The notes below the pieces were generated by a model that saw only the letters and a program-made list of their open reading frames with translations, did no database searches and was not told the DNA's origin. Shown here piece after piece: positions 1-64,000 of a stretch of DNA of 64,000 bases. Source of the DNA: Christiangramia flava JLT2011 (GTDB lineage Bacteria; Bacteroidota; Bacteroidia; Flavobacteriales; Flavobacteriaceae); assembly GCF_001951155.1 (NCBI RefSeq), contig NZ_CP016359.1, forward strand, positions 3,682,001 to 3,746,000. Reading direction: 5' to 3'. Both the position numbers and the translations under genes were made by a program. Positions within the stretch are counted from its first letter, which is position 1. Each line of letters opens with the position of its first letter.

Positions 1-172
1 TCACAGCTTTTGACATTCGCCGTAGCAAGATGGGCTTGATAAATTGCCGGTAATCTTCTTCCAGTGCGGGAAGGATATTTTGAAAATAGCTTTTCACTTC
101 CGAAGAATGGAAAAGGTCTTCCTGGGGTGAGACGGAAGCCAACCCATTGATATAGATCGATTGCTTAGTCAT
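1..172 (-). CDS. Beta-ketoacyl synthase-like protein, 5' part only (aryl-polyene/flexirubin cluster)
   Basis: Only the first 57 codons lie in the window; the gene runs off the left edge. The N-terminus (MTKQSIYINGLASVSPQ) has the usual opening beta strand and Gly-rich turn of ketosynthase or chain-length-factor proteins. The ATG (170-172) overlaps the stop of the preceding ketosynthase by 8 bases, so it is the next gene in the same operon. Flexirubin loci usually carry several ketosynthase genes in series, and this is inferred to be another. The catalytic residues are outside the window, so whether it is an active synthase cannot be told. Confidence 0.6.
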   Translation of the reverse strand, partial: MTKQSIYINGLASVSPQEDLFHSSEVKSYFQNILPALEEDYRQFIKPILLRRMSKAV

Positions 173-1346
173 TGTCGCTCAGGATTAAAGAGGTACAATT
201 TCCTCCAAAACCGAAGGAGTTGGACAATACCCTGTTCACTTTAGCAGAGCTCAGGTCGGTGACCGGACTCAAACCCGTGTCCTTAATGGGTTTTTTAAAA
301 TTCAGGTTTGGAAACTGGAGTTGATGCTGAATTGCCAGTAAACTAAAAACAGCTTCCACTCCACCGGCTGCGCCAAGCGTATGCCCGGTAAAGCCTTTGG
401 TACTGCTGAAGGTTGGTACTTTTTCACCAAATACCCGCTTTAAAGCATGGCTTTCAGAAAGGTCATTATTGATGGTTCCCGTACCGTGTGCGTTGATATA
501 ATCGATTTCTGAAGCTGATACATTGGCCTTGTTTAATGCTTTTTGTATCGCCAGAAAAGCGCCTTCTCCATTTTCCGAAGAGGCAGTTTGGTGAAATGCA
601 TCGTTAGCATTTCCATAACCGGCTACCCTGCCGAGCACATTTTTGGTTTGACAAGCTTCATCTGCCTCCAGCATCAAAAATGCTGCAGCTTCCCCAAGGT
701 TCAGGCCATCACGGTCCTCATCAAAAGCCCTGTTTTTGGTTTCGGAAAGGATCTTGAGCGAATGGAAGCCATTCAGCGTAAAACGGGTTAGACAATCGGT
801 TCCGCCCACAATGACTCGTTTCAGTTTTCCACTTTCGATAAGCCTGGCACCCTGCATGATGGCATTAGCAGCCGATGAACACGCGGTGTTGATGGTAGTG
901 ACCATGGAATTTAAGCTGAAATATCCCGCGATCTGATCAGTCGTAAAACCAGGGTGCTGTGCTTTGATAAAGCGCCTGGTAGAAGATTCCGCAGCATACT
1001 CGTAATAGTACTTTTCAGTGGCATCAATCCCGCCCACACTTGTTCCGGAAATAAAACCGGTTCCTTCCGGAAATTTCTCCCAGCCAGAATGTTGCAGCAA
1101 CTGTCGCACCGCATGAATTCCCAGCAAGGCCGCCCTGGTACACGCATGAGGTTCAGAAATATGAAGAATTTCAGCCAGTTCCCGGTTGGTTAATTTGATC
1201 TCGGCAACGGGTAAATCTAAACTTGTTTCCAGAATTTCTGGGGTGGTAATCCCGTCTTTTTCAGATTTTAAAGCCTTTAGGTGCTCCGCGGTAGACGTTC
1301 CCAACGAAGAGATAATTCCCATTCCGGTTACGGCTACTCCTGGCAT
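165..1346 (-). CDS. Beta-ketoacyl-[ACP] synthase II-like (FabF/KS), polyene chain elongation
   Basis: This is a full-length 393-residue ketosynthase. It would condense malonyl-ACP with the growing aryl-polyene chain in the cytoplasm. The thiolase-fold catalytic triad is complete: Cys156 in NTACSSA, His287 in NAHGTGT and His322 in GHTLGAAGG. Its length fits FabF-type enzymes. It lies 3 bases after the ACP gene and overlaps the next ketosynthase by 8 bases. Tight packing and the neighbouring ammonia-lyase indicate specialised polyene synthesis rather than housekeeping fatty-acid synthesis. The family call is firm; the exact chain substrate is inferred. Confidence 0.9.
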   Translation of the reverse strand: MPGVAVTGMGIISSLGTSTAEHLKALKSEKDGITTPEILETSLDLPVAEIKLTNRELAEILHISEPHACTRAALLGIHAVRQLLQHSGWEKFPEGTGFISGTSVGGIDATEKYYYEYAAESSTRRFIKAQHPGFTTDQIAGYFSLNSMVTTINTACSSAANAIMQGARLIESGKLKRVIVGGTDCLTRFTLNGFHSLKILSETKNRAFDEDRDGLNLGEAAAFLMLEADEACQTKNVLGRVAGYGNANDAFHQTASSENGEGAFLAIQKALNKANVSASEIDYINAHGTGTINNDLSESHALKRVFGEKVPTFSSTKGFTGHTLGAAGGVEAVFSLLAIQHQLQFPNLNFKKPIKDTGLSPVTDLSSAKVNRVLSNSFGFGGNCTSLILSDND

Positions 1347-1349
1347 AAA

Positions 1350-1607
1350 TTATTTGGTGCGGTTTTTCTCGATAAATTCTGCCATCGTGTTCACCGAGGC
1401 GAATATTTCTTTTCCCTGTTGAGGGTCAGAAAGCTTGATTCCGTAGTCTTTTTCGAGCAATACGATTAGTTCCAGTGCATCGATGCTATCCAAACCAAGG
1501 CCATCACCAAAAAGCGGTTCATCATTTTCAATATCTGACGGCTGCAGGTCTTCAAGGTTGAGCTGCTCGATAATATTTTCCTTCAATTCTTTGTGTAGGT
1601 CACTCAT
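1350..1607 (-). CDS. Acyl carrier protein
   Basis: This is an 85-residue, acidic, helical acyl carrier protein. The phosphopantetheine site is Ser41 in the motif GLGLDSIDALEL. It would carry the aryl-polyene intermediates between the ketosynthases, reductase and dehydratase encoded around it. Its start overlaps the end of the upstream ketosynthase-like gene by 8 bases. The surrounding pigment genes suggest a dedicated ACP rather than the housekeeping AcpP. Confidence 0.93.
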   Translation of the reverse strand: MSDLHKELKENIIEQLNLEDLQPSDIENDEPLFGDGLGLDSIDALELIVLLEKDYGIKLSDPQQGKEIFASVNTMAEFIEKNRTK

Positions 1608-2199
1608 TTAGACGGTATAATTTCTGAAGATTTTCGGCATGAAACGGCCATTTCCCTTCCGTTCCAATCAGACACAAAAATACATCATATTCATCATTGT
1701 GCAAGTCTACCCAGCCACAAACGGCATTTGCGCAATCTGGTTGGGCCAAGGCAGCGCTTAATTGATTTTCAAACAACTCAGCGTCAAAGTTTTCCATCAC
1801 CAGGAATAAGTTTTCTGAAAGTAAGCGGTGTTTGATACTGATCTCTCCCAACATGATATTCGGAAGCGTATAAACAAAAACGGATGGCGAGGGAAAGCTA
1901 TTCATCGAAGCCGAAAAAGCTTCATCAGTTTCGAGACTGGATTCCGAATTTCCGAAGATCAACGCAGTATCTTCATCAGGCTTCGCATGGCTAAAAAGCA
2001 CTTCAGTGGCCAGAATCGCCAGTTTTGACAGTGAATCCATTTTGAAGAATTTCGGATAATCCATAGCCAGTTCCCGGTAAGCGTTCTTCAGAAAATCCTG
2101 CAGAACCGGTTGCTCATCTTCCCATACCAGTTTTTCATTTTCCCAAATTTTGCCCGAGCGAATATGAACTGTTTTTTGTATGAAATAGGATTTGTTCAT
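1600..2199 (-). CDS. Short ketosynthase-like protein without a catalytic cysteine
   Basis: A 199-residue protein encoded between a ketosynthase and an ACP. The middle (MDSLSKLAILATEVLF, then ALIFGNSESSLETD) reads like the N-terminal half of a ketosynthase fold: a helix with the family's spacing, followed by a strand with a GNS-type turn. The C-terminal half that would carry the second active-site His is missing, and no TACSS-type nucleophile is seen. It is about half the usual length with an intact frame, so it seems to be a real short protein rather than a broken gene. It overlaps both neighbours (8 and 4 bases). A structural or chain-length partner role is conjecture. Confidence 0.7.
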   Translation of the reverse strand: MNKSYFIQKTVHIRSGKIWENEKLVWEDEQPVLQDFLKNAYRELAMDYPKFFKMDSLSKLAILATEVLFSHAKPDEDTALIFGNSESSLETDEAFSASMNSFPSPSVFVYTLPNIMLGEISIKHRLLSENLFLVMENFDAELFENQLSAALAQPDCANAVCGWVDLHNDEYDVFLCLIGTEGKWPFHAENLQKLYRLNE

Positions 2200-3323
2200 G
2201 ATTTTTTCAGCATTAATGCCAGGTTGCAGCCACCAAAACCCGAAGCTGTTTTTAGCGCCAGTTTGAGATCAGCCTGCTGGTAATTCCTGATCACATTCAG
2301 CTCCACGGAAGTTCCTTTTTCGGAAAAATTCAAGCTTTCATACAATTCTGAATGAACCAAGGAATGCCTGGTGAGAATACTTTCCACCAAAGCCGAATTT
2401 CCCAGGCTATGACCATAATAAGCTTTAAAACTGTTTACGGGCACTCGCTGCAACTCACTTCTTCCAAAAGCAATTGCTTCCATCTCGTCATTGTACGCCG
2501 TGGCCGTGCCATGCGCAGAAATATAATCGATTTCCTGGCGATTGATACTGGTAATTTTCAGCAGCTTTTCGATGGCCCGGTGCAGGCCTTCTCCATCGCG
2601 GCTGGGCCCGGAAATATGGTTGGCATCGTTAGCCGTCACAGTACCCAAAAGTTCTACGGAATTTTCTCTTTTTTCCGAAGACAACAGTACGGCAGAGGTT
2701 CCTTCTCCCAGGCTCACTCCCTGGCGATCTGCAGAAAAAGGACGGCATGGCTGCGGACTAATAGCCTGGAAAGACTGAAAGCCAGAAAGTACAAAATCGG
2801 AAACCAGGTCTCCGGAAGCAACGATCACATTCTTAAATTTTCCGCTTTTCAAGAGATCATCTCCAACTTTTAAGGCCAGCGCGCCGGAAATACAGGCATT
2901 TGAAACGACCACAGGTGGTTTTTGAAAGCCAAAATATTCCGCAATGACCGAGGCCAATTTCCATAGTTTCAGTCTGCTCTGATCGAAATCATTCTTTTCC
3001 AGCAGGTCAATATTCCCTTTCGTCGTCGCGATGACCAATCCGGTTTCGCACCGATCCTTTAATTCAGCCTGTTCCAAAACATCGGAAATTGCCAGCATCA
3101 TCAGTTTCTCCAGTCGGGTATACTTCTGGGGATCCTTTAATTTACTGAAGTGTTCCTCACATTCCGGTGGATTGATCATTCCGGCAAAAAATCCTTTCGG
3201 AAAGAATCGATCCTGTATATGTTTTTGTAATCCAGATTCGCCGCGCCTCAATTTCTGTAAATTCGCACTGGTTCCATAACCAAGCGGACTCATAATCGAA
3301 TCGTATACTAAATAACTACTCAT
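2196..3323 (-). CDS. Beta-ketoacyl synthase (second KS of the cluster)
   Basis: A 375-residue ketosynthase with the triad Cys144 (SNACISGA), His271 (SAHGTATAYND) and His305 (YGHSLGNS). All three residues are present, so it should be catalytically competent. It is more divergent from FabF than the 393-residue paralogue at 165-1346: SNACIS replaces the usual TACSS. Two dissimilar ketosynthases, which may pair, are typical of aryl-polyene and flexirubin loci. It overlaps the thioesterase-like gene upstream by 8 bases and the short KS-like gene downstream by 4, which suggests translational coupling. Confidence 0.88.
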   Translation of the reverse strand: MSSYLVYDSIMSPLGYGTSANLQKLRRGESGLQKHIQDRFFPKGFFAGMINPPECEEHFSKLKDPQKYTRLEKLMMLAISDVLEQAELKDRCETGLVIATTKGNIDLLEKNDFDQSRLKLWKLASVIAEYFGFQKPPVVVSNACISGALALKVGDDLLKSGKFKNVIVASGDLVSDFVLSGFQSFQAISPQPCRPFSADRQGVSLGEGTSAVLLSSEKRENSVELLGTVTANDANHISGPSRDGEGLHRAIEKLLKITSINRQEIDYISAHGTATAYNDEMEAIAFGRSELQRVPVNSFKAYYGHSLGNSALVESILTRHSLVHSELYESLNFSEKGTSVELNVIRNYQQADLKLALKTASGFGGCNLALMLKKS

Positions 3324-3738
3324 CCCGCAAACCCATCTTTTCCTTCCATTCTGAATAAAATGGCGGGTTCACGAGAATCAGGTTGGAATCCATATCTGTA
3401 AAAACCTGCACGGTTTTGCCGGTGCAAACCAGTTTTTCAGCCAGGTATATCTCATAGCGAAAGATCATTTTAGCCGCACGAGTATTCTCAAAAATAGCTT
3501 TTACCACACATTCGTCACCATATTTCAGCGGGAGTTTATGTTCGCAGGAAGATTGTACCACCGGCGTGGCATATCCATTTATTTTCACGTGTTCGTAGGA
3601 AATTCCGTGTTCCAGACCGAAACTTTCACGAGCTTCTTCAAAATATTTGAGATAATTCCCATGCCAAACGATCTGCAAAGGGTCGCATTCATGAAAACGA
3701 ACCCTGATCGTTTTTTCAATGCTTAATTCCTGGCTCAT
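3316..3738 (-). CDS. Acyl-CoA/ACP thioesterase, 4-hydroxybenzoyl-CoA thioesterase (YbgC-like) hotdog family
   Basis: This 140-residue single-hotdog protein has the family signature HECDPLQIVWHGNYLKYFEEA near the N-terminus. Asp19 matches the catalytic aspartate of 4HBT/YbgC enzymes. It would hydrolyse an acyl thioester, perhaps releasing the polyene acid from its carrier or clearing mis-primed ACP. It overlaps the dehydratase-like gene by 4 bases and the ketosynthase by 8. The family is well supported; the substrate is inferred from context. Confidence 0.85.
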   Translation of the reverse strand: MSQELSIEKTIRVRFHECDPLQIVWHGNYLKYFEEARESFGLEHGISYEHVKINGYATPVVQSSCEHKLPLKYGDECVVKAIFENTRAAKMIFRYEIYLAEKLVCTGKTVQVFTDMDSNLILVNPPFYSEWKEKMGLRDE

Positions 3739-4184
3739 TCCACCGTCACGGTTTTCATTTCAGAGGTCGCGATGACCTGCCCCATCTCGTTTTCCACTCT
3801 CGCAGAAACTGAGGTCACGTTCATGATCTCATGCAGGATCTCTACGTAGGTCTTCAATTTTTCTCCGCTCTGCGGAAGGGAATGTATCTCAACCGTTTTA
3901 ATAATCCCGATAAAGCCCGTTTTCGGCTTGGTTTGCCCGCTCAGGGATCCCTGGTAGCCGCGATGAAGGGACATGCTCTGGGCCATGTGTTCAATGAGTC
4001 CGCTTTCTGAAAGGGAACCGTTCTCGAGCAGTACATTTTCAGAAGGTACTGTAAAACCGGTCACGCCTGTAAGCGCGGTGTATTCATAAAGCGTGTCCAC
4101 GAAAACGAAAGGTGTTTTCTGCGGAATTAACCGTGTAATAGTTTCAGGATCGGTGATGGGATGATGCAATAAGTTTTCTGCCAT
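3735..4184 (-). CDS. FabZ-like 3-hydroxyacyl-ACP dehydratase, with Gln in place of the active-site His
   Basis: A 149-residue hotdog protein. The segment LIPQKTPFVFVD (residues 19-30) aligns with the FabZ motif PHRxPFLxVD, but Gln22 stands where FabZ has its catalytic His. The second signature, GLIEHMAQS, keeps the acidic residue (Glu65). It sits between the acyltransferase and the thioesterase-like gene, where aryl-polyene clusters have a dehydratase. It may dehydrate 3-hydroxyacyl-ACP by an altered mechanism, or be a non-catalytic partner of another dehydratase outside the window. Confidence 0.75.
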   Translation of the reverse strand: MAENLLHHPITDPETITRLIPQKTPFVFVDTLYEYTALTGVTGFTVPSENVLLENGSLSESGLIEHMAQSMSLHRGYQGSLSGQTKPKTGFIGIIKTVEIHSLPQSGEKLKTYVEILHEIMNVTSVSARVENEMGQVIATSEMKTVTVE

Positions 4185-4186
4185 AA

Positions 4187-5065
4187 TTAGCTGAAGTCGT
4201 TCCAGTAATCGTAATAATTATACCACTGATGCGGGTATTTCTTAACCATTTTTTCAAGATCTTCAAGATAAGACTTTAAAATTTCCCGTGCCGTAAATTT
4301 TTCAGGTTTATAGGGCCTGGCATAAAAATGATAATGGAAATTCTTTTCGCGCATGAGGTGCACAAATAGTACGGGAATTTGATTTCGGGCAGCGAGTTTA
4401 AAAGGCCCCTGCGGAAATTGTACATTTTCGCCCAAAAAATCGTCTTCAAAAGTTTTGGAACGATCTAAAAATCGATCGGCTGCAAAAACCAGCAATTCGT
4501 TGTTCGCCAGGGCTTCCTTCATATAAAAAACATGGCTCAGGTCATCCTTCAGCACTATGATCTTCACTTCGGAGCGCCCCGTAACCGATTCCAGGTAATT
4601 CTTAATCTTTCGATGTTCAAAATCTGTGATCACCAGATTGACCACGGCATCTGAGTGCCTTTCTTCAAAAAAATGCTTAGCAAGATTGAAATTTCCGATA
4701 TGAGCGGTGAGCAGTATGCCTCCTCTGCCCTTCTTCAGCAAGGCTTCAATATTTTCCACGCCATCAAACTCGAAAGTGTAACGATCTTTCAACCCGGAAG
4801 TGATGGCTACCCGATCTAATTGGATTCTTCCGAAGGTGAAATAACTGTGATAGACCTTGAAAGCGGAGTGAAACCGACCGTAATTCAGTCTTTTTCTGAA
4901 AAGATAATAGGTGCTTTTCGTGGAATGGAAAGAAAAAACGATGAAGTAGGCAGCGACGAACAGCAATACGAAATAGGCAGAATAGAGCCCAAAATTCCTG
5001 ATGATCCAAACATAAATTTTGAACCCGATAAGTGTTCCCCTGGATTTACCTTTCCAATTTGCCAT
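4187..5065 (-). CDS. Lysophospholipid/lipid A-type acyltransferase (LpxL/HtrB family)
   Basis: This 292-residue protein has one N-terminal membrane segment (about residues 25-45, FGLYSAYFVLLFVAAYFIVF) followed by an acyltransferase domain. The catalytic His122 lies in LLTAHIGNFNLAK, matching the HxGN block of LpxL-like enzymes, but the acidic residue of the classic HX4D/E motif is Asn. It probably acts at the inner membrane. In flexirubin and aryl-polyene loci such enzymes are thought to attach the polyene acyl chain to its lipid partner. The stop of the reductase gene and this ATG share a base (TAATG). Confidence 0.82.
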   Translation of the reverse strand: MANWKGKSRGTLIGFKIYVWIIRNFGLYSAYFVLLFVAAYFIVFSFHSTKSTYYLFRKRLNYGRFHSAFKVYHSYFTFGRIQLDRVAITSGLKDRYTFEFDGVENIEALLKKGRGGILLTAHIGNFNLAKHFFEERHSDAVVNLVITDFEHRKIKNYLESVTGRSEVKIIVLKDDLSHVFYMKEALANNELLVFAADRFLDRSKTFEDDFLGENVQFPQGPFKLAARNQIPVLFVHLMREKNFHYHFYARPYKPEKFTAREILKSYLEDLEKMVKKYPHQWYNYYDYWNDFS

Positions 5066-5796
5066 TAAGAGTAGAGTCCGCCATTTATATTGATGACTTC
5101 GCCAGTAATGTAAGAAGATTTGTCTGATGCCAGGAAACTCACCAGGTTTGCTACCTCTTCGGCTTCACCAAAACGGTTAAGCGGGATCAGCTTTTTCAGT
5201 TCGCTTTCATCGAATTCCGCAGTCATATCTGAATGAATGAATCCCGGGGCTACCGCGTTTACCGTCACTTTTCGTTTACCAATCTCCTGGGCCAGCGCTT
5301 TGGTTGCGGCAATGACCGCTCCTTTGGCAGCCGAATAATTTACCTGTCCAGGATTGCCTTTTAAACCAGAAAGCGAAACCATGTTAATAATACGGCCGTA
5401 GCGTTTTTGCAACATTTCCTTCAGTACACTTTGAGTCACCTGGTAAAACCCGTCCAGGCTGGTCTTGATCACCTGGTCCCATGCCTTCTGGTTGGTCCAG
5501 ATAAACAGGCCGTCCTTGGTCATTCCGGCATTATTGACCAAAACCTCGATCACGGCATCGGGATTCTTTTTTTTCCATTCTTCCATGGTTGCTCCTACAG
5601 CATCGGGATCAGAAACGTCAAATTTCAGCAGTTCACAACGGAGTCCGCTGGCTTCGATCTCCTTCTGTACTTCACCAGCCGCTGAATCGTTCGAATGATA
5701 GTTCAGCAGAATATGATACTGATTTTCTCGGGCAAGTTGCAGGCATATCGCCCGGCCTAATCCCCTGGAACCGCCTGTGACCAATGCAAATTTCAT
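5065..5796 (-). CDS. fabG: 3-oxoacyl-[ACP] reductase (FabG-like SDR)
   Basis: This 243-residue short-chain dehydrogenase reduces the 3-keto group after each condensation, using NADPH. It has the nucleotide-binding turn TGGSRGLGRA (residues 8-17), NNAG at 88-91, and the catalytic Ser141, Tyr154 and Lys158 in YSAAKGA. The C-terminal INGG motif is typical of FabG. It overlaps the ammonia-lyase gene by 4 bases and the acyltransferase gene by 1. Its place in the pigment operon points to a pathway-specific enzyme. Confidence 0.9.
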   Translation of the reverse strand: MKFALVTGGSRGLGRAICLQLARENQYHILLNYHSNDSAAGEVQKEIEASGLRCELLKFDVSDPDAVGATMEEWKKKNPDAVIEVLVNNAGMTKDGLFIWTNQKAWDQVIKTSLDGFYQVTQSVLKEMLQKRYGRIINMVSLSGLKGNPGQVNYSAAKGAVIAATKALAQEIGKRKVTVNAVAPGFIHSDMTAEFDESELKKLIPLNRFGEAEEVANLVSFLASDKSSYITGEVININGGLYS

Positions 5797-7328
5797 GAGT
5801 ACGCGTCGTGTTTTTTCAAATATTCGGTGATAGCCTGTAATTCTTTATAAATTGGCTGATCTTCTTTTAATGCCGGTAGCAACTTCTTCAGAATCTCAAA
5901 TTTCCGAAGACTTGGGGACGACAACTTTTCATTCACTTTTAAATAATACAAAGCTTGAACGATAGTAGCAATTTCTACTGAAAGCACTTCGAAAGCATTG
6001 TCGATGACCTTCCTGGTAAGCAAGGCCGAATTGGCGCCCATGCTCACGATATCCTGATTATCGTTATTATTTGGAATACTGTGCACATACATCGAGTTCG
6101 ACAGCATCTGGTTTTCAGCAGTTGTGGAAACCGCCGCAAACTGCGCCCCCTGCATTCCAAAATTGAGTCCCAGCCTGGAAAGGTTCACAAATGCCGGCAG
6201 AATATTATTTAAATTGGGATTGAGCAGGTAATTGAGCTGCCGTTCAGCCAGCATGCTCATTTTCGCAACCACCAGACGTAATTTGTCATTTTCAAGGGAA
6301 ATATAATCTCCATGAAAATTCCCACCGTGAAAAACCTGTTCTTTTGCGGCATCGATGATCGGGTTGTCGTTGGCCGAATTCACTTCCTCTAAATGAATTC
6401 GCAAGGCCTGTTCAATGGTATCATAAACCGGCCCCAATACCTGCGGAACGCAGCGTAAACTGTAATATTCCTGAACTTTTTCTGAAAACTGGTCGGTTTT
6501 CTTCGCTTTTTCCTCGTAGAGATGTTCATGCCTTTTCCGAGTAAGATGAGAATCAGCCAGATGCTCACGCATCATACGGGCGATTTTCTGTTGGCCGCGG
6601 TGCTTTTTGGCCGAATTCAGCTCTTCGGAAAAATGATCATCATACGCCTCTACGATCTCGTTGATCGCCGAAGAACAAAAAACTGACCATTCCATTAGTC
6701 TTTTCGCGTAGATCAGGTTCACCAAACCGATCCCGGTCATTGCCGAAGTTCCATTCAGCAGCGCAAGACCTTCGCGAATATGAATCGAAATGGGGTTGAT
6801 TCCCAAATTTTTAAAAACGGTGCACGTTTCCTGTCGAGTTCCATCGTAAAAAACTTCTCCTTCTCCAATCAGTACCAGCGCCAAATGCGCCAGTTGCACC
6901 AGGTCCCCGGAGGCACCTACCCCGCCATGCTCAAAGATGAGCGGGACCACATTCTTGTTCAGCAGCTGTTGCATGGTCTCGATCACCTCGCGGTGAATCC
7001 CTGATTTACCAAGGGCCAGCGTATTCATCCTGGCCAGCATCAACGCACGAACATTTTCTGCACTTAGCGGTTTTCCGGCACCTGCAGCGTGGCTGCGAAT
7101 CAAATTATACTGTAAATTCTCGCAATCTTCATCCGGAATACGATATTGCGCCATCGGGCCAAAACCCGTATTCACCCCGTAAATGATCTTATCTTTGGAA
7201 AAGTCCTGAAGAAATTCAAAACTTTTGTCGACTCTCTGAAGAATTTCTTCCTCAATTTCTACCGATTTATTTTCAAAAAGAACCTGATAAAAATCCTGAA
7301 ATTCTAACTCCTTTTTTATCTTCAGCAT
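5793..7328 (-). CDS. tal: Tyrosine ammonia-lyase (HAL/PAL/TAL family), flexirubin starter enzyme
   Basis: The 511-residue protein would convert L-tyrosine to 4-coumarate, the aryl starter of flexirubin. Ala139-Ser140-Gly141 in GGVGASGDLVQLAHL would form the MIO prosthetic group; Tyr50 in IYGVNTGFGPMAQ is the catalytic tyrosine, and NSANDNPI is also conserved. From memory, the N-terminal third closely resembles the Flavobacterium johnsoniae tyrosine ammonia-lyase, which favours TAL over HutH; there are no hut neighbours either. An in-frame extension to 7526 is possible, but it would overlap the divergent gene at 7413. The ATG at 7328 gives the normal family length. It is the first gene of the pigment operon. 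Confidence 0.9.
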   Translation of the reverse strand: MLKIKKELEFQDFYQVLFENKSVEIEEEILQRVDKSFEFLQDFSKDKIIYGVNTGFGPMAQYRIPDEDCENLQYNLIRSHAAGAGKPLSAENVRALMLARMNTLALGKSGIHREVIETMQQLLNKNVVPLIFEHGGVGASGDLVQLAHLALVLIGEGEVFYDGTRQETCTVFKNLGINPISIHIREGLALLNGTSAMTGIGLVNLIYAKRLMEWSVFCSSAINEIVEAYDDHFSEELNSAKKHRGQQKIARMMREHLADSHLTRKRHEHLYEEKAKKTDQFSEKVQEYYSLRCVPQVLGPVYDTIEQALRIHLEEVNSANDNPIIDAAKEQVFHGGNFHGDYISLENDKLRLVVAKMSMLAERQLNYLLNPNLNNILPAFVNLSRLGLNFGMQGAQFAAVSTTAENQMLSNSMYVHSIPNNNDNQDIVSMGANSALLTRKVIDNAFEVLSVEIATIVQALYYLKVNEKLSSPSLRKFEILKKLLPALKEDQPIYKELQAITEYLKKHDAYS

Positions 7329-7378
7329 AAATCCTGACAATGCGATTTTAGAAACCTGCTTTCTGTTAAAGCTTTTAA

Positions 7379-7386
7379 CAAATGTA
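7379..7386 (-). promoter_or_regulatory. Possible -7 box of the pigment operon
   Basis: In the 84-base gap between the ammonia-lyase and the halogenase-like gene, the minus strand reads TACATTTG, a match to the Bacteroidota -7 consensus TAnnTTTG, about 50 bases before the lyase ATG. No convincing TTTG -33 element is seen 19-20 bases upstream, so this is only a candidate. Confidence 0.4.
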
Positions 7387-7412
7387 CTATATTTACGCTG
7401 AATTGAAATTGA

Positions 7413-8633
7413 ATGAATAAGGAAATTACCGACATTCTCATTATCGGCGCCGGGCCTTCGGGAACTATTGCGGCGGGATATCTGGAGAAAAAAGAAGTAT
7501 CGGTTCTGGTGGTGGAAAAAGAGCAATTCCCGCGATTTACCATTGGCGAAAGTCTCATTCCCAGGGTAATGGACAACCTGGCGGAAGCCGGCTTACTGGA
7601 TACCGTAAAAAAGCAACAATATCAGAAAAAATTCGGTGCGCGATTTATTCGCGGTTCCGAAGAAGCCTGGTTCGATTTTAGTAAAAAATACGGAAAGGGC
7701 TGGGACTGGACCTGGCAGGTACCGCGAGATCATTTTGATCACACCCTGGCGTTAGCAATCGAAGAACGTGAAGTCCCGATCTGGTATCAGGCGGAAGTTC
7801 TGCAAGTTCATAGAACTGAAGAGGGCTGGGAAGTTCTCATCCATCATAACGGAATTCAAAAAACTGTTTTTTGCCGGTTCATTATCGATGCCAGCGGAAA
7901 TGGCCGGGTCCTGGCCAGGCAGTTGGAACTGGAAGCCCCGGCAAAGATCGAGGACCACTCTTCTGTTTTTACTCAAATTTCAGAAGTTTCAAGGCCCGCG
8001 GGTCCTGAAGGAGAACAGATCAGCTTTGAGATCCTTAACCAACGAACCTGGTTCTGGTATATACCTTTTTCAAACGGGAATTCCAGTTTGGGTTTCGTGG
8101 CTCCAAACCAATGGTTTGAGCAGTTTAGTAAAAATACTTCGGAAGCTTTCCAGGAAATGCTAGAACAAACTGCGTACTATAAAGGCAGATTTGACCAGGA
8201 CCCAATTATATTTGAACCTATCAAGATCCAGAATATCTCGAAAAACGTGAGCAGCCTTTGTGGAAAAGGTTTTGCACTCACCGGCAATAGCGCCGAATTC
8301 CTGGACCCGGTTTTTTCCTCGGGTGTGGCATTTGCTACGGAATCTGGCTTACTGGCGGCCAAACTGGCCTTTCGGGAACTTCAGGGTGAGGTCGTGAACT
8401 GGGAAACCGAATATTCGGAATACATCAGAAGCGGCGTGAAGGTTTTTTCAACCTATGTGAAAGCCTGGTATGATGGGCGATTGCAACGAATCTTCTTTTC
8501 GAAATATCAAAATGAGCAGATCAAAGAACAGATCTGCGCGGTTCTGGCAGGATACGTTTGGGACAAATCCAATCCATTCGTCCGGAACCACGAAAGATTG
8601 GTCAATAATGTGGCACTTTTAGCCGAATCGTAA
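7413..8633 (+). CDS. Flavin-dependent halogenase-like FAD oxidoreductase
   Basis: This 406-residue protein has the FAD-binding motif IGAGPSG (residues 11-17) and the phrase FPRFTIGESLIP typical of flavin-dependent halogenases. It has a Lys in KKFGARF (Lys73) where these enzymes keep the lysine that handles hypohalous acid, and WTWQVP (residues 99-104), matching the halogenase WxWxIP motif. Some flexirubins are chlorinated, so a role in ring halogenation fits. The gene is divergent from the pigment operon with an 84-base shared upstream region. Related oxidoreductases of the same fold do not halogenate, so the reaction is inferred. Confidence 0.78.
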   Translation: MNKEITDILIIGAGPSGTIAAGYLEKKEVSVLVVEKEQFPRFTIGESLIPRVMDNLAEAGLLDTVKKQQYQKKFGARFIRGSEEAWFDFSKKYGKGWDWTWQVPRDHFDHTLALAIEEREVPIWYQAEVLQVHRTEEGWEVLIHHNGIQKTVFCRFIIDASGNGRVLARQLELEAPAKIEDHSSVFTQISEVSRPAGPEGEQISFEILNQRTWFWYIPFSNGNSSLGFVAPNQWFEQFSKNTSEAFQEMLEQTAYYKGRFDQDPIIFEPIKIQNISKNVSSLCGKGFALTGNSAEFLDPVFSSGVAFATESGLLAAKLAFRELQGEVVNWETEYSEYIRSGVKVFSTYVKAWYDGRLQRIFFSKYQNEQIKEQICAVLAGYVWDKSNPFVRNHERLVNNVALLAES

Positions 8634-8714
8634 ATTTTTCTGAAAAAATTTCAATTTCTAAAAAACTGCCAGTAAGTGATTTAATGAAATACTTTCTGAA
8701 AATAGGAAAAAAGG

Positions 8715-8746
8715 TTTGGAAGGTTTATAAGTAAAAGTTACATTTG
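8715..8746 (+). promoter_or_regulatory. Promoter of tRNA-Ser (Bacteroidota type)
   Basis: TTTG at 8715-8718 and TACATTTG at 8739-8746 are separated by 20 bases, matching the -33 TTTG / -7 TAnnTTTG promoter of Bacteroidota. The predicted start lies about 25-30 bases before tRNA-Ser. The same promoter may also serve the following tRNA-Pro. Confidence 0.7.
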
Positions 8747-8781
8747 CATCCGCAAAAAACATTGCGACGTTCATTAAAATT

Positions 8782-8864
8782 GGAGAGGTGGCAGAGTGGT
8801 AATGCAGCAGCCTGCTAAGCTGTCATCCTTTTTGGATGCCCGGGTTCGAATCCCGGTCTCTCCG
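8782..8864 (+). tRNA. tRNA-Ser(GCT)
   Basis: A class II tRNA with acceptor stem GGAGAGG/TCTCTCC, D arm, anticodon loop CTGCTAA giving anticodon GCT, and a long variable arm (CATCC-TTTTT-GGATG). The T arm is CCGGG-TTCGAAT-CCCGG. The 3' CCA is not encoded. Confidence 0.95.
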
Positions 8865-8991
8865 CAGAGATTTTTAGTCTGTGGTTTTTTATTCTCTTTT
8901 TCTTCGGAAAAAATTGGGATAGATTTCCGCCGCTTCCCGGCTGCTTGGAAAAGTGATTTGGAACGGTGAAAGACTAAAAATAATGAAGTTT

Positions 8992-9066
8992 CGGGGTGTA
9001 GCGTAGCCCGGTTATCGCGCCTGCTTTGGGAGCAGGAGGCCGCAGGTTCGAATCCTGCCACCCCGA
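8992..9066 (+). tRNA. tRNA-Pro(TGG); attachment site of an integrated element
   Basis: The acceptor stem is CGGGGTG/CACCCCG. The anticodon stem-loop CCTGC-TTTGGGA-GCAGG gives anticodon TGG, and the T arm is GCAGG-TTCGAAT-CCTGC. The CCA is not encoded. The last 15 bases of the gene (9052-9066) plus four downstream bases are repeated at 13536-13554, marking an integration site. The tRNA itself stays intact. Confidence 0.95.
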
Positions 9067-9070
9067 CGAA
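9052..9070 (+). repeat. attL core repeat (3' end of tRNA-Pro)
   Basis: The first copy of the 19-bp direct repeat ATCCTGCCACCCCGACGAA. It covers the distal T-stem, acceptor 3' strand and discriminator of tRNA-Pro plus CGAA. It is identical to 13536-13554. Confidence 0.88.
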
Positions 9071-9089
9071 CCACCTAATAAGTGGATAC

Positions 9090-9130
9090 AAAACACTGTT
9101 AATCTATTGATTTTCAGTGTTTTTTGTTTT
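9090..9130 (+). terminator. Rho-independent terminator after tRNA-Pro (inside the element)
   Basis: AAAACACTG (9090-9098) pairs with CAGTGTTTT (9115-9123), followed by a T-rich tract. It lies just inside the element end and would replace the original tRNA-Pro terminator, which integration moved to 13561. Confidence 0.7.
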
Positions 9131-9165
9131 TAGTGATATCAGATAATATCATTTAATAACAGAAC

Positions 9166-9190
9166 TTTGGTGAATCATTCGGTGAATCAT
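9166..9190 (+). repeat. Direct repeat at the left end (candidate integrase arm site)
   Basis: A 25-base sequence (starts TTTGGTGAATCATTCGG) that recurs in the same orientation at 13456-13480 with two mismatches. It also contains an internal tandem of GGTGAATCATT. It lies about 95 bases inside the left core repeat, as expected for arm-type recombinase sites. Confidence 0.6.
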
Positions 9191-9282
9191 TTATTACAGA
9201 TAAATCCGTAACTTCATAAGGCATTTTAGTTGATTTTGACTTTCGTCTTTGCAAACTGATTGTTTCATTAAAGACGCTTTAA

Positions 9283-10500
9283 ATGCCTAATTATACAACC
9301 TTTTCCATATTATTCTTTGTTCGTAAACATCATAACGAGACAAAGAAATTATTTATTTATGCACGGGTTACCGTGAATGGAAAACGCTCGGAAATCAGTC
9401 TAAAGAGATCAATTCCGGTGAATCAATGGGACGCCACAAAAGGGCGTGCCAGGGGAACCACTCCAAAATCACGAATTCTAAACCAGTATTTAGACCAGGT
9501 TTACAATAAATTTCTGGATTGTCATAAGCAGTTATCCTCAGAGAATAAAGTAATCTCTGCGCAAAGCATCAAGGCTCGTTTCTATGGGAATGATGAACAC
9601 CAGAAAACCTTGTTGGAATTAATGAGCTATCACAGTTCCCACATGAAAAACGTGTTAAAACCCGGAACGCTCAAAAATTATTATACGACCGAAACTTATT
9701 TAGAAGAGTTTTTAAAGAAGAAAATGAGCTGCAATGATATTGGCCTCAAACAGATCAATTACCGGTTTGTAACCGACTTTGAACAGTTTCTACGTAATTA
9801 TTCCGCTAAGGTTTCCAGAAAGACTTGTGGCAATAATGGCACGATGAAACATTTGGAGCGATTTAAAAAGATGTTGAACCTAGCAATTAAACTGGAATGG
9901 TTAGTTAAAAACCCTTTTGATAATTTCAAATTTCGGTTTGAGAAGAATGAACGTCAATATTTAAGTAAACGAGAGCTCCACATATTAGAGACTACTAACT
10001 TTACCAGAAGCAGCTTACAAAAAGTAAAAGATATTTTTATTTTCTCTTGCTATACCGGGCTTTCTTATGTTGATATTAAAGAATTAACCATTCATCAGAT
10101 TGTTAAAGGAATTGATGGGAGTAATTGGATCTACACTAAACGTGAAAAAACAGATGAAACCGTGAAAGTGCCACTTCTTCCCCAGGCGCAAATTTTATTA
10201 GATAAATATAAAGACCAAATAACTTCGGATGATTACCTATTTCCTGTTTGCTCTAACCAAAAGATCAATAAATACCTAAAGGAGGTGATGTTGCAATTGA
10301 AAATAAAAAAGACCATAACTTTTCATTCGGCCAGGCATACCTTCGCCACAACCATAACTTTATCTAACGGGGTGCCTATTGAAACGGTTTCCAAGCTATT
10401 AGGACATACCAAACTATCCACTACCCAAATTTATGCACGGGTTTTAGAAAATAAATTAAGTGAGGACATGCTGGCTTTGAAAGAGAAACTTGGTTCATAA
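9283..10500 (+). CDS. Tyrosine recombinase/integrase, Bacteroidota type (IntDOT-like)
   Basis: A 405-residue site-specific recombinase. The N-terminal arm-binding and SAM-like core-binding domains span about residues 1-215, followed by the catalytic domain. The catalytic residues visible are His348-x-x-Arg351 (HSARH), His375 (LLGHTKLSTT) and the nucleophile Tyr384 (IYARV). At the first-arginine position it has Ser261 (CYTGLSYVD); loss of this Arg is known from the conjugative-transposon integrase IntDOT. It is transcribed away from tRNA-Pro, and its position next to the att repeat identifies it as the enzyme that inserted this element. Confidence 0.92.
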   Translation: MPNYTTFSILFFVRKHHNETKKLFIYARVTVNGKRSEISLKRSIPVNQWDATKGRARGTTPKSRILNQYLDQVYNKFLDCHKQLSSENKVISAQSIKARFYGNDEHQKTLLELMSYHSSHMKNVLKPGTLKNYYTTETYLEEFLKKKMSCNDIGLKQINYRFVTDFEQFLRNYSAKVSRKTCGNNGTMKHLERFKKMLNLAIKLEWLVKNPFDNFKFRFEKNERQYLSKRELHILETTNFTRSSLQKVKDIFIFSCYTGLSYVDIKELTIHQIVKGIDGSNWIYTKREKTDETVKVPLLPQAQILLDKYKDQITSDDYLFPVCSNQKINKYLKEVMLQLKIKKTITFHSARHTFATTITLSNGVPIETVSKLLGHTKLSTTQIYARVLENKLSEDMLALKEKLGS

Positions 10501-10510
10501 GTTTAGGAAT

Positions 10511-10540
10511 GCAAGATGTGTGCCTGTGGGCACAATCTTG
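10511..10540 (+). repeat. Hairpin repeat copy 1 (partner of 12964-12993)
   Basis: GCAAGATG-TGTGCC pairs with GGCACA-ATCTTG around a TGTG loop, with one bulged base. Copy 2, on the opposite strand at 12964-12993, shares the outer arms, but the inner stem differs in a compensating way. It starts 11 bases after the integrase stop. A terminator role is doubtful because no T-tract follows. Confidence 0.6.
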
Positions 10541-10676
10541 ATTACTCCCGATGGTCGCAATAAAAAAAGTGATGTTTAAGGGTGAAAATTAGATCCTTAA
10601 TTTATCTATAATTGTAAATAAAAAAGGGATTCTATTTTCTAATGAATCGAACCCCTTTTTATAATTAGCTTATAAC

Positions 10677-12359
10677 CTATCGCCTCACAATGATTTTATA
10701 AGTTTCCTCTTCCTCTCGTACTTGAATTTTTAGCAAATACATGCCTTCCTTTAAATTAGAGACATCCAATTTGGTAGTACCATATGGATCAAGTTCTATA
10801 TCCTTGACAAAGGCTCCATTAAAATCATACAATTTCGCAAGTTGAGTTGATGGTGCTAATATTAAACTTTGCGTTTCATAAGTATTTTTTGATTTTTCAT
10901 TATTGGATTTAATTGTAATTTCGTTCGAAGCAGGATTAGGAGAAATACTAAATCCTCCCGGATCTCCTGGGCCACCGCACCTTTCAGATGTAACATACAT
11001 AGCTGCCCGGCTTGTTCCGCAATCATTCGTAGTAAAGAGTTCTACCAAATAGGTGCCTGCGCTGGTTGATAAAAAATCAATTAGTGCAGGAGCATTTTGA
11101 TAAGTAACTTCACTCATTCCACCTATGGTTAGATTGGGAGAGGACGACACTAACCTATATGATTCAGCCCCTTCAGATGCAGGTAACTCATAATGATTCA
11201 TAGGAAACTGATTGGTGCAAATATTTTCTGCTTGCGGAAGATTAGCATACGGTTTTCCTACATAGACTTCTTTAGTAGCTTCAGCTCCATTATTATAGGT
11301 TGCCGTAATAAAACCATTGCCTTGACTTGTTGAATATTTAGCTTTCACAGTAATAGAAGAACTTGTAAGAGAAACTATATCCATATTATTGCTAATTGAC
11401 CAATTATAAGTAGAAGGTGGATTCTGTAATGTATATGTGTAGTTGGATCCAATACAGATGAAATCACTACCTACAATTTCTGGGATTGTACAAATAGAGC
11501 TAACAGTTTGTTGTAATACTGATTCTGTTTGTATCATTACATTCATGAAATCACCTTGCTCTTGGGTAAAACTATCCCGACAGTAGCGTCTGGAGTAGGA
11601 CATAAAGTTGCTTGTGTCAGGATCATACGGCAAACCATTTCTGGTTTCAGCAGCTGTATAATTACAGCTAGTATCCACTTTATATACTGGAGGATCGACA
11701 ATTTGATTTAATAAATTGGGATCTGCAGGTGTAGAACAAAAGCCATCTCCCGCTTGGTTACAGTTAGCATTAGGGCCAGAACGCTCTATATTCTCTGCGC
11801 CAGAAGCAGTAGAATGCGTGTGAAGTAAACCAAAATTATGGCCAATCTCATGAGCATTAGTTGTTGATAGAACTGAACTCGAAGCGATTACAGTAGAATT
11901 CCCTGGACGCTGGGCTCTTCCTCCAAAGCTTTCGGCATCATTAACGATATATAGGTTAATTGCATTGGGATCATTATCATTCAGACTTATCAATCCATTA
12001 AATTCTGTTACACCCTCATCATCCCCATTATCATCAATATTGTAATATGTATCGTTTTGAATATGATTTATCCCGACGTTGTTAAAAAAGATTTGATGTT
12101 GATTAAAAGCCAAGTTTAAATCATTTAAGATTAAATTAATGTGCGAATCTGGAACTGCACTATCTCCTGAAGAATTCTGTAAAATATGAAACCGTATATT
12201 TACACAAAGTTCTACTTGCATCATTTTTGACTGATTTATTAAATCCTTTGTTTTTTGAGTTAAAGGATTGTCAGGAGTTCCACATATATCATTTTGAGCG
12301 ATAGAAATTATTGGAAATAGAAAAAATATCGTTAAAAGTACGAGTAATTTTTTAGACAT
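10677..12359 (-). CDS. Secreted pappalysin-like (M43) zinc metalloprotease with type IX secretion tail
   Basis: A 560-residue protein with a signal peptide (about residues 1-21, ending SIAQ). The catalytic domain has the zinc motif HEIGHNFGLLH (residues 170-180) and a Met-turn NFMSYS (Met253), as in metzincins of the M43 pappalysin/cytophagalysin group. Several cysteines lie between the two motifs. A PKD/Ig-like middle region follows. The C-terminal ~80 residues (FSISPNPASNEITI...GMYLLKIQ) form a type IX sorting domain, so the enzyme should be exported across the outer membrane. It is cargo of the tRNA-Pro element and lies downstream of a small lipoprotein on the same strand. The substrate is unknown. 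Confidence 0.88.
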   Translation of the reverse strand: MSKKLLVLLTIFFLFPIISIAQNDICGTPDNPLTQKTKDLINQSKMMQVELCVNIRFHILQNSSGDSAVPDSHINLILNDLNLAFNQHQIFFNNVGINHIQNDTYYNIDDNGDDEGVTEFNGLISLNDNDPNAINLYIVNDAESFGGRAQRPGNSTVIASSSVLSTTNAHEIGHNFGLLHTHSTASGAENIERSGPNANCNQAGDGFCSTPADPNLLNQIVDPPVYKVDTSCNYTAAETRNGLPYDPDTSNFMSYSRRYCRDSFTQEQGDFMNVMIQTESVLQQTVSSICTIPEIVGSDFICIGSNYTYTLQNPPSTYNWSISNNMDIVSLTSSSITVKAKYSTSQGNGFITATYNNGAEATKEVYVGKPYANLPQAENICTNQFPMNHYELPASEGAESYRLVSSSPNLTIGGMSEVTYQNAPALIDFLSTSAGTYLVELFTTNDCGTSRAAMYVTSERCGGPGDPGGFSISPNPASNEITIKSNNEKSKNTYETQSLILAPSTQLAKLYDFNGAFVKDIELDPYGTTKLDVSNLKEGMYLLKIQVREEEETYKIIVRR

Positions 12360-12369
12360 AATAGTTAGG

Positions 12370-12801
12370 TTATTGTTTTCTATATTTAATTTTTACTGCC
12401 TCATCACCAGCTGATCTAATTAAAATCATTAAATCATTTGTAATTTCTGCAACAGAGGAAACGCTTGTTTCTGAACTGCAACCACTCTCAAAATATAAAA
12501 TAAGCTTCCTATCTTCTTGATTTACCTCATAGAATCCGTTGCATTGTGAGTTAGAGGTATTTAAAAAAGAAAGGTCACTTTTAAATGTGTAAGTATATTG
12601 ATTATCTTTCTCTATAGACTGGTAAGGTTGAAAGTCACTGCCTGAATGATCACTATATTCGACTGCCAACCAAGTTCCCTTAATATTTTCTACCGTGACA
12701 TCCAATTCTTCTTGCAATTCATTTTTATTCTTATTATCATCACTAGAACAGGCGATAAGCGAAAAAACAAGAAGACAAAGTATTAAAAGTTTATTTTTCA
12801 T
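12370..12801 (-). CDS. Lipocalin-like lipoprotein of unknown function
   Basis: A 143-residue protein with a lipoprotein signal peptide (lipobox LIACSS, Cys18). An acidic linker follows, then a small beta-rich domain (GTWLAVEYSDHSG, then YTYTFKSDLSF) with the outline of the lipocalin-like lipoproteins common in Flavobacteriaceae. Only 10 bases separate it from the metalloprotease gene, so they are probably cotranscribed. It could be a surface-anchored partner or protease inhibitor, but nothing in the sequence shows this. Confidence 0.75.
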   Translation of the reverse strand: MKNKLLILCLLVFSLIACSSDDNKNKNELQEELDVTVENIKGTWLAVEYSDHSGSDFQPYQSIEKDNQYTYTFKSDLSFLNTSNSQCNGFYEVNQEDRKLILYFESGCSSETSVSSVAEITNDLMILIRSAGDEAVKIKYRKQ

Positions 12802-12963
12802 GATTAAGTAAATTATAGATTAAGAATAAGTAGTTTATATTGAGTAGATGTAAAACATTATAAATGGATGCGTTAAAATAATGACTTTTTAAGATATCTT
12901 TAAATATACGGTATTTTATTCAATGCTGTAATTCCGTATTCTTTGCAACCTCCGGGCGCAAAG

Positions 12964-12993
12964 CAAGATTGTCATGACAATGACACATCTTGC
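12964..12993 (-). repeat. Hairpin repeat copy 2 (opposite orientation to 10511-10540)
   Basis: Read on the minus strand this is GCAAGATGTGT-CAT-TGTC-ATG-ACAATCTTG. It matches copy 1 in the outer arms, while the inner stem GCC/GGC is replaced by CAT/ATG, so pairing is kept. On the plus strand the stem extends further (CAAAGCAAGAT with ATCTTGCTTTG). The two copies face each other and bracket the protease and lipoprotein genes. Confidence 0.6.
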
Positions 12994-13455
12994 TTTGTTG
13001 ATTTTTTGAAGTAAATAATTTACTGGAAAGGCCGATGGTAAGTCCCTAAGTTAAACACCATTTCTGTTTAGTTCAATTACGGTTCTTACGGTTCCTATTA
13101 AAATTTACTTTTTTTATCCTGAGCACTTTCTTTTTTTAGATCAGTTACAATTTTCGAAAACAGAAGAACCTTTCAATTATTAAATTTAATTTACTTCTTT
13201 CAGAGCCTTCGCTACTAACTTTTTTAATGATTCCGTATTTAAGATTTAGAATTAGAAAAGGACTTATAAAAGGGCAAAGTATGAAGCCCGGCTTATGCAG
13301 TCCGGCTAACTTCTAAATCTTATCCATTTGCATTTACTAAAAAAGGGAGATGGCGTTAAGAAAGATTAATACATGGAAGAGTGTATTTTGTAGAAAATCA
13401 TATCTTTACATCACAAAGACGATCAAATAGTATGACCTCTCTTTGTTTTATGAAG

Positions 13456-13480
13456 TTTGGTGTATCATTCGGTGAAACAT
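13456..13480 (+). repeat. Direct repeat at the right end (candidate integrase arm site)
   Basis: The same 25-base sequence as at 9166-9190 with two differences, in the same orientation. It lies 55 bases inside the right core repeat. Confidence 0.6.
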
Positions 13481-13535
13481 CAAAATAATTAACAGTGAAA
13501 GTATTGTGGTTAGGACGTTTAATGGAAAATAAATT

Positions 13536-13554
13536 ATCCTGCCACCCCGACGAA
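13536..13554 (+). repeat. attR core repeat
   Basis: The second copy of ATCCTGCCACCCCGACGAA, identical to the tRNA-Pro 3' end at 9052-9070. No other part of the tRNA is present here, so it marks the right boundary of the element. Confidence 0.88.
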
Positions 13555-13560
13555 ATTGAA

Positions 13561-13590
13561 AGCCCTGTTAATATATAACGGGGCTTTTTT
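13561..13590 (+). terminator. Displaced tRNA-Pro terminator, shared with the convergent VOC gene
   Basis: AGCCCTGTTA (13561-13570) pairs with TAACGGGGCT (13576-13585), followed by a T6 tract. It starts six bases after the right att repeat. In the unoccupied chromosome it would directly follow tRNA-Pro. It also stands just past the stop of the minus-strand gene at 13594. Confidence 0.8.
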
Positions 13591-13593
13591 GTT

Positions 13594-14145
13594 TTATTCC
13601 GGTTCTTCTGCAGGCTCCCAGAGTTCGATTTTATTGCCTTCCGCATCCAGAATGTGCACAAATTTTCCGTAATCGTAGGTTTCCACGCTATCCAGGATCC
13701 GCACTCCATTTTTTCGCAATCTCTCCAGCAAGCCCTCTAAATTCTGAACCTGATAATTGATCATAAAATCTTTTTGGGAGGGCGCAAAATATGCATCACC
13801 CTTCGCAAATGGTTTCCACTGAAGACTCTGCTCCTCTTCGGGATCATCTATTTTCCTGGAATCAAAACTGGCCGAACCCCAGTCATTTAACTCGATCCCT
13901 AAATTTTTCCGATACCATTCCTGGGTTGCAGCCAGGGAATCTGCATAAAAGAAGATGCCGCCAATACCAATCACTTTCGGCTCTTTTTCGGCTGTGGTCG
14001 TAACGGAATCAACCGGTAACGCGCTTTTATCAGGATTTTTCTTCGCATGCGAATCCACGCAGCCGGCGCTTAAAAAAATCAGAATCATGACACTGGAAAT
14101 TCCGATTATCCCAACCGGGAAATTCCTAAAAGAAGTGGTTTTCAA
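13594..14145 (-). CDS. VOC/glyoxalase-fold lipoprotein
   Basis: A 183-residue protein with a lipoprotein signal peptide (lipobox LSAGC), so it is membrane-anchored outside the cytoplasm. The mature part is one vicinal-oxygen-chelate unit: IGGIFFYADSLAATQEWYRKNLGIEL at the start and FVHILDAEGNKIELWEP at the end, with the usual metal-ligand-type Glu (IELWEP). Cytoplasmic VOC proteins of this type include glyoxalases and resistance proteins; an exported lipoprotein version is less common. The substrate is unknown. Confidence 0.82.
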   Translation of the reverse strand: MKTTSFRNFPVGIIGISSVMILIFLSAGCVDSHAKKNPDKSALPVDSVTTTAEKEPKVIGIGGIFFYADSLAATQEWYRKNLGIELNDWGSASFDSRKIDDPEEEQSLQWKPFAKGDAYFAPSQKDFMINYQVQNLEGLLERLRKNGVRILDSVETYDYGKFVHILDAEGNKIELWEPAEEPE

Positions 14146-14251
14146 AATAGCAATATTGATTTCAAATTACTGATATCCAAAGTAGTGAATAATTCAGTAG
14201 CTTGTATTATGAAAAAGTCCGGAATAATTACTCCTCAAAAATTTCGGAAAA

Positions 14252-15058
14252 CTAATTCAGGCTGGGCGAAATGATGCCACTGGTAAGACATTTTGCCACG
14301 AGCTCAGTGGTATTGGTACAACCGCTTTTACTGAGCACATTGCGGCGATGTGTTTTCACGGTATGCGGGGAAAGATTCAGCTCCTCGGCGATCTGTTCGG
14401 CGTTCAGGCCACGGGAAAATCGAATCACAATCTGCTTTTCTCTTTCGGTGATCATTTCAGAAAAATCAGCAGCGCCGTGGTTATCCATTTCAAAACTGCC
14501 TTTGGTCGTGTCGATATTGAAATAGCTTTTTCCGCCAGTCATATGAATAAAGGAAACCGAGTTGGTGCTACCCACCTTTAAATGGGTTACATCGGTATGA
14601 ATGCAAAAAACATTTTCAGGAGTGCCATTTTCAGCAACACTTAACGGAAAAGCCTGGTACAGCATGGTTCGCAACTGCCCGGAAGCATCGTTCATGCGGT
14701 AAGAAAAAATGTTTTTGTAGTTCATTACTTCCTCCTTCGGAAGAAATCTCGTGTAAAAATCGCTCACCACCTTGCTTTTATGGCTAATAACTACCAGTTC
14801 TTCCGGTACTACGCTGAGCAAAAGGTCCTGAAGCGTCAGGTCTTTAATATCCTTTTTTACGAATTGGCTAACGGAATCTGACACATATTCCAGCGCGAAA
14901 TTGTGCATGTTCACGATGTACATATAAGAATTCCCGAGCGCGAAGATGGAAGCAAAACGTTTAAATTCGTCGGAAACTTCAAAAGGCCGGTATTCTCCAA
15001 TCTTTTTGGAATAGACCTTTTGCCAGTAATCTGCAATTTCCTTTTGGTAATTTTCCAT
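14252..15058 (-). CDS. LuxR-family transcriptional regulator with PAS-like sensor domain
   Basis: A 268-residue one-component regulator. The N-terminal ~190 residues look like a PAS-type sensor (YMYIVNMHNFALEYVSDSV, typical PAS strand spacing). The C-terminal ~65 residues form a LuxR/NarL HTH: ITEREKQIVIRFSRGLNAEQIAEELNLSPHTVKTHRRNV. No receiver domain is present. Such regulators are frequent in Flavobacteriia; the ligand and targets are unknown. It lies about 100 bases downstream of the small-RNA terminator at 15158-15194 and is probably transcribed separately. Confidence 0.85.
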   Translation of the reverse strand: MENYQKEIADYWQKVYSKKIGEYRPFEVSDEFKRFASIFALGNSYMYIVNMHNFALEYVSDSVSQFVKKDIKDLTLQDLLLSVVPEELVVISHKSKVVSDFYTRFLPKEEVMNYKNIFSYRMNDASGQLRTMLYQAFPLSVAENGTPENVFCIHTDVTHLKVGSTNSVSFIHMTGGKSYFNIDTTKGSFEMDNHGAADFSEMITEREKQIVIRFSRGLNAEQIAEELNLSPHTVKTHRRNVLSKSGCTNTTELVAKCLTSGIISPSLN

Positions 15059-15157
15059 TGTTTACAACCGATTCGGGCTTTAAATATAGAAATTATCCCA
15101 ATTTTAAGGAAAAAAGTGGGTGCAAATTATGGCTTTGCAATCTTATAAAACAACAAT

Positions 15158-15194
15158 AAAAAAGCCTCCGGAAATGAATCCTGAAGGCTTTTAT
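15158..15194 (-). terminator. Intrinsic terminator ending the small RNA at 15195-15328
   Basis: On the minus strand AAAAGCCTTCAGG pairs with CCGGAGGCTTTTTT, with the T-run on the minus strand. The genes on both sides start outwards from here, so the terminator has no protein gene to serve. This supports a noncoding transcript. Confidence 0.7.
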
Positions 15195-15328
15195 TCAAAA
15201 AATTTCTTATCGGCATCGAGCGTGGTCTCCGCATAAACGTTCTATACCCCAACAAAACATTATTAGAAGTTAGCCCCTACTCAAACTTCTTTTTGGAGCA
15301 CGTCAATAACTAAAAATCAATTATTTGA
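15195..15328 (-). ncRNA. Structured small RNA, 6S-like candidate
   Basis: In the 406-base gap between two divergent genes, the minus strand can fold into a long interrupted hairpin. The ends pair (TCAAATAATT with AATTTTTTGA), then GTGCTCC pairs with GGAGACCAC. Two inner hairpins follow: AGAAGTT/AACTTCT, and AATGTTTT/AGAACGTT with GU pairs. An intrinsic terminator follows directly. Length and overall shape resemble 6S RNA, of which a Flavobacteria-specific form is known, but I have not matched a covariance model. A weak -7 box (TATCTTAG) lies just upstream. Confidence 0.5.
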
Positions 15329-15464
15329 GATCGCTAAGATAAAACGAGGAAGCGGGTTTGGAAATACCACTTTAATGGTAATTTGTATTTTTTCAAATGA
15401 AAACTGTGCTCGACTACACAACTTATGCAATACGGTTGCAAAAGAAATTGCCTATTTTCGCCGT

Positions 15465-15773
15465 ATGAAATTATTGGCAATACTTTTATCAATTTACCTC
15501 GTTGGGCTTAGTTTGATGCCTTGTGAAGACAGTATTGCCACCAATGATCAGACTCCTGAAATACACCAGGTAGATGGCCAGGATCACTCTTCATCTCAAC
15601 CAGACGATTGCACACCATTTTGCCAGTGTCATTGCTGCCATGTTCATATCACCCAGGCGCAACCACAGGAATTATCCCTCGCCACAACTGAAATTTCCAG
15701 AAAAATCCCGGAAAAAAATTACCGTTTAGGCGATGATCTGCCTCGCGCCTTTTTCCAGCCACCCCGTGTTTAA
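15465..15773 (+). CDS. Small Cys/His-rich exported protein preceding an RND metal pump
   Basis: A 102-residue protein with an N-terminal hydrophobic signal (MKLLAILLSIYLVGLSLMP) and a cluster DDCTPFCQCHCCHVHITQ in the middle that could bind a soft metal. I chose the ATG at 15465; an upstream ATG at 15375 would put extra polar residues before the signal peptide. It precedes the CusA/CzcA-type fusion pump by 77 bases, so a metal-binding or sensing role is plausible. I do not recognise a named function. Confidence 0.7.
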   Translation: MKLLAILLSIYLVGLSLMPCEDSIATNDQTPEIHQVDGQDHSSSQPDDCTPFCQCHCCHVHITQAQPQELSLATTEISRKIPEKNYRLGDDLPRAFFQPPRV

Positions 15774-15849
15774 TTCTATTTAAATCTTGAAATGATGCCA
15801 CTTCCACGGAAGCGTGCATCAAATTTTTAACAGAATTAAATCACCTATC

Positions 15850-18800
15850 ATGATTAATAAGATCATTGATTTTTCAATCAATAATAAATTTATCATTGGG
15901 TTGTGTACGCTGGTACTTATTGCCGCAGGAGCCTGGAGTATGACACAGGTTCCCCTGGACGCGCAACCCGATATTACAAATAACCAGGTACAGGTTATCA
16001 CTCAGGCGCCCAACCTCGGCACCGAAGACATTGAACAATTTGTCACTTATCCCGTGGAAATTGCCATGAGCAACCTTCCGGGTGTTCAGGAAATACGCTC
16101 GGTTTCACGGTTTGGCCTTTCCGTGGTTACCATCGTTTTTGAAGATGACCTGGGCACCTATCTTCCGCGGCAACTGGTAGCCGAACAGCTCAACCAGGTG
16201 CAGGAAGAAATTCCGGAAGGCTTCGGAAAACCTTCAATGGGCCCAATTTCTACCGGGCTGGGAGAAATCTACCAGTACACGCTGGAAGTAGATGAGAAAC
16301 ACCAAAACCAATATTCCGCAACCGAACTTCGAAGCATTCAGGATTGGATCGTACGCCGACAAATGGCCATGGTGCCCGGTGTCGTTGAAGTAAACGGTGT
16401 GGGCGGAAAGATCAAACAATATGAAATTGCCGTCGACCCCGATGAATTGAAAGCGATTGGCCTGAGCATCTCAGATATTTTTGCCGCTCTATCCAATAAC
16501 AATCAGAACACGGGTGGCGCTTATATTGAAAAAAACCATCAGGCGAATTTTATTCGTGGAGAAGGTCTTGCCAGAAACCTGGATGACCTGCGCAATATTG
16601 TGGTGGCTAATTCCGGAGGAATTCCTATCACAATCAATGATGTGGCCGATGTTCGCTACGGAAGCGCGGTGCGATATGGGGCGCTGACCAAAAATGGAAA
16701 AGGAGAAGCAGTGGGTGGCATGGTGATGATGCTGAAGGGAGCGAACTCGAACGAGGTGATCGAAAATGTCAAGTCACGCGTCGCGCAGATCGAAAAATCC
16801 CTTCCGGAAGGAATCAGCATCAAGCCATTTTTAGACCGCAGTGAACTTATTTCCAAAACCACTTCCACCGTCAAAGGCAACCTGGTGGAAGGAGGGCTAA
16901 TCGTTATTTTCGTTCTGGTTCTATTGCTGGGAAACTGGCGAGGCGGCCTTATTGTGGCCTCCACCATCCCATTATCGCTGCTCTTTGCTTTCATTCTGAT
17001 GAAGATCTTTGGCGTTTGGGCTAATTTGATGAGCCTGGGAGCTATTGATTTCGGGATCATTGTGGATGGGGCGGTGATCATAGTAGAAAGTACTGTTTTC
17101 ATTCTTTATGAAAGACTGAAGAGCAAACCAGCCATCAATCAGACTGAAATGAATGAGATCGCGGCCACATCTTCAAAAAAAATGATGAATTCCGCGTTTT
17201 TTGGCCAGCTCATCATCCTCATAGTCTTTTTGCCAATTTTAGCACTACAGGGCGTGGAAGGCAAAATGTTCCGGCCAATGGCATTAACCTTTATTTTTGC
17301 CATGCTGGGCGCTATGGTATTATGCCTCACCTATGTTCCCATGATTTCCTCTCTATTCCTGAAACCGAAGGCGAAAATGGGAAAAAACTGGGGAGATCGT
17401 TTTGTAGACTGGATCAAACGGAAATACGAACCTCTGCTTGAAAAAGCCCTGAATAAGGCAAAGATTATCATGGTGGTGACCATTGCCTTGCTGGCAACTG
17501 CCGTGTTCCTTTTCAGCAGGATGGGCGGCGAATTCATTCCGCAGCTGGACGAGGGTGATATTGCCTTCCACGTGATTTTGCAACCTGGCAGTTCTTTGAA
17601 GGAAGGCGTACAAACCTCCACCAAAATCGAAAAAATGCTGCTGAAGGAATTTCCGGAGATTCAACAGGTAATTACCCGTTTTGGAGTATCTGAGGTTCCC
17701 ACGGATCCCATGCCCATGGACATCGGTGATAGTTTTATCATTTTGAAAGATGCTTCTGAATGGACTTCCGCAGATACTAAGGATGAGCTGATTGAAAAGA
17801 TCAAAGAAAAGCTTAGTGCGGTTCCCGGCGTGAGCTATGAATTCACTCAACCTGTGGAGATGCGTTTCAACGAACTGTTAACCGGTGTTCGGGAAGATAT
17901 TGCGATCAAGGTCTATGGAGAAGACCTCGAGATTCTGGCTGAAAAGGCGCAAAATATCAGCAATCTCATTAAAGATATCGATGGCGTGGCTGATATGAAA
18001 GTGGAGGCTACCACTGGTCTTCCGCAAATTACGGTACAATATGATCGCTCGAAACTTGCGCAATATGGTCTGCAGATCAACGATTTGAACCAGCAACTGG
18101 AATCGGCTTTTGCCGGCGGTAAAGCCGGGGTGATCTTTGAAGGCGAAAAACGTTTTGACCTGGTTGTTCGCCTTCAGGAAAAAAATAGAACCGACATTGC
18201 AAATATCAAAAACCTTTTCTTAAGCCTTCCATCTGGGCAACAGGTTCCGTTCCAGGAAGTGGCAAACATCAGTTACCAGCCGGGTCCCATGCAGATTAGC
18301 CGGGATAATACCAACCGGCGCACTTACGTGGGAGTGAACATCCGGAATCGGGATGTCAAATCTGTTGTGCAGGATATCGAGGCAAAACTGGATGCTGAGC
18401 TTCAGCTTCCGGCAGGATATTATATTCGGTATGGCGGTGCATTTGAAAATTTCGAAAGAGCGCGTAAACGCCTTCAAATGGTTGTTCCGGTGGCACTGCT
18501 GCTCATTTTTATTTTGATCTATTTCGCCCTCAAATCCTTTAGGCAAACCACGATGATCTATATCGCCATCCCGCTGGCGGCCATTGGCGGCGTTATTTCC
18601 CTGTGGCTTCGGGATATGCCATTCAGTATCTCGGCCGGCGTGGGCTTCATTGTATTGTTTGGAGTGGCTGTTTTGAACGGGTTGGTGCTCATCAGTAGTT
18701 TTAATGAACTAAAAGAAGAAGGAATGACTGATCTTCGGAAACGCATTTCGCTTGGGACCAGTAGACGCATCAGGCCTATCCTGCTTACCGCGCTGACAGA

Positions 18801-20178
18801 TGTGCTGGGCTTCCTGCCTATGGCCGTATCATCTTCAGCCGGTGCGGAAGTTCAGCGACCATTGGCAACCGTCGTTATTGGAGGGCTTATCACCTCCACC
18901 CTGCTCACCCTGTTCATTTTGCCCATTTTGTACAGATGGACCGAAAACCGAAGGAATCTCAGGATTCAGAAACCCATTCTCAGCATTTTCGTGATCGCCT
19001 TCGGATTGATTGGTTTGAAGACAAATGCCCAAGAGGGAAATACTTCCGAAGTTATCTCAAAAGAACAGGCCGTGGAAATAGCCCTGAACAATTACCCAAA
19101 ACTGAAAAATGCCCAACGCCGCATCAGTCAGCAAAAAGCGATGCAGGGCGCTGCCTGGGATCTTGGCAAAACCACTGTTTTTACCAGCGGAGAGGAAATC
19201 AGCGAAGCCGGAGGCACCTATACCACTTATGGAATCCAACAGCAGGGAATGGACCTTCTGGGCATTCCAGCGAAAAAACGCTTTTATCAGGATCAGGTTA
19301 AACTGACAGAAAAGCAATTGGAAGTTTCCGAACTGGAAGTGGCTACGGAAGTAAAAAAAGCCTGGAGTATGGCACAGATTGCCAAAAAACGACTGGAACT
19401 TTTTCAACGCCTGGATTCTCTATACGGCCAATTAGAACGTGCCGTAAATCTACGTTATGAAACTGAAGCGATTTCCAGGCTGGAAATGCTGGCCGCAAAA
19501 AATCGTATTCAGGAAATCGAGATCCAGAAAAAACAAGCCCGGAACGATTATTTACAATTTCGACAAAAATTGCAGGTCTGGCTGGGAAGCGATTTTAAGG
19601 TGCCCTCCCAAACTGAAATTTCCGAAGAGTTGCTTGGGCAAAATTTCCCAGAGCTTGCAAACGATCACCCTAATTTGCTGGTTTCGGAAGAAAGACTGGA
19701 AGTGGCTTCTTCAAGGATTGCAAAAGAACGTTCCCGCTTTCTTCCCGATTTGAACCTGCAATACGGTAAGCAGCAGATTAATGGCAACGACCGGTTCTTC
19801 AGTTTTCAGGCGGGGCTTTCCATCCCCCTATTCTCAGGAGAAGCCCATGCGCAGGTTAAAACTGCCAGGATTGAACAGGAAATTGCAAAAGAGAATATGC
19901 ATTTTCAACAGCTGCAATTGAAAAGCTCCTACCTGGCGGCCATTCAGAATTACGAAAAATGGAAATCTTCCTGGAGTTTTTATCAGGATGAAGTGCTGCC
20001 ACTCTTAACTGAACAACGAAAAGGCAGTTTACTGGCATTTAATGAAGGAGCCATTGGATACACCGAGCTGATTCAGAACCTGGATAATGCACTGCAATCG
20101 GAACTCCGGGCACTCGATGCACTAAAAAATTATCAGTTGGCAATTGCTGACATTGAATTCTTTTTAAACAAAAAATAA
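15850..20178 (+). CDS. Heavy-metal efflux RND transporter (CzcA family) fused to a TolC-like outer-membrane factor
   Basis: A 1442-residue protein. Residues 1 to about 1030 form an HME-RND pump: a first membrane helix, the transmembrane-4 proton-relay motif SLGAIDFGIIVDGAVIIVES typical of CzcA, and two large periplasmic loops. After the last pump helix a second signal-like segment (LSIFVIAFGLIGLKTNAQ) leads into about 400 residues of coiled-coil TolC/OMF sequence. One gene therefore encodes inner-membrane pump and outer channel; signal cleavage may separate them. This fusion is known in Bacteroidota. The adaptor follows 3 bases later. The ATG at 15850 fits the family; one at 15814 is possible. 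The metal is not shown. Confidence 0.88.
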   Translation: MINKIIDFSINNKFIIGLCTLVLIAAGAWSMTQVPLDAQPDITNNQVQVITQAPNLGTEDIEQFVTYPVEIAMSNLPGVQEIRSVSRFGLSVVTIVFEDDLGTYLPRQLVAEQLNQVQEEIPEGFGKPSMGPISTGLGEIYQYTLEVDEKHQNQYSATELRSIQDWIVRRQMAMVPGVVEVNGVGGKIKQYEIAVDPDELKAIGLSISDIFAALSNNNQNTGGAYIEKNHQANFIRGEGLARNLDDLRNIVVANSGGIPITINDVADVRYGSAVRYGALTKNGKGEAVGGMVMMLKGANSNEVIENVKSRVAQIEKSLPEGISIKPFLDRSELISKTTSTVKGNLVEGGLIVIFVLVLLLGNWRGGLIVASTIPLSLLFAFILMKIFGVWANLMSLGAIDFGIIVDGAVIIVESTVFILYERLKSKPAINQTEMNEIAATSSKKMMNSAFFGQLIILIVFLPILALQGVEGKMFRPMALTFIFAMLGAMVLCLTYVPMISSLFLKPKAKMGKNWGDRFVDWIKRKYEPLLEKALNKAKIIMVVTIALLATAVFLFSRMGGEFIPQLDEGDIAFHVILQPGSSLKEGVQTSTKIEKMLLKEFPEIQQVITRFGVSEVPTDPMPMDIGDSFIILKDASEWTSADTKDELIEKIKEKLSAVPGVSYEFTQPVEMRFNELLTGVREDIAIKVYGEDLEILAEKAQNISNLIKDIDGVADMKVEATTGLPQITVQYDRSKLAQYGLQINDLNQQLESAFAGGKAGVIFEGEKRFDLVVRLQEKNRTDIANIKNLFLSLPSGQQVPFQEVANISYQPGPMQISRDNTNRRTYVGVNIRNRDVKSVVQDIEAKLDAELQLPAGYYIRYGGAFENFERARKRLQMVVPVALLLIFILIYFALKSFRQTTMIYIAIPLAAIGGVISLWLRDMPFSISAGVGFIVLFGVAVLNGLVLISSFNELKEEGMTDLRKRISLGTSRRIRPILLTALTDVLGFLPMAVSSSAGAEVQRPLATVVIGGLITSTLLTLFILPILYRWTENRRNLRIQKPILSIFVIAFGLIGLKTNAQEGNTSEVISKEQAVEIALNNYPKLKNAQRRISQQKAMQGAAWDLGKTTVFTSGEEISEAGGTYTTYGIQQQGMDLLGIPAKKRFYQDQVKLTEKQLEVSELEVATEVKKAWSMAQIAKKRLELFQRLDSLYGQLERAVNLRYETEAISRLEMLAAKNRIQEIEIQKKQARNDYLQFRQKLQVWLGSDFKVPSQTEISEELLGQNFPELANDHPNLLVSEERLEVASSRIAKERSRFLPDLNLQYGKQQINGNDRFFSFQAGLSIPLFSGEAHAQVKTARIEQEIAKENMHFQQLQLKSSYLAAIQNYEKWKSSWSFYQDEVLPLLTEQRKGSLLAFNEGAIGYTELIQNLDNALQSELRALDALKNYQLAIADIEFFLNKK

Positions 20179-20180
20179 AC

Positions 20181-21350
20181 ATGAAAATTATAATATTTCT
20201 CCTCCTTTCTACAAGCCTATTTATAAGTTGTGGAAATCAGAAAGAGGAAACAAAAACTTCCCAGGAAACCAAGAATGCAGAAAAACATTCTGAAGCGGTA
20301 GTCATGAGCAAACAACAGTTTGCTGATATGGAAATGAAGATCGACGCACCTACAGAGCGTAGCATGCAAACTTTCATCAGCGCGAACGGCCACCTGGAAG
20401 TTCCGCCACAAAGTGAAGCCACAGTGACGCCGGTAATTGGCGGAAATATCCAGGCCATCCAGGTCATTGAAGGTGATGAAGTCAAAAAAGGAAGCGTTCT
20501 CGCATACCTGACGCATCCAGACATTATTGAGGTGCAAACCAGTTACCTCAACACAGCTAACCGCCTGAATTTCCTTCGGAAAGACTTTGACAGGCAAAAA
20601 AAGCTCTATGAGGAAGGCGTGGGATCTGGAGAACTTTTTCAGAGAGCGGAAGCTGAACTGGAAAGCGCAAAAGCCCATCTTCAGGGATTGAAAGCACAGC
20701 TCCTACAGTTACACATCGATCCAAAACGATTGAGCGAGGGTTCTATACAGAGCCGCATCCCGGTTCTGAGCCCCATTTCGGGAGCCATACAATCTGTCAA
20801 TATCAAAACCGGCCAATATGTACAGCCTACCGCCGGAATGTTCGAAATCATTAATACGGAAGACGTGCATGTAGACCTGATGGTGTTTGAAAAAGATGTT
20901 CCGAAGGTACGGGAAGGTCAGAAAGTGACTTTTACGACCTCTGCCAAACCGGGGAAAGAGATGACCGCAAAAATCCTGTCCATCAGTAAAAATTTTGAAC
21001 GGGAACCAAAAGCCCTGCATGTTCATGCTGAAATCGAAAACCGGGAAAAAGGCCTGGTTCCGGGAATGTATGTAAAAGCCAGGATTGCTGTGGAAAAGTC
21101 AAAAAATCTTGCCCTTCCCGAAGATGCAATCACCAAAAACAATGAAAAAAAATATGTTTTTTCCGTGGAAGAAAGCGCTGGATCCTATCATTTTCAGCCT
21201 GTTGAAATTACTGCCAATACTACAGAAGATGGCTGGACGGCCATTACTTTACCGGACAGTTTGGATCATAAAAATCGGTTTGCTGTGAACAATGCTTACT
21301 ACCTGATGGCGGAACTCAACAAGGAAGCCAACGGGGAACACGGTCATTAA
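20181..21350 (+). CDS. RND efflux periplasmic adaptor (CusB/CzcB-like lipoprotein)
   Basis: A 389-residue membrane-fusion protein. A lipoprotein signal (LFISCGNQKEE) anchors it to the inner membrane. It has the barrel-sandwich/lipoyl halves (VEGDEVKKGSVLAYLTHPD, then SPISGAIQSVNIKTGQYV) flanking a coiled-coil hairpin, then a beta-barrel and a membrane-proximal domain. It ends in a His-containing tail (NGEHGH). It would bridge the pump and channel domains encoded three bases upstream. Confidence 0.9.
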   Translation: MKIIIFLLLSTSLFISCGNQKEETKTSQETKNAEKHSEAVVMSKQQFADMEMKIDAPTERSMQTFISANGHLEVPPQSEATVTPVIGGNIQAIQVIEGDEVKKGSVLAYLTHPDIIEVQTSYLNTANRLNFLRKDFDRQKKLYEEGVGSGELFQRAEAELESAKAHLQGLKAQLLQLHIDPKRLSEGSIQSRIPVLSPISGAIQSVNIKTGQYVQPTAGMFEIINTEDVHVDLMVFEKDVPKVREGQKVTFTTSAKPGKEMTAKILSISKNFEREPKALHVHAEIENREKGLVPGMYVKARIAVEKSKNLALPEDAITKNNEKKYVFSVEESAGSYHFQPVEITANTTEDGWTAITLPDSLDHKNRFAVNNAYYLMAELNKEANGEHGH

Positions 21351-21372
21351 TTTGTTCTAACACAAAATTCAA

Positions 21373-21393
21373 AAGCCCTCTTCCAGAGGGCTT
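21373..21393. terminator. Bidirectional terminator between convergent genes
   Basis: AAGCCCTC pairs with GAGGGCTT around TTCCA. It lies between the plus-strand adaptor stop (21350) and the minus-strand TolC stop (21399), so it can serve both. Confidence 0.75.
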
Positions 21394-21398
21394 CATAT

Positions 21399-22787
21399 TT
21401 AAAACCGGGTGGTTAGTTTTAAAAGCTCCGCCTGACTTTTTAGGGATTTCACGATGATCCCTATTTCCTTCATCCTTGCAGAGATAAAAGAATTTTCCCG
21501 GTTATTGACCAAAAACAGGGAACTGTCCCCCAATTCGAACTTGCGCTGTTCTGCACTGGTGAGCGTAGCATAATCGGTTACCAGCGAAGCAATGTTTTGC
21601 CGCTGTTGGCGGTAAGATACAATCTCATTTTGCAAGGATTTCAGCTTATTATTGATCTCCTGTTTGGCATTCACGAGTTCGTATCTGGAGTTTTCCAGTT
21701 CTAATTTTGCCAATTGCAGATCTCCGCGTTCCTTCCGAAGAAATAACGGTACACTTAATTTCAAACCGAGCTTATAATCATCGGTATTCAGTTGCTGCCA
21801 TTCTTCCGGCTGATTCGTGAGAAAATTGTACGCCAGTTCGAGATCTGGTAACAATTTGTTGGCCCGAAGCCTCTTCTCTACCTGCAGGCGGTCCACATCA
21901 TACGAAAGGTACTGGATCTTGGGGTTCACAGCTTCAGCTGCGGTAGTTTCCAATTCCTTCGGAAGCCAAAGCGCATTCACCTCTTCAAAGAGTTCCTGGT
22001 TTGGAACCACCATTTCGGTAATTTCCAGCGGCACATCATTTTCAGCCCATAGAAAATTGGATAATTTCAGGCTCGCCTTTAAATACTCCAATTCTGCCTG
22101 CTGAAGCTGGATCTGCCTGTTTTGGATCGCCACACTGGCTTCCAGAGTATCAACAGCTGGTTTATCACCTGCCCGGAATTCGGTTTTTACAGACCGGAAC
22201 CGAAACTCGGCATTTTCCATAAAATCCCGGTAAAGCAATAGCTCCTGAAAAGCCGCAAACCATTCAAAATACGTTACGGAAGCTTCATATAATACCTCAG
22301 CAGCCTGAATATCCCGTTTAACCGCCGATTGTTCCCGGTAGATTTTGGCTTGTCTCAGGGTCGCCATGCGCTCGCTCAGGAACAAACCGTTCGTGACATC
22401 CAGTGAAATTCCCGCAGCATACAGGCCTTCATCTGGAACCGTGTTTTGAGGATTCAGGTATTTACCGGAATTTTCTTCATATTTCGCGCTCAATTCCAAA
22501 CCATAATAGGTGGGGATTTTGAACGCGGCATTGAAAAGATTATAATATTCAGTAGACTTATAATTCTTTTCTGATAGTTCTCCCTGGATTTTCGGGTCGA
22601 AAGCACCACGGGCTTTCAGAAGTTTGAAAGCACCTTCATCCACCACCAGATCAGCCTGTTTTACCAACGGATGGTATTTTTTGACCATCGCCAGGTATTC
22701 CTCAAAATTCAGTTGGAGCGTATCTTTTTCCTGCGCCCCGGCAGAGGTAAGGAATAACAGGATAAAAATAATTGTTAGCTTCTTCAT
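21399..22787 (-). CDS. TolC-family outer-membrane channel protein
   Basis: A 462-residue protein with a signal peptide (FILLFLTSAGAQ) and long amphipathic helices with the internal duplication of TolC-type channels. It overlaps the HlyD-family gene by 4 bases and is last in a TetR, ABC, HlyD, TolC operon. It would form the outer-membrane exit of that exporter. It is distinct from the RND-fused channel at 19000-20178. Confidence 0.87.
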   Translation of the reverse strand: MKKLTIIFILLFLTSAGAQEKDTLQLNFEEYLAMVKKYHPLVKQADLVVDEGAFKLLKARGAFDPKIQGELSEKNYKSTEYYNLFNAAFKIPTYYGLELSAKYEENSGKYLNPQNTVPDEGLYAAGISLDVTNGLFLSERMATLRQAKIYREQSAVKRDIQAAEVLYEASVTYFEWFAAFQELLLYRDFMENAEFRFRSVKTEFRAGDKPAVDTLEASVAIQNRQIQLQQAELEYLKASLKLSNFLWAENDVPLEITEMVVPNQELFEEVNALWLPKELETTAAEAVNPKIQYLSYDVDRLQVEKRLRANKLLPDLELAYNFLTNQPEEWQQLNTDDYKLGLKLSVPLFLRKERGDLQLAKLELENSRYELVNAKQEINNKLKSLQNEIVSYRQQRQNIASLVTDYATLTSAEQRKFELGDSSLFLVNNRENSFISARMKEIGIIVKSLKSQAELLKLTTRF

Positions 22788-24139
22788 TTTTTCGCAGTTT
22801 TACCTGTTCCGGCGTCTTCCGGCGAATAATAGTTTGGTGGGAAACCGTTCAACTGTCTCCAGATTTCATACCAGATTGGTACATCCTGTAGCAGGGCCAG
22901 TGTGGTAGCTCCTGAACCGATCTTAATCTCACCTGGCCATTCATGTTCTTCCTCATAAGGCGCCAGCAAGACGCGATATTTACCGTTGGAGCTTATAAAA
23001 TTCTCAATCGCTACAATTTTTGCCGCGTAGGTTCCGTAAGAACTGTTCGGCCAACCGCTGAAAACAATCGCTGGCCAGCCGTCAAACTGCACCCGAACGT
23101 CTTCTCCCAGATGCAACAAAGGCATGTCTATAGGATCCACATAGGTTTCAACAGCTAGTTCGTAATTGGAAGGCATGATGCCTACCAATGGTTCACCTTC
23201 CTTAAAGCTCTCACCAATCCCGGCCTTAATGGCCTTGTTGATATAACCTGCCTGCGGTGCCACAATAAAATATAAACCTCTTCGCTTGTCATAATTCGCA
23301 TACGCGGTTTGAAGTTTGCTGATGTCGGCATCTGTCTGGTACAGGGAACTCTCTGCGGAAGAGCGATCGCTCTGCGCTTTTGATATCTTTTCGTTATATT
23401 CAGCCTGGATGCGATTGAGTTCAATTTCTGAGTTGATGATCTCATTTTGAGAAGCCAGTAATTTATTTTCCTGAGCGATCTTCTTGGCTTTGGCTTCCTG
23501 AAGTTTGAGTCTATAATTCTCCAGATCAGTCGTAGATTTCAGTCCCTCACTATTCAGGGTTTCATAGCGTTCGAACTGGCGGGATGCAATTTCCAGCTTG
23601 GTTTCAGCCGCTTCCAGATCAATGCTGTCACTTCGGAATTTCAATTTACTCTGTTGCAGCTTATTTTTGGCCTGTTCCAATTTCAGCGATCGCTCCTGCT
23701 GAAGTGCCCCAATTTGTCCCGAAAGCGACTGGATCTTGGTTTCATAGGAATTCCTGGAACTTTCCTTCGCCCGGATCTGGTCACCAGTACGATCAACCAG
23801 TTTGGGATCAAAATAATCGTTTTTGATCTCAGAAATGTGTAAAATCGTATCCCCCTTTTCCACATGATCTCCCTCATTTATATACCATTTTTCAATCCTT
23901 CCCGGAATGGGAGACTGAATGGTTTGCGGTCTTTGATCTGGCGTAAGTGTGGTCACGTAGCCTTTCCCGGCGACCGTTTGCGTCCAGGGCAGAAACAGGA
24001 TCACGATAATGATGATCCCAAAGGCGATCAGGAAGCGATTGAAATACTTCTGATTTCTTTCGCTGAACACCTTCCTTCCCGAGCTGTATTGCATCAGGTC
24101 TACTTTCTCGTGCAGTTTATTATGAGTGATATTAAGCAT
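22784..24139 (-). CDS. HlyD-family membrane-fusion protein
   Basis: A 451-residue adaptor with one membrane helix (FLIAFGIIIIVILFLPW, about residues 32-48). Lipoyl-type halves (SPIPGRIEKWYINEGDHVEKG, and later APQAGYINKAIKAGIGESF) flank a very long coiled coil rich in Lys, Gln and Glu. It matches HlyD/AprE-type adaptors of type I secretion systems. It is separated by 2 bases from the ABC gene and overlaps the TolC gene by 4. Confidence 0.87.
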   Translation of the reverse strand: MLNITHNKLHEKVDLMQYSSGRKVFSERNQKYFNRFLIAFGIIIIVILFLPWTQTVAGKGYVTTLTPDQRPQTIQSPIPGRIEKWYINEGDHVEKGDTILHISEIKNDYFDPKLVDRTGDQIRAKESSRNSYETKIQSLSGQIGALQQERSLKLEQAKNKLQQSKLKFRSDSIDLEAAETKLEIASRQFERYETLNSEGLKSTTDLENYRLKLQEAKAKKIAQENKLLASQNEIINSEIELNRIQAEYNEKISKAQSDRSSAESSLYQTDADISKLQTAYANYDKRRGLYFIVAPQAGYINKAIKAGIGESFKEGEPLVGIMPSNYELAVETYVDPIDMPLLHLGEDVRVQFDGWPAIVFSGWPNSSYGTYAAKIVAIENFISSNGKYRVLLAPYEEEHEWPGEIKIGSGATTLALLQDVPIWYEIWRQLNGFPPNYYSPEDAGTGKTAKK

Positions 24140-24141
24140 TT

Positions 24142-25806
24142 TTAGGTGTTGTTTTTAATTCGACCTTTTTCCAATTGAATGATCCTGGAGCAGTATTTTT
24201 CCCATTTTGGATCTTTGCTGGCCACCAGTATCGACCAGGAATTTTCTTCACTAAAAAGGAATTCCAGAATTCGGTTTTCCTCTTCTTCATCTAACTGGTC
24301 TAACGGATCGTTCAGGATCAGCAGAGCTGGTTTACGAACGATACTTCGGGCGAGAATCAGTTTTTTGGATACCGAATATGGCATCTGGATACCTTCCGGG
24401 TAAATAATGGTATTGACTCCTTTTGGCTGTCGCTTCACGAATGATAGCAATCCGGTCTTTTCCATGGCCCAGTGTACATCCTGTTTGGAAACTGAGGTAT
24501 CGCCCAGCGTGATATTCTCAAGAATGGTTCCTTCAAAAGGTGATTCTTCCGTGATCGATTGCCCTAGCAATGCCCGATAATGATTCAGCCTGATACTTTT
24601 CAGAGAAATGTCATTCACATAAATTTCACCGGCAGTAGGATGTACCAGACCCGCTACCAGCCTTAGCAAAGTAGATTTTCCGGCGCCATTCAAACCTTTG
24701 ATCAAAATTCGTTCACCCGGATCAATCTTCAGACTAAGATTTTTTAGGATCTTCTTGTCGTTAAAACCTTTAAAGTCCACCGAATCCAGTTCGATCGTAA
24801 GCGGTTGTCCCATCGCAAACGGCTCCTCACCTTCCTGGTCTTCCAACTCCTTATCAACTACCTGCCCCATTTTTTCGAGAGACGTAAGAATATCATAGAA
24901 CGATTCCAGCCCCAGAATGATCTTTTCAATGGATCCAATTATGAGGAGGATGATGATTTCCGCGGCAACAAATTGCCCGATATTCATCTGCTGATTAAGC
25001 ACCAAAATTCCGCCAATGGCCAGCAAACCGGCAGTAACCAGCACCTTGAAGACAATTAGCTGGATGAACTGGATCTTAAGCACCTGGAAATGACTTTCCC
25101 GGGCGTCCAGGTAATCATTTAAGATCTCATCATTTCGCGTGATCGCCAGATTGGTACGTCCTGAAATTTTGAAACTCACCAGGGTCCTGGCTACTTCCTG
25201 AATCCAGTGCGCAATACGATATTTATATTTTGACTCGGCTATACTGGCGTCAAGACCGCGTTTCCCGGTGATCTTAAAACCGATGTAGATCAGCAGTACC
25301 AGTAGGATTCCGTAAATGATAAAAAACGGGTGATAGAGTGATAGCAATACCAGACCGAAAATAACCTGTACCATTGCAGCCGGAAAATCAATGATCACTT
25401 TGGATAAACCCTTCTGAATCGTCAACACATCAAAAAACCTATTTGCCAGTTCGGGCGGATAGAAATTTCTCAACTGGTCCATTTTGATCTTCGGAAAGCG
25501 ATAAATGAATTCAAAAGAAGAACGGGTAAAAATTTTCTGCTGGACATTTTCGAGGATCCTGATCTGCATCAACTGAAGCACTCCCACGAACGCTACTCCC
25601 ATGGTCACCAAAATCACCAGCACGAACCAGGAGGTAGAAATCCTGGCACCCTGCATGAGATTCACAATAGCCTGAATTCCCAGTGGAACGGAAAGACTAA
25701 CCAAACCGGCAAAAATGGCATAGTAAAAGATCTGCAGGAAATCTTTTCGTTCCAGTTTCAGCAAACCGACAAAACGTCTAAAAGGGGTTAATTTATTCTT
25801 TTCCAT
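24142..25806 (-). CDS. ABC transporter permease/ATPase with degenerate ATP-hydrolysis motifs
   Basis: A 554-residue exporter half-transporter: about six membrane helices, then a nucleotide-binding domain. The Walker A is good (KGLNGAGKSTLLRL). Other motifs are altered: the signature reads YSVSKK where LSGGQ is expected; Walker B reads LLILNDPLDQLD instead of LLILDEPxxxLD; and the H-loop position reads VASKDP with no His. No peptidase domain is present. It would normally form a type I system with the HlyD and TolC neighbours. Whether it hydrolyses ATP is uncertain. It overlaps the TetR gene by 14 bases. Confidence 0.83.
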   Translation of the reverse strand: MEKNKLTPFRRFVGLLKLERKDFLQIFYYAIFAGLVSLSVPLGIQAIVNLMQGARISTSWFVLVILVTMGVAFVGVLQLMQIRILENVQQKIFTRSSFEFIYRFPKIKMDQLRNFYPPELANRFFDVLTIQKGLSKVIIDFPAAMVQVIFGLVLLSLYHPFFIIYGILLVLLIYIGFKITGKRGLDASIAESKYKYRIAHWIQEVARTLVSFKISGRTNLAITRNDEILNDYLDARESHFQVLKIQFIQLIVFKVLVTAGLLAIGGILVLNQQMNIGQFVAAEIIILLIIGSIEKIILGLESFYDILTSLEKMGQVVDKELEDQEGEEPFAMGQPLTIELDSVDFKGFNDKKILKNLSLKIDPGERILIKGLNGAGKSTLLRLVAGLVHPTAGEIYVNDISLKSIRLNHYRALLGQSITEESPFEGTILENITLGDTSVSKQDVHWAMEKTGLLSFVKRQPKGVNTIIYPEGIQMPYSVSKKLILARSIVRKPALLILNDPLDQLDEEEENRILEFLFSEENSWSILVASKDPKWEKYCSRIIQLEKGRIKNNT

Positions 25807-26482
25807 AGTTCATATTTAGCAAAGTGGAAATCATATTTTTGAAGAATTCCGAAGGAGTTATCTGGTCATTGCAATCAGTGATACTTTTAAAATGTTTGCT
25901 AACAAAATGCTGGTGGAGCGCTCCATCGATAAGTGTCGTAGCTAAACTGTAGGGATAGGCGTAGCTTTCATCGACCTCGATAATCATATCCCGGATTCGT
26001 TTCACGAGTCTTTTGTACAACATGAAATGCCCGTGCTGGTTCTCTTCGTCTACCTTTTTGGTGAGATAAGACTTCGAAGATTCGTTGATAATAATATTGT
26101 TCAGCGCCACCTCATTGATATGTCGAAAACGGATATCTTCTTCCACGGGATGAGCCATCACCTCTACTGCCTTCAGCAGTTTTTCCGAAGCTCCATCGAT
26201 CCCATAGGTGGCGAAGGTCAACTGGTATTCTTTCCAACCCCAGAACCAGGAAGTGATGTACAGCAAAAATTTGTGCTTGTTCTCGAAATATCGGTAGATC
26301 GAACTTTCGTTCGACTGGATTTCGACTCCCAGTTTTTTAAAGGTGAACTTTTCAAAACCGATACGATCGATCAGTAAAATTCCGCTACCGATAATCTTTC
26401 TTCCCAATTCACTGGATTCAGGATCTTTCAGGTAAAGAGAATCACTTACCGAAATCTTGAGATTTTTTAACAACTCATCCAT
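25793..26482 (-). CDS. TetR-family transcriptional regulator
   Basis: A 229-residue regulator with a TetR-type HTH near residues 30-75: GFEKFTFKKLGVEIQSNESSIYRYFENKHKFLLYI. The C-terminal part is a helical ligand domain. It is the first gene of the ABC/HlyD/TolC operon and overlaps the ABC gene, so it probably controls its own operon. A palindrome overlapping its promoter (26507-26521) is a candidate operator. Confidence 0.87.
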   Translation of the reverse strand: MDELLKNLKISVSDSLYLKDPESSELGRKIIGSGILLIDRIGFEKFTFKKLGVEIQSNESSIYRYFENKHKFLLYITSWFWGWKEYQLTFATYGIDGASEKLLKAVEVMAHPVEEDIRFRHINEVALNNIIINESSKSYLTKKVDEENQHGHFMLYKRLVKRIRDMIIEVDESYAYPYSLATTLIDGALHQHFVSKHFKSITDCNDQITPSEFFKNMISTLLNMNYGKE

Positions 26483-26499
26483 TCTAAAAGTATTTCCCT

Positions 26500-26521
26500 C
26501 AAAAATAATAGTGTTACTATT
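26500..26521 (-). promoter_or_regulatory. Candidate promoter and TetR operator
   Basis: The minus strand reads TATTTTTG at 26507-26500, a -7 box match. Directly abutting it is AATAGT-GTT-ACTATT (26507-26521), a perfect 6-bp inverted repeat. An operator touching the -7 box would let the TetR protein repress its own operon. This is inference from position only. Confidence 0.45.
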
Positions 26522-26606
26522 AAAATTAAAAGTTTTACTTTTATTTAACCTTTGTTAAAAGCTATTAAACTGAAAATCAATTAAAACCTTTAAGCAAATG
26601 CCTGGC

Positions 26607-27029
26607 TTATTCCAAGGTTTGAAGTAAAACAACTGTGGTAGTGAAAATGATATGTGCTACGATGAGCTGAAGGTAGAAATTACGAAGATGGATCTTCGGC
26701 GGATCAGGGTTTAGGAAAAACATCAATTGCCAGCCTATGATCCCTAAAATACCTGCTAGAAAACCAATTAAAATAGTATTAAGCACATTTAAGGAAAAAT
26801 TGAACAGATTTTCTGAAAAAAGCATCAGGCCAGCGAAAAAAATTCCGAAGAGAAAATGCACTAACCATCCCAACCATTGCCTATTGGAAGGTGCCAGTTT
26901 TAATGCTGAAGTGCGAATGAGGTGGTTGAGTAATTGCGGTTCTCGAAACTGATGTCCCGTAATTCGTCCACACACATAGCTGAACAAGGTCATGGCTAAA
27001 GTTGCCGGTATGGAATGAAGTATAAACAT
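26607..27029 (-). CDS. Small integral membrane protein, unknown function
   Basis: A 140-residue protein with four predicted membrane helices: near the N-terminus (IPATLAMTLFSYVCG), residues ~52-72, ~80-105 and ~115-136. Charged residues cluster between helices 1 and 2. I recognise no enzymatic motif. It stands alone between the TetR operon and the catalase gene; the catalase terminator lies just upstream of its start. Confidence 0.65.
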   Translation of the reverse strand: MFILHSIPATLAMTLFSYVCGRITGHQFREPQLLNHLIRTSALKLAPSNRQWLGWLVHFLFGIFFAGLMLFSENLFNFSLNVLNTILIGFLAGILGIIGWQLMFFLNPDPPKIHLRNFYLQLIVAHIIFTTTVVLLQTLE

Positions 27030-27039
27030 ACAACATATA

Positions 27040-27065
27040 AAAAAGCCGGGAAGATCCCGGCTTAT
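27040..27065 (-). terminator. Terminator of the catalase gene
   Basis: AAGCCGGG (27043-27050) pairs with CCCGGCTT (27056-27063) around AAGAT. On the minus strand a T-run follows. It is seven bases past the katE stop codon. Confidence 0.8.
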
Positions 27066-27069
27066 TGAT

Positions 27070-29199
27070 TTATACAGGGATTTGGTCTACCTGCTTTCGT
27101 CTGTCCCAGTTACGATGCGCCGCGATCTGCTTCACAAAATCAGCTGGTGACTGATCTATTAAAACTGCTTTGTCATCTTTAAAGTCCTTCAGAAAAGTAT
27201 GAGAATAGAATTCTTCTGCGCTACTGTTTGCCGATACCACCTTGCAGTGTTTCAGTGCCTCGTTTACGAATTTCACGGTTTTTGGCGCATTGCTCAGTGC
27301 CTTGGCACTCTTCTCCCCGCCAGCTATATAAACCGCATCATACAACACACTTTCTGTCGTCATAATAGCCGCATCCACATCATGCTCCTTATCGTGATCA
27401 CATTTAACCTTTCCACCGTGTGGCGCTACTAAATGTACCATCGCGTGTTCCTTTTCCAGGGCGTCCTTCATTTTCATGGTTGCTTCACCATCAAAACCAT
27501 CTCCCACCAAAAAGGCAATTTTTCGGGTAGCGATACTGTCCGTTTTGAGGTGGGTAAGACTTAAAGCTTCAGATTTTTCCAGGTAATTCTTCTTTTTTCC
27601 GGGTTGATGTTTTTCCACATCATCGTCAGCTCCTAAGGCCTGGTTTACCGGACCATCTATTTTCTTCGGAATATCCATTCCTAAACCTTCAGCTACCTTT
27701 GAAGCGAGTTCATCATCAATTTGGTTGATGATATACAGCATGCGTTTTTTGATGTGCTCGTAGGTGCATTTTCCCAATTCAAAGGTATAGGCATCTGCTA
27801 CGTGCTCCTTCTCCCAATCGGTCAGACTTCGGTAGAACAAAGCGGGCTGGGAATAGTGATCGCTGAAACTCTCACTGCGAGCTCTTACTTTTTTCGCATC
27901 GATTCGCTCTTCGTAAGAAGTAAAGCCACCTTCGGCCATTTTTGCCAAATGCGGACAGCCACCTCCAATAGAATTCGGGAAATAGGCGGTCTTACCTTTA
28001 TTGATCGTCATACGCATATGAGCGTCACGCTGGTTATTATGGGTTTCATTTACCGGGCGATTGATAGGAATCTCGTGGAAATTTGGACTTCCGAGTCGGG
28101 ATAATTGCGTATCGGTATACGAGAATAATCGGCCCTGCAATAACGGATCGTTGGTAAAATCAATTCCAGGGACGACATGGCCTGGGTGAAAGGCTACCTG
28201 TTCTGTTTCTGCAAAGAAATTATCAGGGTTACGATTCAGCGTCATTTTCCCTACGATCTTCACCGGCACCATTTCTTCCGGAATCAGTTTTGTGGGATCC
28301 AACAGGTCAAAATCAAATTTATGTTCGTCTTCTTCCGGAACGATCTGCATACCCAATTCCCATTCCGGAAATTGTCCTGAGTCAATAGCATCCCAAAGGT
28401 CTCGACGGTGGAAATCTGCATCAGCTCCATGAATTTTAACCGCTTCGTCCCAGGTGATCGAATGTGTGCCCTGTAACGGTTTCCAATGGAATTTGACAAA
28501 ATGTGATTTTCCTTCCGCATTAACCAGTCTGAAAGTATGAATTCCGAAACCTTCCATCATCCGTAAACTTCTGGGAATTGCACGATCGCTCATGACCCAG
28601 ATGTGGTTATGCAGTGTTTCTGTGGTGTGAGATACAAAATCATAAAATGTATCGTGGGCTGATGCCGCCTGCGGAATTTCCCTGTCTGGTTCCGGCTTTA
28701 CGGAATGGATAAGATCCGGGAATTTCATCGCATCCTGTATAAAGAAGATCGGCATATTGTTTCCCACCAAATCAAAAATTCCTTCCTCGGTATAGAATTT
28801 AACTGCAAAACCTCGCACATCCCTTGCCAGGTCTGCCGAACCTTTGGAGCCGGCAACCGTGGAAAATCTAACGAAGACCGGAGTTTTCCTGGAAGTATCA
28901 GTAAAAATCCCGGCACGGGTATATTCTTCAAGTCCTTCGTATAGTTCAAAATATCCGTGAGCACCACTTCCCCGAGCATGCACAATTCTTTCCGGAATAC
29001 GTTCGTGGTCAAAATGGGTGATCTTCTCCCTTAAAATAAAATCTTCCAGTAAAGAAGCCCCCCGTTCACCTGCTTTCAGGGAATTATTGGTGTCATTCAC
29101 CTTTACGCCCTGATTAGTCGTCATGGTCTTTCCTTCGGCGTTTTTGGTATTCGCCTTTAGATCCTGACTTTTAGCATTTTCTTTTTTTTCATCACTCAT
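27070..29199 (-). CDS. katE: Monofunctional catalase, large-subunit (HPII/KatE) type
   Basis: A 709-residue haem catalase that breaks down hydrogen peroxide. Catalytic His74 lies in [12 protein letters not shown] and Asn147 in [15 protein letters not shown]; the proximal haem Tyr is in [10 protein letters not shown]. The extra C-terminal ~170 residues (from about [14 protein letters not shown]) form the flavodoxin/GATase-like domain that distinguishes large-subunit catalases. The polar N-terminal extension rich in Lys and Asn also fits. It is transcribed alone with its own terminator. The call is secure. Confidence 0.95.
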
Positions 29200-29353
29200 T
29201 GTTGATCTTTTTAGGTTTTGAATTAGGTCTTTCCAAATTAGCTATTAAACCTGAGCCCGATGAACTCAAAAGCTACAGCAATGTGCGTCTTGGGAGAGAT
29301 TTAACGCTTTGAGATGGACTATAACATAAGATTAAGAGAATACCTTGAAAAGC

Positions 29354-29386
29354 AAACAACCCGGAAGTGGCCTTCCAGGTTGTTTT
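29354..29386 (-). terminator. Terminator of the SDR gene
   Basis: AAACAACCCGGAAG pairs with CTTCCAGGTTGTTT with one mismatch, in the gap between the SDR stop (29405) and the catalase start. Confidence 0.65.
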
Positions 29387-29404
29387 GTAAATTTTAAATA
29401 GCGA

Positions 29405-30136
29405 TCAGGATTTCCCGGTAGGTTTCAGCATGAGTTCATTCACATTGACAGAATTGGGTTGCGAGAGCGCATAGTATACGGCATCAGCAATATCTTCAGT
29501 AGACATTTTTGCTTCATCGCCGCCGTAATCTTTATCTTCCAGCAATTCCTCATCGGTTATATCTTCCCGAAGATCAGTATCTACCGTTCCAGGCTCAATA
29601 GACGTCACCCTGATATTGAATTCCGGAGAAAGTTCCATCCGCATGGCCCTGGATAATTCAATTACTGCAGCTTTAGAAGCACCATATACGGCACCGCCCT
29701 GTAAGATTTCCTGTCCGTCAACAGAGGCAATATTTACTATATGCCCGGCTTTCTGATCTTTCATAGACGGCAATACTTCGTGAACACAACGCAAAGTTCC
29801 TTTTACATTCACTTCGATCGTCTCCAGCCACTCGTCCAGATGCCTGTTTTTCAAATAAGTAAGTGGCATCACCCCGGCGGCATTGACCAGAATATCAATT
29901 TTACCAAATTCTTTTAAAGTTTTTTCAAAGCCTGCAGCCACATTATTAGACTGGCTAACATCCATCTCCACGATAATCGAATCATTAAGTAAGGATTGCT
30001 GCACTTCTTCCAGCCTTTCCAGGTTGCGCCCGGCAAGTGCTACTGTACAGTTTGCTGCGGAAAGTTTTTGAGCGATCGCACTTCCAATTCCTCCACTGGC
30101 ACCTGTTACCAGTGCCGTTTTTCCATTCAAATTCAT
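29405..30136 (-). CDS. SDR-family NAD(P)-dependent oxidoreductase
   Basis: A 243-residue classical short-chain dehydrogenase. It has TGASGGIGSAIA at the N-terminus, NAAG, a catalytic Ser in NIASVDG, and YGASKAA with the catalytic Tyr and Lys. The motif layout resembles YdfG/serine-dehydrogenase-like SDRs (IEPGTVDTDL). I chose MNLNGKTALVTG at 30136; an upstream in-frame ATG at 30178 adds 14 residues not typical of the family. The substrate is unknown. Confidence 0.85.
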   Translation of the reverse strand: MNLNGKTALVTGASGGIGSAIAQKLSAANCTVALAGRNLERLEEVQQSLLNDSIIVEMDVSQSNNVAAGFEKTLKEFGKIDILVNAAGVMPLTYLKNRHLDEWLETIEVNVKGTLRCVHEVLPSMKDQKAGHIVNIASVDGQEILQGGAVYGASKAAVIELSRAMRMELSPEFNIRVTSIEPGTVDTDLREDITDEELLEDKDYGGDEAKMSTEDIADAVYYALSQPNSVNVNELMLKPTGKS

Positions 30137-30256
30137 CTTTTTATTTTTCAATTTCGTTTCAATTGAAGGAAAGGCCAAAAAAATTAAAGCTTCTTAACCC
30201 TGAATTTGAATCCTATCTTAAAATTTCCGATCAATTACCCGTCAGTTTAAAAAAGT

Positions 30257-31270
30257 TTAAGAATTGGGTTTACTGAAAATGTGATGCTGGGTGGCCGTAA
30301 AGTAATCCCGAAATACCTGGTTGATGGGTTGATCATAACTGGCCGCCCGAATGCCCAATTTCGGAAATATCGCGATCAGTTCTTCGGAAAGTTCCCGAAC
30401 AGCACTTGCAGCGGTTTCATGGATTGGAGAAATTTCAGCGGTAAGTGGTTTCCCAGAATTCAGGCTCGCGGTAACCTCTTCCGCCATACTGAGAAGCTGA
30501 GCAAACTGTTCTGCTGATTTTACTTTCAAAACCTGTATGCCTGGATTTTCCGAAAACCTTTCAGCTTCTTCACAAAAATGACAGGCCATACCAATATAAT
30601 TCACCCATAGCGTCAAATCGGCAAAAATCGAAAAAGGAATTTGATATAGGCTTCCTGACTGTTTTACCTCGTCATACTTAAAACTGAAGTTCCCGTGCAG
30701 CTTCACCGCGTCCACTTCGAACGAATTCGTCACCGTAGCTTTAAGACCCATAGTTTTCCAGTCCTGAACGATCCTGACCTGATCTTTAGGCAGGATGAAT
30801 GACCGAAACTGCTTTTCGCCATTTTCATCATAGACAAAATCGCCATTTTTGACAAGATGAGCGTTCAAGGTGAAATGAGAAAGGTAACATGAACCGGTGG
30901 CGTATTTCCATTTACCAGAGATGATATAATTATCGCCCAATTGTTCAGCAGTTCCGGTTACCGACCCGCTGCCACCAAGGCACACTCGGGAATCGCTTCG
31001 GAAGATCTGCCCAGCGGCAATATCATCCAGATTTCCGACGAAAAAATTGGCGCCGCTGCAAAGAGTAACCGTCCATCCCAGGCTGCCATCGGTCTCTGAT
31101 AATTTTTTCAGTAATTTTAAACCTTCCGAAAAAGATAATTCGCTACAGCCAAATTTCTTCGGAACCCAAATATTCCACCAGTTTTCCTTATCGATTTGCT
31201 CAAGAAGGGAAAGGTGAAATTCTTCCAACTGAAAACAATCTGCTCTAAGCTTTTGCCAATTCATGCTCAT
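30257..31270 (-). CDS. Acyl-CoA dehydrogenase-fold flavoprotein in a TPP-riboswitch operon
   Basis: A 337-residue protein with the acyl-CoA dehydrogenase fold. The N-terminal helical part includes WNIWVPKKFGCSELSFSEG and SETDGSLGWTVTLCSG; the middle beta domain has ISGKWKYATGSCYLSHFTLNA and VTNSFEVDAVKL. It resembles DszC/HsaA-type flavin-dependent hydroxylases more than fatty-acyl-CoA dehydrogenases, and no obvious catalytic Glu was identified. It overlaps the PnuC-type gene by 26 bases and so should be transcribed behind the TPP riboswitch. That suggests a link to thiamine salvage, but this is inferred from position only. Confidence 0.75.
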   Translation of the reverse strand: MSMNWQKLRADCFQLEEFHLSLLEQIDKENWWNIWVPKKFGCSELSFSEGLKLLKKLSETDGSLGWTVTLCSGANFFVGNLDDIAAGQIFRSDSRVCLGGSGSVTGTAEQLGDNYIISGKWKYATGSCYLSHFTLNAHLVKNGDFVYDENGEKQFRSFILPKDQVRIVQDWKTMGLKATVTNSFEVDAVKLHGNFSFKYDEVKQSGSLYQIPFSIFADLTLWVNYIGMACHFCEEAERFSENPGIQVLKVKSAEQFAQLLSMAEEVTASLNSGKPLTAEISPIHETAASAVRELSEELIAIFPKLGIRAASYDQPINQVFRDYFTATQHHIFSKPNS

Positions 31271-31841
31271 TTTCTATAATTTTCTTCCATTTTAAATAAC
31301 CTGAAACACCCATTATAAAGAGAAAAACACTGAGTAACGCATACACCTGCAAACCTTTATAGAATAGCAGCGGAATCGCGATACTATTACTGATATTCAG
31401 GAATATCCAGTTTTCCATTTTCCGGTGCGCCATGAGCCACATTCCTGCCCAGGCAAAGGCGCTTACCGCAGCATCCCACAGCGGCACATCAGAATTGGTG
31501 TGATTAGACAGCCAGTAAAGCATCAGTAAAAAACAGCCTGCCACAATACCAAATGCGATAAGCCACTCTTCCCGGGAACTGTAAGTAATTGGTACCGGTG
31601 TACTTTCCCGGCCGTATTTCCAGTAAAGCCAGCCATACACACTCATCCCCAGGTAATAAAGGTGCAGGAGAATATCTGCATACAGCCGTGCCTCGTATAA
31701 AACCCACATCCCGATCACGATAGAAACAATCCCGAAAAGATAGTTGTGAATATTGTTTCTCCTGGAAAGTATAACCTGCACAATACCGAATGCGGTTGCC
31801 AGGCTTTGTAAACCAATCAATTTACCGAAGATATCTTCCAT
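31245..31841 (-). CDS. pnuT: PnuC-family transporter, probably thiamine (PnuT)
   Basis: A 198-residue membrane protein with about seven helices and the PnuC pattern YLGMSVYGWLYWKYG. PnuC proteins take up nicotinamide riboside, but members behind TPP riboswitches (PnuT) transport thiamine. The riboswitch at 31894-31985 immediately upstream supports thiamine as substrate. I chose ATG 31841 (MEDIFGKLIGLQS); an in-frame start at 31877 would add residues lacking the family's hydrophobic start. Confidence 0.85.
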   Translation of the reverse strand: MEDIFGKLIGLQSLATAFGIVQVILSRRNNIHNYLFGIVSIVIGMWVLYEARLYADILLHLYYLGMSVYGWLYWKYGRESTPVPITYSSREEWLIAFGIVAGCFLLMLYWLSNHTNSDVPLWDAAVSAFAWAGMWLMAHRKMENWIFLNISNSIAIPLLFYKGLQVYALLSVFLFIMGVSGYLKWKKIIENEHELAKA

Positions 31842-31893
31842 CTTAAAAATTTCAGTGAGGTGAAGATCCCGCGGCAACTATCATCTGTTTGTT

Positions 31894-31985
31894 GCTGGTT
31901 ATTTCCCTACGCCGGCATTATCCGGATCAGGTGTGGAGCGAACTCCCGGGTATCATCTCAGCCTGCATAGCAAGCACCCCTTTTG
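31894..31985 (-). promoter_or_regulatory. TPP riboswitch (THI element)
   Basis: The minus strand reads GGGGTGC...CAGGCTGAGATGATACCC...ACCTGATCCGGATAATGCCGGCGTAGGGAA, containing all conserved blocks of the TPP aptamer, including CTGAGA and ACCTGATC. It ends about 50 bases before the pnuT ATG. Binding of thiamine pyrophosphate would lower expression of pnuT and the gene behind it. Confidence 0.95.
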
Positions 31986-32018
31986 TCAAAAGTAGGAAGT
32001 TTCCATTAAAACTTAAGC

Positions 32019-32789
32019 TTAATTCTGATTTTCCTGCTGATTGAAAATCTTGCTCAACAGGTTATACAGTTCAGGATGCTTTCTTCGGAAAAGTTTCGGG
32101 CGCTTGAAAAAATATTCACTGGCTACACTGAAAAATTCAATCTTGCTCGTGCCACCATACGGATTGATATCTGAATCTTTTGCCCTGATCTTATCGATTT
32201 CTTCATGCATTAAATTCAACCAGGGAAGCACATATTGTTGTTCCATGATACTTTCCGGAATGCCGTCTACCGCACCATCGGCTTTATCGATCAAATGGAT
32301 GAACTCGTGAATTCCCACATTGGTCTTGGAAGAAGTATTTTCGAAACCGGCGATCAAGGCGGGACGGGAAAGGATCATTTGACGGTTTAACGTACCAGAA
32401 CCCACTTTTCCCAAAATTCGACGGTCCTCTCCTTCGGTTTGATGATCTTCATTAAAGCTATCTTTATACAGAAGTACCTCGCTAATATTCCTGTAACGCA
32501 ATTCCGGAAATCCAAAAAGCGGGATCACTGCGCTACTCGCAACCAGGATCCTGTCCAGATCGTTCACTTCCAACCCTACTCCGGTCACTCGAACATCACT
32601 GAGGAAATACTGTATTTCTTTTTCGAATCTTCGTTTATCAGCAGTTTTGAGGTGGGAATAGAACGCTACCTTTTCTTTCAGGATTTTACGCCATGGCAGG
32701 GGAAAATCAGAAAACTTCCTTTTTCTTTTCAGCCAGATACCGCCAATTATCAAAATGGCGAGAATCAACACCGGGATTACAAATTTCAT
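32019..32789 (-). CDS. M90-family (MtfA-like) zinc-dependent peptidase
   Basis: A 256-residue protein with one N-terminal membrane helix (FVIPVLILAILIIGGIWL) and a peptidase domain. The zinc motif is HEFIHLID (HExxH) in NVGIHEFIHLIDKADG, and the third-ligand region is EFFSVASEYFF. This matches MtfA, an aminopeptidase that acts on Mlc in E. coli; MtfA itself is soluble, so the membrane anchor differs. It stands 23 bases downstream of the beta-galactosidase-like gene and may be cotranscribed. The physiological substrate is unknown. Confidence 0.85.
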   Translation of the reverse strand: MKFVIPVLILAILIIGGIWLKRKRKFSDFPLPWRKILKEKVAFYSHLKTADKRRFEKEIQYFLSDVRVTGVGLEVNDLDRILVASSAVIPLFGFPELRYRNISEVLLYKDSFNEDHQTEGEDRRILGKVGSGTLNRQMILSRPALIAGFENTSSKTNVGIHEFIHLIDKADGAVDGIPESIMEQQYVLPWLNLMHEEIDKIRAKDSDINPYGGTSKIEFFSVASEYFFKRPKLFRRKHPELYNLLSKIFNQQENQN

Positions 32790-32811
32790 CTGGCAATAAT
32801 AGCAAAATTGC

Positions 32812-36765
<3,954 letters not shown>

Positions 36766-37467
36766 TTACTTCCTGTTATCATGATCCTTAAGAATAAAGC
36801 CTTTGCCATGAACGTTTTCAATTGAGAGATTACCGTCATGCTGCAAGTATTTCCGAAGCCTTGAAATAAATACATTTAAACTTTTACGGTTAAAATAATC
36901 GTTCTCTCCCCAAAGTTTTACGAGGATTTCTTTATGTGAAGCCAGCTGATTCTTGTGTTCGATAAGGTGGGCAAGCAAATCAGCCTCTCGCGAAGTTAAC
37001 GAGTAATTTTCCTGGTTGTGCCGTAATTGCTGCGTGTTGGTATCGAGTTCGTAATCCCCTATTTTCAGAAATTCCTGCTCCGGCAATTTTGCTGGCTGTA
37101 AGCGGGAAAGAATTGCCTGTATCCGTGCAACCAGCTCCTCTTCATCGATTGGTTTTTTAATATAATCCACAGCTCCCAGTGAAAATCCTTTCAAAACATC
37201 TATTTTCAAGGAACGGGCCGTCAGGAACAAAAACGGGATTTCGGGAGCAGTTTCTTTCATCTTGCCTGCGATCTCAAAACCATCGATATCCGGGAGCATC
37301 AGATCCAGAATGACCAGCGAAAAGTTCTCCTTTTCCAGCTTATCCAGCGCTAGTTTTCCTCGATTTACCCATTCAATCTCAAAACCTTTGATCTTCAGGT
37401 ACTCGCTAAGCAGATATCCCAGAGATTCGTCATCTTCAACAAGCATTATTTTCGAATCGCTATTCAT
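36766..37467 (-). CDS. OmpR-family response regulator
   Basis: A 233-residue two-component regulator. The receiver domain has the acidic pocket LVEDDES, phospho-acceptor Asp55 in LVILDLMLPD, and a conserved Lys in YIKKP. The C-terminal winged helix (LTSREADLLAHLIEHKN, NVFISRLRKYL) is OmpR/PhoB type. It overlaps the histidine kinase gene by 8 bases, so the two form a pair. Confidence 0.93.
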   Translation of the reverse strand: MNSDSKIMLVEDDESLGYLLSEYLKIKGFEIEWVNRGKLALDKLEKENFSLVILDLMLPDIDGFEIAGKMKETAPEIPFLFLTARSLKIDVLKGFSLGAVDYIKKPIDEEELVARIQAILSRLQPAKLPEQEFLKIGDYELDTNTQQLRHNQENYSLTSREADLLAHLIEHKNQLASHKEILVKLWGENDYFNRKSLNVFISRLRKYLQHDGNLSIENVHGKGFILKDHDNRK

Positions 37468-38728
37468 ATCGCAAAGGTAAAGTTAAACAAATTGTGGTGC
37501 CCTGGTTTTCAAAACTATCCATTTCAATACGGCCTTTGTGCCTTTTCATAATTTCTGAAACATAGCTCAAACCAAGACCATAACCTTTGACACGATGTAA
37601 ATTTCCGTTGGGCACACGGTAGAATTTTTTAAAAATATGCTGCTGTTGCTTGGCTGAAATTCCCATGCCGTTGTCTTTAATACAAATTTGAAGGTGCTTT
37701 CCAATCTTTTCGGCTCGGAGTGCAATCTCGGGTGCTTCGGAATATTTTTTAGCATTATCCAGAATATTGCTAATGGCATTTTCCAAATGAAACTTTTCAG
37801 CTTTCACGATATATTCGGCTCCTTTCAATTCATAGGTGAACTGAAAGTTTTCCACACGAGCCATCGTTTCAAAATCTTCACAGGATTTCTTCAGAAGCGG
37901 ATAAACATCCTGCTCCTCTAATTCGAAAAGCTTTTTCCGGCTTTCCAGGTTTCCGAGTTCCAGGACCTTGTCGATATGTTTTTTCATCCGCTCTACCTGC
38001 TCACGCATCATCTTCAGCACTGTATGCTGCTCTGGTGTTGCACGCTCTTCCAGCAGTTTGGTAGCAAGACCTATTGAAAAAACCGGGGTTTTCAGTTCAT
38101 GGGTGAAATTATTGATGAAATCGTTGGTAGTTGTAATCACATTCCGTTGCCAGTAAAAAGAACGGAGAATCCAGATGATGACCAGGATGATGGCGATAAT
38201 GAATATGAGGCTTGGTAAGGTAAGTCCGTTTAATTGCGATAAGAAATAAGTATTCAGATCATGGAATTGCAACTCAAGAATTATGGGTTTTTCAACCAGC
38301 TCGGGTAAAAATCCTTCCAACAGCATGGGGTATCGAACCAATTGGTCATTGTTTTCATCCAGCATATTCGGTGCTTCGAGACTGATGACAGAATCCCTCG
38401 TGTAAAGCCTGTATGAAAAGTCTGTTTCAATACCATTGCTTACCAGGTCATTTTTAATATAATCATAGAGAAAATGACTGGAAGCATCAATAAGACTGTC
38501 ATTGCTCAGGCGGAAATAATCATCGTGCGTGAAGCTTTGGGCCATCAAAAAGGTTAGCTGATTTTCCACATACAGATCAGCCCGAATATCTTCTATGGCA
38601 TAGGCAATCTTGCGATCAAACTGCACTTTTGCAAGGTTTAACCCAATGCGGAGATACTGGTATTGCACAATGAAAAGCCCCAATACCGAGATCACAAGAA
38701 CACCAATATATAACTGCCTTTTATTCAA
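37460..38728 (-). CDS. Sensor histidine kinase
   Basis: A 422-residue membrane kinase. Helices near residues 6-24 and 172-190 flank a periplasmic sensor of about 145 residues. The phospho-acceptor His210 is in FTHELKTPVFSIG; the N box is NAISNILDNAKKYS, and the G boxes are DNGMGIS and GYGLGLSYV. It partners the response regulator that overlaps it. The signal is unknown; the sensor region has no family I recognise. Confidence 0.92.
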   Translation of the reverse strand: MNKRQLYIGVLVISVLGLFIVQYQYLRIGLNLAKVQFDRKIAYAIEDIRADLYVENQLTFLMAQSFTHDDYFRLSNDSLIDASSHFLYDYIKNDLVSNGIETDFSYRLYTRDSVISLEAPNMLDENNDQLVRYPMLLEGFLPELVEKPIILELQFHDLNTYFLSQLNGLTLPSLIFIIAIILVIIWILRSFYWQRNVITTTNDFINNFTHELKTPVFSIGLATKLLEERATPEQHTVLKMMREQVERMKKHIDKVLELGNLESRKKLFELEEQDVYPLLKKSCEDFETMARVENFQFTYELKGAEYIVKAEKFHLENAISNILDNAKKYSEAPEIALRAEKIGKHLQICIKDNGMGISAKQQQHIFKKFYRVPNGNLHRVKGYGLGLSYVSEIMKRHKGRIEMDSFENQGTTICLTLPLRYE

Positions 38729-38973
38729 AACTGGAACTATATTAATTAAAATTCGCTTTCCGACTTCAAAATTTGAATTTCATTAATATCATTAATCTTT
38801 CATTAATCTTTTTTGACTTCCCCTTAACCGTTTTATAGGCTTTGATGACATAGCTTTGTACTAGTTGTTCGCCTATGGAATGACTTTTGTTTAGAATTCA
38901 TAAGAGGCTCCAAAGGGATAGTATTAAAGCTCACAACACAAACAAGATACTCCTTTTTGAAGTCCCAATAAAA

Positions 38974-38998
38974 AAGCCCGCTTCGTGCGGGCTTCTTT
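38974..38998. terminator. Terminator of the ArnT-like gene
   Basis: AAGCCCGC pairs with GCGGGCTT around TTCGT, with A and T runs on the two sides. It lies just past the stop of the glycosyltransferase at 39001 and could work in both directions. Confidence 0.8.
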
Positions 38999-39000
38999 TT

Positions 39001-40623
39001 TCAATAATAGATCTTCCACTTACCGGCTTCATCCATTTGCTTCGATTCCAATAAAGTTTGTAGCTCCCCGGGTAATGTTGTTCGTCCTTTCAGTATAAAA
39101 ACATTATCCTCTTCCTCCAACATCCTTTTGAACCTGTTCCAATCATTTTCTTCGTTGATATCAAGGTAATAGTTCTGGTAGCGCTCGTTTTGCTCAAACT
39201 GTACTTCGCGATTCGTATTATACCGGTCATAGTGAACGGTTACGGTAGGCCTGTCCAGGTAATATGCCGTTGAACTTAGCCGCTGATCATAAATAACAAT
39301 ATTTTTGGCATCGTCAAGCCCATCAGCTTTTAGTTTTTCTACCAGTGCTTTGGTTGTATTGATCAGGTAAGGATTTTGATTGCCTACCATCGCGAACGAT
39401 ATCAGGACCATCGTTGTAAAAACGTAGGTAAGTCCCATTAAGAGTCGGTTGCCGCTGGATCTTCTCCAGAGCACCACGGTAAACCCTCCAATTAATGCGA
39501 TCACGAGAAGTCTTGATATCCAGCTTAACTGAAGGACTCCAAAGAAAGGAAGCACTGCAAGGGCGAGTAACACCAAGGCGATCAGGATATAGTACGTCCG
39601 TATAAATGCTTTTTGAAAACCTTCGGAAATTTGATGAAGGTAAAAACCGCCGATCATCGCAACCATTGGAAAAACCGGCAAAATGTATAAAATAAGTTTC
39701 GATGAAAAAGCTGAAAACATTAGGAATAGCAAACCTCCAGACCACATTAGCGCCTGGATTTCCTTGTTGAATCCTGTCGTTTGTTTTTTGTAATTTTTAA
39801 ACAGCAAAATCAAAGAATATATAAACCACGGTAGTCCAACTGCGGGAGCCAGAGCAAAGAAGTACCAGAATGGCTGGTCCCGGTGAAATTTTTCTGCGGA
39901 AATCGCGCGATCTACCGTATGCTTCTGAAAGAAATAATTCCACAGTTCCGGCATCTCCCTGATGATCACGATAAACCATGAGGCGGAAACCAGCGCAAAT
40001 AATGCAAAACCTAAAACATGATGGATCGTCAAACGCCATTTCTCCTTAAAGATGATCTTCCATGGAATAGTAAAAACCAGCACTGGTAAGATAATAACCG
40101 GTCCTTTATTCAAAAAGCCGAGTCCCATAAAGAAATAGCAAGCATAGAGCGCCAGCAGTTTTTCCTTCTTCTTATACACCAGCCAGGAATAGATACTGGC
40201 CAATATTAGGGCAACAAGGTAAGCATCTGTGGTAAGATTGCGGGTAGCGATCAATACCAGCGGAAAACTTAAATAGATGACTGCGGAATAGAATGCAACT
40301 TTTTCATTTTTGAAAAGTAATTCGGCAATTTTATATATCAGAATTAACTGTAATAGTAAACATACCTGAAGGAAGAATCTTGCACCAAATTCATTGATAC
40401 CGAAAATTTGATACCCCAGGGAGGTGATATAATACGTTAGTGGCGGTTTATGGAAATGCTGAATTTCCAGTAATCTGGGATGTACATAATCTCCAGAAAG
40501 TACCATTTCTCTACTGATTTCAGCGTATCGAGCTTCACTGCTTTCCGTAAGGCCCCAACTTCCCAGGCCCAGATTGATGATGATAAAGGTAATTCCCAGG
40601 AATAAATAAAATTTCAATTTCAC
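39001..40623 (-). CDS. Family 39-type glycosyltransferase (ArnT/PMT-like)
   Basis: A 540-residue protein with about 11-12 membrane helices. The N-terminal loop has DxD/E-like acidic residues followed by ESSEARYAEISREM, then HFHKPPLTYYITSLGYQIFG, both typical of GT-C enzymes that use polyprenyl-phosphate sugars (ArnT, PMT). The C-terminal third is periplasmic. It may modify lipid A or another envelope glycan with a sugar from undecaprenyl phosphate. A paralogue at 43311 sits in a glycosylation operon. Confidence 0.85.
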   Translation of the reverse strand: MKLKFYLFLGITFIIINLGLGSWGLTESSEARYAEISREMVLSGDYVHPRLLEIQHFHKPPLTYYITSLGYQIFGINEFGARFFLQVCLLLQLILIYKIAELLFKNEKVAFYSAVIYLSFPLVLIATRNLTTDAYLVALILASIYSWLVYKKKEKLLALYACYFFMGLGFLNKGPVIILPVLVFTIPWKIIFKEKWRLTIHHVLGFALFALVSASWFIVIIREMPELWNYFFQKHTVDRAISAEKFHRDQPFWYFFALAPAVGLPWFIYSLILLFKNYKKQTTGFNKEIQALMWSGGLLFLMFSAFSSKLILYILPVFPMVAMIGGFYLHQISEGFQKAFIRTYYILIALVLLALAVLPFFGVLQLSWISRLLVIALIGGFTVVLWRRSSGNRLLMGLTYVFTTMVLISFAMVGNQNPYLINTTKALVEKLKADGLDDAKNIVIYDQRLSSTAYYLDRPTVTVHYDRYNTNREVQFEQNERYQNYYLDINEENDWNRFKRMLEEEDNVFILKGRTTLPGELQTLLESKQMDEAGKWKIYY

Positions 40624-40823
40624 GATAAACCGATATTTGGTTGATTAACGGGCACGAAAGTAATCAATTTTAAAAAGTTTAACAGGTAAAAATTGAGTAG
40701 TCTGACAATCAGAATGTTAAACCTTAGCATACAAATGTTAATCCTTAAAATTAACTTAAAAATATACAATAGCTTTTTTAAATTAGCGTTGAAAACAAAA
40801 CCAAACAAAAGACCTCTACCCCA

Positions 40824-41282
40824 ATGAAGACATTCAAAATGTGTATCGTGCTGATATCTTTTGGCCTGTTACTTTCATGTGATACAGACCAGGATGATAT
40901 TTCCCTTTCTACTGCTGAAGCGGCTCAGCTTAACATCATGGTAAAATCAGGCAACTGGCAAATTTCCAAATTTGAACTGGATAATGATGATAAGACCGCG
41001 AACTACGCAAGCTATGAATTTTCTTTTGAAGAAAACAATAACCTCAAAGCTTCCCGAACCGGAGACCAACAGGTAGGAACCTGGAGGGTTTCCAATGATT
41101 CTGGAGATGAGTACGATAGCTACAACGACGTAGATTTCAACATTTTCTTCAGTACAGGCTCCAAACTGGGAGAACTCACGAATAATTATGACGTGATCTC
41201 GGCAACTGAAACTGAAATAAGACTCGATCTTCAGGAAAATCCAAGCGGGCGCACCGCCTTACTGGTCTTCAGCAAAAACTGA
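40824..41282 (+). CDS. Lipoprotein, lipocalin-like, unknown function
   Basis: A 152-residue protein with a lipoprotein signal (SFGLLLSCDTDQDD, Cys near residue 19). The mature part is beta-rich, with pieces such as GNWQISKFELDNDDKT and VGTWRVSNDSGDEYD resembling lipocalin-like/META-type lipoproteins of Bacteroidota. It lies between a divergent glycosyltransferase gene and the aldo-keto reductase, with 68 bases to the latter. No function can be assigned. Confidence 0.75.
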   Translation: MKTFKMCIVLISFGLLLSCDTDQDDISLSTAEAAQLNIMVKSGNWQISKFELDNDDKTANYASYEFSFEENNNLKASRTGDQQVGTWRVSNDSGDEYDSYNDVDFNIFFSTGSKLGELTNNYDVISATETEIRLDLQENPSGRTALLVFSKN

Positions 41283-41350
41283 GATTAGGCAGCCAGATTT
41301 CTTGTTTTCTTCAGGAATGCTTTGCAAATTGCAGGAACTAAACTATAGCA

Positions 41351-42346
41351 ATGAGCACGTACCTTCCAAAAGAAAACCGTTACGATAATATGGAATACCG
41401 CCGTTGTGGCAAAAGCGGCATTCGTTTACCATTATTGTCCCTCGGCCTGTGGCACAACTTTGGTGACCATGACGACCTGGAAAATTCCAGGCAAATTTTA
41501 CGAACCGCATTTGACCACGGCATCACTCATTTTGATCTTGCCAATAACTACGGCCCGCCCTACGGTAGCGCGGAAAAGAATTTCGGAAGAATATTTTCAG
41601 AAGATTTCAAGCCTTACCGCGATGAATTGATCATTTCCACCAAAGCCGGCTGGGATATGTGGCCCGGGCCATATGGGAACTTTGGTTCGCGTAAATACCT
41701 TATTGCCAGCCTGGATCAATCCCTAAAAAGAATGGGACTGGAATATGTGGATATTTTTTACCACCATCGCCCAGATCCTGATACACCACTGGAAGAGACC
41801 ATGCTCGCCCTGGATCAGATTGTTCGACAGGGTAAAGCTCTATATGTTGGGATCTCGCAGTATAATGCTGAAGACACCACGAAGGCTGCCCGTATTCTGA
41901 AAGAACTGAATACGCCATTTCTCATTCACCAGCCTCGATACAATATGATGGATCGCTGGGTGGAGGATAAACTATTGCATACTTTGGACGAATTTGGCCT
42001 GGGCAGCATTGTTTTCTCTCCTTTGGAACAGGGAATCCTGACTTCCAAATACCTTGACGGTATTCCAGCTGATTCGAGAGCAGCTACGGAAGGAAGCTAC
42101 CTGGATAAAAATACGATCACTGAAGATCTTGTTTCCAAAATAAAGAAACTGAACGACCTCGCTTCCAAACGTGGCCAGAGTCTCGCTCAAATGGCCGTGG
42201 CCTGGTTACTGAAAGATACCCGCGTCACTTCAGTACTTGTTGGAGTAAGCAGGGTTTCGCAACTCGAAGATAACCTGGAAGCGATCAAAAACATCCAGTT
42301 TAACAGGGAGGAATTACAGCAAATCGATGAGATTCTTGGGTATTAA
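41351..42346 (+). CDS. Aldo/keto reductase (YghZ/L-glyceraldehyde 3-phosphate reductase type)
   Basis: A 331-residue aldo-keto reductase using NADPH. The (beta/alpha)8 signature is HFDLANNYGPPYGSAE, with the catalytic Asp and Tyr, then ISTKAGWDMWPGPYG with the catalytic Lys. The latter segment, with WPGPYG, is characteristic of the YghZ group that reduces L-glyceraldehyde 3-phosphate and methylglyoxal. Its stop overlaps the convergent manA stop by 4 bases. Confidence 0.9.
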   Translation: MSTYLPKENRYDNMEYRRCGKSGIRLPLLSLGLWHNFGDHDDLENSRQILRTAFDHGITHFDLANNYGPPYGSAEKNFGRIFSEDFKPYRDELIISTKAGWDMWPGPYGNFGSRKYLIASLDQSLKRMGLEYVDIFYHHRPDPDTPLEETMLALDQIVRQGKALYVGISQYNAEDTTKAARILKELNTPFLIHQPRYNMMDRWVEDKLLHTLDEFGLGSIVFSPLEQGILTSKYLDGIPADSRAATEGSYLDKNTITEDLVSKIKKLNDLASKRGQSLAQMAVAWLLKDTRVTSVLVGVSRVSQLEDNLEAIKNIQFNREELQQIDEILGY

Positions 42347-43314
42347 GCGATAAAAACTTCTAAAAGTTCTGCTCCGCTTCCTGTGATCTTGATATCATTT
42401 AAAATTGCAGGAAGCAGCAAACTTTCACCCTTCTGAAGGATTTCAGAATGTTTGCCCGCATCAATCTTCACTTCTCCATCCACACACATATAAATAACAA
42501 AAGAATCAAGTTCTGAATAATCTTTCTGGACTTCCCCGTTTACCGGAAGGTAATTGGTCGTGAAATATTCACAGGAAGCCACTTCTGAGGATTGATTTTC
42601 CTTTTTTTCATAGCTGAGCTGGTAATCATCCTTCTTCTCAAAATCGATGGCATCAATCGCAAGCGCTGTATGCAGTTCCCGGCTGTTTCCTTCATCATCC
42701 ACGCGATCCCAATCATAAATTCGGTAGGTAATATCTGAAGTTTGCTGAATTTCAGCCAGCAAAACGCCCGCGCCAATGGCATGTACTTTCCCGGTATTGA
42801 TAAAAACCGAATCTCCTTTGCTCACTTCCTCAAAATTCAAAAGATCGGTGATCTTTCCATTCTCAAGATGTTCCAGATATTCCCTTTTTTCTACGCTTTT
42901 ATTGAAACCAATATTCAGCTTGGCACCTTCATCGGCCTGCATGACGAACCACATTTCAGTTTTTCCGAAGGAATTATGGCGTTGTTTAGCCAATTCGTCG
43001 TTAGGATGCAATTGTACCGAAAGATCTGTTTTCGCATCGATGAATTTGATGAGTAGCGGAAAATCATTTCCAAATTGCTTATAGATCTTTTCCCCAACCA
43101 GTTTTGCCCCATATTCTTCGAGCAATTCCTGAAGGTTCTTGCCAGCTTCACTGCCATTATCTACTACTGAAATATGCCCTTTTACTCCTGAAATTTCCCA
43201 GCTTTCCCCTACTCTGTCACGAGTTGTTGGTTTGTTTAAAACATCACGAAGCTTACTTCCTCCCCAGATCTTGTCCTGGAGAATTGGTCTGAATTTTATG
43301 GGGTAATCAATCAT
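42343..43314 (-). CDS. manA: Mannose-6-phosphate isomerase, class I
   Basis: A 323-residue cupin-type isomerase interconverting mannose 6-phosphate and fructose 6-phosphate. Zinc-site motifs are VQLHPNDELAKQRHNSFGKTEMW and NTGKVHAIGAGVLLAEIQQ, followed by RIYDWDR. The length is that of the short Bacteroidota/Firmicutes ManA. It overlaps the GT39 gene by 4 bases, as the last gene of a glycosylation operon, so it may feed GDP-mannose or other sugar nucleotides to it. Confidence 0.92.
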   Translation of the reverse strand: MIDYPIKFRPILQDKIWGGSKLRDVLNKPTTRDRVGESWEISGVKGHISVVDNGSEAGKNLQELLEEYGAKLVGEKIYKQFGNDFPLLIKFIDAKTDLSVQLHPNDELAKQRHNSFGKTEMWFVMQADEGAKLNIGFNKSVEKREYLEHLENGKITDLLNFEEVSKGDSVFINTGKVHAIGAGVLLAEIQQTSDITYRIYDWDRVDDEGNSRELHTALAIDAIDFEKKDDYQLSYEKKENQSSEVASCEYFTTNYLPVNGEVQKDYSELDSFVIYMCVDGEVKIDAGKHSEILQKGESLLLPAILNDIKITGSGAELLEVFIA

Positions 43315-44930
43315 TTGGTTGGTTTTTGGATTAGGTAAATGTTACGAAACAGGCGGTCCTTATGTTTATTCCCCACCGGATTCATATCGATATAATCTAA
43401 TTTTTCAATTCGGTAAGACGAAAATACCGATTTCATTTCACTTGTCTCTTCCTCGGTCGCCAATAATAAAAATTTATTCCCGTCAGGTAACTGAAAATCC
43501 TTTCCATCCCATAGCCTGGGAACCGGTTTTCCGTATTCCCAGATCAGCTCGGGCGTAAAGTTTTTAAACTCATAGGCCTTTAACCCAAGATCAGCTTCGT
43601 ATAAACTAAGGGTCTCACTGCTTCGAAAGTCCGGGTTCACTTCAATTTTTTGGGCCATTGGCAAACCAAACGTGAGCACGCTGATTATGAACCAGATACT
43701 CAGGTAAAAAACCTGTCTTATTTCCTTTTTCCGGAGAAAATAGATCATCAATACGGCAATAGTTACCAGGCACAGGGACAGCAGGAGAAACCAGGGCCAG
43801 ATATTGGCCATTTTTGCACCGAAATAGATCGTTCCGGCAATCGGGAAAGCGATACCAACCAAAGCGATCAATGAATAATTGAAAAATAGGACCCAGCTCT
43901 CTTTGATGTGCATTTTTTTGAAATTGGCAAAGACGTATTCCAGGTAAAGGCCCGTTGTGATGGCTAGCGGAAACAAAACGGGTAAAAGATAGCGCGGTTT
44001 TTTCTCAGGGATGAGTGATAATAAGATCACAGCTACTATGGTCCAAAGCCAGGAAAATCTGTAAACTTCAGTATTTTGGACTCTATTTTTCAGGTAAGGG
44101 TAAATCAGGCTAACCAGCGCCAGCACCGTCCATAAACCCGACTGGATAAAGAAATTCCAGTAATAGTAAAAAGGTCGCACGTTATAATCGAGCCATCTGC
44201 CGGCCTCGCGATTGGTTATTTCAGTAACATCTGAATAATCAAAAAAGTACACATAGAGGCTCCAGGAAGCAGCTATGACGGTCGCGATCAGCAACATCGA
44301 AATAAAGGGAAAAAGACTTGCTTTGGAAAATTTACTTCGATAGACAATCCAATAAGCGATAAGAAATGGCAGTAAAAGCGCGTAAAAAGAGACGGGGCCC
44401 TTGCTGAGGAACGAGCAGCCGATCAATAACCCTGCTATCAGCGCGTTTCTCCAGACTTTTTCCTTTCGGAAAAAACCTATTAAACAGTAAACTGCCCAAA
44501 GCATAAAAGAATGTGTAAAAATATCCCACTGGCCATCCCTCCCTGAAAGTAAAATGTAGAACGATGTGGCAGCTACCAATCCCGTGGTAAATGAGAGACT
44601 CGAATTGGCAGTAAGTTTTTCAGTTATTTTAAACACCGCGAAAACACTCAGAATTCCCATGATCGCTGCGGGCAGCCTTAGGGCAAACAGGCTTTTCATT
44701 CCCAGTATAAACATGGAAATGGCCGTCATCCAGGTTGGCAATGGCGGTTTCTCGTAGCGCGCCTCGTTATTCATGGTCGTAAAGATCCAGTGATCGAAAT
44801 TTATCATTTCCCTGGCGGTGATAAAGTTCCGCGCTTCCATGATATTAACGAAAATGGCGTCCAGGTTGATCAGGAAAATAGCCGAACAAACCAGCAAAAG
44901 CAACAAAACATAATTATCCCTTACTTTCAT
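43311..44930 (-). CDS. Glycosyltransferase family 39-type membrane protein
   Basis: A 539-residue multi-pass (about 12 helices) GT-C enzyme. The N-terminal EARNFITAREMINFDHW and NNEARYEKPPLPTWMTAI match the ArnT/PMT lipid-linked sugar transferases. It overlaps the LAB_N gene by 17 bases and manA by 4. With the GT2 and LAB_N genes it forms the classic set for moving a sugar from a nucleotide to undecaprenyl phosphate and on to an envelope glycan, probably lipid A. Confidence 0.87.
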   Translation of the reverse strand: MKVRDNYVLLLLLVCSAIFLINLDAIFVNIMEARNFITAREMINFDHWIFTTMNNEARYEKPPLPTWMTAISMFILGMKSLFALRLPAAIMGILSVFAVFKITEKLTANSSLSFTTGLVAATSFYILLSGRDGQWDIFTHSFMLWAVYCLIGFFRKEKVWRNALIAGLLIGCSFLSKGPVSFYALLLPFLIAYWIVYRSKFSKASLFPFISMLLIATVIAASWSLYVYFFDYSDVTEITNREAGRWLDYNVRPFYYYWNFFIQSGLWTVLALVSLIYPYLKNRVQNTEVYRFSWLWTIVAVILLSLIPEKKPRYLLPVLFPLAITTGLYLEYVFANFKKMHIKESWVLFFNYSLIALVGIAFPIAGTIYFGAKMANIWPWFLLLSLCLVTIAVLMIYFLRKKEIRQVFYLSIWFIISVLTFGLPMAQKIEVNPDFRSSETLSLYEADLGLKAYEFKNFTPELIWEYGKPVPRLWDGKDFQLPDGNKFLLLATEEETSEMKSVFSSYRIEKLDYIDMNPVGNKHKDRLFRNIYLIQKPTK

Positions 44931-45540
44931 TTTTCTGAATTACGATATTTCGAAGGTACATCACGATCCCAATTCCGTGCCCTGCCAAAAGAACGGGGTC
45001 TTTTCGAAAAATCCCGTATACTAATATCAGGCTGGAACCGGCAAGGCTTAAAAACCAGAAACCCATGGGTAACGACGAGATCTTTTTTCTTTCAGAATAC
45101 ACCCACTGGTACACGAATCTCAGGGTGAAAATGAGTTGTGCCACCGAGCCCAGCATGAGTAACCAGAAAGGAATATCTTCGTTGCGGAAGAGTCGCTTGG
45201 CGTTGTAAATATCATTATTAAAACCATAGAGCACCAGTAGTAACGGAAAGATCCACAGGAATATCTGAAGGAGCTTCGGCAATCGTTTCCACTCTCCCTG
45301 TAACTGTAAATTCCGAATGTATATAAAGTACGTAATGGTCTGGCCGAACATAATGGCAAAATCATCGCGCAGGTATCCGTACACGAATAGTAAAAAGGCG
45401 GCCAGGATACTGAGCCACCAGAAAATCACGGGGGTAATGATCTTTTTACTTTTCTCGGAAAGGAACCATTGCAGTACCATTCTTCCCGAAAACAGGAGTT
45501 GCGCCAAAAAGCCCAGCCCGAAGATGAGCAATTTACTCAT
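44914..45540 (-). CDS. Lipid A biosynthesis N-terminal-domain (LAB_N) membrane protein
   Basis: A 208-residue membrane protein with two copies of the LAB_N unit: FSGRMVLQWFLSEKSKKIITP near the N-terminus and TLRFVYQWVYSERKKISSLP about 120 residues later. Each is followed by WxLS(L/I)A. The unit is related to small multidrug/EamA helices. Proteins of this kind occur beside GT2 and GT39 genes and may flip or bind the lipid-linked sugar. It overlaps the GT2 gene by 8 bases. Confidence 0.85.
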   Translation of the reverse strand: MSKLLIFGLGFLAQLLFSGRMVLQWFLSEKSKKIITPVIFWWLSILAAFLLFVYGYLRDDFAIMFGQTITYFIYIRNLQLQGEWKRLPKLLQIFLWIFPLLLVLYGFNNDIYNAKRLFRNEDIPFWLLMLGSVAQLIFTLRFVYQWVYSERKKISSLPMGFWFLSLAGSSLILVYGIFRKDPVLLAGHGIGIVMYLRNIVIQKNESKG

Positions 45541-46249
45541 CTGCTGATCTTACTTTATAATTGATATAAGATTTTTTCATCCATACATAAGCGAAACAAT
45601 CCAGCAAAGGCCCCATGAAACGATTCTTAAAACTGTATTTTGATACCCCTGCCAGTCTTGGGTAATGCGGAATTTCAACCTCTGTGATAATGCCATTCTG
45701 CAGAAGGATCATGGCAGGTAAAAAACGCTGCAGCCCTTTAAACATCGGAATCTTCTTGGCATAAGAGGTTTTCATTACTTTCAATGGGCAGCCCGTATCA
45801 TGCATCTGGTCGTTGGTGAACATGATCCTGATCCCATTTCCCACCTTGGAAGAAATCTTTTTTACCACAGAATCTTTACGTTCTTTCCTCCAACCGGTAA
45901 CCAGGTCGTATTCTCCAAGAAGTGGCAGCAATCTTTCAAAATCTTCAGGATAAGTTTGAAGATCGGCATCGAGATACCCCAGGTATTCGGTGTCACAATG
46001 ATCGAAAGCGGCTTTTAAAGCGGCGCCTTTTCCAAAGTTTTGCTCAAATATCAGGCACCCAAAATGCTCGTTTTCCAGACAGAATTGCTGAATAAGTTCA
46101 CTGCTCCCATCTGAAGAGCCATCGTCTACCAGTAAAATTTTAGTAGATAATGAAGCCTTCGGCAGATATTCCTTTAATTGTATAAAAAGTTCCGGAAGGC
46201 AATCTTTTTCGTTGAAAACCGGCACTATGATCGTAAACTGGTAGCTCAT
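45533..46249 (-). CDS. Family 2 glycosyltransferase (polyprenyl-phosphate sugar synthase, DPM1-like)
   Basis: A 238-residue cytoplasmic GT-A enzyme. It has IIVPVFNEKDCLPEL at the N-terminus, VDDGSSDGS, and the metal-binding DADLQTYPED (DxD). It lacks the C-terminal membrane helices of longer ArnC-type enzymes. It would make the polyprenyl-phosphate sugar used by the GT39 enzyme downstream. Its ATG overlaps the stop of the 53-residue gene upstream (ATGA). Confidence 0.88.
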   Translation of the reverse strand: MSYQFTIIVPVFNEKDCLPELFIQLKEYLPKASLSTKILLVDDGSSDGSSELIQQFCLENEHFGCLIFEQNFGKGAALKAAFDHCDTEYLGYLDADLQTYPEDFERLLPLLGEYDLVTGWRKERKDSVVKKISSKVGNGIRIMFTNDQMHDTGCPLKVMKTSYAKKIPMFKGLQRFLPAMILLQNGIITEVEIPHYPRLAGVSKYSFKNRFMGPLLDCFAYVWMKKSYINYKVRSADE

Positions 46250-46407
46250 GCTTTTGCTATAGATTCTGGATCAACATCCATGATCCATTCCCCCGAACTC
46301 AACACAATCTGTAAATAATATTGTGTTTTATTGTAGGCTAACAAGATGTCTGCGGCCTGCTGCTCACGCACTGGCGAGGCAGAAATTTTCAATAAGAATT
46401 CGGGCAT
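46246..46407 (-). CDS. 53-residue hypothetical protein at the head of the glycosylation operon
   Basis: A short reading frame starting MPEFLLKISASPVREQQAAD and ending ...MDVDPESIAKA. Its stop TGA shares bases with the GT2 start codon (ATGA at 46246-46249), which strongly suggests translational coupling. The composition is normal for a soluble alpha/beta peptide; no signal peptide or known motif is visible. It is the first gene of the GT2-LAB_N-GT39-manA operon. I assign no function. Confidence 0.6.
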   Translation of the reverse strand: MPEFLLKISASPVREQQAADILLAYNKTQYYLQIVLSSGEWIMDVDPESIAKA

Positions 46408-46561
46408 AAATAAGATTAAGAAAATTTGCCGCTAAATTAAGACATTTTTAATAACTCACAGAATGTCATTTTACCGATTATTTGATGCTATTCATAGAAT
46501 TTTTAATGTTTGCTCGCCGACGGTTTAAACAAATAACTATATTTAACTGCCCAATTCTATT

Positions 46562-46852
46562 ATGCTCCTGCTTGGCAAGACTAAAAAAACTTTGGTTATG
46601 CTACAGCAACAGGATTTTATCGTCACTACAGAAGAAGAATTTCAGCAGATAGAAAGCGTGAAATCGCATATCGAAGAAATGCACCACAGAGGCAGTTTCT
46701 TTCATCTTTCTTTAAAAGCTCTAGAACTGATCAGGAGATTCAACAATTTATATGTGGAAGTTTTTGAACGCCACAATGAATCATCCAGTATGGTCAACCA
46801 ACTACTCGTAACGGCGAAAATTCTTGAAGCAGAGTTTGTTCAGGAAATTTAA
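46562..46852 (+). CDS. Small helical hypothetical protein
   Basis: A 96-residue, probably all-helical protein (QQIESVKSHIEEMHHRGSFF, ALELIRRFNNLYVEVFERHN). A start 12 codons later at MLQQQDFIV is equally possible. No known domain is recognised. It stands alone between the glycosylation operon and the tRNA-Arg locus. Confidence 0.55.
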   Translation: MLLLGKTKKTLVMLQQQDFIVTTEEEFQQIESVKSHIEEMHHRGSFFHLSLKALELIRRFNNLYVEVFERHNESSSMVNQLLVTAKILEAEFVQEI

Positions 46853-46938
46853 AATTCAATAAATAACTTATATTCAAAGACTTTCCATAACGGGGAGTCT
46901 TTCTTTTTTTACCCCATTATTTTTTTAAAAAAAATTCA

Positions 46939-46968
46939 TTGTTTTATTTATAAAGAGGTTTATATTTG
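46939..46968 (+). promoter_or_regulatory. Promoter of the tRNA-Arg locus
   Basis: TTG at 46939-46941 and TATATTTG at 46961-46968 are 19 bases apart, matching the Bacteroidota consensus. The first product would be the truncated tRNA at 46982 and then the intact tRNA. Confidence 0.7.
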
Positions 46969-46981
46969 CAACCGCTTAAAT

Positions 46982-47027
46982 GGTCGCGTAGCTCAGCTGG
47001 ATAGAGCATCTGCCTTCTAAGCAGGCG
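46982..47027 (+). pseudogene. Truncated tRNA-Arg(TCT) copy
   Basis: 46 bases match the 5' half of the intact tRNA-Arg 26 bases downstream: acceptor 5' strand GGTCGCG, D arm, and anticodon stem-loop with TCT. It differs only in the D loop (CAGC for CAGT) and anticodon stem (CTGCC...GCAGG). The variable loop, T arm and 3' acceptor strand are missing; after 47027 the sequence is unrelated. It cannot form a tRNA, but it shares the promoter of the intact gene. Confidence 0.85.
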
Positions 47028-47053
47028 AATTTGACATACAGAATTGCACCACC

Positions 47054-47127
47054 GGTCGCGTAGCTCAGTTGGATAGAGCATTTGCCTTCTAAGCAAACGG
47101 TCGCAGGTTCGAATCCTGCCGCGATCA
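47054..47127 (+). tRNA. tRNA-Arg(TCT)
   Basis: The acceptor stem is GGTCGCG/CGCGATC with one GU pair, the anticodon stem-loop TTTGC-CTTCTAA-GCAAA gives anticodon TCT, and the T arm is GCAGG-TTCGAAT-CCTGC. The CCA is not encoded. Confidence 0.95.
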
Positions 47128-47135
47128 CTGTAAAT

Positions 47136-47167
47136 AGGGACTTCCGAAAGGTTTGTCCCTTTTTTTA
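47136..47167 (+). terminator. Terminator of tRNA-Arg
   Basis: AGGGAC (47136-47141) pairs with GTCCCT (47155-47160), followed by a T7 run, directly after the tRNA. Confidence 0.8.
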
Positions 47168-47777
47168 TGGTTTAAAAATATGGTAGCATTCGGCGCTAAC
47201 AGTTTCTTTAAATATGCGTTGTTCTCTTAGTCATTTCATAAATACGCACAGTTTACGCACACTTTTAGGAATTTTAACATATACCTATAAAATTTAACAC
47301 AATTTGATTGATTTTTGATTAACCCAAGTAATTTTTTCGATAGAGAAATTTATCTTTCCATCAAAACCTTTAGAAATTAAACTCGAAAAATTCTGGGTCA
47401 AGAGTCTATAGAATGAAGAATGTTCTTCTATCTCTCATATTTATATTAATTAAAGAAAATTAATTCTCATTTTTTCAAATCAGTTTCCGGTTTCTAACAA
47501 TTTGATTCCTATCCCGGAGGACAAGAGTTCAAAACTCGTACACTAAAAATAAGGCTTTCGAGAAATCGGGAGCCTTTTGTTTTTTAACCTAGTACGGAAT
47601 AAATACTGAATAGCTATATTTTCTTTTCCAAATTGTACAATAATACCATTTAATATTATTTGAGATTAAATATTAAATCTAGCTAGAATGTTGTTCTCAT
47701 AGTTATAATTCTCAATTGTAAGTCAGTACCTCCTACTCTTATTGTAATATATATCCAAGCACTTATATTTTTAAGTA
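47168..47777. other. Gene-free stretch between tRNA-Arg and the mercury operon
   Basis: About 600 very A+T-rich bases with no convincing gene. At 47515-47576 a decayed T-arm-like sequence (GAGTTCAAAACTC) is followed by a strong stem-loop terminator. This is a typical scar of a lost tRNA end or an earlier integration. The remainder shows nothing I can name. Confidence 0.5.
47551..47583 (+). terminator. Orphan intrinsic terminator with tRNA-like remnant upstream
   Basis: AAGGCTTTCGA pairs with TCGGGAGCCTT (two GU pairs) around a GAAA tetraloop, followed by a T-rich tract. No gene ends here. The 35 bases upstream include a T-arm-like hairpin. Confidence 0.7.
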
Positions 47778-47809
47778 TTTGCTTAAATAAGTATACTTAT
47801 ATATATTTG
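47778..47809 (+). promoter_or_regulatory. Promoter and ArsR-type operator of the mercury operon
   Basis: TTTG (47778-47781) and TATATTTG (47802-47809) are spaced by 20 bases. Between them lies the perfect palindrome ATAAGTATACTTAT (47787-47800). Binding of the ArsR-type repressor encoded just downstream would cover the spacer and block the promoter until metal binds. Confidence 0.7.
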
Positions 47810-47826
47810 TTCAATAATTAAATACT

Positions 47827-48192
47827 ATGAAACTGGAAATCACCTGTACCAGAGCACAAGCTGATCATAAGCAGCTTCTTAATTGCAAAGCGACCTTAGA
47901 TAAGATGGACGATAATTTTAAAGAAATTACCAAACTCCTTTCTATTGCCGGAAATGAGGTTCGTTTAAAAATTCTGTTCCTGTTAAATATGGAGAATGAA
48001 TTATGTCCCTGTGACATAGCTGATATTTTAGAAATGAGTGTTCCTGCTATCTCCCAGCATATTCGTAAGATTAAAGATGCGGGGTTTATAAAGTCTCGAA
48101 GGGAGGGACAAACACTATACTATTCATTAGTTGGAGAGAAAACCACATTACTGAACAATATTTTTACTTCCTTAAGGACTTCAAAAAAATAG
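47827..48192 (+). CDS. ArsR/SmtB-family metal-responsive repressor
   Basis: A 121-residue winged-helix repressor. The metal box ELCPCDIA (Cys60, Cys62) in the DNA-recognition region matches the ELCxCDL motif of ArsR-type sensors. Two further cysteines near the N-terminus (Cys7, Cys20) could add ligands. The HTH is MSVPAISQHIRKIKDAGFI. It is the first gene of the mer operon, 5 bases before merTP, and its operator is the palindrome at 47787-47800. Mercury is inferred from the neighbours. Confidence 0.87.
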   Translation: MKLEITCTRAQADHKQLLNCKATLDKMDDNFKEITKLLSIAGNEVRLKILFLLNMENELCPCDIADILEMSVPAISQHIRKIKDAGFIKSRREGQTLYYSLVGEKTTLLNNIFTSLRTSKK

Positions 48193-48197
48193 CTTAA

Positions 48198-48818
48198 ATG
48201 AAATCTTCCAGTAAATCAACCAATTCTGCATTCGCAAGTCTATTAACAGCAATTACCGCATCTTTATGTTGCATAACGCCACTTATTGCTATTCTGGCAG
48301 GAAGCGGCGGAATTGCTACCATGTTTTCCTGGTTAGAACCTTTCCGACCTTATTTGATTGGGCTTACCATAGGAATTCTTGTATTCGCCTGGTACCTTAA
48401 ATTGAAGCCTAGAACACAAAAGGAAATAGAATGCGCATGTGACGAAGATGAAAAAACCTCTTTCTGGCGATCAAAGAGTTTTCTGTTTGTTATTACTGTT
48501 TTTACGGCCTTGATGCTCACCTTTCCCTACTATTCAAGGTTATTCTATAATGCTTCTGAAAAAGAAATTCTTGTAGTAGCTGAAAATAATATTGAGAAAA
48601 AAATTATTGAAATAGAAGGAATGACTTGTGCAGGATGTGAAGCCCATGTAGAAAATGAAGTAAATAAGCTTCCGGGGATTATCTCTGTAAAAGCAAGTTA
48701 TGAAAATTCAAATGCTATAGTGGAATTTGATAAATCGAAAGTAACGGCAACTGAAATCTTTATGGCTATTAATAAGACTGGATATAAAGCTATTACTGCG
48801 GAGAAAAAGATTAGATGA
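48198..48818 (+). CDS. merTP: Mercuric transport protein MerTP (MerT-MerP fusion)
   Basis: A 206-residue protein. The N-terminal ~115 residues are a MerT-like membrane part with three helices and the vicinal pair Cys24-Cys25 (ASLCCITPL), plus a cytoplasmic loop with Cys79 and Cys81. The C-terminal ~70 residues are a MerP/HMA domain with GMTCAGC (Cys144, Cys147). It would import Hg(II) to the cytoplasm for reduction. The fused form is common in Bacteroidota. It lies one base before the reductase gene. Confidence 0.9.
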   Translation: MKSSSKSTNSAFASLLTAITASLCCITPLIAILAGSGGIATMFSWLEPFRPYLIGLTIGILVFAWYLKLKPRTQKEIECACDEDEKTSFWRSKSFLFVITVFTALMLTFPYYSRLFYNASEKEILVVAENNIEKKIIEIEGMTCAGCEAHVENEVNKLPGIISVKASYENSNAIVEFDKSKVTATEIFMAINKTGYKAITAEKKIR

Positions 48819-48819
48819 A

Positions 48820-50166
48820 ATGAAAAAATATGATGTATTTGTAATTGGTTCCGGGATGTCCGGAATGACTGCGGCGAACAAATGTGCCTCCAAAGGACTT
48901 AAAGTTGGGATTACTGATGAATTGCCATACGGGGGTACTTGTGCCCTGCGGGGGTGTGATCCTAAAAAGGTGATTATAGGAGCTACTGAGGTTCGCGATT
49001 TTGCCCAAAGGCTTAAAGGAAATGGAATAGATACCATACCCAAAGTCAATTGGGAAGATATCATGGCATTTAAACAGTCCTTTGTAGATGCCATGCCCCC
49101 CAAAATTGAAAAAGCATATAAAAATAAAGATATTGACACCTATCACACTGCCGCTAAATTTTTATCTGATAATACCTTGCAGGTAGGCGATGAAGTTATT
49201 GAAGCAGATAAAATAGTTATTGCTACAGGGGCAAAACCAAGAATACTGGATTTTGAAGGTGGGGAATATGCGCTATCAAGTACTGATTTTCTTAACCTGA
49301 AAGAACTACCTCAGTCCCTACTATTTATAGGAGGAGGTTATATTGCTTTCGAATTTGCTCACATTGCTGCTCGTGCAGGAGCAGAAGTCACTATAGTTCA
49401 TCGCAGTAAAAAGCCATTGGAAAACTTTGAACAGGATATTGTAGAGCATCTTGTTAATGCTACTGAGGAATTAGGAATTAAATTGATTCTGGAAACTGAA
49501 GTCTCCGGTATAGAAAAAACCGAAGAAGGTTACAATGTGAAAGGAAATAAAAATGGCAAAGACGTATCTTTCACGGTCGAAGCAGTTTTTAATTCAGCTG
49601 GCAGGCCCCCGGCCATTTTTGATCTTGATCTGGAAAAAGCAAACATTTCGTATTCAAAAAAGGGGATTGCGGTAAATGAATATTTACAAAGTACTTCTAA
49701 TCCCAGAATTTATGCAGCCGGGGATGCAGCAGATACACGGGGACTACCTTTGACTCCTGTAGCGGTTCTGGAAGGACATACACTGGCTTCCAACATTATT
49801 AAAGGGAATAAAAAAGAAGTTAGTTATCCGCCAATGCCCACAGTTGTTTTTACCCATCCCACAATGGCTTCAGTGGGATTGACAGAAAAACAGGCAAACG
49901 AGAAAGGAATTCAATATAAAGTAAACTATAAATCTGCCGATGATTGGTTTAATGCAAAACGTCTGAACGTTAAGGAATACGCATTTAAAACAATAGAGGA
50001 TCAAGAAGAACAGATTCTATTAGGTGCTCATTTAATTGGACCCAATTCAGAGGAAGTCATTAATATTTTCGCCATGGCCATTAAAACAAAAATGAAATTA
50101 CAGGAGTTAAGAACCATGATTTTCGCCTATCCTACTATGGCGTCGGATATACCCCATATGCTGTAG
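48820..50166 (+). CDS. FAD disulfide reductase in the mer operon (MerA-like position, no C-terminal Cys-Cys)
   Basis: A 448-residue class I pyridine-nucleotide disulfide oxidoreductase. It has the FAD motif IGSGMSGMTAA, redox-active Cys41 and Cys46 in GGTCALRGCDPKK, and the NAD(P) motif GGGYIAFEFAHIAARAG. The CALRGC form is like glutathione-reductase-type proteins; MerA has GTCVNVGC. The chain ends at AYPTMASDIPHML without MerA's C-terminal Cys-Cys, and there is no N-terminal HMA domain. The usual His of the active-site HPT motif is Tyr. Its position in the operon suggests mercury reduction, but it could be a general thiol reductase. Confidence 0.83.
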   Translation: MKKYDVFVIGSGMSGMTAANKCASKGLKVGITDELPYGGTCALRGCDPKKVIIGATEVRDFAQRLKGNGIDTIPKVNWEDIMAFKQSFVDAMPPKIEKAYKNKDIDTYHTAAKFLSDNTLQVGDEVIEADKIVIATGAKPRILDFEGGEYALSSTDFLNLKELPQSLLFIGGGYIAFEFAHIAARAGAEVTIVHRSKKPLENFEQDIVEHLVNATEELGIKLILETEVSGIEKTEEGYNVKGNKNGKDVSFTVEAVFNSAGRPPAIFDLDLEKANISYSKKGIAVNEYLQSTSNPRIYAAGDAADTRGLPLTPVAVLEGHTLASNIIKGNKKEVSYPPMPTVVFTHPTMASVGLTEKQANEKGIQYKVNYKSADDWFNAKRLNVKEYAFKTIEDQEEQILLGAHLIGPNSEEVINIFAMAIKTKMKLQELRTMIFAYPTMASDIPHML

Positions 50167-50183
50167 AAAAAATTAAATTTATT

Positions 50184-50390
50184 ATGGAATTGAAATTAAA
50201 ATCGGAGCTCACCTGCCCGAATTGTGGATATAAAAAGGAAGAGCTAATGCCCACAACTGCCTGTCAGTTTTTTTATGAATGTGAAAACTGTAAACAGGTT
50301 CTTAAGCCTAAAGAAGGGGACTGTTGTGTCTTTTGCTCTTACGGTTCGGTTGCCTGTCCGCCAATACAGGGGGGTTCTGCCTGTTGTTGA
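50184..50390 (+). CDS. GDCCVxC-domain small cysteine-rich protein
   Basis: A 68-residue protein with ten cysteines: a zinc-ribbon-like pair (CPNC and CENC), the motif GDCCVFCSYG (Cys47, Cys48, Cys51), and a C-terminal Cys67-Cys68. The GDCCVxC motif defines a known small (seleno)protein family often found by mercury genes. It starts 18 bases after the reductase and is the last gene of the operon. A soft-metal-binding or delivery role is likely; its partner is inferred to be the reductase. Confidence 0.87.
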   Translation: MELKLKSELTCPNCGYKKEELMPTTACQFFYECENCKQVLKPKEGDCCVFCSYGSVACPPIQGGSACC

Positions 50391-50515
50391 AGAATAAAAC
50401 GAGTATTGGAAAAACCAAATAAACTAAATTTTAAAAAAGTTGATTCTAATAATTGAAAGCAACAATAGCACTCTTTCGCTCATGTTCAGAAGGAATGCTG
50501 AAACCTGGGAAAATT

Positions 50516-50664
50516 AAGAAGCTATCTCAAAACCGTAAAGTATCCGTCATTCTGAATTTATTTCAGAATCTTTTCAATTTTAAATTAAATAATTATTAGA
50601 CCCTGAATCGTCCCGATAGCTATCGGGACAGGGTGACGAAAAAGAGGTTTTGAGACGGCTTCTT
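50516..50664. repeat. MITE-like repeat with imperfect terminal inverted repeats and inner palindrome
   Basis: The ends AAGAAGCTATCTCAAAACC (50516-50534) and its near-reverse complement (50646-50664) match at 17 of 19 positions. Inside is a perfect 20-base palindrome GTCCCGATAGCTATCGGGAC (50610-50629) flanked by CCCTGA/CAGGGTGA. No coding capacity. It sits in the gap between the convergent mer and cus-type operons, where it could also act as a terminator. Confidence 0.6.
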
Positions 50665-50680
50665 TTTATATTAATAAATT

Positions 50681-53600
50681 CTATTCAATTATATTTTGAT
50701 TACCTGCATTGTTATGGGTTACTAGTTCATACACACAAGGTATAACCACCAGATTCAGAATGGTTGCAGAAAGTAAACCACCCAAAATAACAACCGCCAT
50801 AGGGCTTTGGATCTCACTACCCGGTTCACCTCCTTTTAAGGCTAGCGGAATAAGCGCCAAACCAGTTGTAAAAGCGGTCATCAGGATTGGATTCAGTCTA
50901 TCTAACGCCCCGGTTTTTATAAGTTCATAACCTTTCCAACCTTCTTTTCTTAGATCTTCATATCTCGAAACGAGTAAGATTCCATTTCGGGTTGCTATTC
51001 CAAAGAGACTTATAAATCCAATAGTAGAAGCTATACTTACAATTCCGGAAGTAAAGTAAACGATCAGGATTCCGCCAATAAGTGCCAATGGCAAATTGAT
51101 AAGTACAACAAATGCCAGCTTTACATTATTGAATTCAAAATAAAGCAATAAAAAGATCACAAAAATGGCTATCACGGCCGTGATTAAAAGCATTTGCGAA
51201 GCTCTTGACTCACTTTCGAACTGCCCGCCATACTGTACCCTATAACCTTCCGGAATAGTCACCGAAGAATTTACAGTTTCCCGGATCTCTTCTACCGCAC
51301 TTCTCAAGTCACGGCCCTGCACATTAGCGGCAACGACAATTTTACGCTGCACATCTTCCCTGCTTATGGTATTAGGGCTGCTAACCGAAGAAACTTGTGC
51401 CAGCTGCTCTAGTGGCACCTGTGATCCATTCGGCAGACCAATCAAAGCGGTTTTGATTTTCTCAATGCTATTTCTGAAACCTTCTTCATAACGTACCACC
51501 AGATCAAAATACTTCTGTCCTTCATAGATCTCCCCTACTTCGTGTCCTGCAAAAGCCACATCCACCTGCACCATCAGCTGGCCAACTGTCATTCCGTAAG
51601 CGGAAAGGATCTGACGTTTTGGAGTGATCTTGATTTGCGGTACTTCGATCTGCTGATCTACAGCTACATCGGCAAGTCCATCGATAGGTTTTATATTCTC
51701 CTCCACGCTTTTACCTATTTCATACAACTGTTGCAGATCAGGGCCAAAAATTTTGATCGCGATATTGGCCCTGGTTCCTGAGAGCATATGATCTATACGG
51801 TGGGCAATAGGCTGTCCAAGGGTGATATTAACACCAGGAACGATGCTGAGTTTATTTCTAACATCTTCAAAAAATTCCTCCTTGGACTTATCTTCCAGGG
51901 TAAACGGGACATCGATCTCGGCGGCATTCACCCCCTGGGCATGCTCGTCCAATTCGGCTCTTCCTGTTCTTCTGGTAACCACAGCAACTTCCGGCATCTC
52001 AAGCAACAATTGCTCTACCTGTTTCCCGGTCTTATTGCTTTCTTCCAGCGACATTCCCGGAGGACCAACCACACTAATTACCATAGAACCCTCATTAAAT
52101 TCCGGAAGAAAACTTCTTCCTAATTGAGTAAAGAGGGCAATACTCAGTAAAAAAGCGATCACTGTGACCGTTATCACTGTTTTGGGAATCCTTAATGCTC
52201 TATTTAGAATATCAGCATAAGACTTCTGTAACCATCTTTCAACTTTAGTCCCTTCAGCCTGTTTCTTCAGCATCTTTTCCTTTTTCAGAAGATAGGTGCA
52301 CAATACAGGAGTGACGGTTACCGCCACCACCAAAGAAGTCAGGACTGAAGTTATAAATGCTATTCCGAGAGGCTTCAGCAATCGCCCTTCCATTCCGCCA
52401 AGAAAAAATAGCGGTACAAAAGAAACAATAATGATAAGTGTCGCAATGATGATCGAACTTCTAATTTCAACCGAAGCTTCCCTTACCACTGTAATAACCC
52501 CCTGCCTTTCAGCTTTTGGTTTTCGAATGTTCTCCCGAAGGCGTTTGTAAACGTTCTCAACATCAATGATGGCATCATCTACCAAAGCTCCAATTGCAAT
52601 AGCCATACCTCCTAAACTCATTGTATTGATGGTATACCCAAGCATTTTCAAAACAATTATTGACACCAGTAATGAAATTGGAATTGCCAGCAGCGAAATG
52701 AGGGTTGTACGCCAGTTCATTAAGAAAATAAAGAGTACAATCACTACAAAAAATGCTCCTTCCAGCAGCGTCATATTAAGATTACTTATGGAAGCATCAA
52801 TAAAATCGGCTTGTCGGAAGATCTGGCTTTTGATCTCTACGCTTTCAGGAAGACTGGTCTCCAGTTCGGCGATGGCTTCATCAAGCCTTTCTGTAAGCTC
52901 CAGTGTATTCACATCGGGTTGCTTGGATATAGTGAGGATAACCGCCGGTTCTGCATTCAGGGAACCATCACCAATTTTATCGGCAGATCCAATTTGCACT
53001 TCAGCTATATCTTTGATCTTGATGCTCTGGCCATTTACCTGCTTGACCACAGCTTCTTCCAAATCTTCTAAAGCATAGGCTCTTCCATTTCCTTTAATGA
53101 TATACTGATTTCCATATTCATTCAGGAAACCACCCGGGGCGTTAGTATTCGCTTCCCGGACTTTCTCAGTAAGCTCTTCAAGGCTTACGTCGTAATATTT
53201 CATTTTTCCGGGATTAGCAAAAACCTGGTATTGCTTATAATCACCTCCAATCACCACTACGTTGGCAATCCCTCCGATAGCTTTAATACGCGGACGGATC
53301 TGCCAGTCTGATAATGTTCTTAACTCCATAGGGCTAAGACTGTCTGAAGTGACTCCCAGCAACATTACTTCTCCCATAATGGAAGAAATAGGTGCCATTG
53401 TGGGAGCACCGATCCCACTGGGCAGGTTTTCACGAACCATTGGAATACGCTCACTTACGATCTGTCTGGCTTTATAAATATCGGTGCCCCAGTCGAATTC
53501 AACCCAAACGATAGAAATTCCTGCCGCAGAAGAAGAACGAATCCTTCTCACATTTGGCGAGCCATTCATCGCGGTCTCAAGCTGGTAGGTCACTAGTTTC

Positions 53601-53785
53601 TCTACTTCTTCCGACTCCATACCGTGGGCTTCCGTAAGTATGGTCACAGTAGGTGCAGTAAGATCAGGGAATACATCTACGTTCATATTACGTGCGAGGT
53701 AAAACCCGGTAATACTCAGTACAACCGCTGCCAGAAGAACCAAAAGCCTGTTCTGAAGCGAAATTGATAATATTTTATTTAACAT
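50681..53785 (-). CDS. Heavy-metal efflux RND pump (CusA/CzcA family)
   Basis: A 1034-residue inner-membrane proton-driven pump. The transmembrane-4 motif is GGMAIAIGALVDDAIIDVENVY; the AIAIG form resembles CusA and differs from the FGIIVDGAV type of the fusion pump at 15850. Length is usual for the family. It is encoded downstream of its adaptor, a His-rich lipoprotein and a TolC-type channel. Together they form a tripartite efflux system. The metal is not determined by the sequence; the CusA-like motif suggests Cu/Ag and the His-rich partners suggest Zn, Co, Ni or Cu. Confidence 0.9.
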   Translation of the reverse strand: MLNKILSISLQNRLLVLLAAVVLSITGFYLARNMNVDVFPDLTAPTVTILTEAHGMESEEVEKLVTYQLETAMNGSPNVRRIRSSSAAGISIVWVEFDWGTDIYKARQIVSERIPMVRENLPSGIGAPTMAPISSIMGEVMLLGVTSDSLSPMELRTLSDWQIRPRIKAIGGIANVVVIGGDYKQYQVFANPGKMKYYDVSLEELTEKVREANTNAPGGFLNEYGNQYIIKGNGRAYALEDLEEAVVKQVNGQSIKIKDIAEVQIGSADKIGDGSLNAEPAVILTISKQPDVNTLELTERLDEAIAELETSLPESVEIKSQIFRQADFIDASISNLNMTLLEGAFFVVIVLFIFLMNWRTTLISLLAIPISLLVSIIVLKMLGYTINTMSLGGMAIAIGALVDDAIIDVENVYKRLRENIRKPKAERQGVITVVREASVEIRSSIIIATLIIIVSFVPLFFLGGMEGRLLKPLGIAFITSVLTSLVVAVTVTPVLCTYLLKKEKMLKKQAEGTKVERWLQKSYADILNRALRIPKTVITVTVIAFLLSIALFTQLGRSFLPEFNEGSMVISVVGPPGMSLEESNKTGKQVEQLLLEMPEVAVVTRRTGRAELDEHAQGVNAAEIDVPFTLEDKSKEEFFEDVRNKLSIVPGVNITLGQPIAHRIDHMLSGTRANIAIKIFGPDLQQLYEIGKSVEENIKPIDGLADVAVDQQIEVPQIKITPKRQILSAYGMTVGQLMVQVDVAFAGHEVGEIYEGQKYFDLVVRYEEGFRNSIEKIKTALIGLPNGSQVPLEQLAQVSSVSSPNTISREDVQRKIVVAANVQGRDLRSAVEEIRETVNSSVTIPEGYRVQYGGQFESESRASQMLLITAVIAIFVIFLLLYFEFNNVKLAFVVLINLPLALIGGILIVYFTSGIVSIASTIGFISLFGIATRNGILLVSRYEDLRKEGWKGYELIKTGALDRLNPILMTAFTTGLALIPLALKGGEPGSEIQSPMAVVILGGLLSATILNLVVIPCVYELVTHNNAGNQNIIE

Positions 53786-53803
53786 CTAGTTTCTTTTTCA
53801 GGA

Positions 53804-55306
53804 TTAATGATCATGGCCGTGTGCAGGAGTTGTACCGGACATAGAAGCCATTTTGACCTGGTAGAAACCTGTGGTTACCACAACTTCTCCAGCTTCAAGT
53901 CCGCTAAGAACCTGCGCGTGCTTACCATTTCGCTTCCCGATCTTTACAGGTCTTCTTTCGTAACTCTCGCCACCAGTTTGTACGATAACAGAATAATTTC
54001 CATAATCTTCCAGTAAAGCCGCTTCAGGAACTACAATTCCATTTTCAGCTTCACCCAGAGCAATCTGGACTTCAGTAAAACTACCTTCAGGCATTTCAAC
54101 CACATCATTTACCTTGATAAATACCGGGATCATCGGTTTTCGGTCTTCCACTTCCTTGCCTACCGAAATTATCGAGCTATCTGAACCTTCCACTTCCTTC
54201 CATTCTCCATTTTCACTCTTGTACCACACGTTGGCAATTGATTCTTTACTTGGATTGTGAGAGGCACTTAACTGTGTTTTCAATATTCGTGATTTATCGG
54301 TCCCGACGGTGACAAGTTGTGCTCCCTGTTCCACATAATTTCCGTTAGAGGTACTGATGGATTTAATAAACCCGGCAAAGGGAGCTCTAATTTGCTTCCC
54401 GCCTGCGCCGTAATTAGAAGCAAGCGCCCGGTAATTCGCTTCGGCTACGCGAAAATCGCTTTCCACCTTTTCGAATTCCGCCTTGGGAACAATCTTATCC
54501 TCGTAGAGTTCTTTCTTCCGTTCATATTCCGCTTTGACCTGATCATATCTGGCTTTAGCCTGGGCAATCTCTGCCTGTACATTATTGGAAGAAAGTCCTT
54601 CACTGCTCAGGTTCATCAATAATTGCCCTCTTTTCACCTCGGTGCCTTCTGTAAGGTTTTCTGAAACAAAATTCACCATTCCATTAGCTCCTGCCGCCAG
54701 GGTCTTATAAGTTCCCGGGGCAGCCTGCCAAATTCCGGAAGTATGAACAACATCATACACTTCTCCCTGTGTGACAGGTTCCGTCTGAAAATCGATTTTC
54801 CAGGCCTGCTCCTTTAAAAAGCTGATGCCGCCTTCTTCTGCTTCCGCTACATTCTTTGAAGCTTCTTCTGCAGAAGCATAAACCTGTACATCTTCGATCA
54901 CGATTCTATCTGAATACTCAGGAGTTTTCAGATCAAAGACCAGATCATAGGTTCCAGGCGTTTTCGGCTGTAAAGCGGGTGAAAAAATTCCTGGGGATGA
55001 AGGGGCATCCACCTTATGGCGAATCCCGGTTTCTCCCTTAATAAGGCTCACCGTTACTGAACCTTTACGAACAGGTTGATGTTTGTCCAACACCGTAAAA
55101 TGAGCTGCAAATTTGCTGGTTCTGCCTTCCACCAAAGCCGGAAATTCCACGAAAAGTTCTGTCTGGTTTGTCCAAATGGTTTTACTAATCGCAGGAACTT
55201 CGGAGCCTACATGGTTTCCTTCTGCATCATGCGCGTGTTCTGCTTCCTCGTTATTTCCGCAGGAAAAAAGAAAAAGTGCGATGCATGTTATATAAATATA
55301 TTTCAT
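53804..55306 (-). CDS. RND efflux adaptor (CzcB/CusB-like lipoprotein)
   Basis: A 500-residue membrane-fusion protein with a lipoprotein signal (FLFSCGNNEEAEHAHD) and a His-containing N-terminus. An Ig-like/CzcB N-terminal domain comes first. The lipoyl halves (AAGANGMVNFVSENLTEGTEVKRG and APFAGFIKSISTSNGNYVEQG) then flank a coiled coil. The C-terminus ends GTTPAHGHDH, which may bind metal. It lies 18 bases before the pump gene. Confidence 0.9.
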   Translation of the reverse strand: MKYIYITCIALFLFSCGNNEEAEHAHDAEGNHVGSEVPAISKTIWTNQTELFVEFPALVEGRTSKFAAHFTVLDKHQPVRKGSVTVSLIKGETGIRHKVDAPSSPGIFSPALQPKTPGTYDLVFDLKTPEYSDRIVIEDVQVYASAEEASKNVAEAEEGGISFLKEQAWKIDFQTEPVTQGEVYDVVHTSGIWQAAPGTYKTLAAGANGMVNFVSENLTEGTEVKRGQLLMNLSSEGLSSNNVQAEIAQAKARYDQVKAEYERKKELYEDKIVPKAEFEKVESDFRVAEANYRALASNYGAGGKQIRAPFAGFIKSISTSNGNYVEQGAQLVTVGTDKSRILKTQLSASHNPSKESIANVWYKSENGEWKEVEGSDSSIISVGKEVEDRKPMIPVFIKVNDVVEMPEGSFTEVQIALGEAENGIVVPEAALLEDYGNYSVIVQTGGESYERRPVKIGKRNGKHAQVLSGLEAGEVVVTTGFYQVKMASMSGTTPAHGHDH

Positions 55307-55322
55307 GTTAAATTTCTATTTT

Positions 55323-55598
55323 TTAATGATCTTCATGCTCGGTTCCGTCATCATGCGTATGATGATCAGATTCTTCATGCATTTCCAATGAATCCTCACC
55401 TACTTTAAATTCTTCCTGCTCCATATGATCTCCTTCCATATGACTTCCATCTTCATTATGGGGATGTCCATGCGCATCTTCCTCATGAGTTTCGGTGCCT
55501 TCCTCATGCTCATGACCGTGATCCTCTTTGGCAGTATCTCTACATGCTGAAAATCCAAATACTAATATTGCTGCGAAAAATAAATTCCTGAAATTCAT
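55323..55598 (-). CDS. Histidine-rich metal-binding lipoprotein
   Basis: A 91-residue lipoprotein (lipobox GFSACRD, Cys19). The mature part is almost entirely His, Glu, Asp and Gly (EDHGHEHEEGTETHEEDAHG and similar), with about 16 histidines. It is likely a periplasmic metal buffer or delivery protein for the efflux system. It sits between the channel and adaptor genes of the operon. The short spacing on both sides indicates cotranscription. Confidence 0.8.
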   Translation of the reverse strand: MNFRNLFFAAILVFGFSACRDTAKEDHGHEHEEGTETHEEDAHGHPHNEDGSHMEGDHMEQEEFKVGEDSLEMHEESDHHTHDDGTEHEDH

Positions 55599-55613
55599 AT
55601 TTTTAAATTTTAA

Positions 55614-56798
55614 TTATAATTGATGTTTTAATAGGGTTGCTTTTAGCTGAAGGAGTTCTTTCTCCATTTCCAGCTTCTTATTGTAAGCCTGCCTGTAGAA
55701 TTCAACTTCCCGGTAATAATCCAGAAAGGAAAGTTCACCAAGCTCGTAGGCTTTGAATAAAAGTTCTTCGGAATTCAGATCCTTGAAAGTCTCTTCGTAT
55801 TCCTCAAATTTTCTTTTTAATAATTGATATTGCTGATAGTTCTCCTGAAACCGGGTATAAAGTTCAGCGGTTTCGGCACCCGTATTGGCCTGGGTAAACT
55901 CGAGATTTGCTTTAGCTGCCTTCACTTTATTATTGCTATTCCATAGGGGAATTGAAAGGCCGCCTAAGAACCCGGAATAATTATTGGAATTCACTCCCTG
56001 ATAATTATAGCCTATGCTTAGGTTGGGAAGGATCTTATTCTTTTCCAGTTTTACCTGCTGCTCAGCCAAAGCTTCACGGGCAGTTAATTGCTGAACCTCT
56101 GCGTCTGCGGAAAGTTTTTCTTCCCATAGCCTCTGCATAGTTGCTAATTCAGAATCTTCCATCAACTGGATCTGATCTGTATTAACAGCATTTCCGCCAT
56201 TTAATTTCTGAAGATTTAAAAGCGTATTCCTGATCTGGATATTAATCTGGTCTATTTCAAACTGTTCCTGCAACCAGGCTATTTTAGATTTATTGAGTTC
56301 CAAAATACCGATCTGTTCGGCTTCAAATAAACGCCGGATCTGATCATAAACCTCTTTGGCCTGCTCAACTCTTTCCTGCTCCAGCTTCTTTCGCTTCTGC
56401 AGAATTTGTAGCTCCAAAAGCTGTTTTTTAGCATTTAAAAGTACTTCCTGCCGCACGGCATTATACTCAAACTCAAGTAGTTCTTTCTGCCTTTCTATCC
56501 TTTTGCTTCGGGCACTGTAAACGCTGGGGAATTCAAACCTCTGTGAGATTTGGTATTCTGAATAATTACCAGTCTCATGTTCTCCAAATGGAAGATAAAA
56601 GGCTGAAACCTCAGGATCCTGAAGGTTGTTATCTGTCTTGTTGCTAAGGGTCTGACTGGCCATGTATGACTGGTAAGCCTTAAGCTGTCTGTTATTCCGG
56701 CTTATTTCATCCAGAACACCTTTTACTCCGGGACTTTGAGCAAAAGAGCCAATAGAGATAAGGATTCCGCAAATAGCGGAAACTATATATCTGTACAT
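55614..56798 (-). CDS. TolC/CzcC-family outer-membrane factor
   Basis: A 394-residue protein with a signal peptide (ISIGSFAQSPG) and long coiled-coil helices arranged as two repeats, as in CzcC/TolC channels. It is shorter than E. coli TolC, as is usual for CzcC-type members. It would be the outer-membrane exit of the tripartite metal pump encoded downstream. Confidence 0.87.
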   Translation of the reverse strand: MYRYIVSAICGILISIGSFAQSPGVKGVLDEISRNNRQLKAYQSYMASQTLSNKTDNNLQDPEVSAFYLPFGEHETGNYSEYQISQRFEFPSVYSARSKRIERQKELLEFEYNAVRQEVLLNAKKQLLELQILQKRKKLEQERVEQAKEVYDQIRRLFEAEQIGILELNKSKIAWLQEQFEIDQINIQIRNTLLNLQKLNGGNAVNTDQIQLMEDSELATMQRLWEEKLSADAEVQQLTAREALAEQQVKLEKNKILPNLSIGYNYQGVNSNNYSGFLGGLSIPLWNSNNKVKAAKANLEFTQANTGAETAELYTRFQENYQQYQLLKRKFEEYEETFKDLNSEELLFKAYELGELSFLDYYREVEFYRQAYNKKLEMEKELLQLKATLLKHQL

Positions 56799-56871
56799 AA
56801 ATTTTGATTTTAGTTTAATCTATAAAACAAGGGTCTGCCTGCTGTTAAAAAACAACGGCACGACTTAGTGA

Positions 56872-57327
56872 TTAAACTAATTGGGGCGGTCCCCGAAGCG
56901 AGAGTAAGGATAAATAGGGATTGAAATAATGGTTGGGAGATTGATAAATTTTTAACTTCAGTGATTCCTGATCGATTAACACCCAATCTACATTATAAAA
57001 TTCCTGATCGGTTTTCTTTTTAATTTCTGTCTTTTGAAATCTGAAATTTTCCGAATGTTCTTTTAGAACGAGAATTTCACTGGAAGTAGAGGTATGAGAA
57101 TGAATCGCTAATAAATAGGATAGAAAATCTCCTGAATTATTCTCTTCGTTCTTATCCTGGTGATGATGATCTTCACCTGAATGATGATGCGCAATCTCCT
57201 CTTTCTTCTCCTTATGTTCGTGATGTGCATGAGGTATGACCTGATGAAAGGACATCAGCATAAAAATGCTGAGAAGAAATAAGGCTTTTATTTGATTTTT
57301 GATTTGCACAGAGTACAAAAATAGCAA
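56872..57327 (-). CDS. Histidine-rich exported protein upstream of the efflux operon
   Basis: Up to 151 residues. It has a hydrophobic segment (ALFLLSIFMLMSF) followed by the His-rich stretches PHAHHEHKEKKEEIAHHH and HHHQDKN, and a C-terminal part without known domain. The far upstream start is a TTG (57327); GTG at 57309 is a reasonable alternative, and a -7-like box (57316-57323) overlaps the TTG. It looks like a metal-binding or metal-sensing accessory protein of the pump system. No family is recognised. Confidence 0.65.
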   Translation of the reverse strand: MLFLYSVQIKNQIKALFLLSIFMLMSFHQVIPHAHHEHKEKKEEIAHHHSGEDHHHQDKNEENNSGDFLSYLLAIHSHTSTSSEILVLKEHSENFRFQKTEIKKKTDQEFYNVDWVLIDQESLKLKIYQSPNHYFNPYLSLLSLRGPPQLV

Positions 57328-57356
57328 TTTATAGCAGAGAATTGATAAATAATAAA

Positions 57357-57388
57357 ATAAACCATAAGAACCTTAGCCCTTATGGTTT
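57357..57388 (-). terminator. Terminator of the DsrE/DoxX unit
   Basis: AAACCATAAG pairs with CTTATGGTTT (10 bp) around a 10-base loop; on the minus strand a T-rich tract follows. It separates the sulfur unit from the His-rich metal gene. Confidence 0.7.
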
Positions 57389-57417
57389 ATACTTCAATTA
57401 AATAAACATCTAACTAT

Positions 57418-57840
57418 TTAGAGTTCTATACTCAAATAGCCTTTCTTTTGAAGTTGAAAATCATGCAAGATGCCATTGTCTACGACTTCAAGTTCCTCAG
57501 GAATATCTTCTTTACTGACTTTGAATTTTTTCAGAGAAAACCCACACACCACAATTTTAACGTGGGCTTTTTGAGCTTTTTCAATAAATTTTTTCATCAT
57601 TTCCTTATCAGTGAGATCTTCAACAGTCTTTCCGCAGATGATCGCCTGAAAATCGCCAAAGCTCTTCCCATCTTCTTCCGCCAGGGCTTCAGCCGTCAAA
57701 ATTATTGGCTGGAGTTGGGGGATCTTTTTAGTGAGCACCACATAATTATGTGAGTGGTGATCCTGTTTGGAGGTTTGCGCGTTTAATACATTTGTGAACG
57801 TTAGTGTAAGGATAAATAATCCTAAAATTAGCTTTTTCAT
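57418..57840 (-). CDS. Exported DsrE-like protein
   Basis: A 140-residue protein with a signal peptide (LFILTLTFTNVLNAQT) and a DsrE/DsrF-like alpha/beta domain. A conserved-type Cys lies in KIVVCGFSLKKF, where DsrE-family proteins carry their sulfur-transfer Cys. A periplasmic DsrE suggests handling of persulfide or sulfane sulfur outside the cytoplasm. It overlaps the DoxX gene by 4 bases. A second DsrE gene is at 63414. Confidence 0.78.
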   Translation of the reverse strand: MKKLILGLFILTLTFTNVLNAQTSKQDHHSHNYVVLTKKIPQLQPIILTAEALAEEDGKSFGDFQAIICGKTVEDLTDKEMMKKFIEKAQKAHVKIVVCGFSLKKFKVSKEDIPEELEVVDNGILHDFQLQKKGYLSIEL

Positions 57841-58244
57841 AATTTTTCTTTTTTAAAAGTTTGAATATCGTTTAATATAAAAAACAGGAGTCCCCCTAAG
57901 ATTGCTATATTTTTAAAAAGAGGTCCTAAAGTGTGAATTTGTCCAACCTGGACGGTTAATGTAATTGGTATAATAACAGCAGCAAGAGCTATCGCTGCCC
58001 AGCGTGTCTTAAAGCCAATCAGGAGAAAAAAGCCTGCAATCATCATTACTATTCCAGATATGATCACCAGGTACTCCGGATTCCCAAAAAAGTAGGCTAT
58101 ACCTTTAAACCTTGCCTGATCAATTCGGTTTAATGTCTTTTCAAGATTTAAAATATGATTAAAACTTGCTACTAAAAATATTCCGCTAAGTAATATGCGA
58201 AATAGCTGTACCGATCTATAGGATACAGAAATTTTTGCTTTCAT
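57837..58244 (-). CDS. DoxX-family membrane protein
   Basis: A 135-residue protein with about four membrane helices (LFRILLSGIFLVASFNHIL, YLVIISGIVMMIAGFFLL, WAAIALAAVIIPITLTV). This is the DoxX/DoxD-type fold; some members are subunits of thiosulfate:quinone oxidoreductase. I chose ATG 58244 (MKAKISVSY); the longer form would start with TTG at 58310. It overlaps the DsrE gene by 4 bases. A sulfur role fits the context but is inferred. Confidence 0.75.
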   Translation of the reverse strand: MKAKISVSYRSVQLFRILLSGIFLVASFNHILNLEKTLNRIDQARFKGIAYFFGNPEYLVIISGIVMMIAGFFLLIGFKTRWAAIALAAVIIPITLTVQVGQIHTLGPLFKNIAILGGLLFFILNDIQTFKKEKL

Positions 58245-58306
58245 TAATTTCAATAGTTTAGGTGTATAAATTAGTTTAGCATAACGTATATCTAAACCAG
58301 TTCTAG

Positions 58307-58669
58307 TCAAATCACCATTGAATATTTAGGAGGTGGGTATAATTTTTTAGAGTGGTCATTACTTTTTTGAAGTTTTCGATATTTGAATTGCTTATCTACA
58401 GAGTATGAAACTTCAGGAATATCTTTTCCTACAGGCTGTTGATAATTATTAGAACAGATCCTGGCTAGTTTCAATACATGCACCCGGGAAGAAGCTTTAA
58501 ATTGGTAGCCCAATTTCTTCATATCGTCACTTTTCTTCTCACAAATAGGGTTTAATAGCACAATTTCATTAGTCTTAAGTAACAAACTAAATAATTCAGA
58601 ATCTATGGTGATAAGTTTTCCGGAAAAAATCACCAGCATAATTATCGCTATATATTGTTTTATTAGCAT
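58307..58669 (-). CDS. Hypothetical exported or membrane-anchored protein
   Basis: A 120-residue protein with an N-terminal hydrophobic segment (YIAIIMLVIFSGKLITI) and a basic C-terminal tail. Cysteines occur in NPICEKKSD and ARICSNN. No known domain. Its ATG lies almost at the start site implied by the -7 box at 58678-58685, so translation may be leaderless or begin at a Met 10 codons later (58639). It is first in the minus-strand DoxX-DsrE unit. Confidence 0.55.
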   Translation of the reverse strand: MLIKQYIAIIMLVIFSGKLITIDSELFSLLLKTNEIVLLNPICEKKSDDMKKLGYQFKASSRVHVLKLARICSNNYQQPVGKDIPEVSYSVDKQFKYRKLQKSNDHSKKLYPPPKYSMVI

Positions 58670-58677
58670 ATGAATTT

Positions 58678-58723
58678 CAAATATATAAGAAATGATATCT
58701 ACGCCATGTAACCTTTGTTACAT
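58678..58723 (-). promoter_or_regulatory. Crp/Fnr-type operator (58706-58723) and promoter of the DoxX-DsrE unit
   Basis: The perfect palindrome ATGTAAC-CTTT-GTTACAT (58706-58723) is centred 36.5 bases upstream of the last base of a perfect -7 box, TATATTTG, on the minus strand (58685-58678). TGTAA-N6-TTACA has the spacing of Crp-family sites. The position is that of a class II activator replacing the -33 element. Confidence 0.75.
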
Positions 58724-58743
58724 AAAAAAGATGTCTTCAGTTT

Positions 58744-58788
58744 ATGTAACAATCGTTACTGAATATCTCTTTATATAGTCTTATATTG
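58744..58788 (+). promoter_or_regulatory. Crp/Fnr-type operator (58744-58761) and promoter of the DUF302 gene
   Basis: ATGTAAC-AATC-GTTACTG (58744-58761) is the second copy of the palindrome, with a degraded last arm. Its centre is 35.5 bases upstream of the last base of TATATTG (58782-58788), a weak -7 box, on the plus strand. The DUF302 ATG follows 25 bases later. Confidence 0.65.
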
Positions 58789-58812
58789 AAACTTAATTAA
58801 AAAATAAAAGCT

Positions 58813-59199
58813 ATGAAATATTATTTTGATAAGACCATTACCGGCGAATTTGAGGCAGTAATTAAAAAAGTAACCGATGAACTGGAAAAAAAAGGTTTTG
58901 GAGTTTTAACAGAAATAAATGTTACGGAAACCCTTAAGAAAAAACTAGACATCGATTTTAAAAACTATCGTATCCTGGGAGCCTGTAATGCCCCTTATGC
59001 TCACAAAGCTTTGCAGGCAGAAGATAAAATCGGTACTATGTTACCATGTAATGTAATAGTTCAGGAACTGGAAAAGGGAAAAATTGAAGTTGCCGCCGTA
59101 AATCCAATGGCATCGATGCAGGCTGTTGAAAACGAAGAATTAGAGCACATCGCCGATGAAATTGCCGACAAATTGAAAAAGGTACTAACCCAACTATAG
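58813..59199 (+). CDS. DUF302-domain protein
   Basis: A 128-residue cytoplasmic-looking protein. The sequence FGVLTEINVTETLKKKLDIDFKNYRILGACNAPYAHKAL is the DUF302 core, with a conserved Cys in GACNAP. The biochemical function of DUF302 is not established; the domain often occurs beside metal or sulfur genes. It is preceded by its own Crp/Fnr-type site. Confidence 0.85.
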   Translation: MKYYFDKTITGEFEAVIKKVTDELEKKGFGVLTEINVTETLKKKLDIDFKNYRILGACNAPYAHKALQAEDKIGTMLPCNVIVQELEKGKIEVAAVNPMASMQAVENEELEHIADEIADKLKKVLTQL

Positions 59200-59230
59200 A
59201 ACTCCTTATTTACGCAGGTTAAAATATATT

Positions 59231-60586
59231 CTAAAAATTATAATTCAAAATTAGATCCACGTGAAATAAATCTGTCTTATTTAGATAAAAATTTGGGTTA
59301 TCAGGAAAATCCCCATTTGCGAATTTAGTTACAAATAATAGTTCCGGTTTTAGGTTTTTCAATTTCTTAAAAGAGAAAAATAAATCAAGATTTATATGGG
59401 TATAATCAGGTACCGCATATTTATTTAATTCAGGATCTAAAACTGAAGGTTTCCATTGGTGGCCTATACTAAGAACCGATTTTATTTTTGACTGAGGATC
59501 GCCTAAAGTAAAAGTATCATCATAATAAATAATTAATGCATGGTTGTCTGCGGAACCTTCGCTTCGCTCCCTTTTTTGAAAACTAAATAGGAATTCCCGT
59601 CCCCATTCTCGTGGAAAAATGAACTGACCGTGAGGAAGAATTCTGTCATAGCCTAATGATAAAGAAGTATTATCGCTCCAGTTATATTTCACTTTCAAGC
59701 CCAGAATATCCGATGAATTCGCTTGAAAATAACGCAATGAATCTATCGAGTTTCCACCATCACCAATCCTGTTTTGATGCAACCATTCCATTTCGAGATC
59801 AACATTTTCGTTAATATCAAGTTTGGGTTTCAAATAAAATGAATTGGATACGTTCTCTATAAAATAGTTCCAGGTTTCAAAACTCAGGCTCTCTGTAATT
59901 TTAATATCTGCATTGGCAATAAAAAGAAAATCCGAATCTGTATTATTGGCATATTGGGCGGGATTACCAGACCAGTCCCTACCCGTAGCATATGTACCAA
60001 TACTTTCACCAATGCCATAAAATTCCCCAGTAGATCTGGGTGCCACTGCATTAAAAATCCCTGCTTGAAAATGTATGGTTTTGGTGGGGGTATATTGATA
60101 ACGAAACCCCTGAAAAAGACTTGGAATCATCCTTCCATCTTCCGGGTTGACGAAAGGGGATTTAATTTTCATACGACCCAGGCTAAATTCGTGTTGTTGA
60201 ATTTTATAATTAGCATAGAGTTCTCCAATTAAAAATATAGCTTTATTTTCTAAATTTAAACGGTCAAAAAGGCCTTCCTCATACCTGCTCAATTTTCCTG
60301 TTTGCATATCTGGAATTGTCAAATTTTGTAATCCCAAATTGGTAGAATTATAAACCGCAATCCCAAAATTTAAGTTTTCGTTCGGGATGAATTGATATTT
60401 TAACTTCCCTCCTATTGCCAGGGCCTTGAAATCTTTTAAGGATCCTTTATTAAAAGTATTCATATAGTAAGAACGCAATTGCCCGGAAAGGATACTGCGT
60501 TTTTTATCTTCTTCAAGTTCCTGTGAAATCAACGCAGTGGGGCTAAAGAATGCTAAAATTATTAAAGCGGAAAAATATCTAATCAT
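59231..60586 (-). CDS. Outer-membrane porin-like beta-barrel protein
   Basis: A 451-residue exported protein (signal ending near LISQ). It has alternating aromatic/polar strands over its whole length, e.g. KLKYQFIPNENLNFGIAVYNS and SFETWNYFIENVSNSFYL, and ends in Phe (DLILNYNF), the mark of an outer-membrane barrel. It resembles OprD/alginate-porin type proteins. Its start overlaps the cytochrome stop by 4 bases, so both belong to one operon. It may admit the sulfur substrate, but nothing shows selectivity. Confidence 0.75.
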   Translation of the reverse strand: MIRYFSALIILAFFSPTALISQELEEDKKRSILSGQLRSYYMNTFNKGSLKDFKALAIGGKLKYQFIPNENLNFGIAVYNSTNLGLQNLTIPDMQTGKLSRYEEGLFDRLNLENKAIFLIGELYANYKIQQHEFSLGRMKIKSPFVNPEDGRMIPSLFQGFRYQYTPTKTIHFQAGIFNAVAPRSTGEFYGIGESIGTYATGRDWSGNPAQYANNTDSDFLFIANADIKITESLSFETWNYFIENVSNSFYLKPKLDINENVDLEMEWLHQNRIGDGGNSIDSLRYFQANSSDILGLKVKYNWSDNTSLSLGYDRILPHGQFIFPREWGREFLFSFQKRERSEGSADNHALIIYYDDTFTLGDPQSKIKSVLSIGHQWKPSVLDPELNKYAVPDYTHINLDLFFSFKKLKNLKPELLFVTKFANGDFPDNPNFYLNKTDLFHVDLILNYNF

Positions 60587-61614
60587 TTATTTTTTGTTAA
60601 GCCGTATTCCTGTTGGTAATATTCCATAATAGGTGGAAATGGGCCATATTTATGTTGAGTTGAAGAAAAAGTATCCGCCCATGGTCCATATGGGGTTGAA
60701 ACTGGCTTTAATTTTAGATCTGGATAATCTTTTTCTAAATTACTTTTCTGAGGACGCTCAAAGCTATTGATATAACCGGCCAGATGGTAAGCCTCTTCAT
60801 CACTTAATTTAGGATTATCCCAGGTAGCCTGGCCAAAAGGCATGTTGCCCTTGATAAATTGGGCAGCGGTTATTACCCGGTGCATTCCCGCACCATTATT
60901 ATAACTGTCTGGGCCCCAAAGAGGAGGGTATTGATATCCTTTAGTGGAATCTGCCAATCGCTGACCTTGTCCATCCTCCCCATGGCAAACCGCACATTCT
61001 TTAATAAATAGTGCTTTACCTTTTTCCAGGTTAACCGCAATATCAGGAATGTTGATTTTAGGGAAACCTTTAAATTCTTTTTCCCTTTCTTCTGGTAAAT
61101 CTTCTCCCAACCATTTCATATAAGCCACGATAGATTTCATTTCCCGGGATTCTGTAGGAAGTTTTTCCCCGTCCATACTTCGTTGCATACAGCCATTAAT
61201 TCTGTCTTCAATAGTTCCTTCACTATTGGATCTTCCACGAAATTGAGGAAAACGCTCAGTAACACCTACCCATGAGGCTGACCCAGGTTGGGTACCTGCC
61301 TTTAAGTGGCAATTGATACAAGCAAGGTTGTTGCCAGCATAACGCATCCCAGGATCTTGTGCCTGAGGTCCCATATATTTCGAAGATTCGGCTATAAGCT
61401 GATACCCATATTTTACATCCGAAGGCATAAAACCTGAGGCTAACTCTGCATCAACATCTTTAGGTTGCCAGGCTTCCGAAGAAATCTCACTTTTAATAAA
61501 TAAGGAAGGATTGGAATCGAATAAAAAGATACCAATGAACAATACTACAATGAGTGCAATTAAGGAGCTAAAAAAATATGTAATGGACCTTATCAAAGAT
61601 CTAAAATCTTTCAT
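60583..61614 (-). CDS. tsdA: Dihaem cytochrome c, thiosulfate dehydrogenase (TsdA) type
   Basis: A 343-residue membrane-anchored cytochrome (N-terminal helix FFSSLIALIVVLFIGIFLF). Two haem c sites: Cys99-x-x-Cys102-His103 in LACINCHLKAG and Cys207-x-x-Cys210-His211 in ECAVCHGEDG. Cys142 in INGCMQRSMDGE corresponds to the unusual Cys haem ligand of TsdA, and Met258 may ligate the second haem. TsdA couples two thiosulfates to tetrathionate (and the reverse). The best identified sulfur enzyme of the region; it anchors the functional reading of its neighbours. Confidence 0.87.
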   Translation of the reverse strand: MKDFRSLIRSITYFFSSLIALIVVLFIGIFLFDSNPSLFIKSEISSEAWQPKDVDAELASGFMPSDVKYGYQLIAESSKYMGPQAQDPGMRYAGNNLACINCHLKAGTQPGSASWVGVTERFPQFRGRSNSEGTIEDRINGCMQRSMDGEKLPTESREMKSIVAYMKWLGEDLPEEREKEFKGFPKINIPDIAVNLEKGKALFIKECAVCHGEDGQGQRLADSTKGYQYPPLWGPDSYNNGAGMHRVITAAQFIKGNMPFGQATWDNPKLSDEEAYHLAGYINSFERPQKSNLEKDYPDLKLKPVSTPYGPWADTFSSTQHKYGPFPPIMEYYQQEYGLTKNK

Positions 61615-61673
61615 AACAATAAACTAAAAACATTCAAAATCAACAGGTTTAACCAGATAAATGCATAATTTTC

Positions 61674-61746
61674 AAACATAAAACTTACTTATAAAAAGCT
61701 ATGTAACAAATGTTACAGGGGGATAGCAATGAAGATCCTATTTTCG
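61674..61746. promoter_or_regulatory. Shared Crp/Fnr-type operator (61701-61718) between two divergent promoters
   Basis: ATGTAAC-AAAT-GTTACAG (61701-61718) lies between tsdA and the phosphoesterase gene. Its centre is 35.5 bases from the last base of TATGTTTG on the minus strand (61681-61674, tsdA). It is 36.5 bases from the last base of TATTTTCG on the plus strand (61739-61746, phosphoesterase). One operator could thus activate both promoters. Confidence 0.75.
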
Positions 61747-61768
61747 AAAATTTGAATGAAAATTAAAC

Positions 61769-63385
61769 ATGAATAATATGTCAGGACTTAAATTATCAGT
61801 TTTGTTAGTGATTTCTTGTATCCTTTTGGCGGGATGTAAATCTGCTAAGAATATTGTGGGAACAAATTCAAATAATATAGATAAGGTTAAAAAAGTTTCG
61901 GTTTTACATACCAATGATATGCATGGTTCCTATATGCCTTTCACCACCACTTTAGATAATGCCACCGCTCAAACCGGCGATTCTATTGATAATCTAATGA
62001 GATTTGAAAAAGAGGGAAAAATAGGTGGAATGGCCTGGATGGCAACGGCTATAAAATCAATTAGAAAAGAGAAAGGGAATGACCATATAATTCTGCTTGA
62101 TGGCGGAGATACTTTTAGTGATGACCAGTTAGGGAATTTAACGAAAGGTGAAGCGATGATTCTGATGATGAATAAACTAAATTATGATTTGATGGTGCTG
62201 GGAAATCATGATTTTGATTATAGCCTGGAGAGGACTCGTGAACTGGAGACAATGGCTAATTTTCCGATGCGTGCAGCCAACATAATAGATCAGGAAACCG
62301 GAAGCCCAATCTTTCAAGATCCTTATATCATATTGGAAAGAGGTGATTTAAAAATTGGTTTGCTGCCAATTGGGTATAGGAATACTCCTCTAACAGGAAA
62401 TTCTAAAAATATCAAAGGCTTAAAATTTATTAAGGGGATAGAAGCAGTTGACAAATATCTTCCTGAATTGAAAACCAAAGCCGATATTATTGTTTTGCTT
62501 TCCCACGAAGGTATGGCGGTAGATAAAATAATAGCTGAAAAAATAAATGGGATTGATCTAATTATTGGCGCCCATAGCCATGATGTTATAGAACCACCAA
62601 TTAAAATCAACCAGACCTACGTAGTGCAGGCTTTGTCTGATGCTGCAGTATTAGGTGAAACTGAAATGATAATTACAAATAAAAAATTGTCTGGCATCAA
62701 AACGCGATATCACTATTTATGGCATGATACCTATACAGCAGATGAGGAACAGCAGAAATTAGTGAAAGAGCTTCGTAAGCCATTTGTGTCCCAACTAGAA
62801 GAAAAAATTACACAAACCGATACAATTATTGGAAGACAATATAAATCTGAAAGCCCTTTTGATAAAGTAGTGACCACGTTGATGAAGGACAATTTCAAAA
62901 CTGATGCCGCATTTCTTCCCGGTGTGGGATATGGGATTTCCTTAAAGGGAACTATTACCAGTGAGGATATATACAAGTTACTCCCTCATCCTGCAAAAAT
63001 TGTGACCCTGGAAATGACGGGAGATCAGATAAGAAAAACATTAGAGCAAACGGCTACAAATTTAAAGCCTGAAAATAAATTGGATATTGTGGGAGGTCTT
63101 ATTCAGTCATCGGGCATTCATTATCATGTAGATCTTTCCAGGCCTATTGGAAAACGGATATCAGATATAAAAATTAACAATGAGTCTTTAGTAGATAGCA
63201 AGCTATATAAAATTGCCACACATTCAGGTATGCTAAACGGGATTCATAATTATGCAGAATTTTCAAAAGGCACTAATATTGAAAAGACAGATATAATTCT
63301 AACTGAATTTATATTAGAGAAATTAAGAAAAGTAGCTGAGCTTGATTTTCCTGAAAATATGGGAGAGATTACCGTTACCAAATAA
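61769..63385 (+). CDS. Exported 5'-nucleotidase/SoxB-superfamily metallophosphoesterase
   Basis: A 538-residue lipoprotein (lipobox LLAGCKS). The metallophosphoesterase domain has all metal motifs: LHTNDMHGS, LDGGDTF, LGNHDFD, LSHEG and GAHSHD. The C-terminal 5'-nucleotidase domain follows. UshA-type nucleotidases and the thiosulfohydrolase SoxB share this architecture, and the sequence alone does not decide. SoxB function is suggested by TsdA and DsrE neighbours and the shared operator, but there is no SoxAX/YZ in the window. A second ATG at 61781 is possible. Confidence 0.83.
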   Translation: MNNMSGLKLSVLLVISCILLAGCKSAKNIVGTNSNNIDKVKKVSVLHTNDMHGSYMPFTTTLDNATAQTGDSIDNLMRFEKEGKIGGMAWMATAIKSIRKEKGNDHIILLDGGDTFSDDQLGNLTKGEAMILMMNKLNYDLMVLGNHDFDYSLERTRELETMANFPMRAANIIDQETGSPIFQDPYIILERGDLKIGLLPIGYRNTPLTGNSKNIKGLKFIKGIEAVDKYLPELKTKADIIVLLSHEGMAVDKIIAEKINGIDLIIGAHSHDVIEPPIKINQTYVVQALSDAAVLGETEMIITNKKLSGIKTRYHYLWHDTYTADEEQQKLVKELRKPFVSQLEEKITQTDTIIGRQYKSESPFDKVVTTLMKDNFKTDAAFLPGVGYGISLKGTITSEDIYKLLPHPAKIVTLEMTGDQIRKTLEQTATNLKPENKLDIVGGLIQSSGIHYHVDLSRPIGKRISDIKINNESLVDSKLYKIATHSGMLNGIHNYAEFSKGTNIEKTDIILTEFILEKLRKVAELDFPENMGEITVTK

Positions 63386-63413
63386 TCTTTACTTTGATTA
63401 AAAAAAGATTTTT

Positions 63414-63941
63414 ATGAAAACAACATTAAAGATTTTAATAATTCTTACAATCAGTTTTCAAATGAAAGCACAGGAATGGCAGACTCCTGAAATAGAAGGT
63501 TATGGGAAGATCAAGTATTTTGAAGATGCAGCTGAATTACCTGACACTTCCCTAACCTATAAAATGATTTTTAATATTGATAGCGAAAAGGAAAAAGAAG
63601 GTGTTAACGTGGGGTTATGGAGAATTGCCCGGACCTTGAATATACTAAAAGCCGGAAATATATCTAATGAAAAGATTGATATTGTGGCTGTTTTACATGG
63701 AGAGGCCACTTATGCGATTTTAACTGACAAAGAATATAAAAAGCGTTTTCAAACCCAAAATCCCAATATGGGGTTATTAAGGCTTTTAAAAGAAAACGGA
63801 GTGACAGTTTTGGTTTGTGGGCAGGCTATGGCTTCAAGAAATATAGAAAAAGAACACCTCAATTTGTATGTTGAAATGGCTCTTTCAGCTTTAACTGTCT
63901 TACCGAACTATCAGTTAAAAGGCTATGCATTGATTCCTTAA
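63414..63941 (+). CDS. Exported DsrE-family protein
   Basis: A 175-residue protein with a signal peptide (IILTISFQMKAQEW). The DsrE-like domain has IDIVAVLHGEATYAILTD and a candidate active Cys in VTVLVCGQAMASR. It lies 28 bases after the phosphoesterase gene and should be cotranscribed. With the other DsrE protein it may relay sulfur in the periplasm. Confidence 0.83.
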   Translation: MKTTLKILIILTISFQMKAQEWQTPEIEGYGKIKYFEDAAELPDTSLTYKMIFNIDSEKEKEGVNVGLWRIARTLNILKAGNISNEKIDIVAVLHGEATYAILTDKEYKKRFQTQNPNMGLLRLLKENGVTVLVCGQAMASRNIEKEHLNLYVEMALSALTVLPNYQLKGYALIP

Positions 63942-64000
63942 TTTCAGGAAACTTTGCGGAGTATTAATTTATTTTTTCTAAAATAAGCTCATTCAAACCA

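Follow-up and report, generated by a model that had tools for sequence, protein, structure and literature searches.

Putative class II operators of a Crp/Fnr-family activator at the promoters of a sulfide and sulfane-sulfur regulon in Christiangramia flava and other Bacteroidota

Four promoters of a putative sulfur module in Christiangramia flava JLT2011 lie beside copies of one palindrome, GTAAC-N4-GTTAC, and the locus raises the question of which protein reads these copies, how it acts on the promoters, and what signal it answers. An earlier note on the window, by which we mean the whole 64,000-nucleotide stretch of DNA that was analysed, had assigned three palindromes to the four promoters, and this is what we find. 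Operator 1, at 58706 (ATGTAACCTTTGTTACAT; core 58708..58721, GTAACCTTTGTTAC), faces the Orf120-DoxX-DsrE direction and is identical in all nine aligned sequences; operator 2, at 58744 (ATGTAACAATCGTTACTG, with the outer base off; core 58746..58759, GTAACAATCGTTAC), faces DUF302 and keeps the strict core in eight of nine; and operator 3, at 61701 (ATGTAACAAATGTTACAG; core 61703..61716, GTAACAAATGTTAC), serves both directions. The centre of operator 1 lies 36.5 bp from the -7-like box of the Orf120 promoter (TATATTTG, 58678-58685, minus strand), and that of operator 3 equally far from the boxes of the TsdA-porin promoter (TATGTTTG, 61673-61680, minus strand) and the SoxB-like promoter (TATTTTCG, a five-of-six match, 61739-61746, plus strand). 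The box of the DUF302 promoter (TATATTGA, 58782-58789, plus strand) is weak and stands in the same register; in eight aligned places in relatives its position is taken five times by TATCTTTA, twice by TATATTTA and once by TATATTGA, the last in a near-identical island copy. Distances here run from the palindrome centre to the point where the -7 box ends, in the alignment register, and on this measure the fixed spacing of the earlier note stands at 36.5 bp, its alternative of 35.5 being a count to the G. The predicted operators and fixed-distance boxes of the four window promoters are thus a confirmed observation.

The first gene behind operator 1 (58307..58669, minus strand) encodes Orf120, a small protein of a family without a name and with no Pfam match; of its 18 homologues, those that carry a name belong to Zunongwangia, Gramella/Christiangramia and Gillisia. 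The same direction holds a DoxX-family membrane protein (57837..58310, minus strand, PF07681; its true start may lie downstream of the TTG given in the ORF list) and a DsrE-like protein (57418..57840, minus strand, PF02635), and operator 2 precedes a DUF302 protein (58813..59199, plus strand, PF03625). To one side of operator 3 lie a TsdA-like dihaem cytochrome c (60583..61614, minus strand; PF21342, PF00034) and an OprD-like porin overlapping its end (59231..60586, minus strand, PF03573); to the other lie a SoxB/5'-nucleotidase-like protein (61769..63385, plus strand; PF00149, PF02872), which scores 277 bits against TIGR04486 SoxB, below the cut-off of 550, and a further DsrE-like protein (63414..63941, plus strand, PF02635). 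The regulon genes within the window belong to a 28-kb island, of which another Christiangramia species has a 99% identical copy, and the TsdA promoter retains site and box in 10 of 10 places at protein identities of at least 63% and in none of 10 below. Across the home genome, 13 promoters have a good box and four a weaker one. Their targets, genes of sulfide and sulfane-sulfur handling and some lacking an assigned role, encode SQR, an MBL-rhodanese persulfide dioxygenase, rhodanese, TauE, YeeE, cytochrome bd, two TsdA-porin pairs, SoxB-like, DsrE, DoxX, DUF302, Orf120 and DUF983-like proteins and a fatty-acid hydroxylase, and the controlled classes include TauE/YeeE/SulP transporters. The single sulfur module proposed from the window is upheld as a sulfide and sulfane-sulfur set that is larger than the window showed.

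The palindrome alone is not enriched over control. TGTAACN4GTTACA with at most one mismatch occurs 18 times in the 4.0-Mb genome, against 15 for the backwards pattern, and with at most two mismatches the window holds four matches against 1.57 expected, a count reached by 10 of 100 shuffles. The earlier note had named a palindrome both frequent and randomly placed as what would refute it; the frequency, being at control level, goes half-way towards this refutation, and the placement, which is not random, goes against the other half. Palindrome plus TAnnTTTG at 36.5 bp is rare, with nine exact copies in the 4.0-Mb home genome, and at up to two mismatches in 24 places compared with four for the control. 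At the home loci the exact box appears at 36.5 bp in nine of 34 directions and at no other distance over a scan of about 14-66 bp, and among 17 strict GTAACN4GTTAC sites there are 14 with a box of five or more matching positions out of six exactly at 36.5 bp in one or both directions; these 17 come from eight loci chosen for holding near-matches, so the figure does not cover the 14-mer over the whole genome. There are also nine one-mismatch compound matches in the home genome, of which that at 1303456 is upstream of a DUF983-like gene and that at 2113892, within a long frame, is probably due to chance; a palindrome in L027 (7135), inside a frame and without a box, was likewise set aside. The box-distance scan and the compound-pattern controls bear out the view that this fixed geometry is hard to explain by chance.

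The regulator had been placed outside the window, and a search for Crp/Fnr genes with the same site nearby returned two in the home genome, both of one subfamily. The nearer (L023:10771-11454, minus strand) lies outside the window by 4.8 kb and closes a YeeE operon with its own site, and the second copy (C1:3171894-3172526) also adjoins such sites. As regards autoregulation, no site lies directly upstream of either gene; the window-side copy follows the YeeE pair with its site. Both proteins match PF13545 (Crp-type helix-turn-helix) over the cut-off, the PDB matches are NtcA, Vfr, CRP and DNR, with 3DV8 the best, and the effector region aligns to 3dv8 and NtcA as a cyclic-nucleotide-binding-like domain. 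At CRP positions 180/181 the two home regulators and 65 named homologues have Arg-Val (one Arg-Ile). All 11 Arg-Glu paralogues examined are without a site in about 6.6 kb, as are three of nine more distant Arg-Val homologues in their vicinity. The regulator tree, a quick search with long branches, needs two changes for the Arg-Val label, so a single origin is not established. Seven Crp/Fnr-like matches occur in the home genome, the two regulators included; four of the others were rejected as binders, none having the S-R-V helix, with C1:277511-277639 outside this comparison.

The same arrangement recurs across the phylum. A scan of 296 Bacteroidota genomes gave the exact compound site at 61 places in 26 of them, and it is present in 35 of 59 relatives, including all 24 genomes of the genus, with no occurrence of the reversed control in either set. 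Over 65 loci from relatives, 76 of 318 directions have the exact TAnnTTTG box at 36.5 bp, against six occurrences in total at all other distances, and 61 of 65 loci with regulator homologues (52-78% identity) have at least one site, giving 159 sites compared with five for a rearranged control string. Regulator homologues at E<=1e-45 are present in 23 of the 26 compound-bearing genomes and in 64 of 296 overall; at E<=1e-56 the compound site occurs in 21 of 31 genomes with a homologue versus five of 265 others (Fisher 3e-20, with cut-offs picked post hoc from the E-values and counts tallied by hand). Three of the 26 genomes (G099, G230 and G238) have the site and no homologue at E<=1e-45, and in G162, with two sites before TauE and PDO, the sole homologue at that threshold is Arg-Glu. 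Among 26 Porphyromonas genomes, P. loveana alone has a member of this Arg-Val subfamily; its two exact sites, on another contig, stand in front of TauE and PDO. The genome-wide search gave 52 places beyond the home genome, of which 50 were kept and two dropped as already counted sequences. Downstream genes were labelled by best BLAST match (E<=1e-5) to proteins, home or fetched, with Pfam matches. On these labels, PDO, rhodanese, TauE, SQR, SulP or YeeE follows the site in 27 of the 50 unique places, against none of 146 control-region ORFs, and an outer-membrane efflux gene not known to be tied to sulfur in 11 of 50. A conserved -33 element is missing from the promoters, with TTG within the first eight spacer positions in 13 of 129, as expected of promoters that depend on an activator.

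In class II activation the operator is centred near -41.5 and overlaps the position that an upstream promoter element would occupy. We consider it highly probable that the three palindromes are operators of the nearby-encoded Crp/Fnr dimer, acting as a class II activator of a sulfide and sulfane-sulfur regulon. In this model, the dimer bound to GTAAC-N4-GTTAC, with its centre at about -40/-41, would make class II contact with RNA polymerase on promoters that have a TAnnTTTG -7 box and no -33 box. The operator, geometry, regulator neighbourhood, specificity residue and gene content were computed, and from them we infer binding, activation over repression, and the start sites. The class II activator suggested in the earlier note thus gains support from the adjacent regulators, the phylum-wide spacing and the lack of a -33 element.

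Candidate sensing residues are also apparent. Cys77, Cys83 and Cys84, a C-x5-CC motif in the effector cassette, are invariant in 27 aligned regulators. The 210-residue home regulator contains no other cysteines and has no N-terminal Fnr-type cluster. The CC pair is also found in several Arg-Glu paralogues, and one of the three cysteines is missing from an Arg-Val homologue (L200). Conserved cysteines fit for persulfide chemistry are what a sulfane-sulfur sensor should possess, and the signal may be persulfide or polysulfide arising from sulfide and sensed by Cys77 and Cys83-Cys84. We give this proposal slightly less than an even chance, much less certainty than the activator reading.

Several other explanations were weighed. 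The window palindromes match GTAACnnnnGTTAC, the operator motif published in 2005 for HcpR2 (Rodionov et al. 2005, PMC1274295), the only paper in which a literature search with four spellings found this string. The regulator might then be an HcpR-type activator sensing haem or NO, with the sulfur genes belonging to a nitrosative or general redox response; hcp does follow exact sites of this geometry in G238 and in three Porphyromonas genomes (identified by NCBIfam in L264 and L267 and by a near-identical start in L265), and PgRsp, 35% identical, binds haem (PMC6955866). However, hcp (TIGR01703) was not found in the home genome, which excludes there the hcp-only regulon described for HcpR2 in most Bacteroides (PMC1274295). 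Position 181 in the home regulators is Val, not Pro, and sulfur genes follow in 27 of 50 places compared with hcp in one, a content that is not that of nitrogen oxide metabolism, making this explanation unlikely. Fnr-type proteins are often sensors of oxygen limitation or redox state, and the presence of cytochrome bd in the regulon could mean that it and the sulfur genes serve microaerobic functions under such a sensor; as the targets are mostly sulfide and persulfide enzymes and sulfur transporters, and the home regulator lacks the N-terminal cysteine cluster of Fnr, we think this quite improbable. Most persulfide sensors from other families act by repression, and the operators here lie near the promoter, but the fixed 36.5 bp spacing without a -33 element fits an activator touching polymerase, and a repressor seems very improbable. 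Chance palindromes in AT-rich intergenic DNA, in line with the control frequency of the palindrome alone, are ruled out with near certainty by the compound-pattern controls (61 places versus none) and by the conserved footprints.

Returning to the class II activator, it is possible, although we hold this more tentatively than the proposed signal itself, that Bacteroidota respond to sulfide and persulfide through an activator of a new Crp/Fnr subfamily, with a C-x5-CC motif in the former cyclic-nucleotide cassette that senses sulfane sulfur directly and with operator and promoter geometry shared with the NO sensor HcpR2. If so, persulfide and NO stress would be written in one promoter code, with cross-talk possible where both regulators occur. 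In our literature search no Crp/Fnr regulator of sulfur genes came up for Bacteroidota, nor did the Arg-Val subfamily, its sulfur regulon or the strict geometry. The earlier note had described the regulon as not known from Bacteroidota; the operator itself is not new, having been published for HcpR2 and hcp (PMC1274295). Operator, box and adjacent regulator together offer a ready regulon predictor for any genome of the phylum, and they flag Orf120, DUF983, DUF302 and the DoxX-DsrE pairs, all unstudied, as parts of the sulfide response. Glu, Pro and Val at one recognition residue, each with operators, form a natural series on the evolution of Crp/Fnr specificity.

Known regulators of such genes include CstR, SqrR/BigR, FisR and sHdrR/SoxR, which use the chemistry of their cysteines to regulate genes for SQR, persulfide dioxygenase, rhodanese and transporters. 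These are CsoR-, ArsR- (sHdrR/SoxR, PMC12423496) or sigma-54-type proteins and mostly repressors, whereas the home regulator is a Crp/Fnr protein with class II geometry. PgRsp of Porphyromonas gingivalis, a Crp/Fnr protein of about 207 residues modelled on 3DV8 and with haem-uptake and oxidative-stress genes as reported targets (PMC6955866), resembles the home regulator in family and size, and its template 3DV8 is also the best PDB match of the home regulator. Ten Porphyromonas homologues are about 35% identical to the home regulators; most have 207 residues and Cys, Met and His spaced like Cys76/Met78/His85 of PMC6955866, and from their length and these residues the 207-residue proteins are probably PgRsp. 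They carry Arg-Ala (one Arg-Val, L187) instead of Arg-Val, A-R where the home regulators have S-R, and no CC pair; given the identity of about 35%, a separate clade (support 100, quick tree) and the other specificity residues, orthology was rejected. HcpR2, with Arg-Pro at CRP 180/181 (PMC1274295), resembles the home regulators in its Crp/Fnr family, its operator, its Arg at position 180 and the same operator-to-box geometry before hcp in Porphyromonas and G238, but differs in having Pro at 181, where both home regulators have Val, and in its hcp regulon, as described there, in place of a sulfur-metabolism regulon without hcp.

The three palindromes in the window (GTAACN4GTTAC at 58708 before Orf120-DoxX-DsrE, at 58746 before DUF302, and at 61703 between TsdA-porin and a SoxB-like gene) and their four -7-like boxes (TAnnTTTG) lie where the earlier note placed them, and its reading of a sulfur module under one Crp/Fnr-type operator holds overall, widening to a phylum-spread regulon with a candidate regulator. 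The fixed distance that it claimed is exact for three boxes, which end 36.5 bp from the palindrome centre, but the fourth, that of DUF302, is weak (TATATTGA). Across eight aligned places in relatives, the DUF302 register reads TATCTTTA in five and TATATTTA in two, the eighth being a near-identical island copy. Allowing one mismatch, the palindrome alone is no commoner in the home genome than its reversed control (18 against 15), although its placement with the box is not random; the strength of the case therefore lies in the combination.

When box distances of about 14 to 66 bp from the palindrome were scanned, every exact box at the home loci stood at 36.5 bp (9 of 34 directions); at 65 loci of relatives, 76 of 318 directions had it there, with only six boxes at all other distances together. 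The exact compound of palindrome and box (GTAACN4GTTAC-N22-TANNTTTG) has 61 places spread over 26 of the 296 phylum genomes searched and is also present in 35 of 59 relatives, among them all 24 of the genus, with no match to the reversed control in either search. No conserved spacer column was seen among 129 unique exact promoters, and TTG falls within the first eight spacer positions in only 13 of them; because of this, the promoters fit a putatively activator-dependent, class II arrangement in which the operator replaces the upstream element. Together with the fixed spacing, this favours the proposed Crp/Fnr-type class II activator at the level of sequence.

In the home genome, 15 directions carry at least five of six box bases at 36.5 bp, and 13 of these point at a gene: two TauE, two YeeE, SQR, rhodanese, cytochrome bd subunit I, two TsdA, the SoxB-like gene, two Orf120 and a fatty-acid hydroxylase. 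Four weaker boxes precede an MBL-rhodanese persulfide dioxygenase (PDO) operon, DUF302, a third TauE and a DUF983-like gene; the PDO label is putative, given by MBL and rhodanese domain order plus matches below NCBIfam cut-offs. The hydroxylase (L024:17832-18710, a home locus) sits behind a perfect operator and box, and near-alike promoters occur in many genomes of the genus. The first gene behind an operator repeatedly encodes a small protein with a hydrophobic start, a few cysteines and no Pfam match (window 58307-58669; L023:10357-10749; L024:16266-16685; L079:12353-12733). Two perfect promoters of the home genome have no clear target: the one at L024:14917, in the minus direction, faces the end (3') of a nitroreductase gene, and the one at L025:4781, in the plus direction, faces a convergent gene. 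They might produce small RNAs or antisense transcripts.

Elsewhere, 27 of 50 unique genome-wide places precede PDO (12), rhodanese (6), TauE (4), SQR (2), SulP (2) or YeeE (1), against none of 146 ORFs from control regions in these six families, which supports a sulfur regulon. Four control ORFs match the reference set at all, three of them in a stretch of G332, another species of the genus, near its own sulfur genes. The other places precede an outer-membrane efflux gene (11), DUF983 (2), cytochrome c-like genes (2), hcp, cytochrome bd, redoxin and Orf120 (1 each) and other genes (3), with no frame behind one. At locus L245 (890-6792), the regulator gene directly precedes an outer-membrane efflux gene with a perfect site, and the frames that follow resemble, by eye, an adaptor and RND pump. 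As an independent check, TsdA was surveyed in 59 genomes, 17 of which hold it at 21 places, or 20 genes, since two places are halves of one gene; site and box at 36.5 bp are retained by all ten genes of 63% identity or more (two of them with one mismatch in the site), and in all ten below 63% both are absent.

The regulator gene was expected outside the window, and a candidate lies 4.8 kb beyond its end (C1:3750771-3751454). The home genome has seven PF13545 matches, five over cut-off; two of these five, this gene and C1:3171894-3172526, 63% identical to each other, directly adjoin sites of this type. Homologues of 52-78% identity occupy 65 loci in Flavobacteriaceae, Weeksellaceae, Sphingobacteriaceae, Saprospiraceae and Porphyromonas loveana; 61 carry at least one GTAACN4GTTAC, with 159 in total against five for a rearranged control string. 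At E<=1e-45 a homologue is present in 23 of 26 compound-bearing genomes (the others being G099, G230 and G238) and in 64 of all 296. At E<=1e-56, a cut chosen after seeing the data, the compound occurs in 21 of the 31 homologue-bearing genomes and in 5 of the 265 others.

A block of 28.1 kb, from window position 46922 to 11 kb past its end (G000:C1:3728922-3757019), is 99.2% identical to G332, and the next aligned block shows 72% identity. It starts about 130 bp before a tRNA-Arg(tct) gene (47054-47128), adjoined by a partial tRNA copy, and ends 11 bp beyond a one-mismatch operator upstream of a TauE operon. Its cargo comprises an ArsR-type gene, MerT-HMA, a Pyr_redox_2 flavoprotein, an RND metal-efflux-like set and the sulfur module. 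The flanks are diverged, and the window's sulfur module thus moves together with its own regulator and operators.

The home regulator's only cysteines, Cys77, Cys83 and Cys84, are invariant across 27 aligned regulators and fall in the part of the protein that aligns to the Crp/Fnr effector region, the former nucleotide cassette. These cysteines and the gene content of the regulon suggest a persulfide or polysulfide signal. Against a cysteine sensor, the CC pair is also kept in several Arg-Glu paralogues, and the homologue at L200 lacks one of the cysteines. Haem might instead be the ligand, as the Porphyromonas gingivalis protein PgRsp is reported to bind haem (PMC6955866); in a quick tree, PgRsp-like Porphyromonas proteins form their own clade (support 100). 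Porphyromonas gives a second independent check: among 26 genomes, the present subfamily occurs in P. loveana alone and a PgRsp-like protein in ten others. The only two exact sites of P. loveana lie on a contig other than the regulator's, before TauE and PDO (L255, L258), and the set looks like a lateral gain.

At the specificity positions (CRP 180/181), both home regulators and the 65 named homologues carry Arg-Val (Arg-Ile in one), a label that requires two changes on the tree. Twenty more distant homologues were picked from genomes with a homologue at E<=1e-45: the nine with Arg-Val have a site in six cases, and the 11 with Arg-Glu have none within the fetched 6.6 kb. G162 is a misfit, with two compound sites, yet its sole homologue at the cut-off is Arg-Glu. 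We found no report of the regulator subfamily, its sulfur regulon or the strict geometry in the literature searched. The operator itself is already known from HcpR2, the Crp/Fnr regulator of hcp, and the operator-box architecture would also serve hcp, as expected for HcpR2-type regulators, because three other Porphyromonas genomes hold five exact sites, of which three lie upstream of hcp (in two cases confirmed by NCBIfam) and two upstream of a small gene that looks cupin-like by eye. The contact residues named for Bacteroides thetaiotaomicron HcpR are Pro187/Ser188/Arg191 (preprint, PMC13370916), and according to Rodionov et al. the GTAAC operator of HcpR2 goes with Pro rather than Glu at CRP position 181 (PMC1274295); the home regulators would read this operator with Val in place of that Pro.
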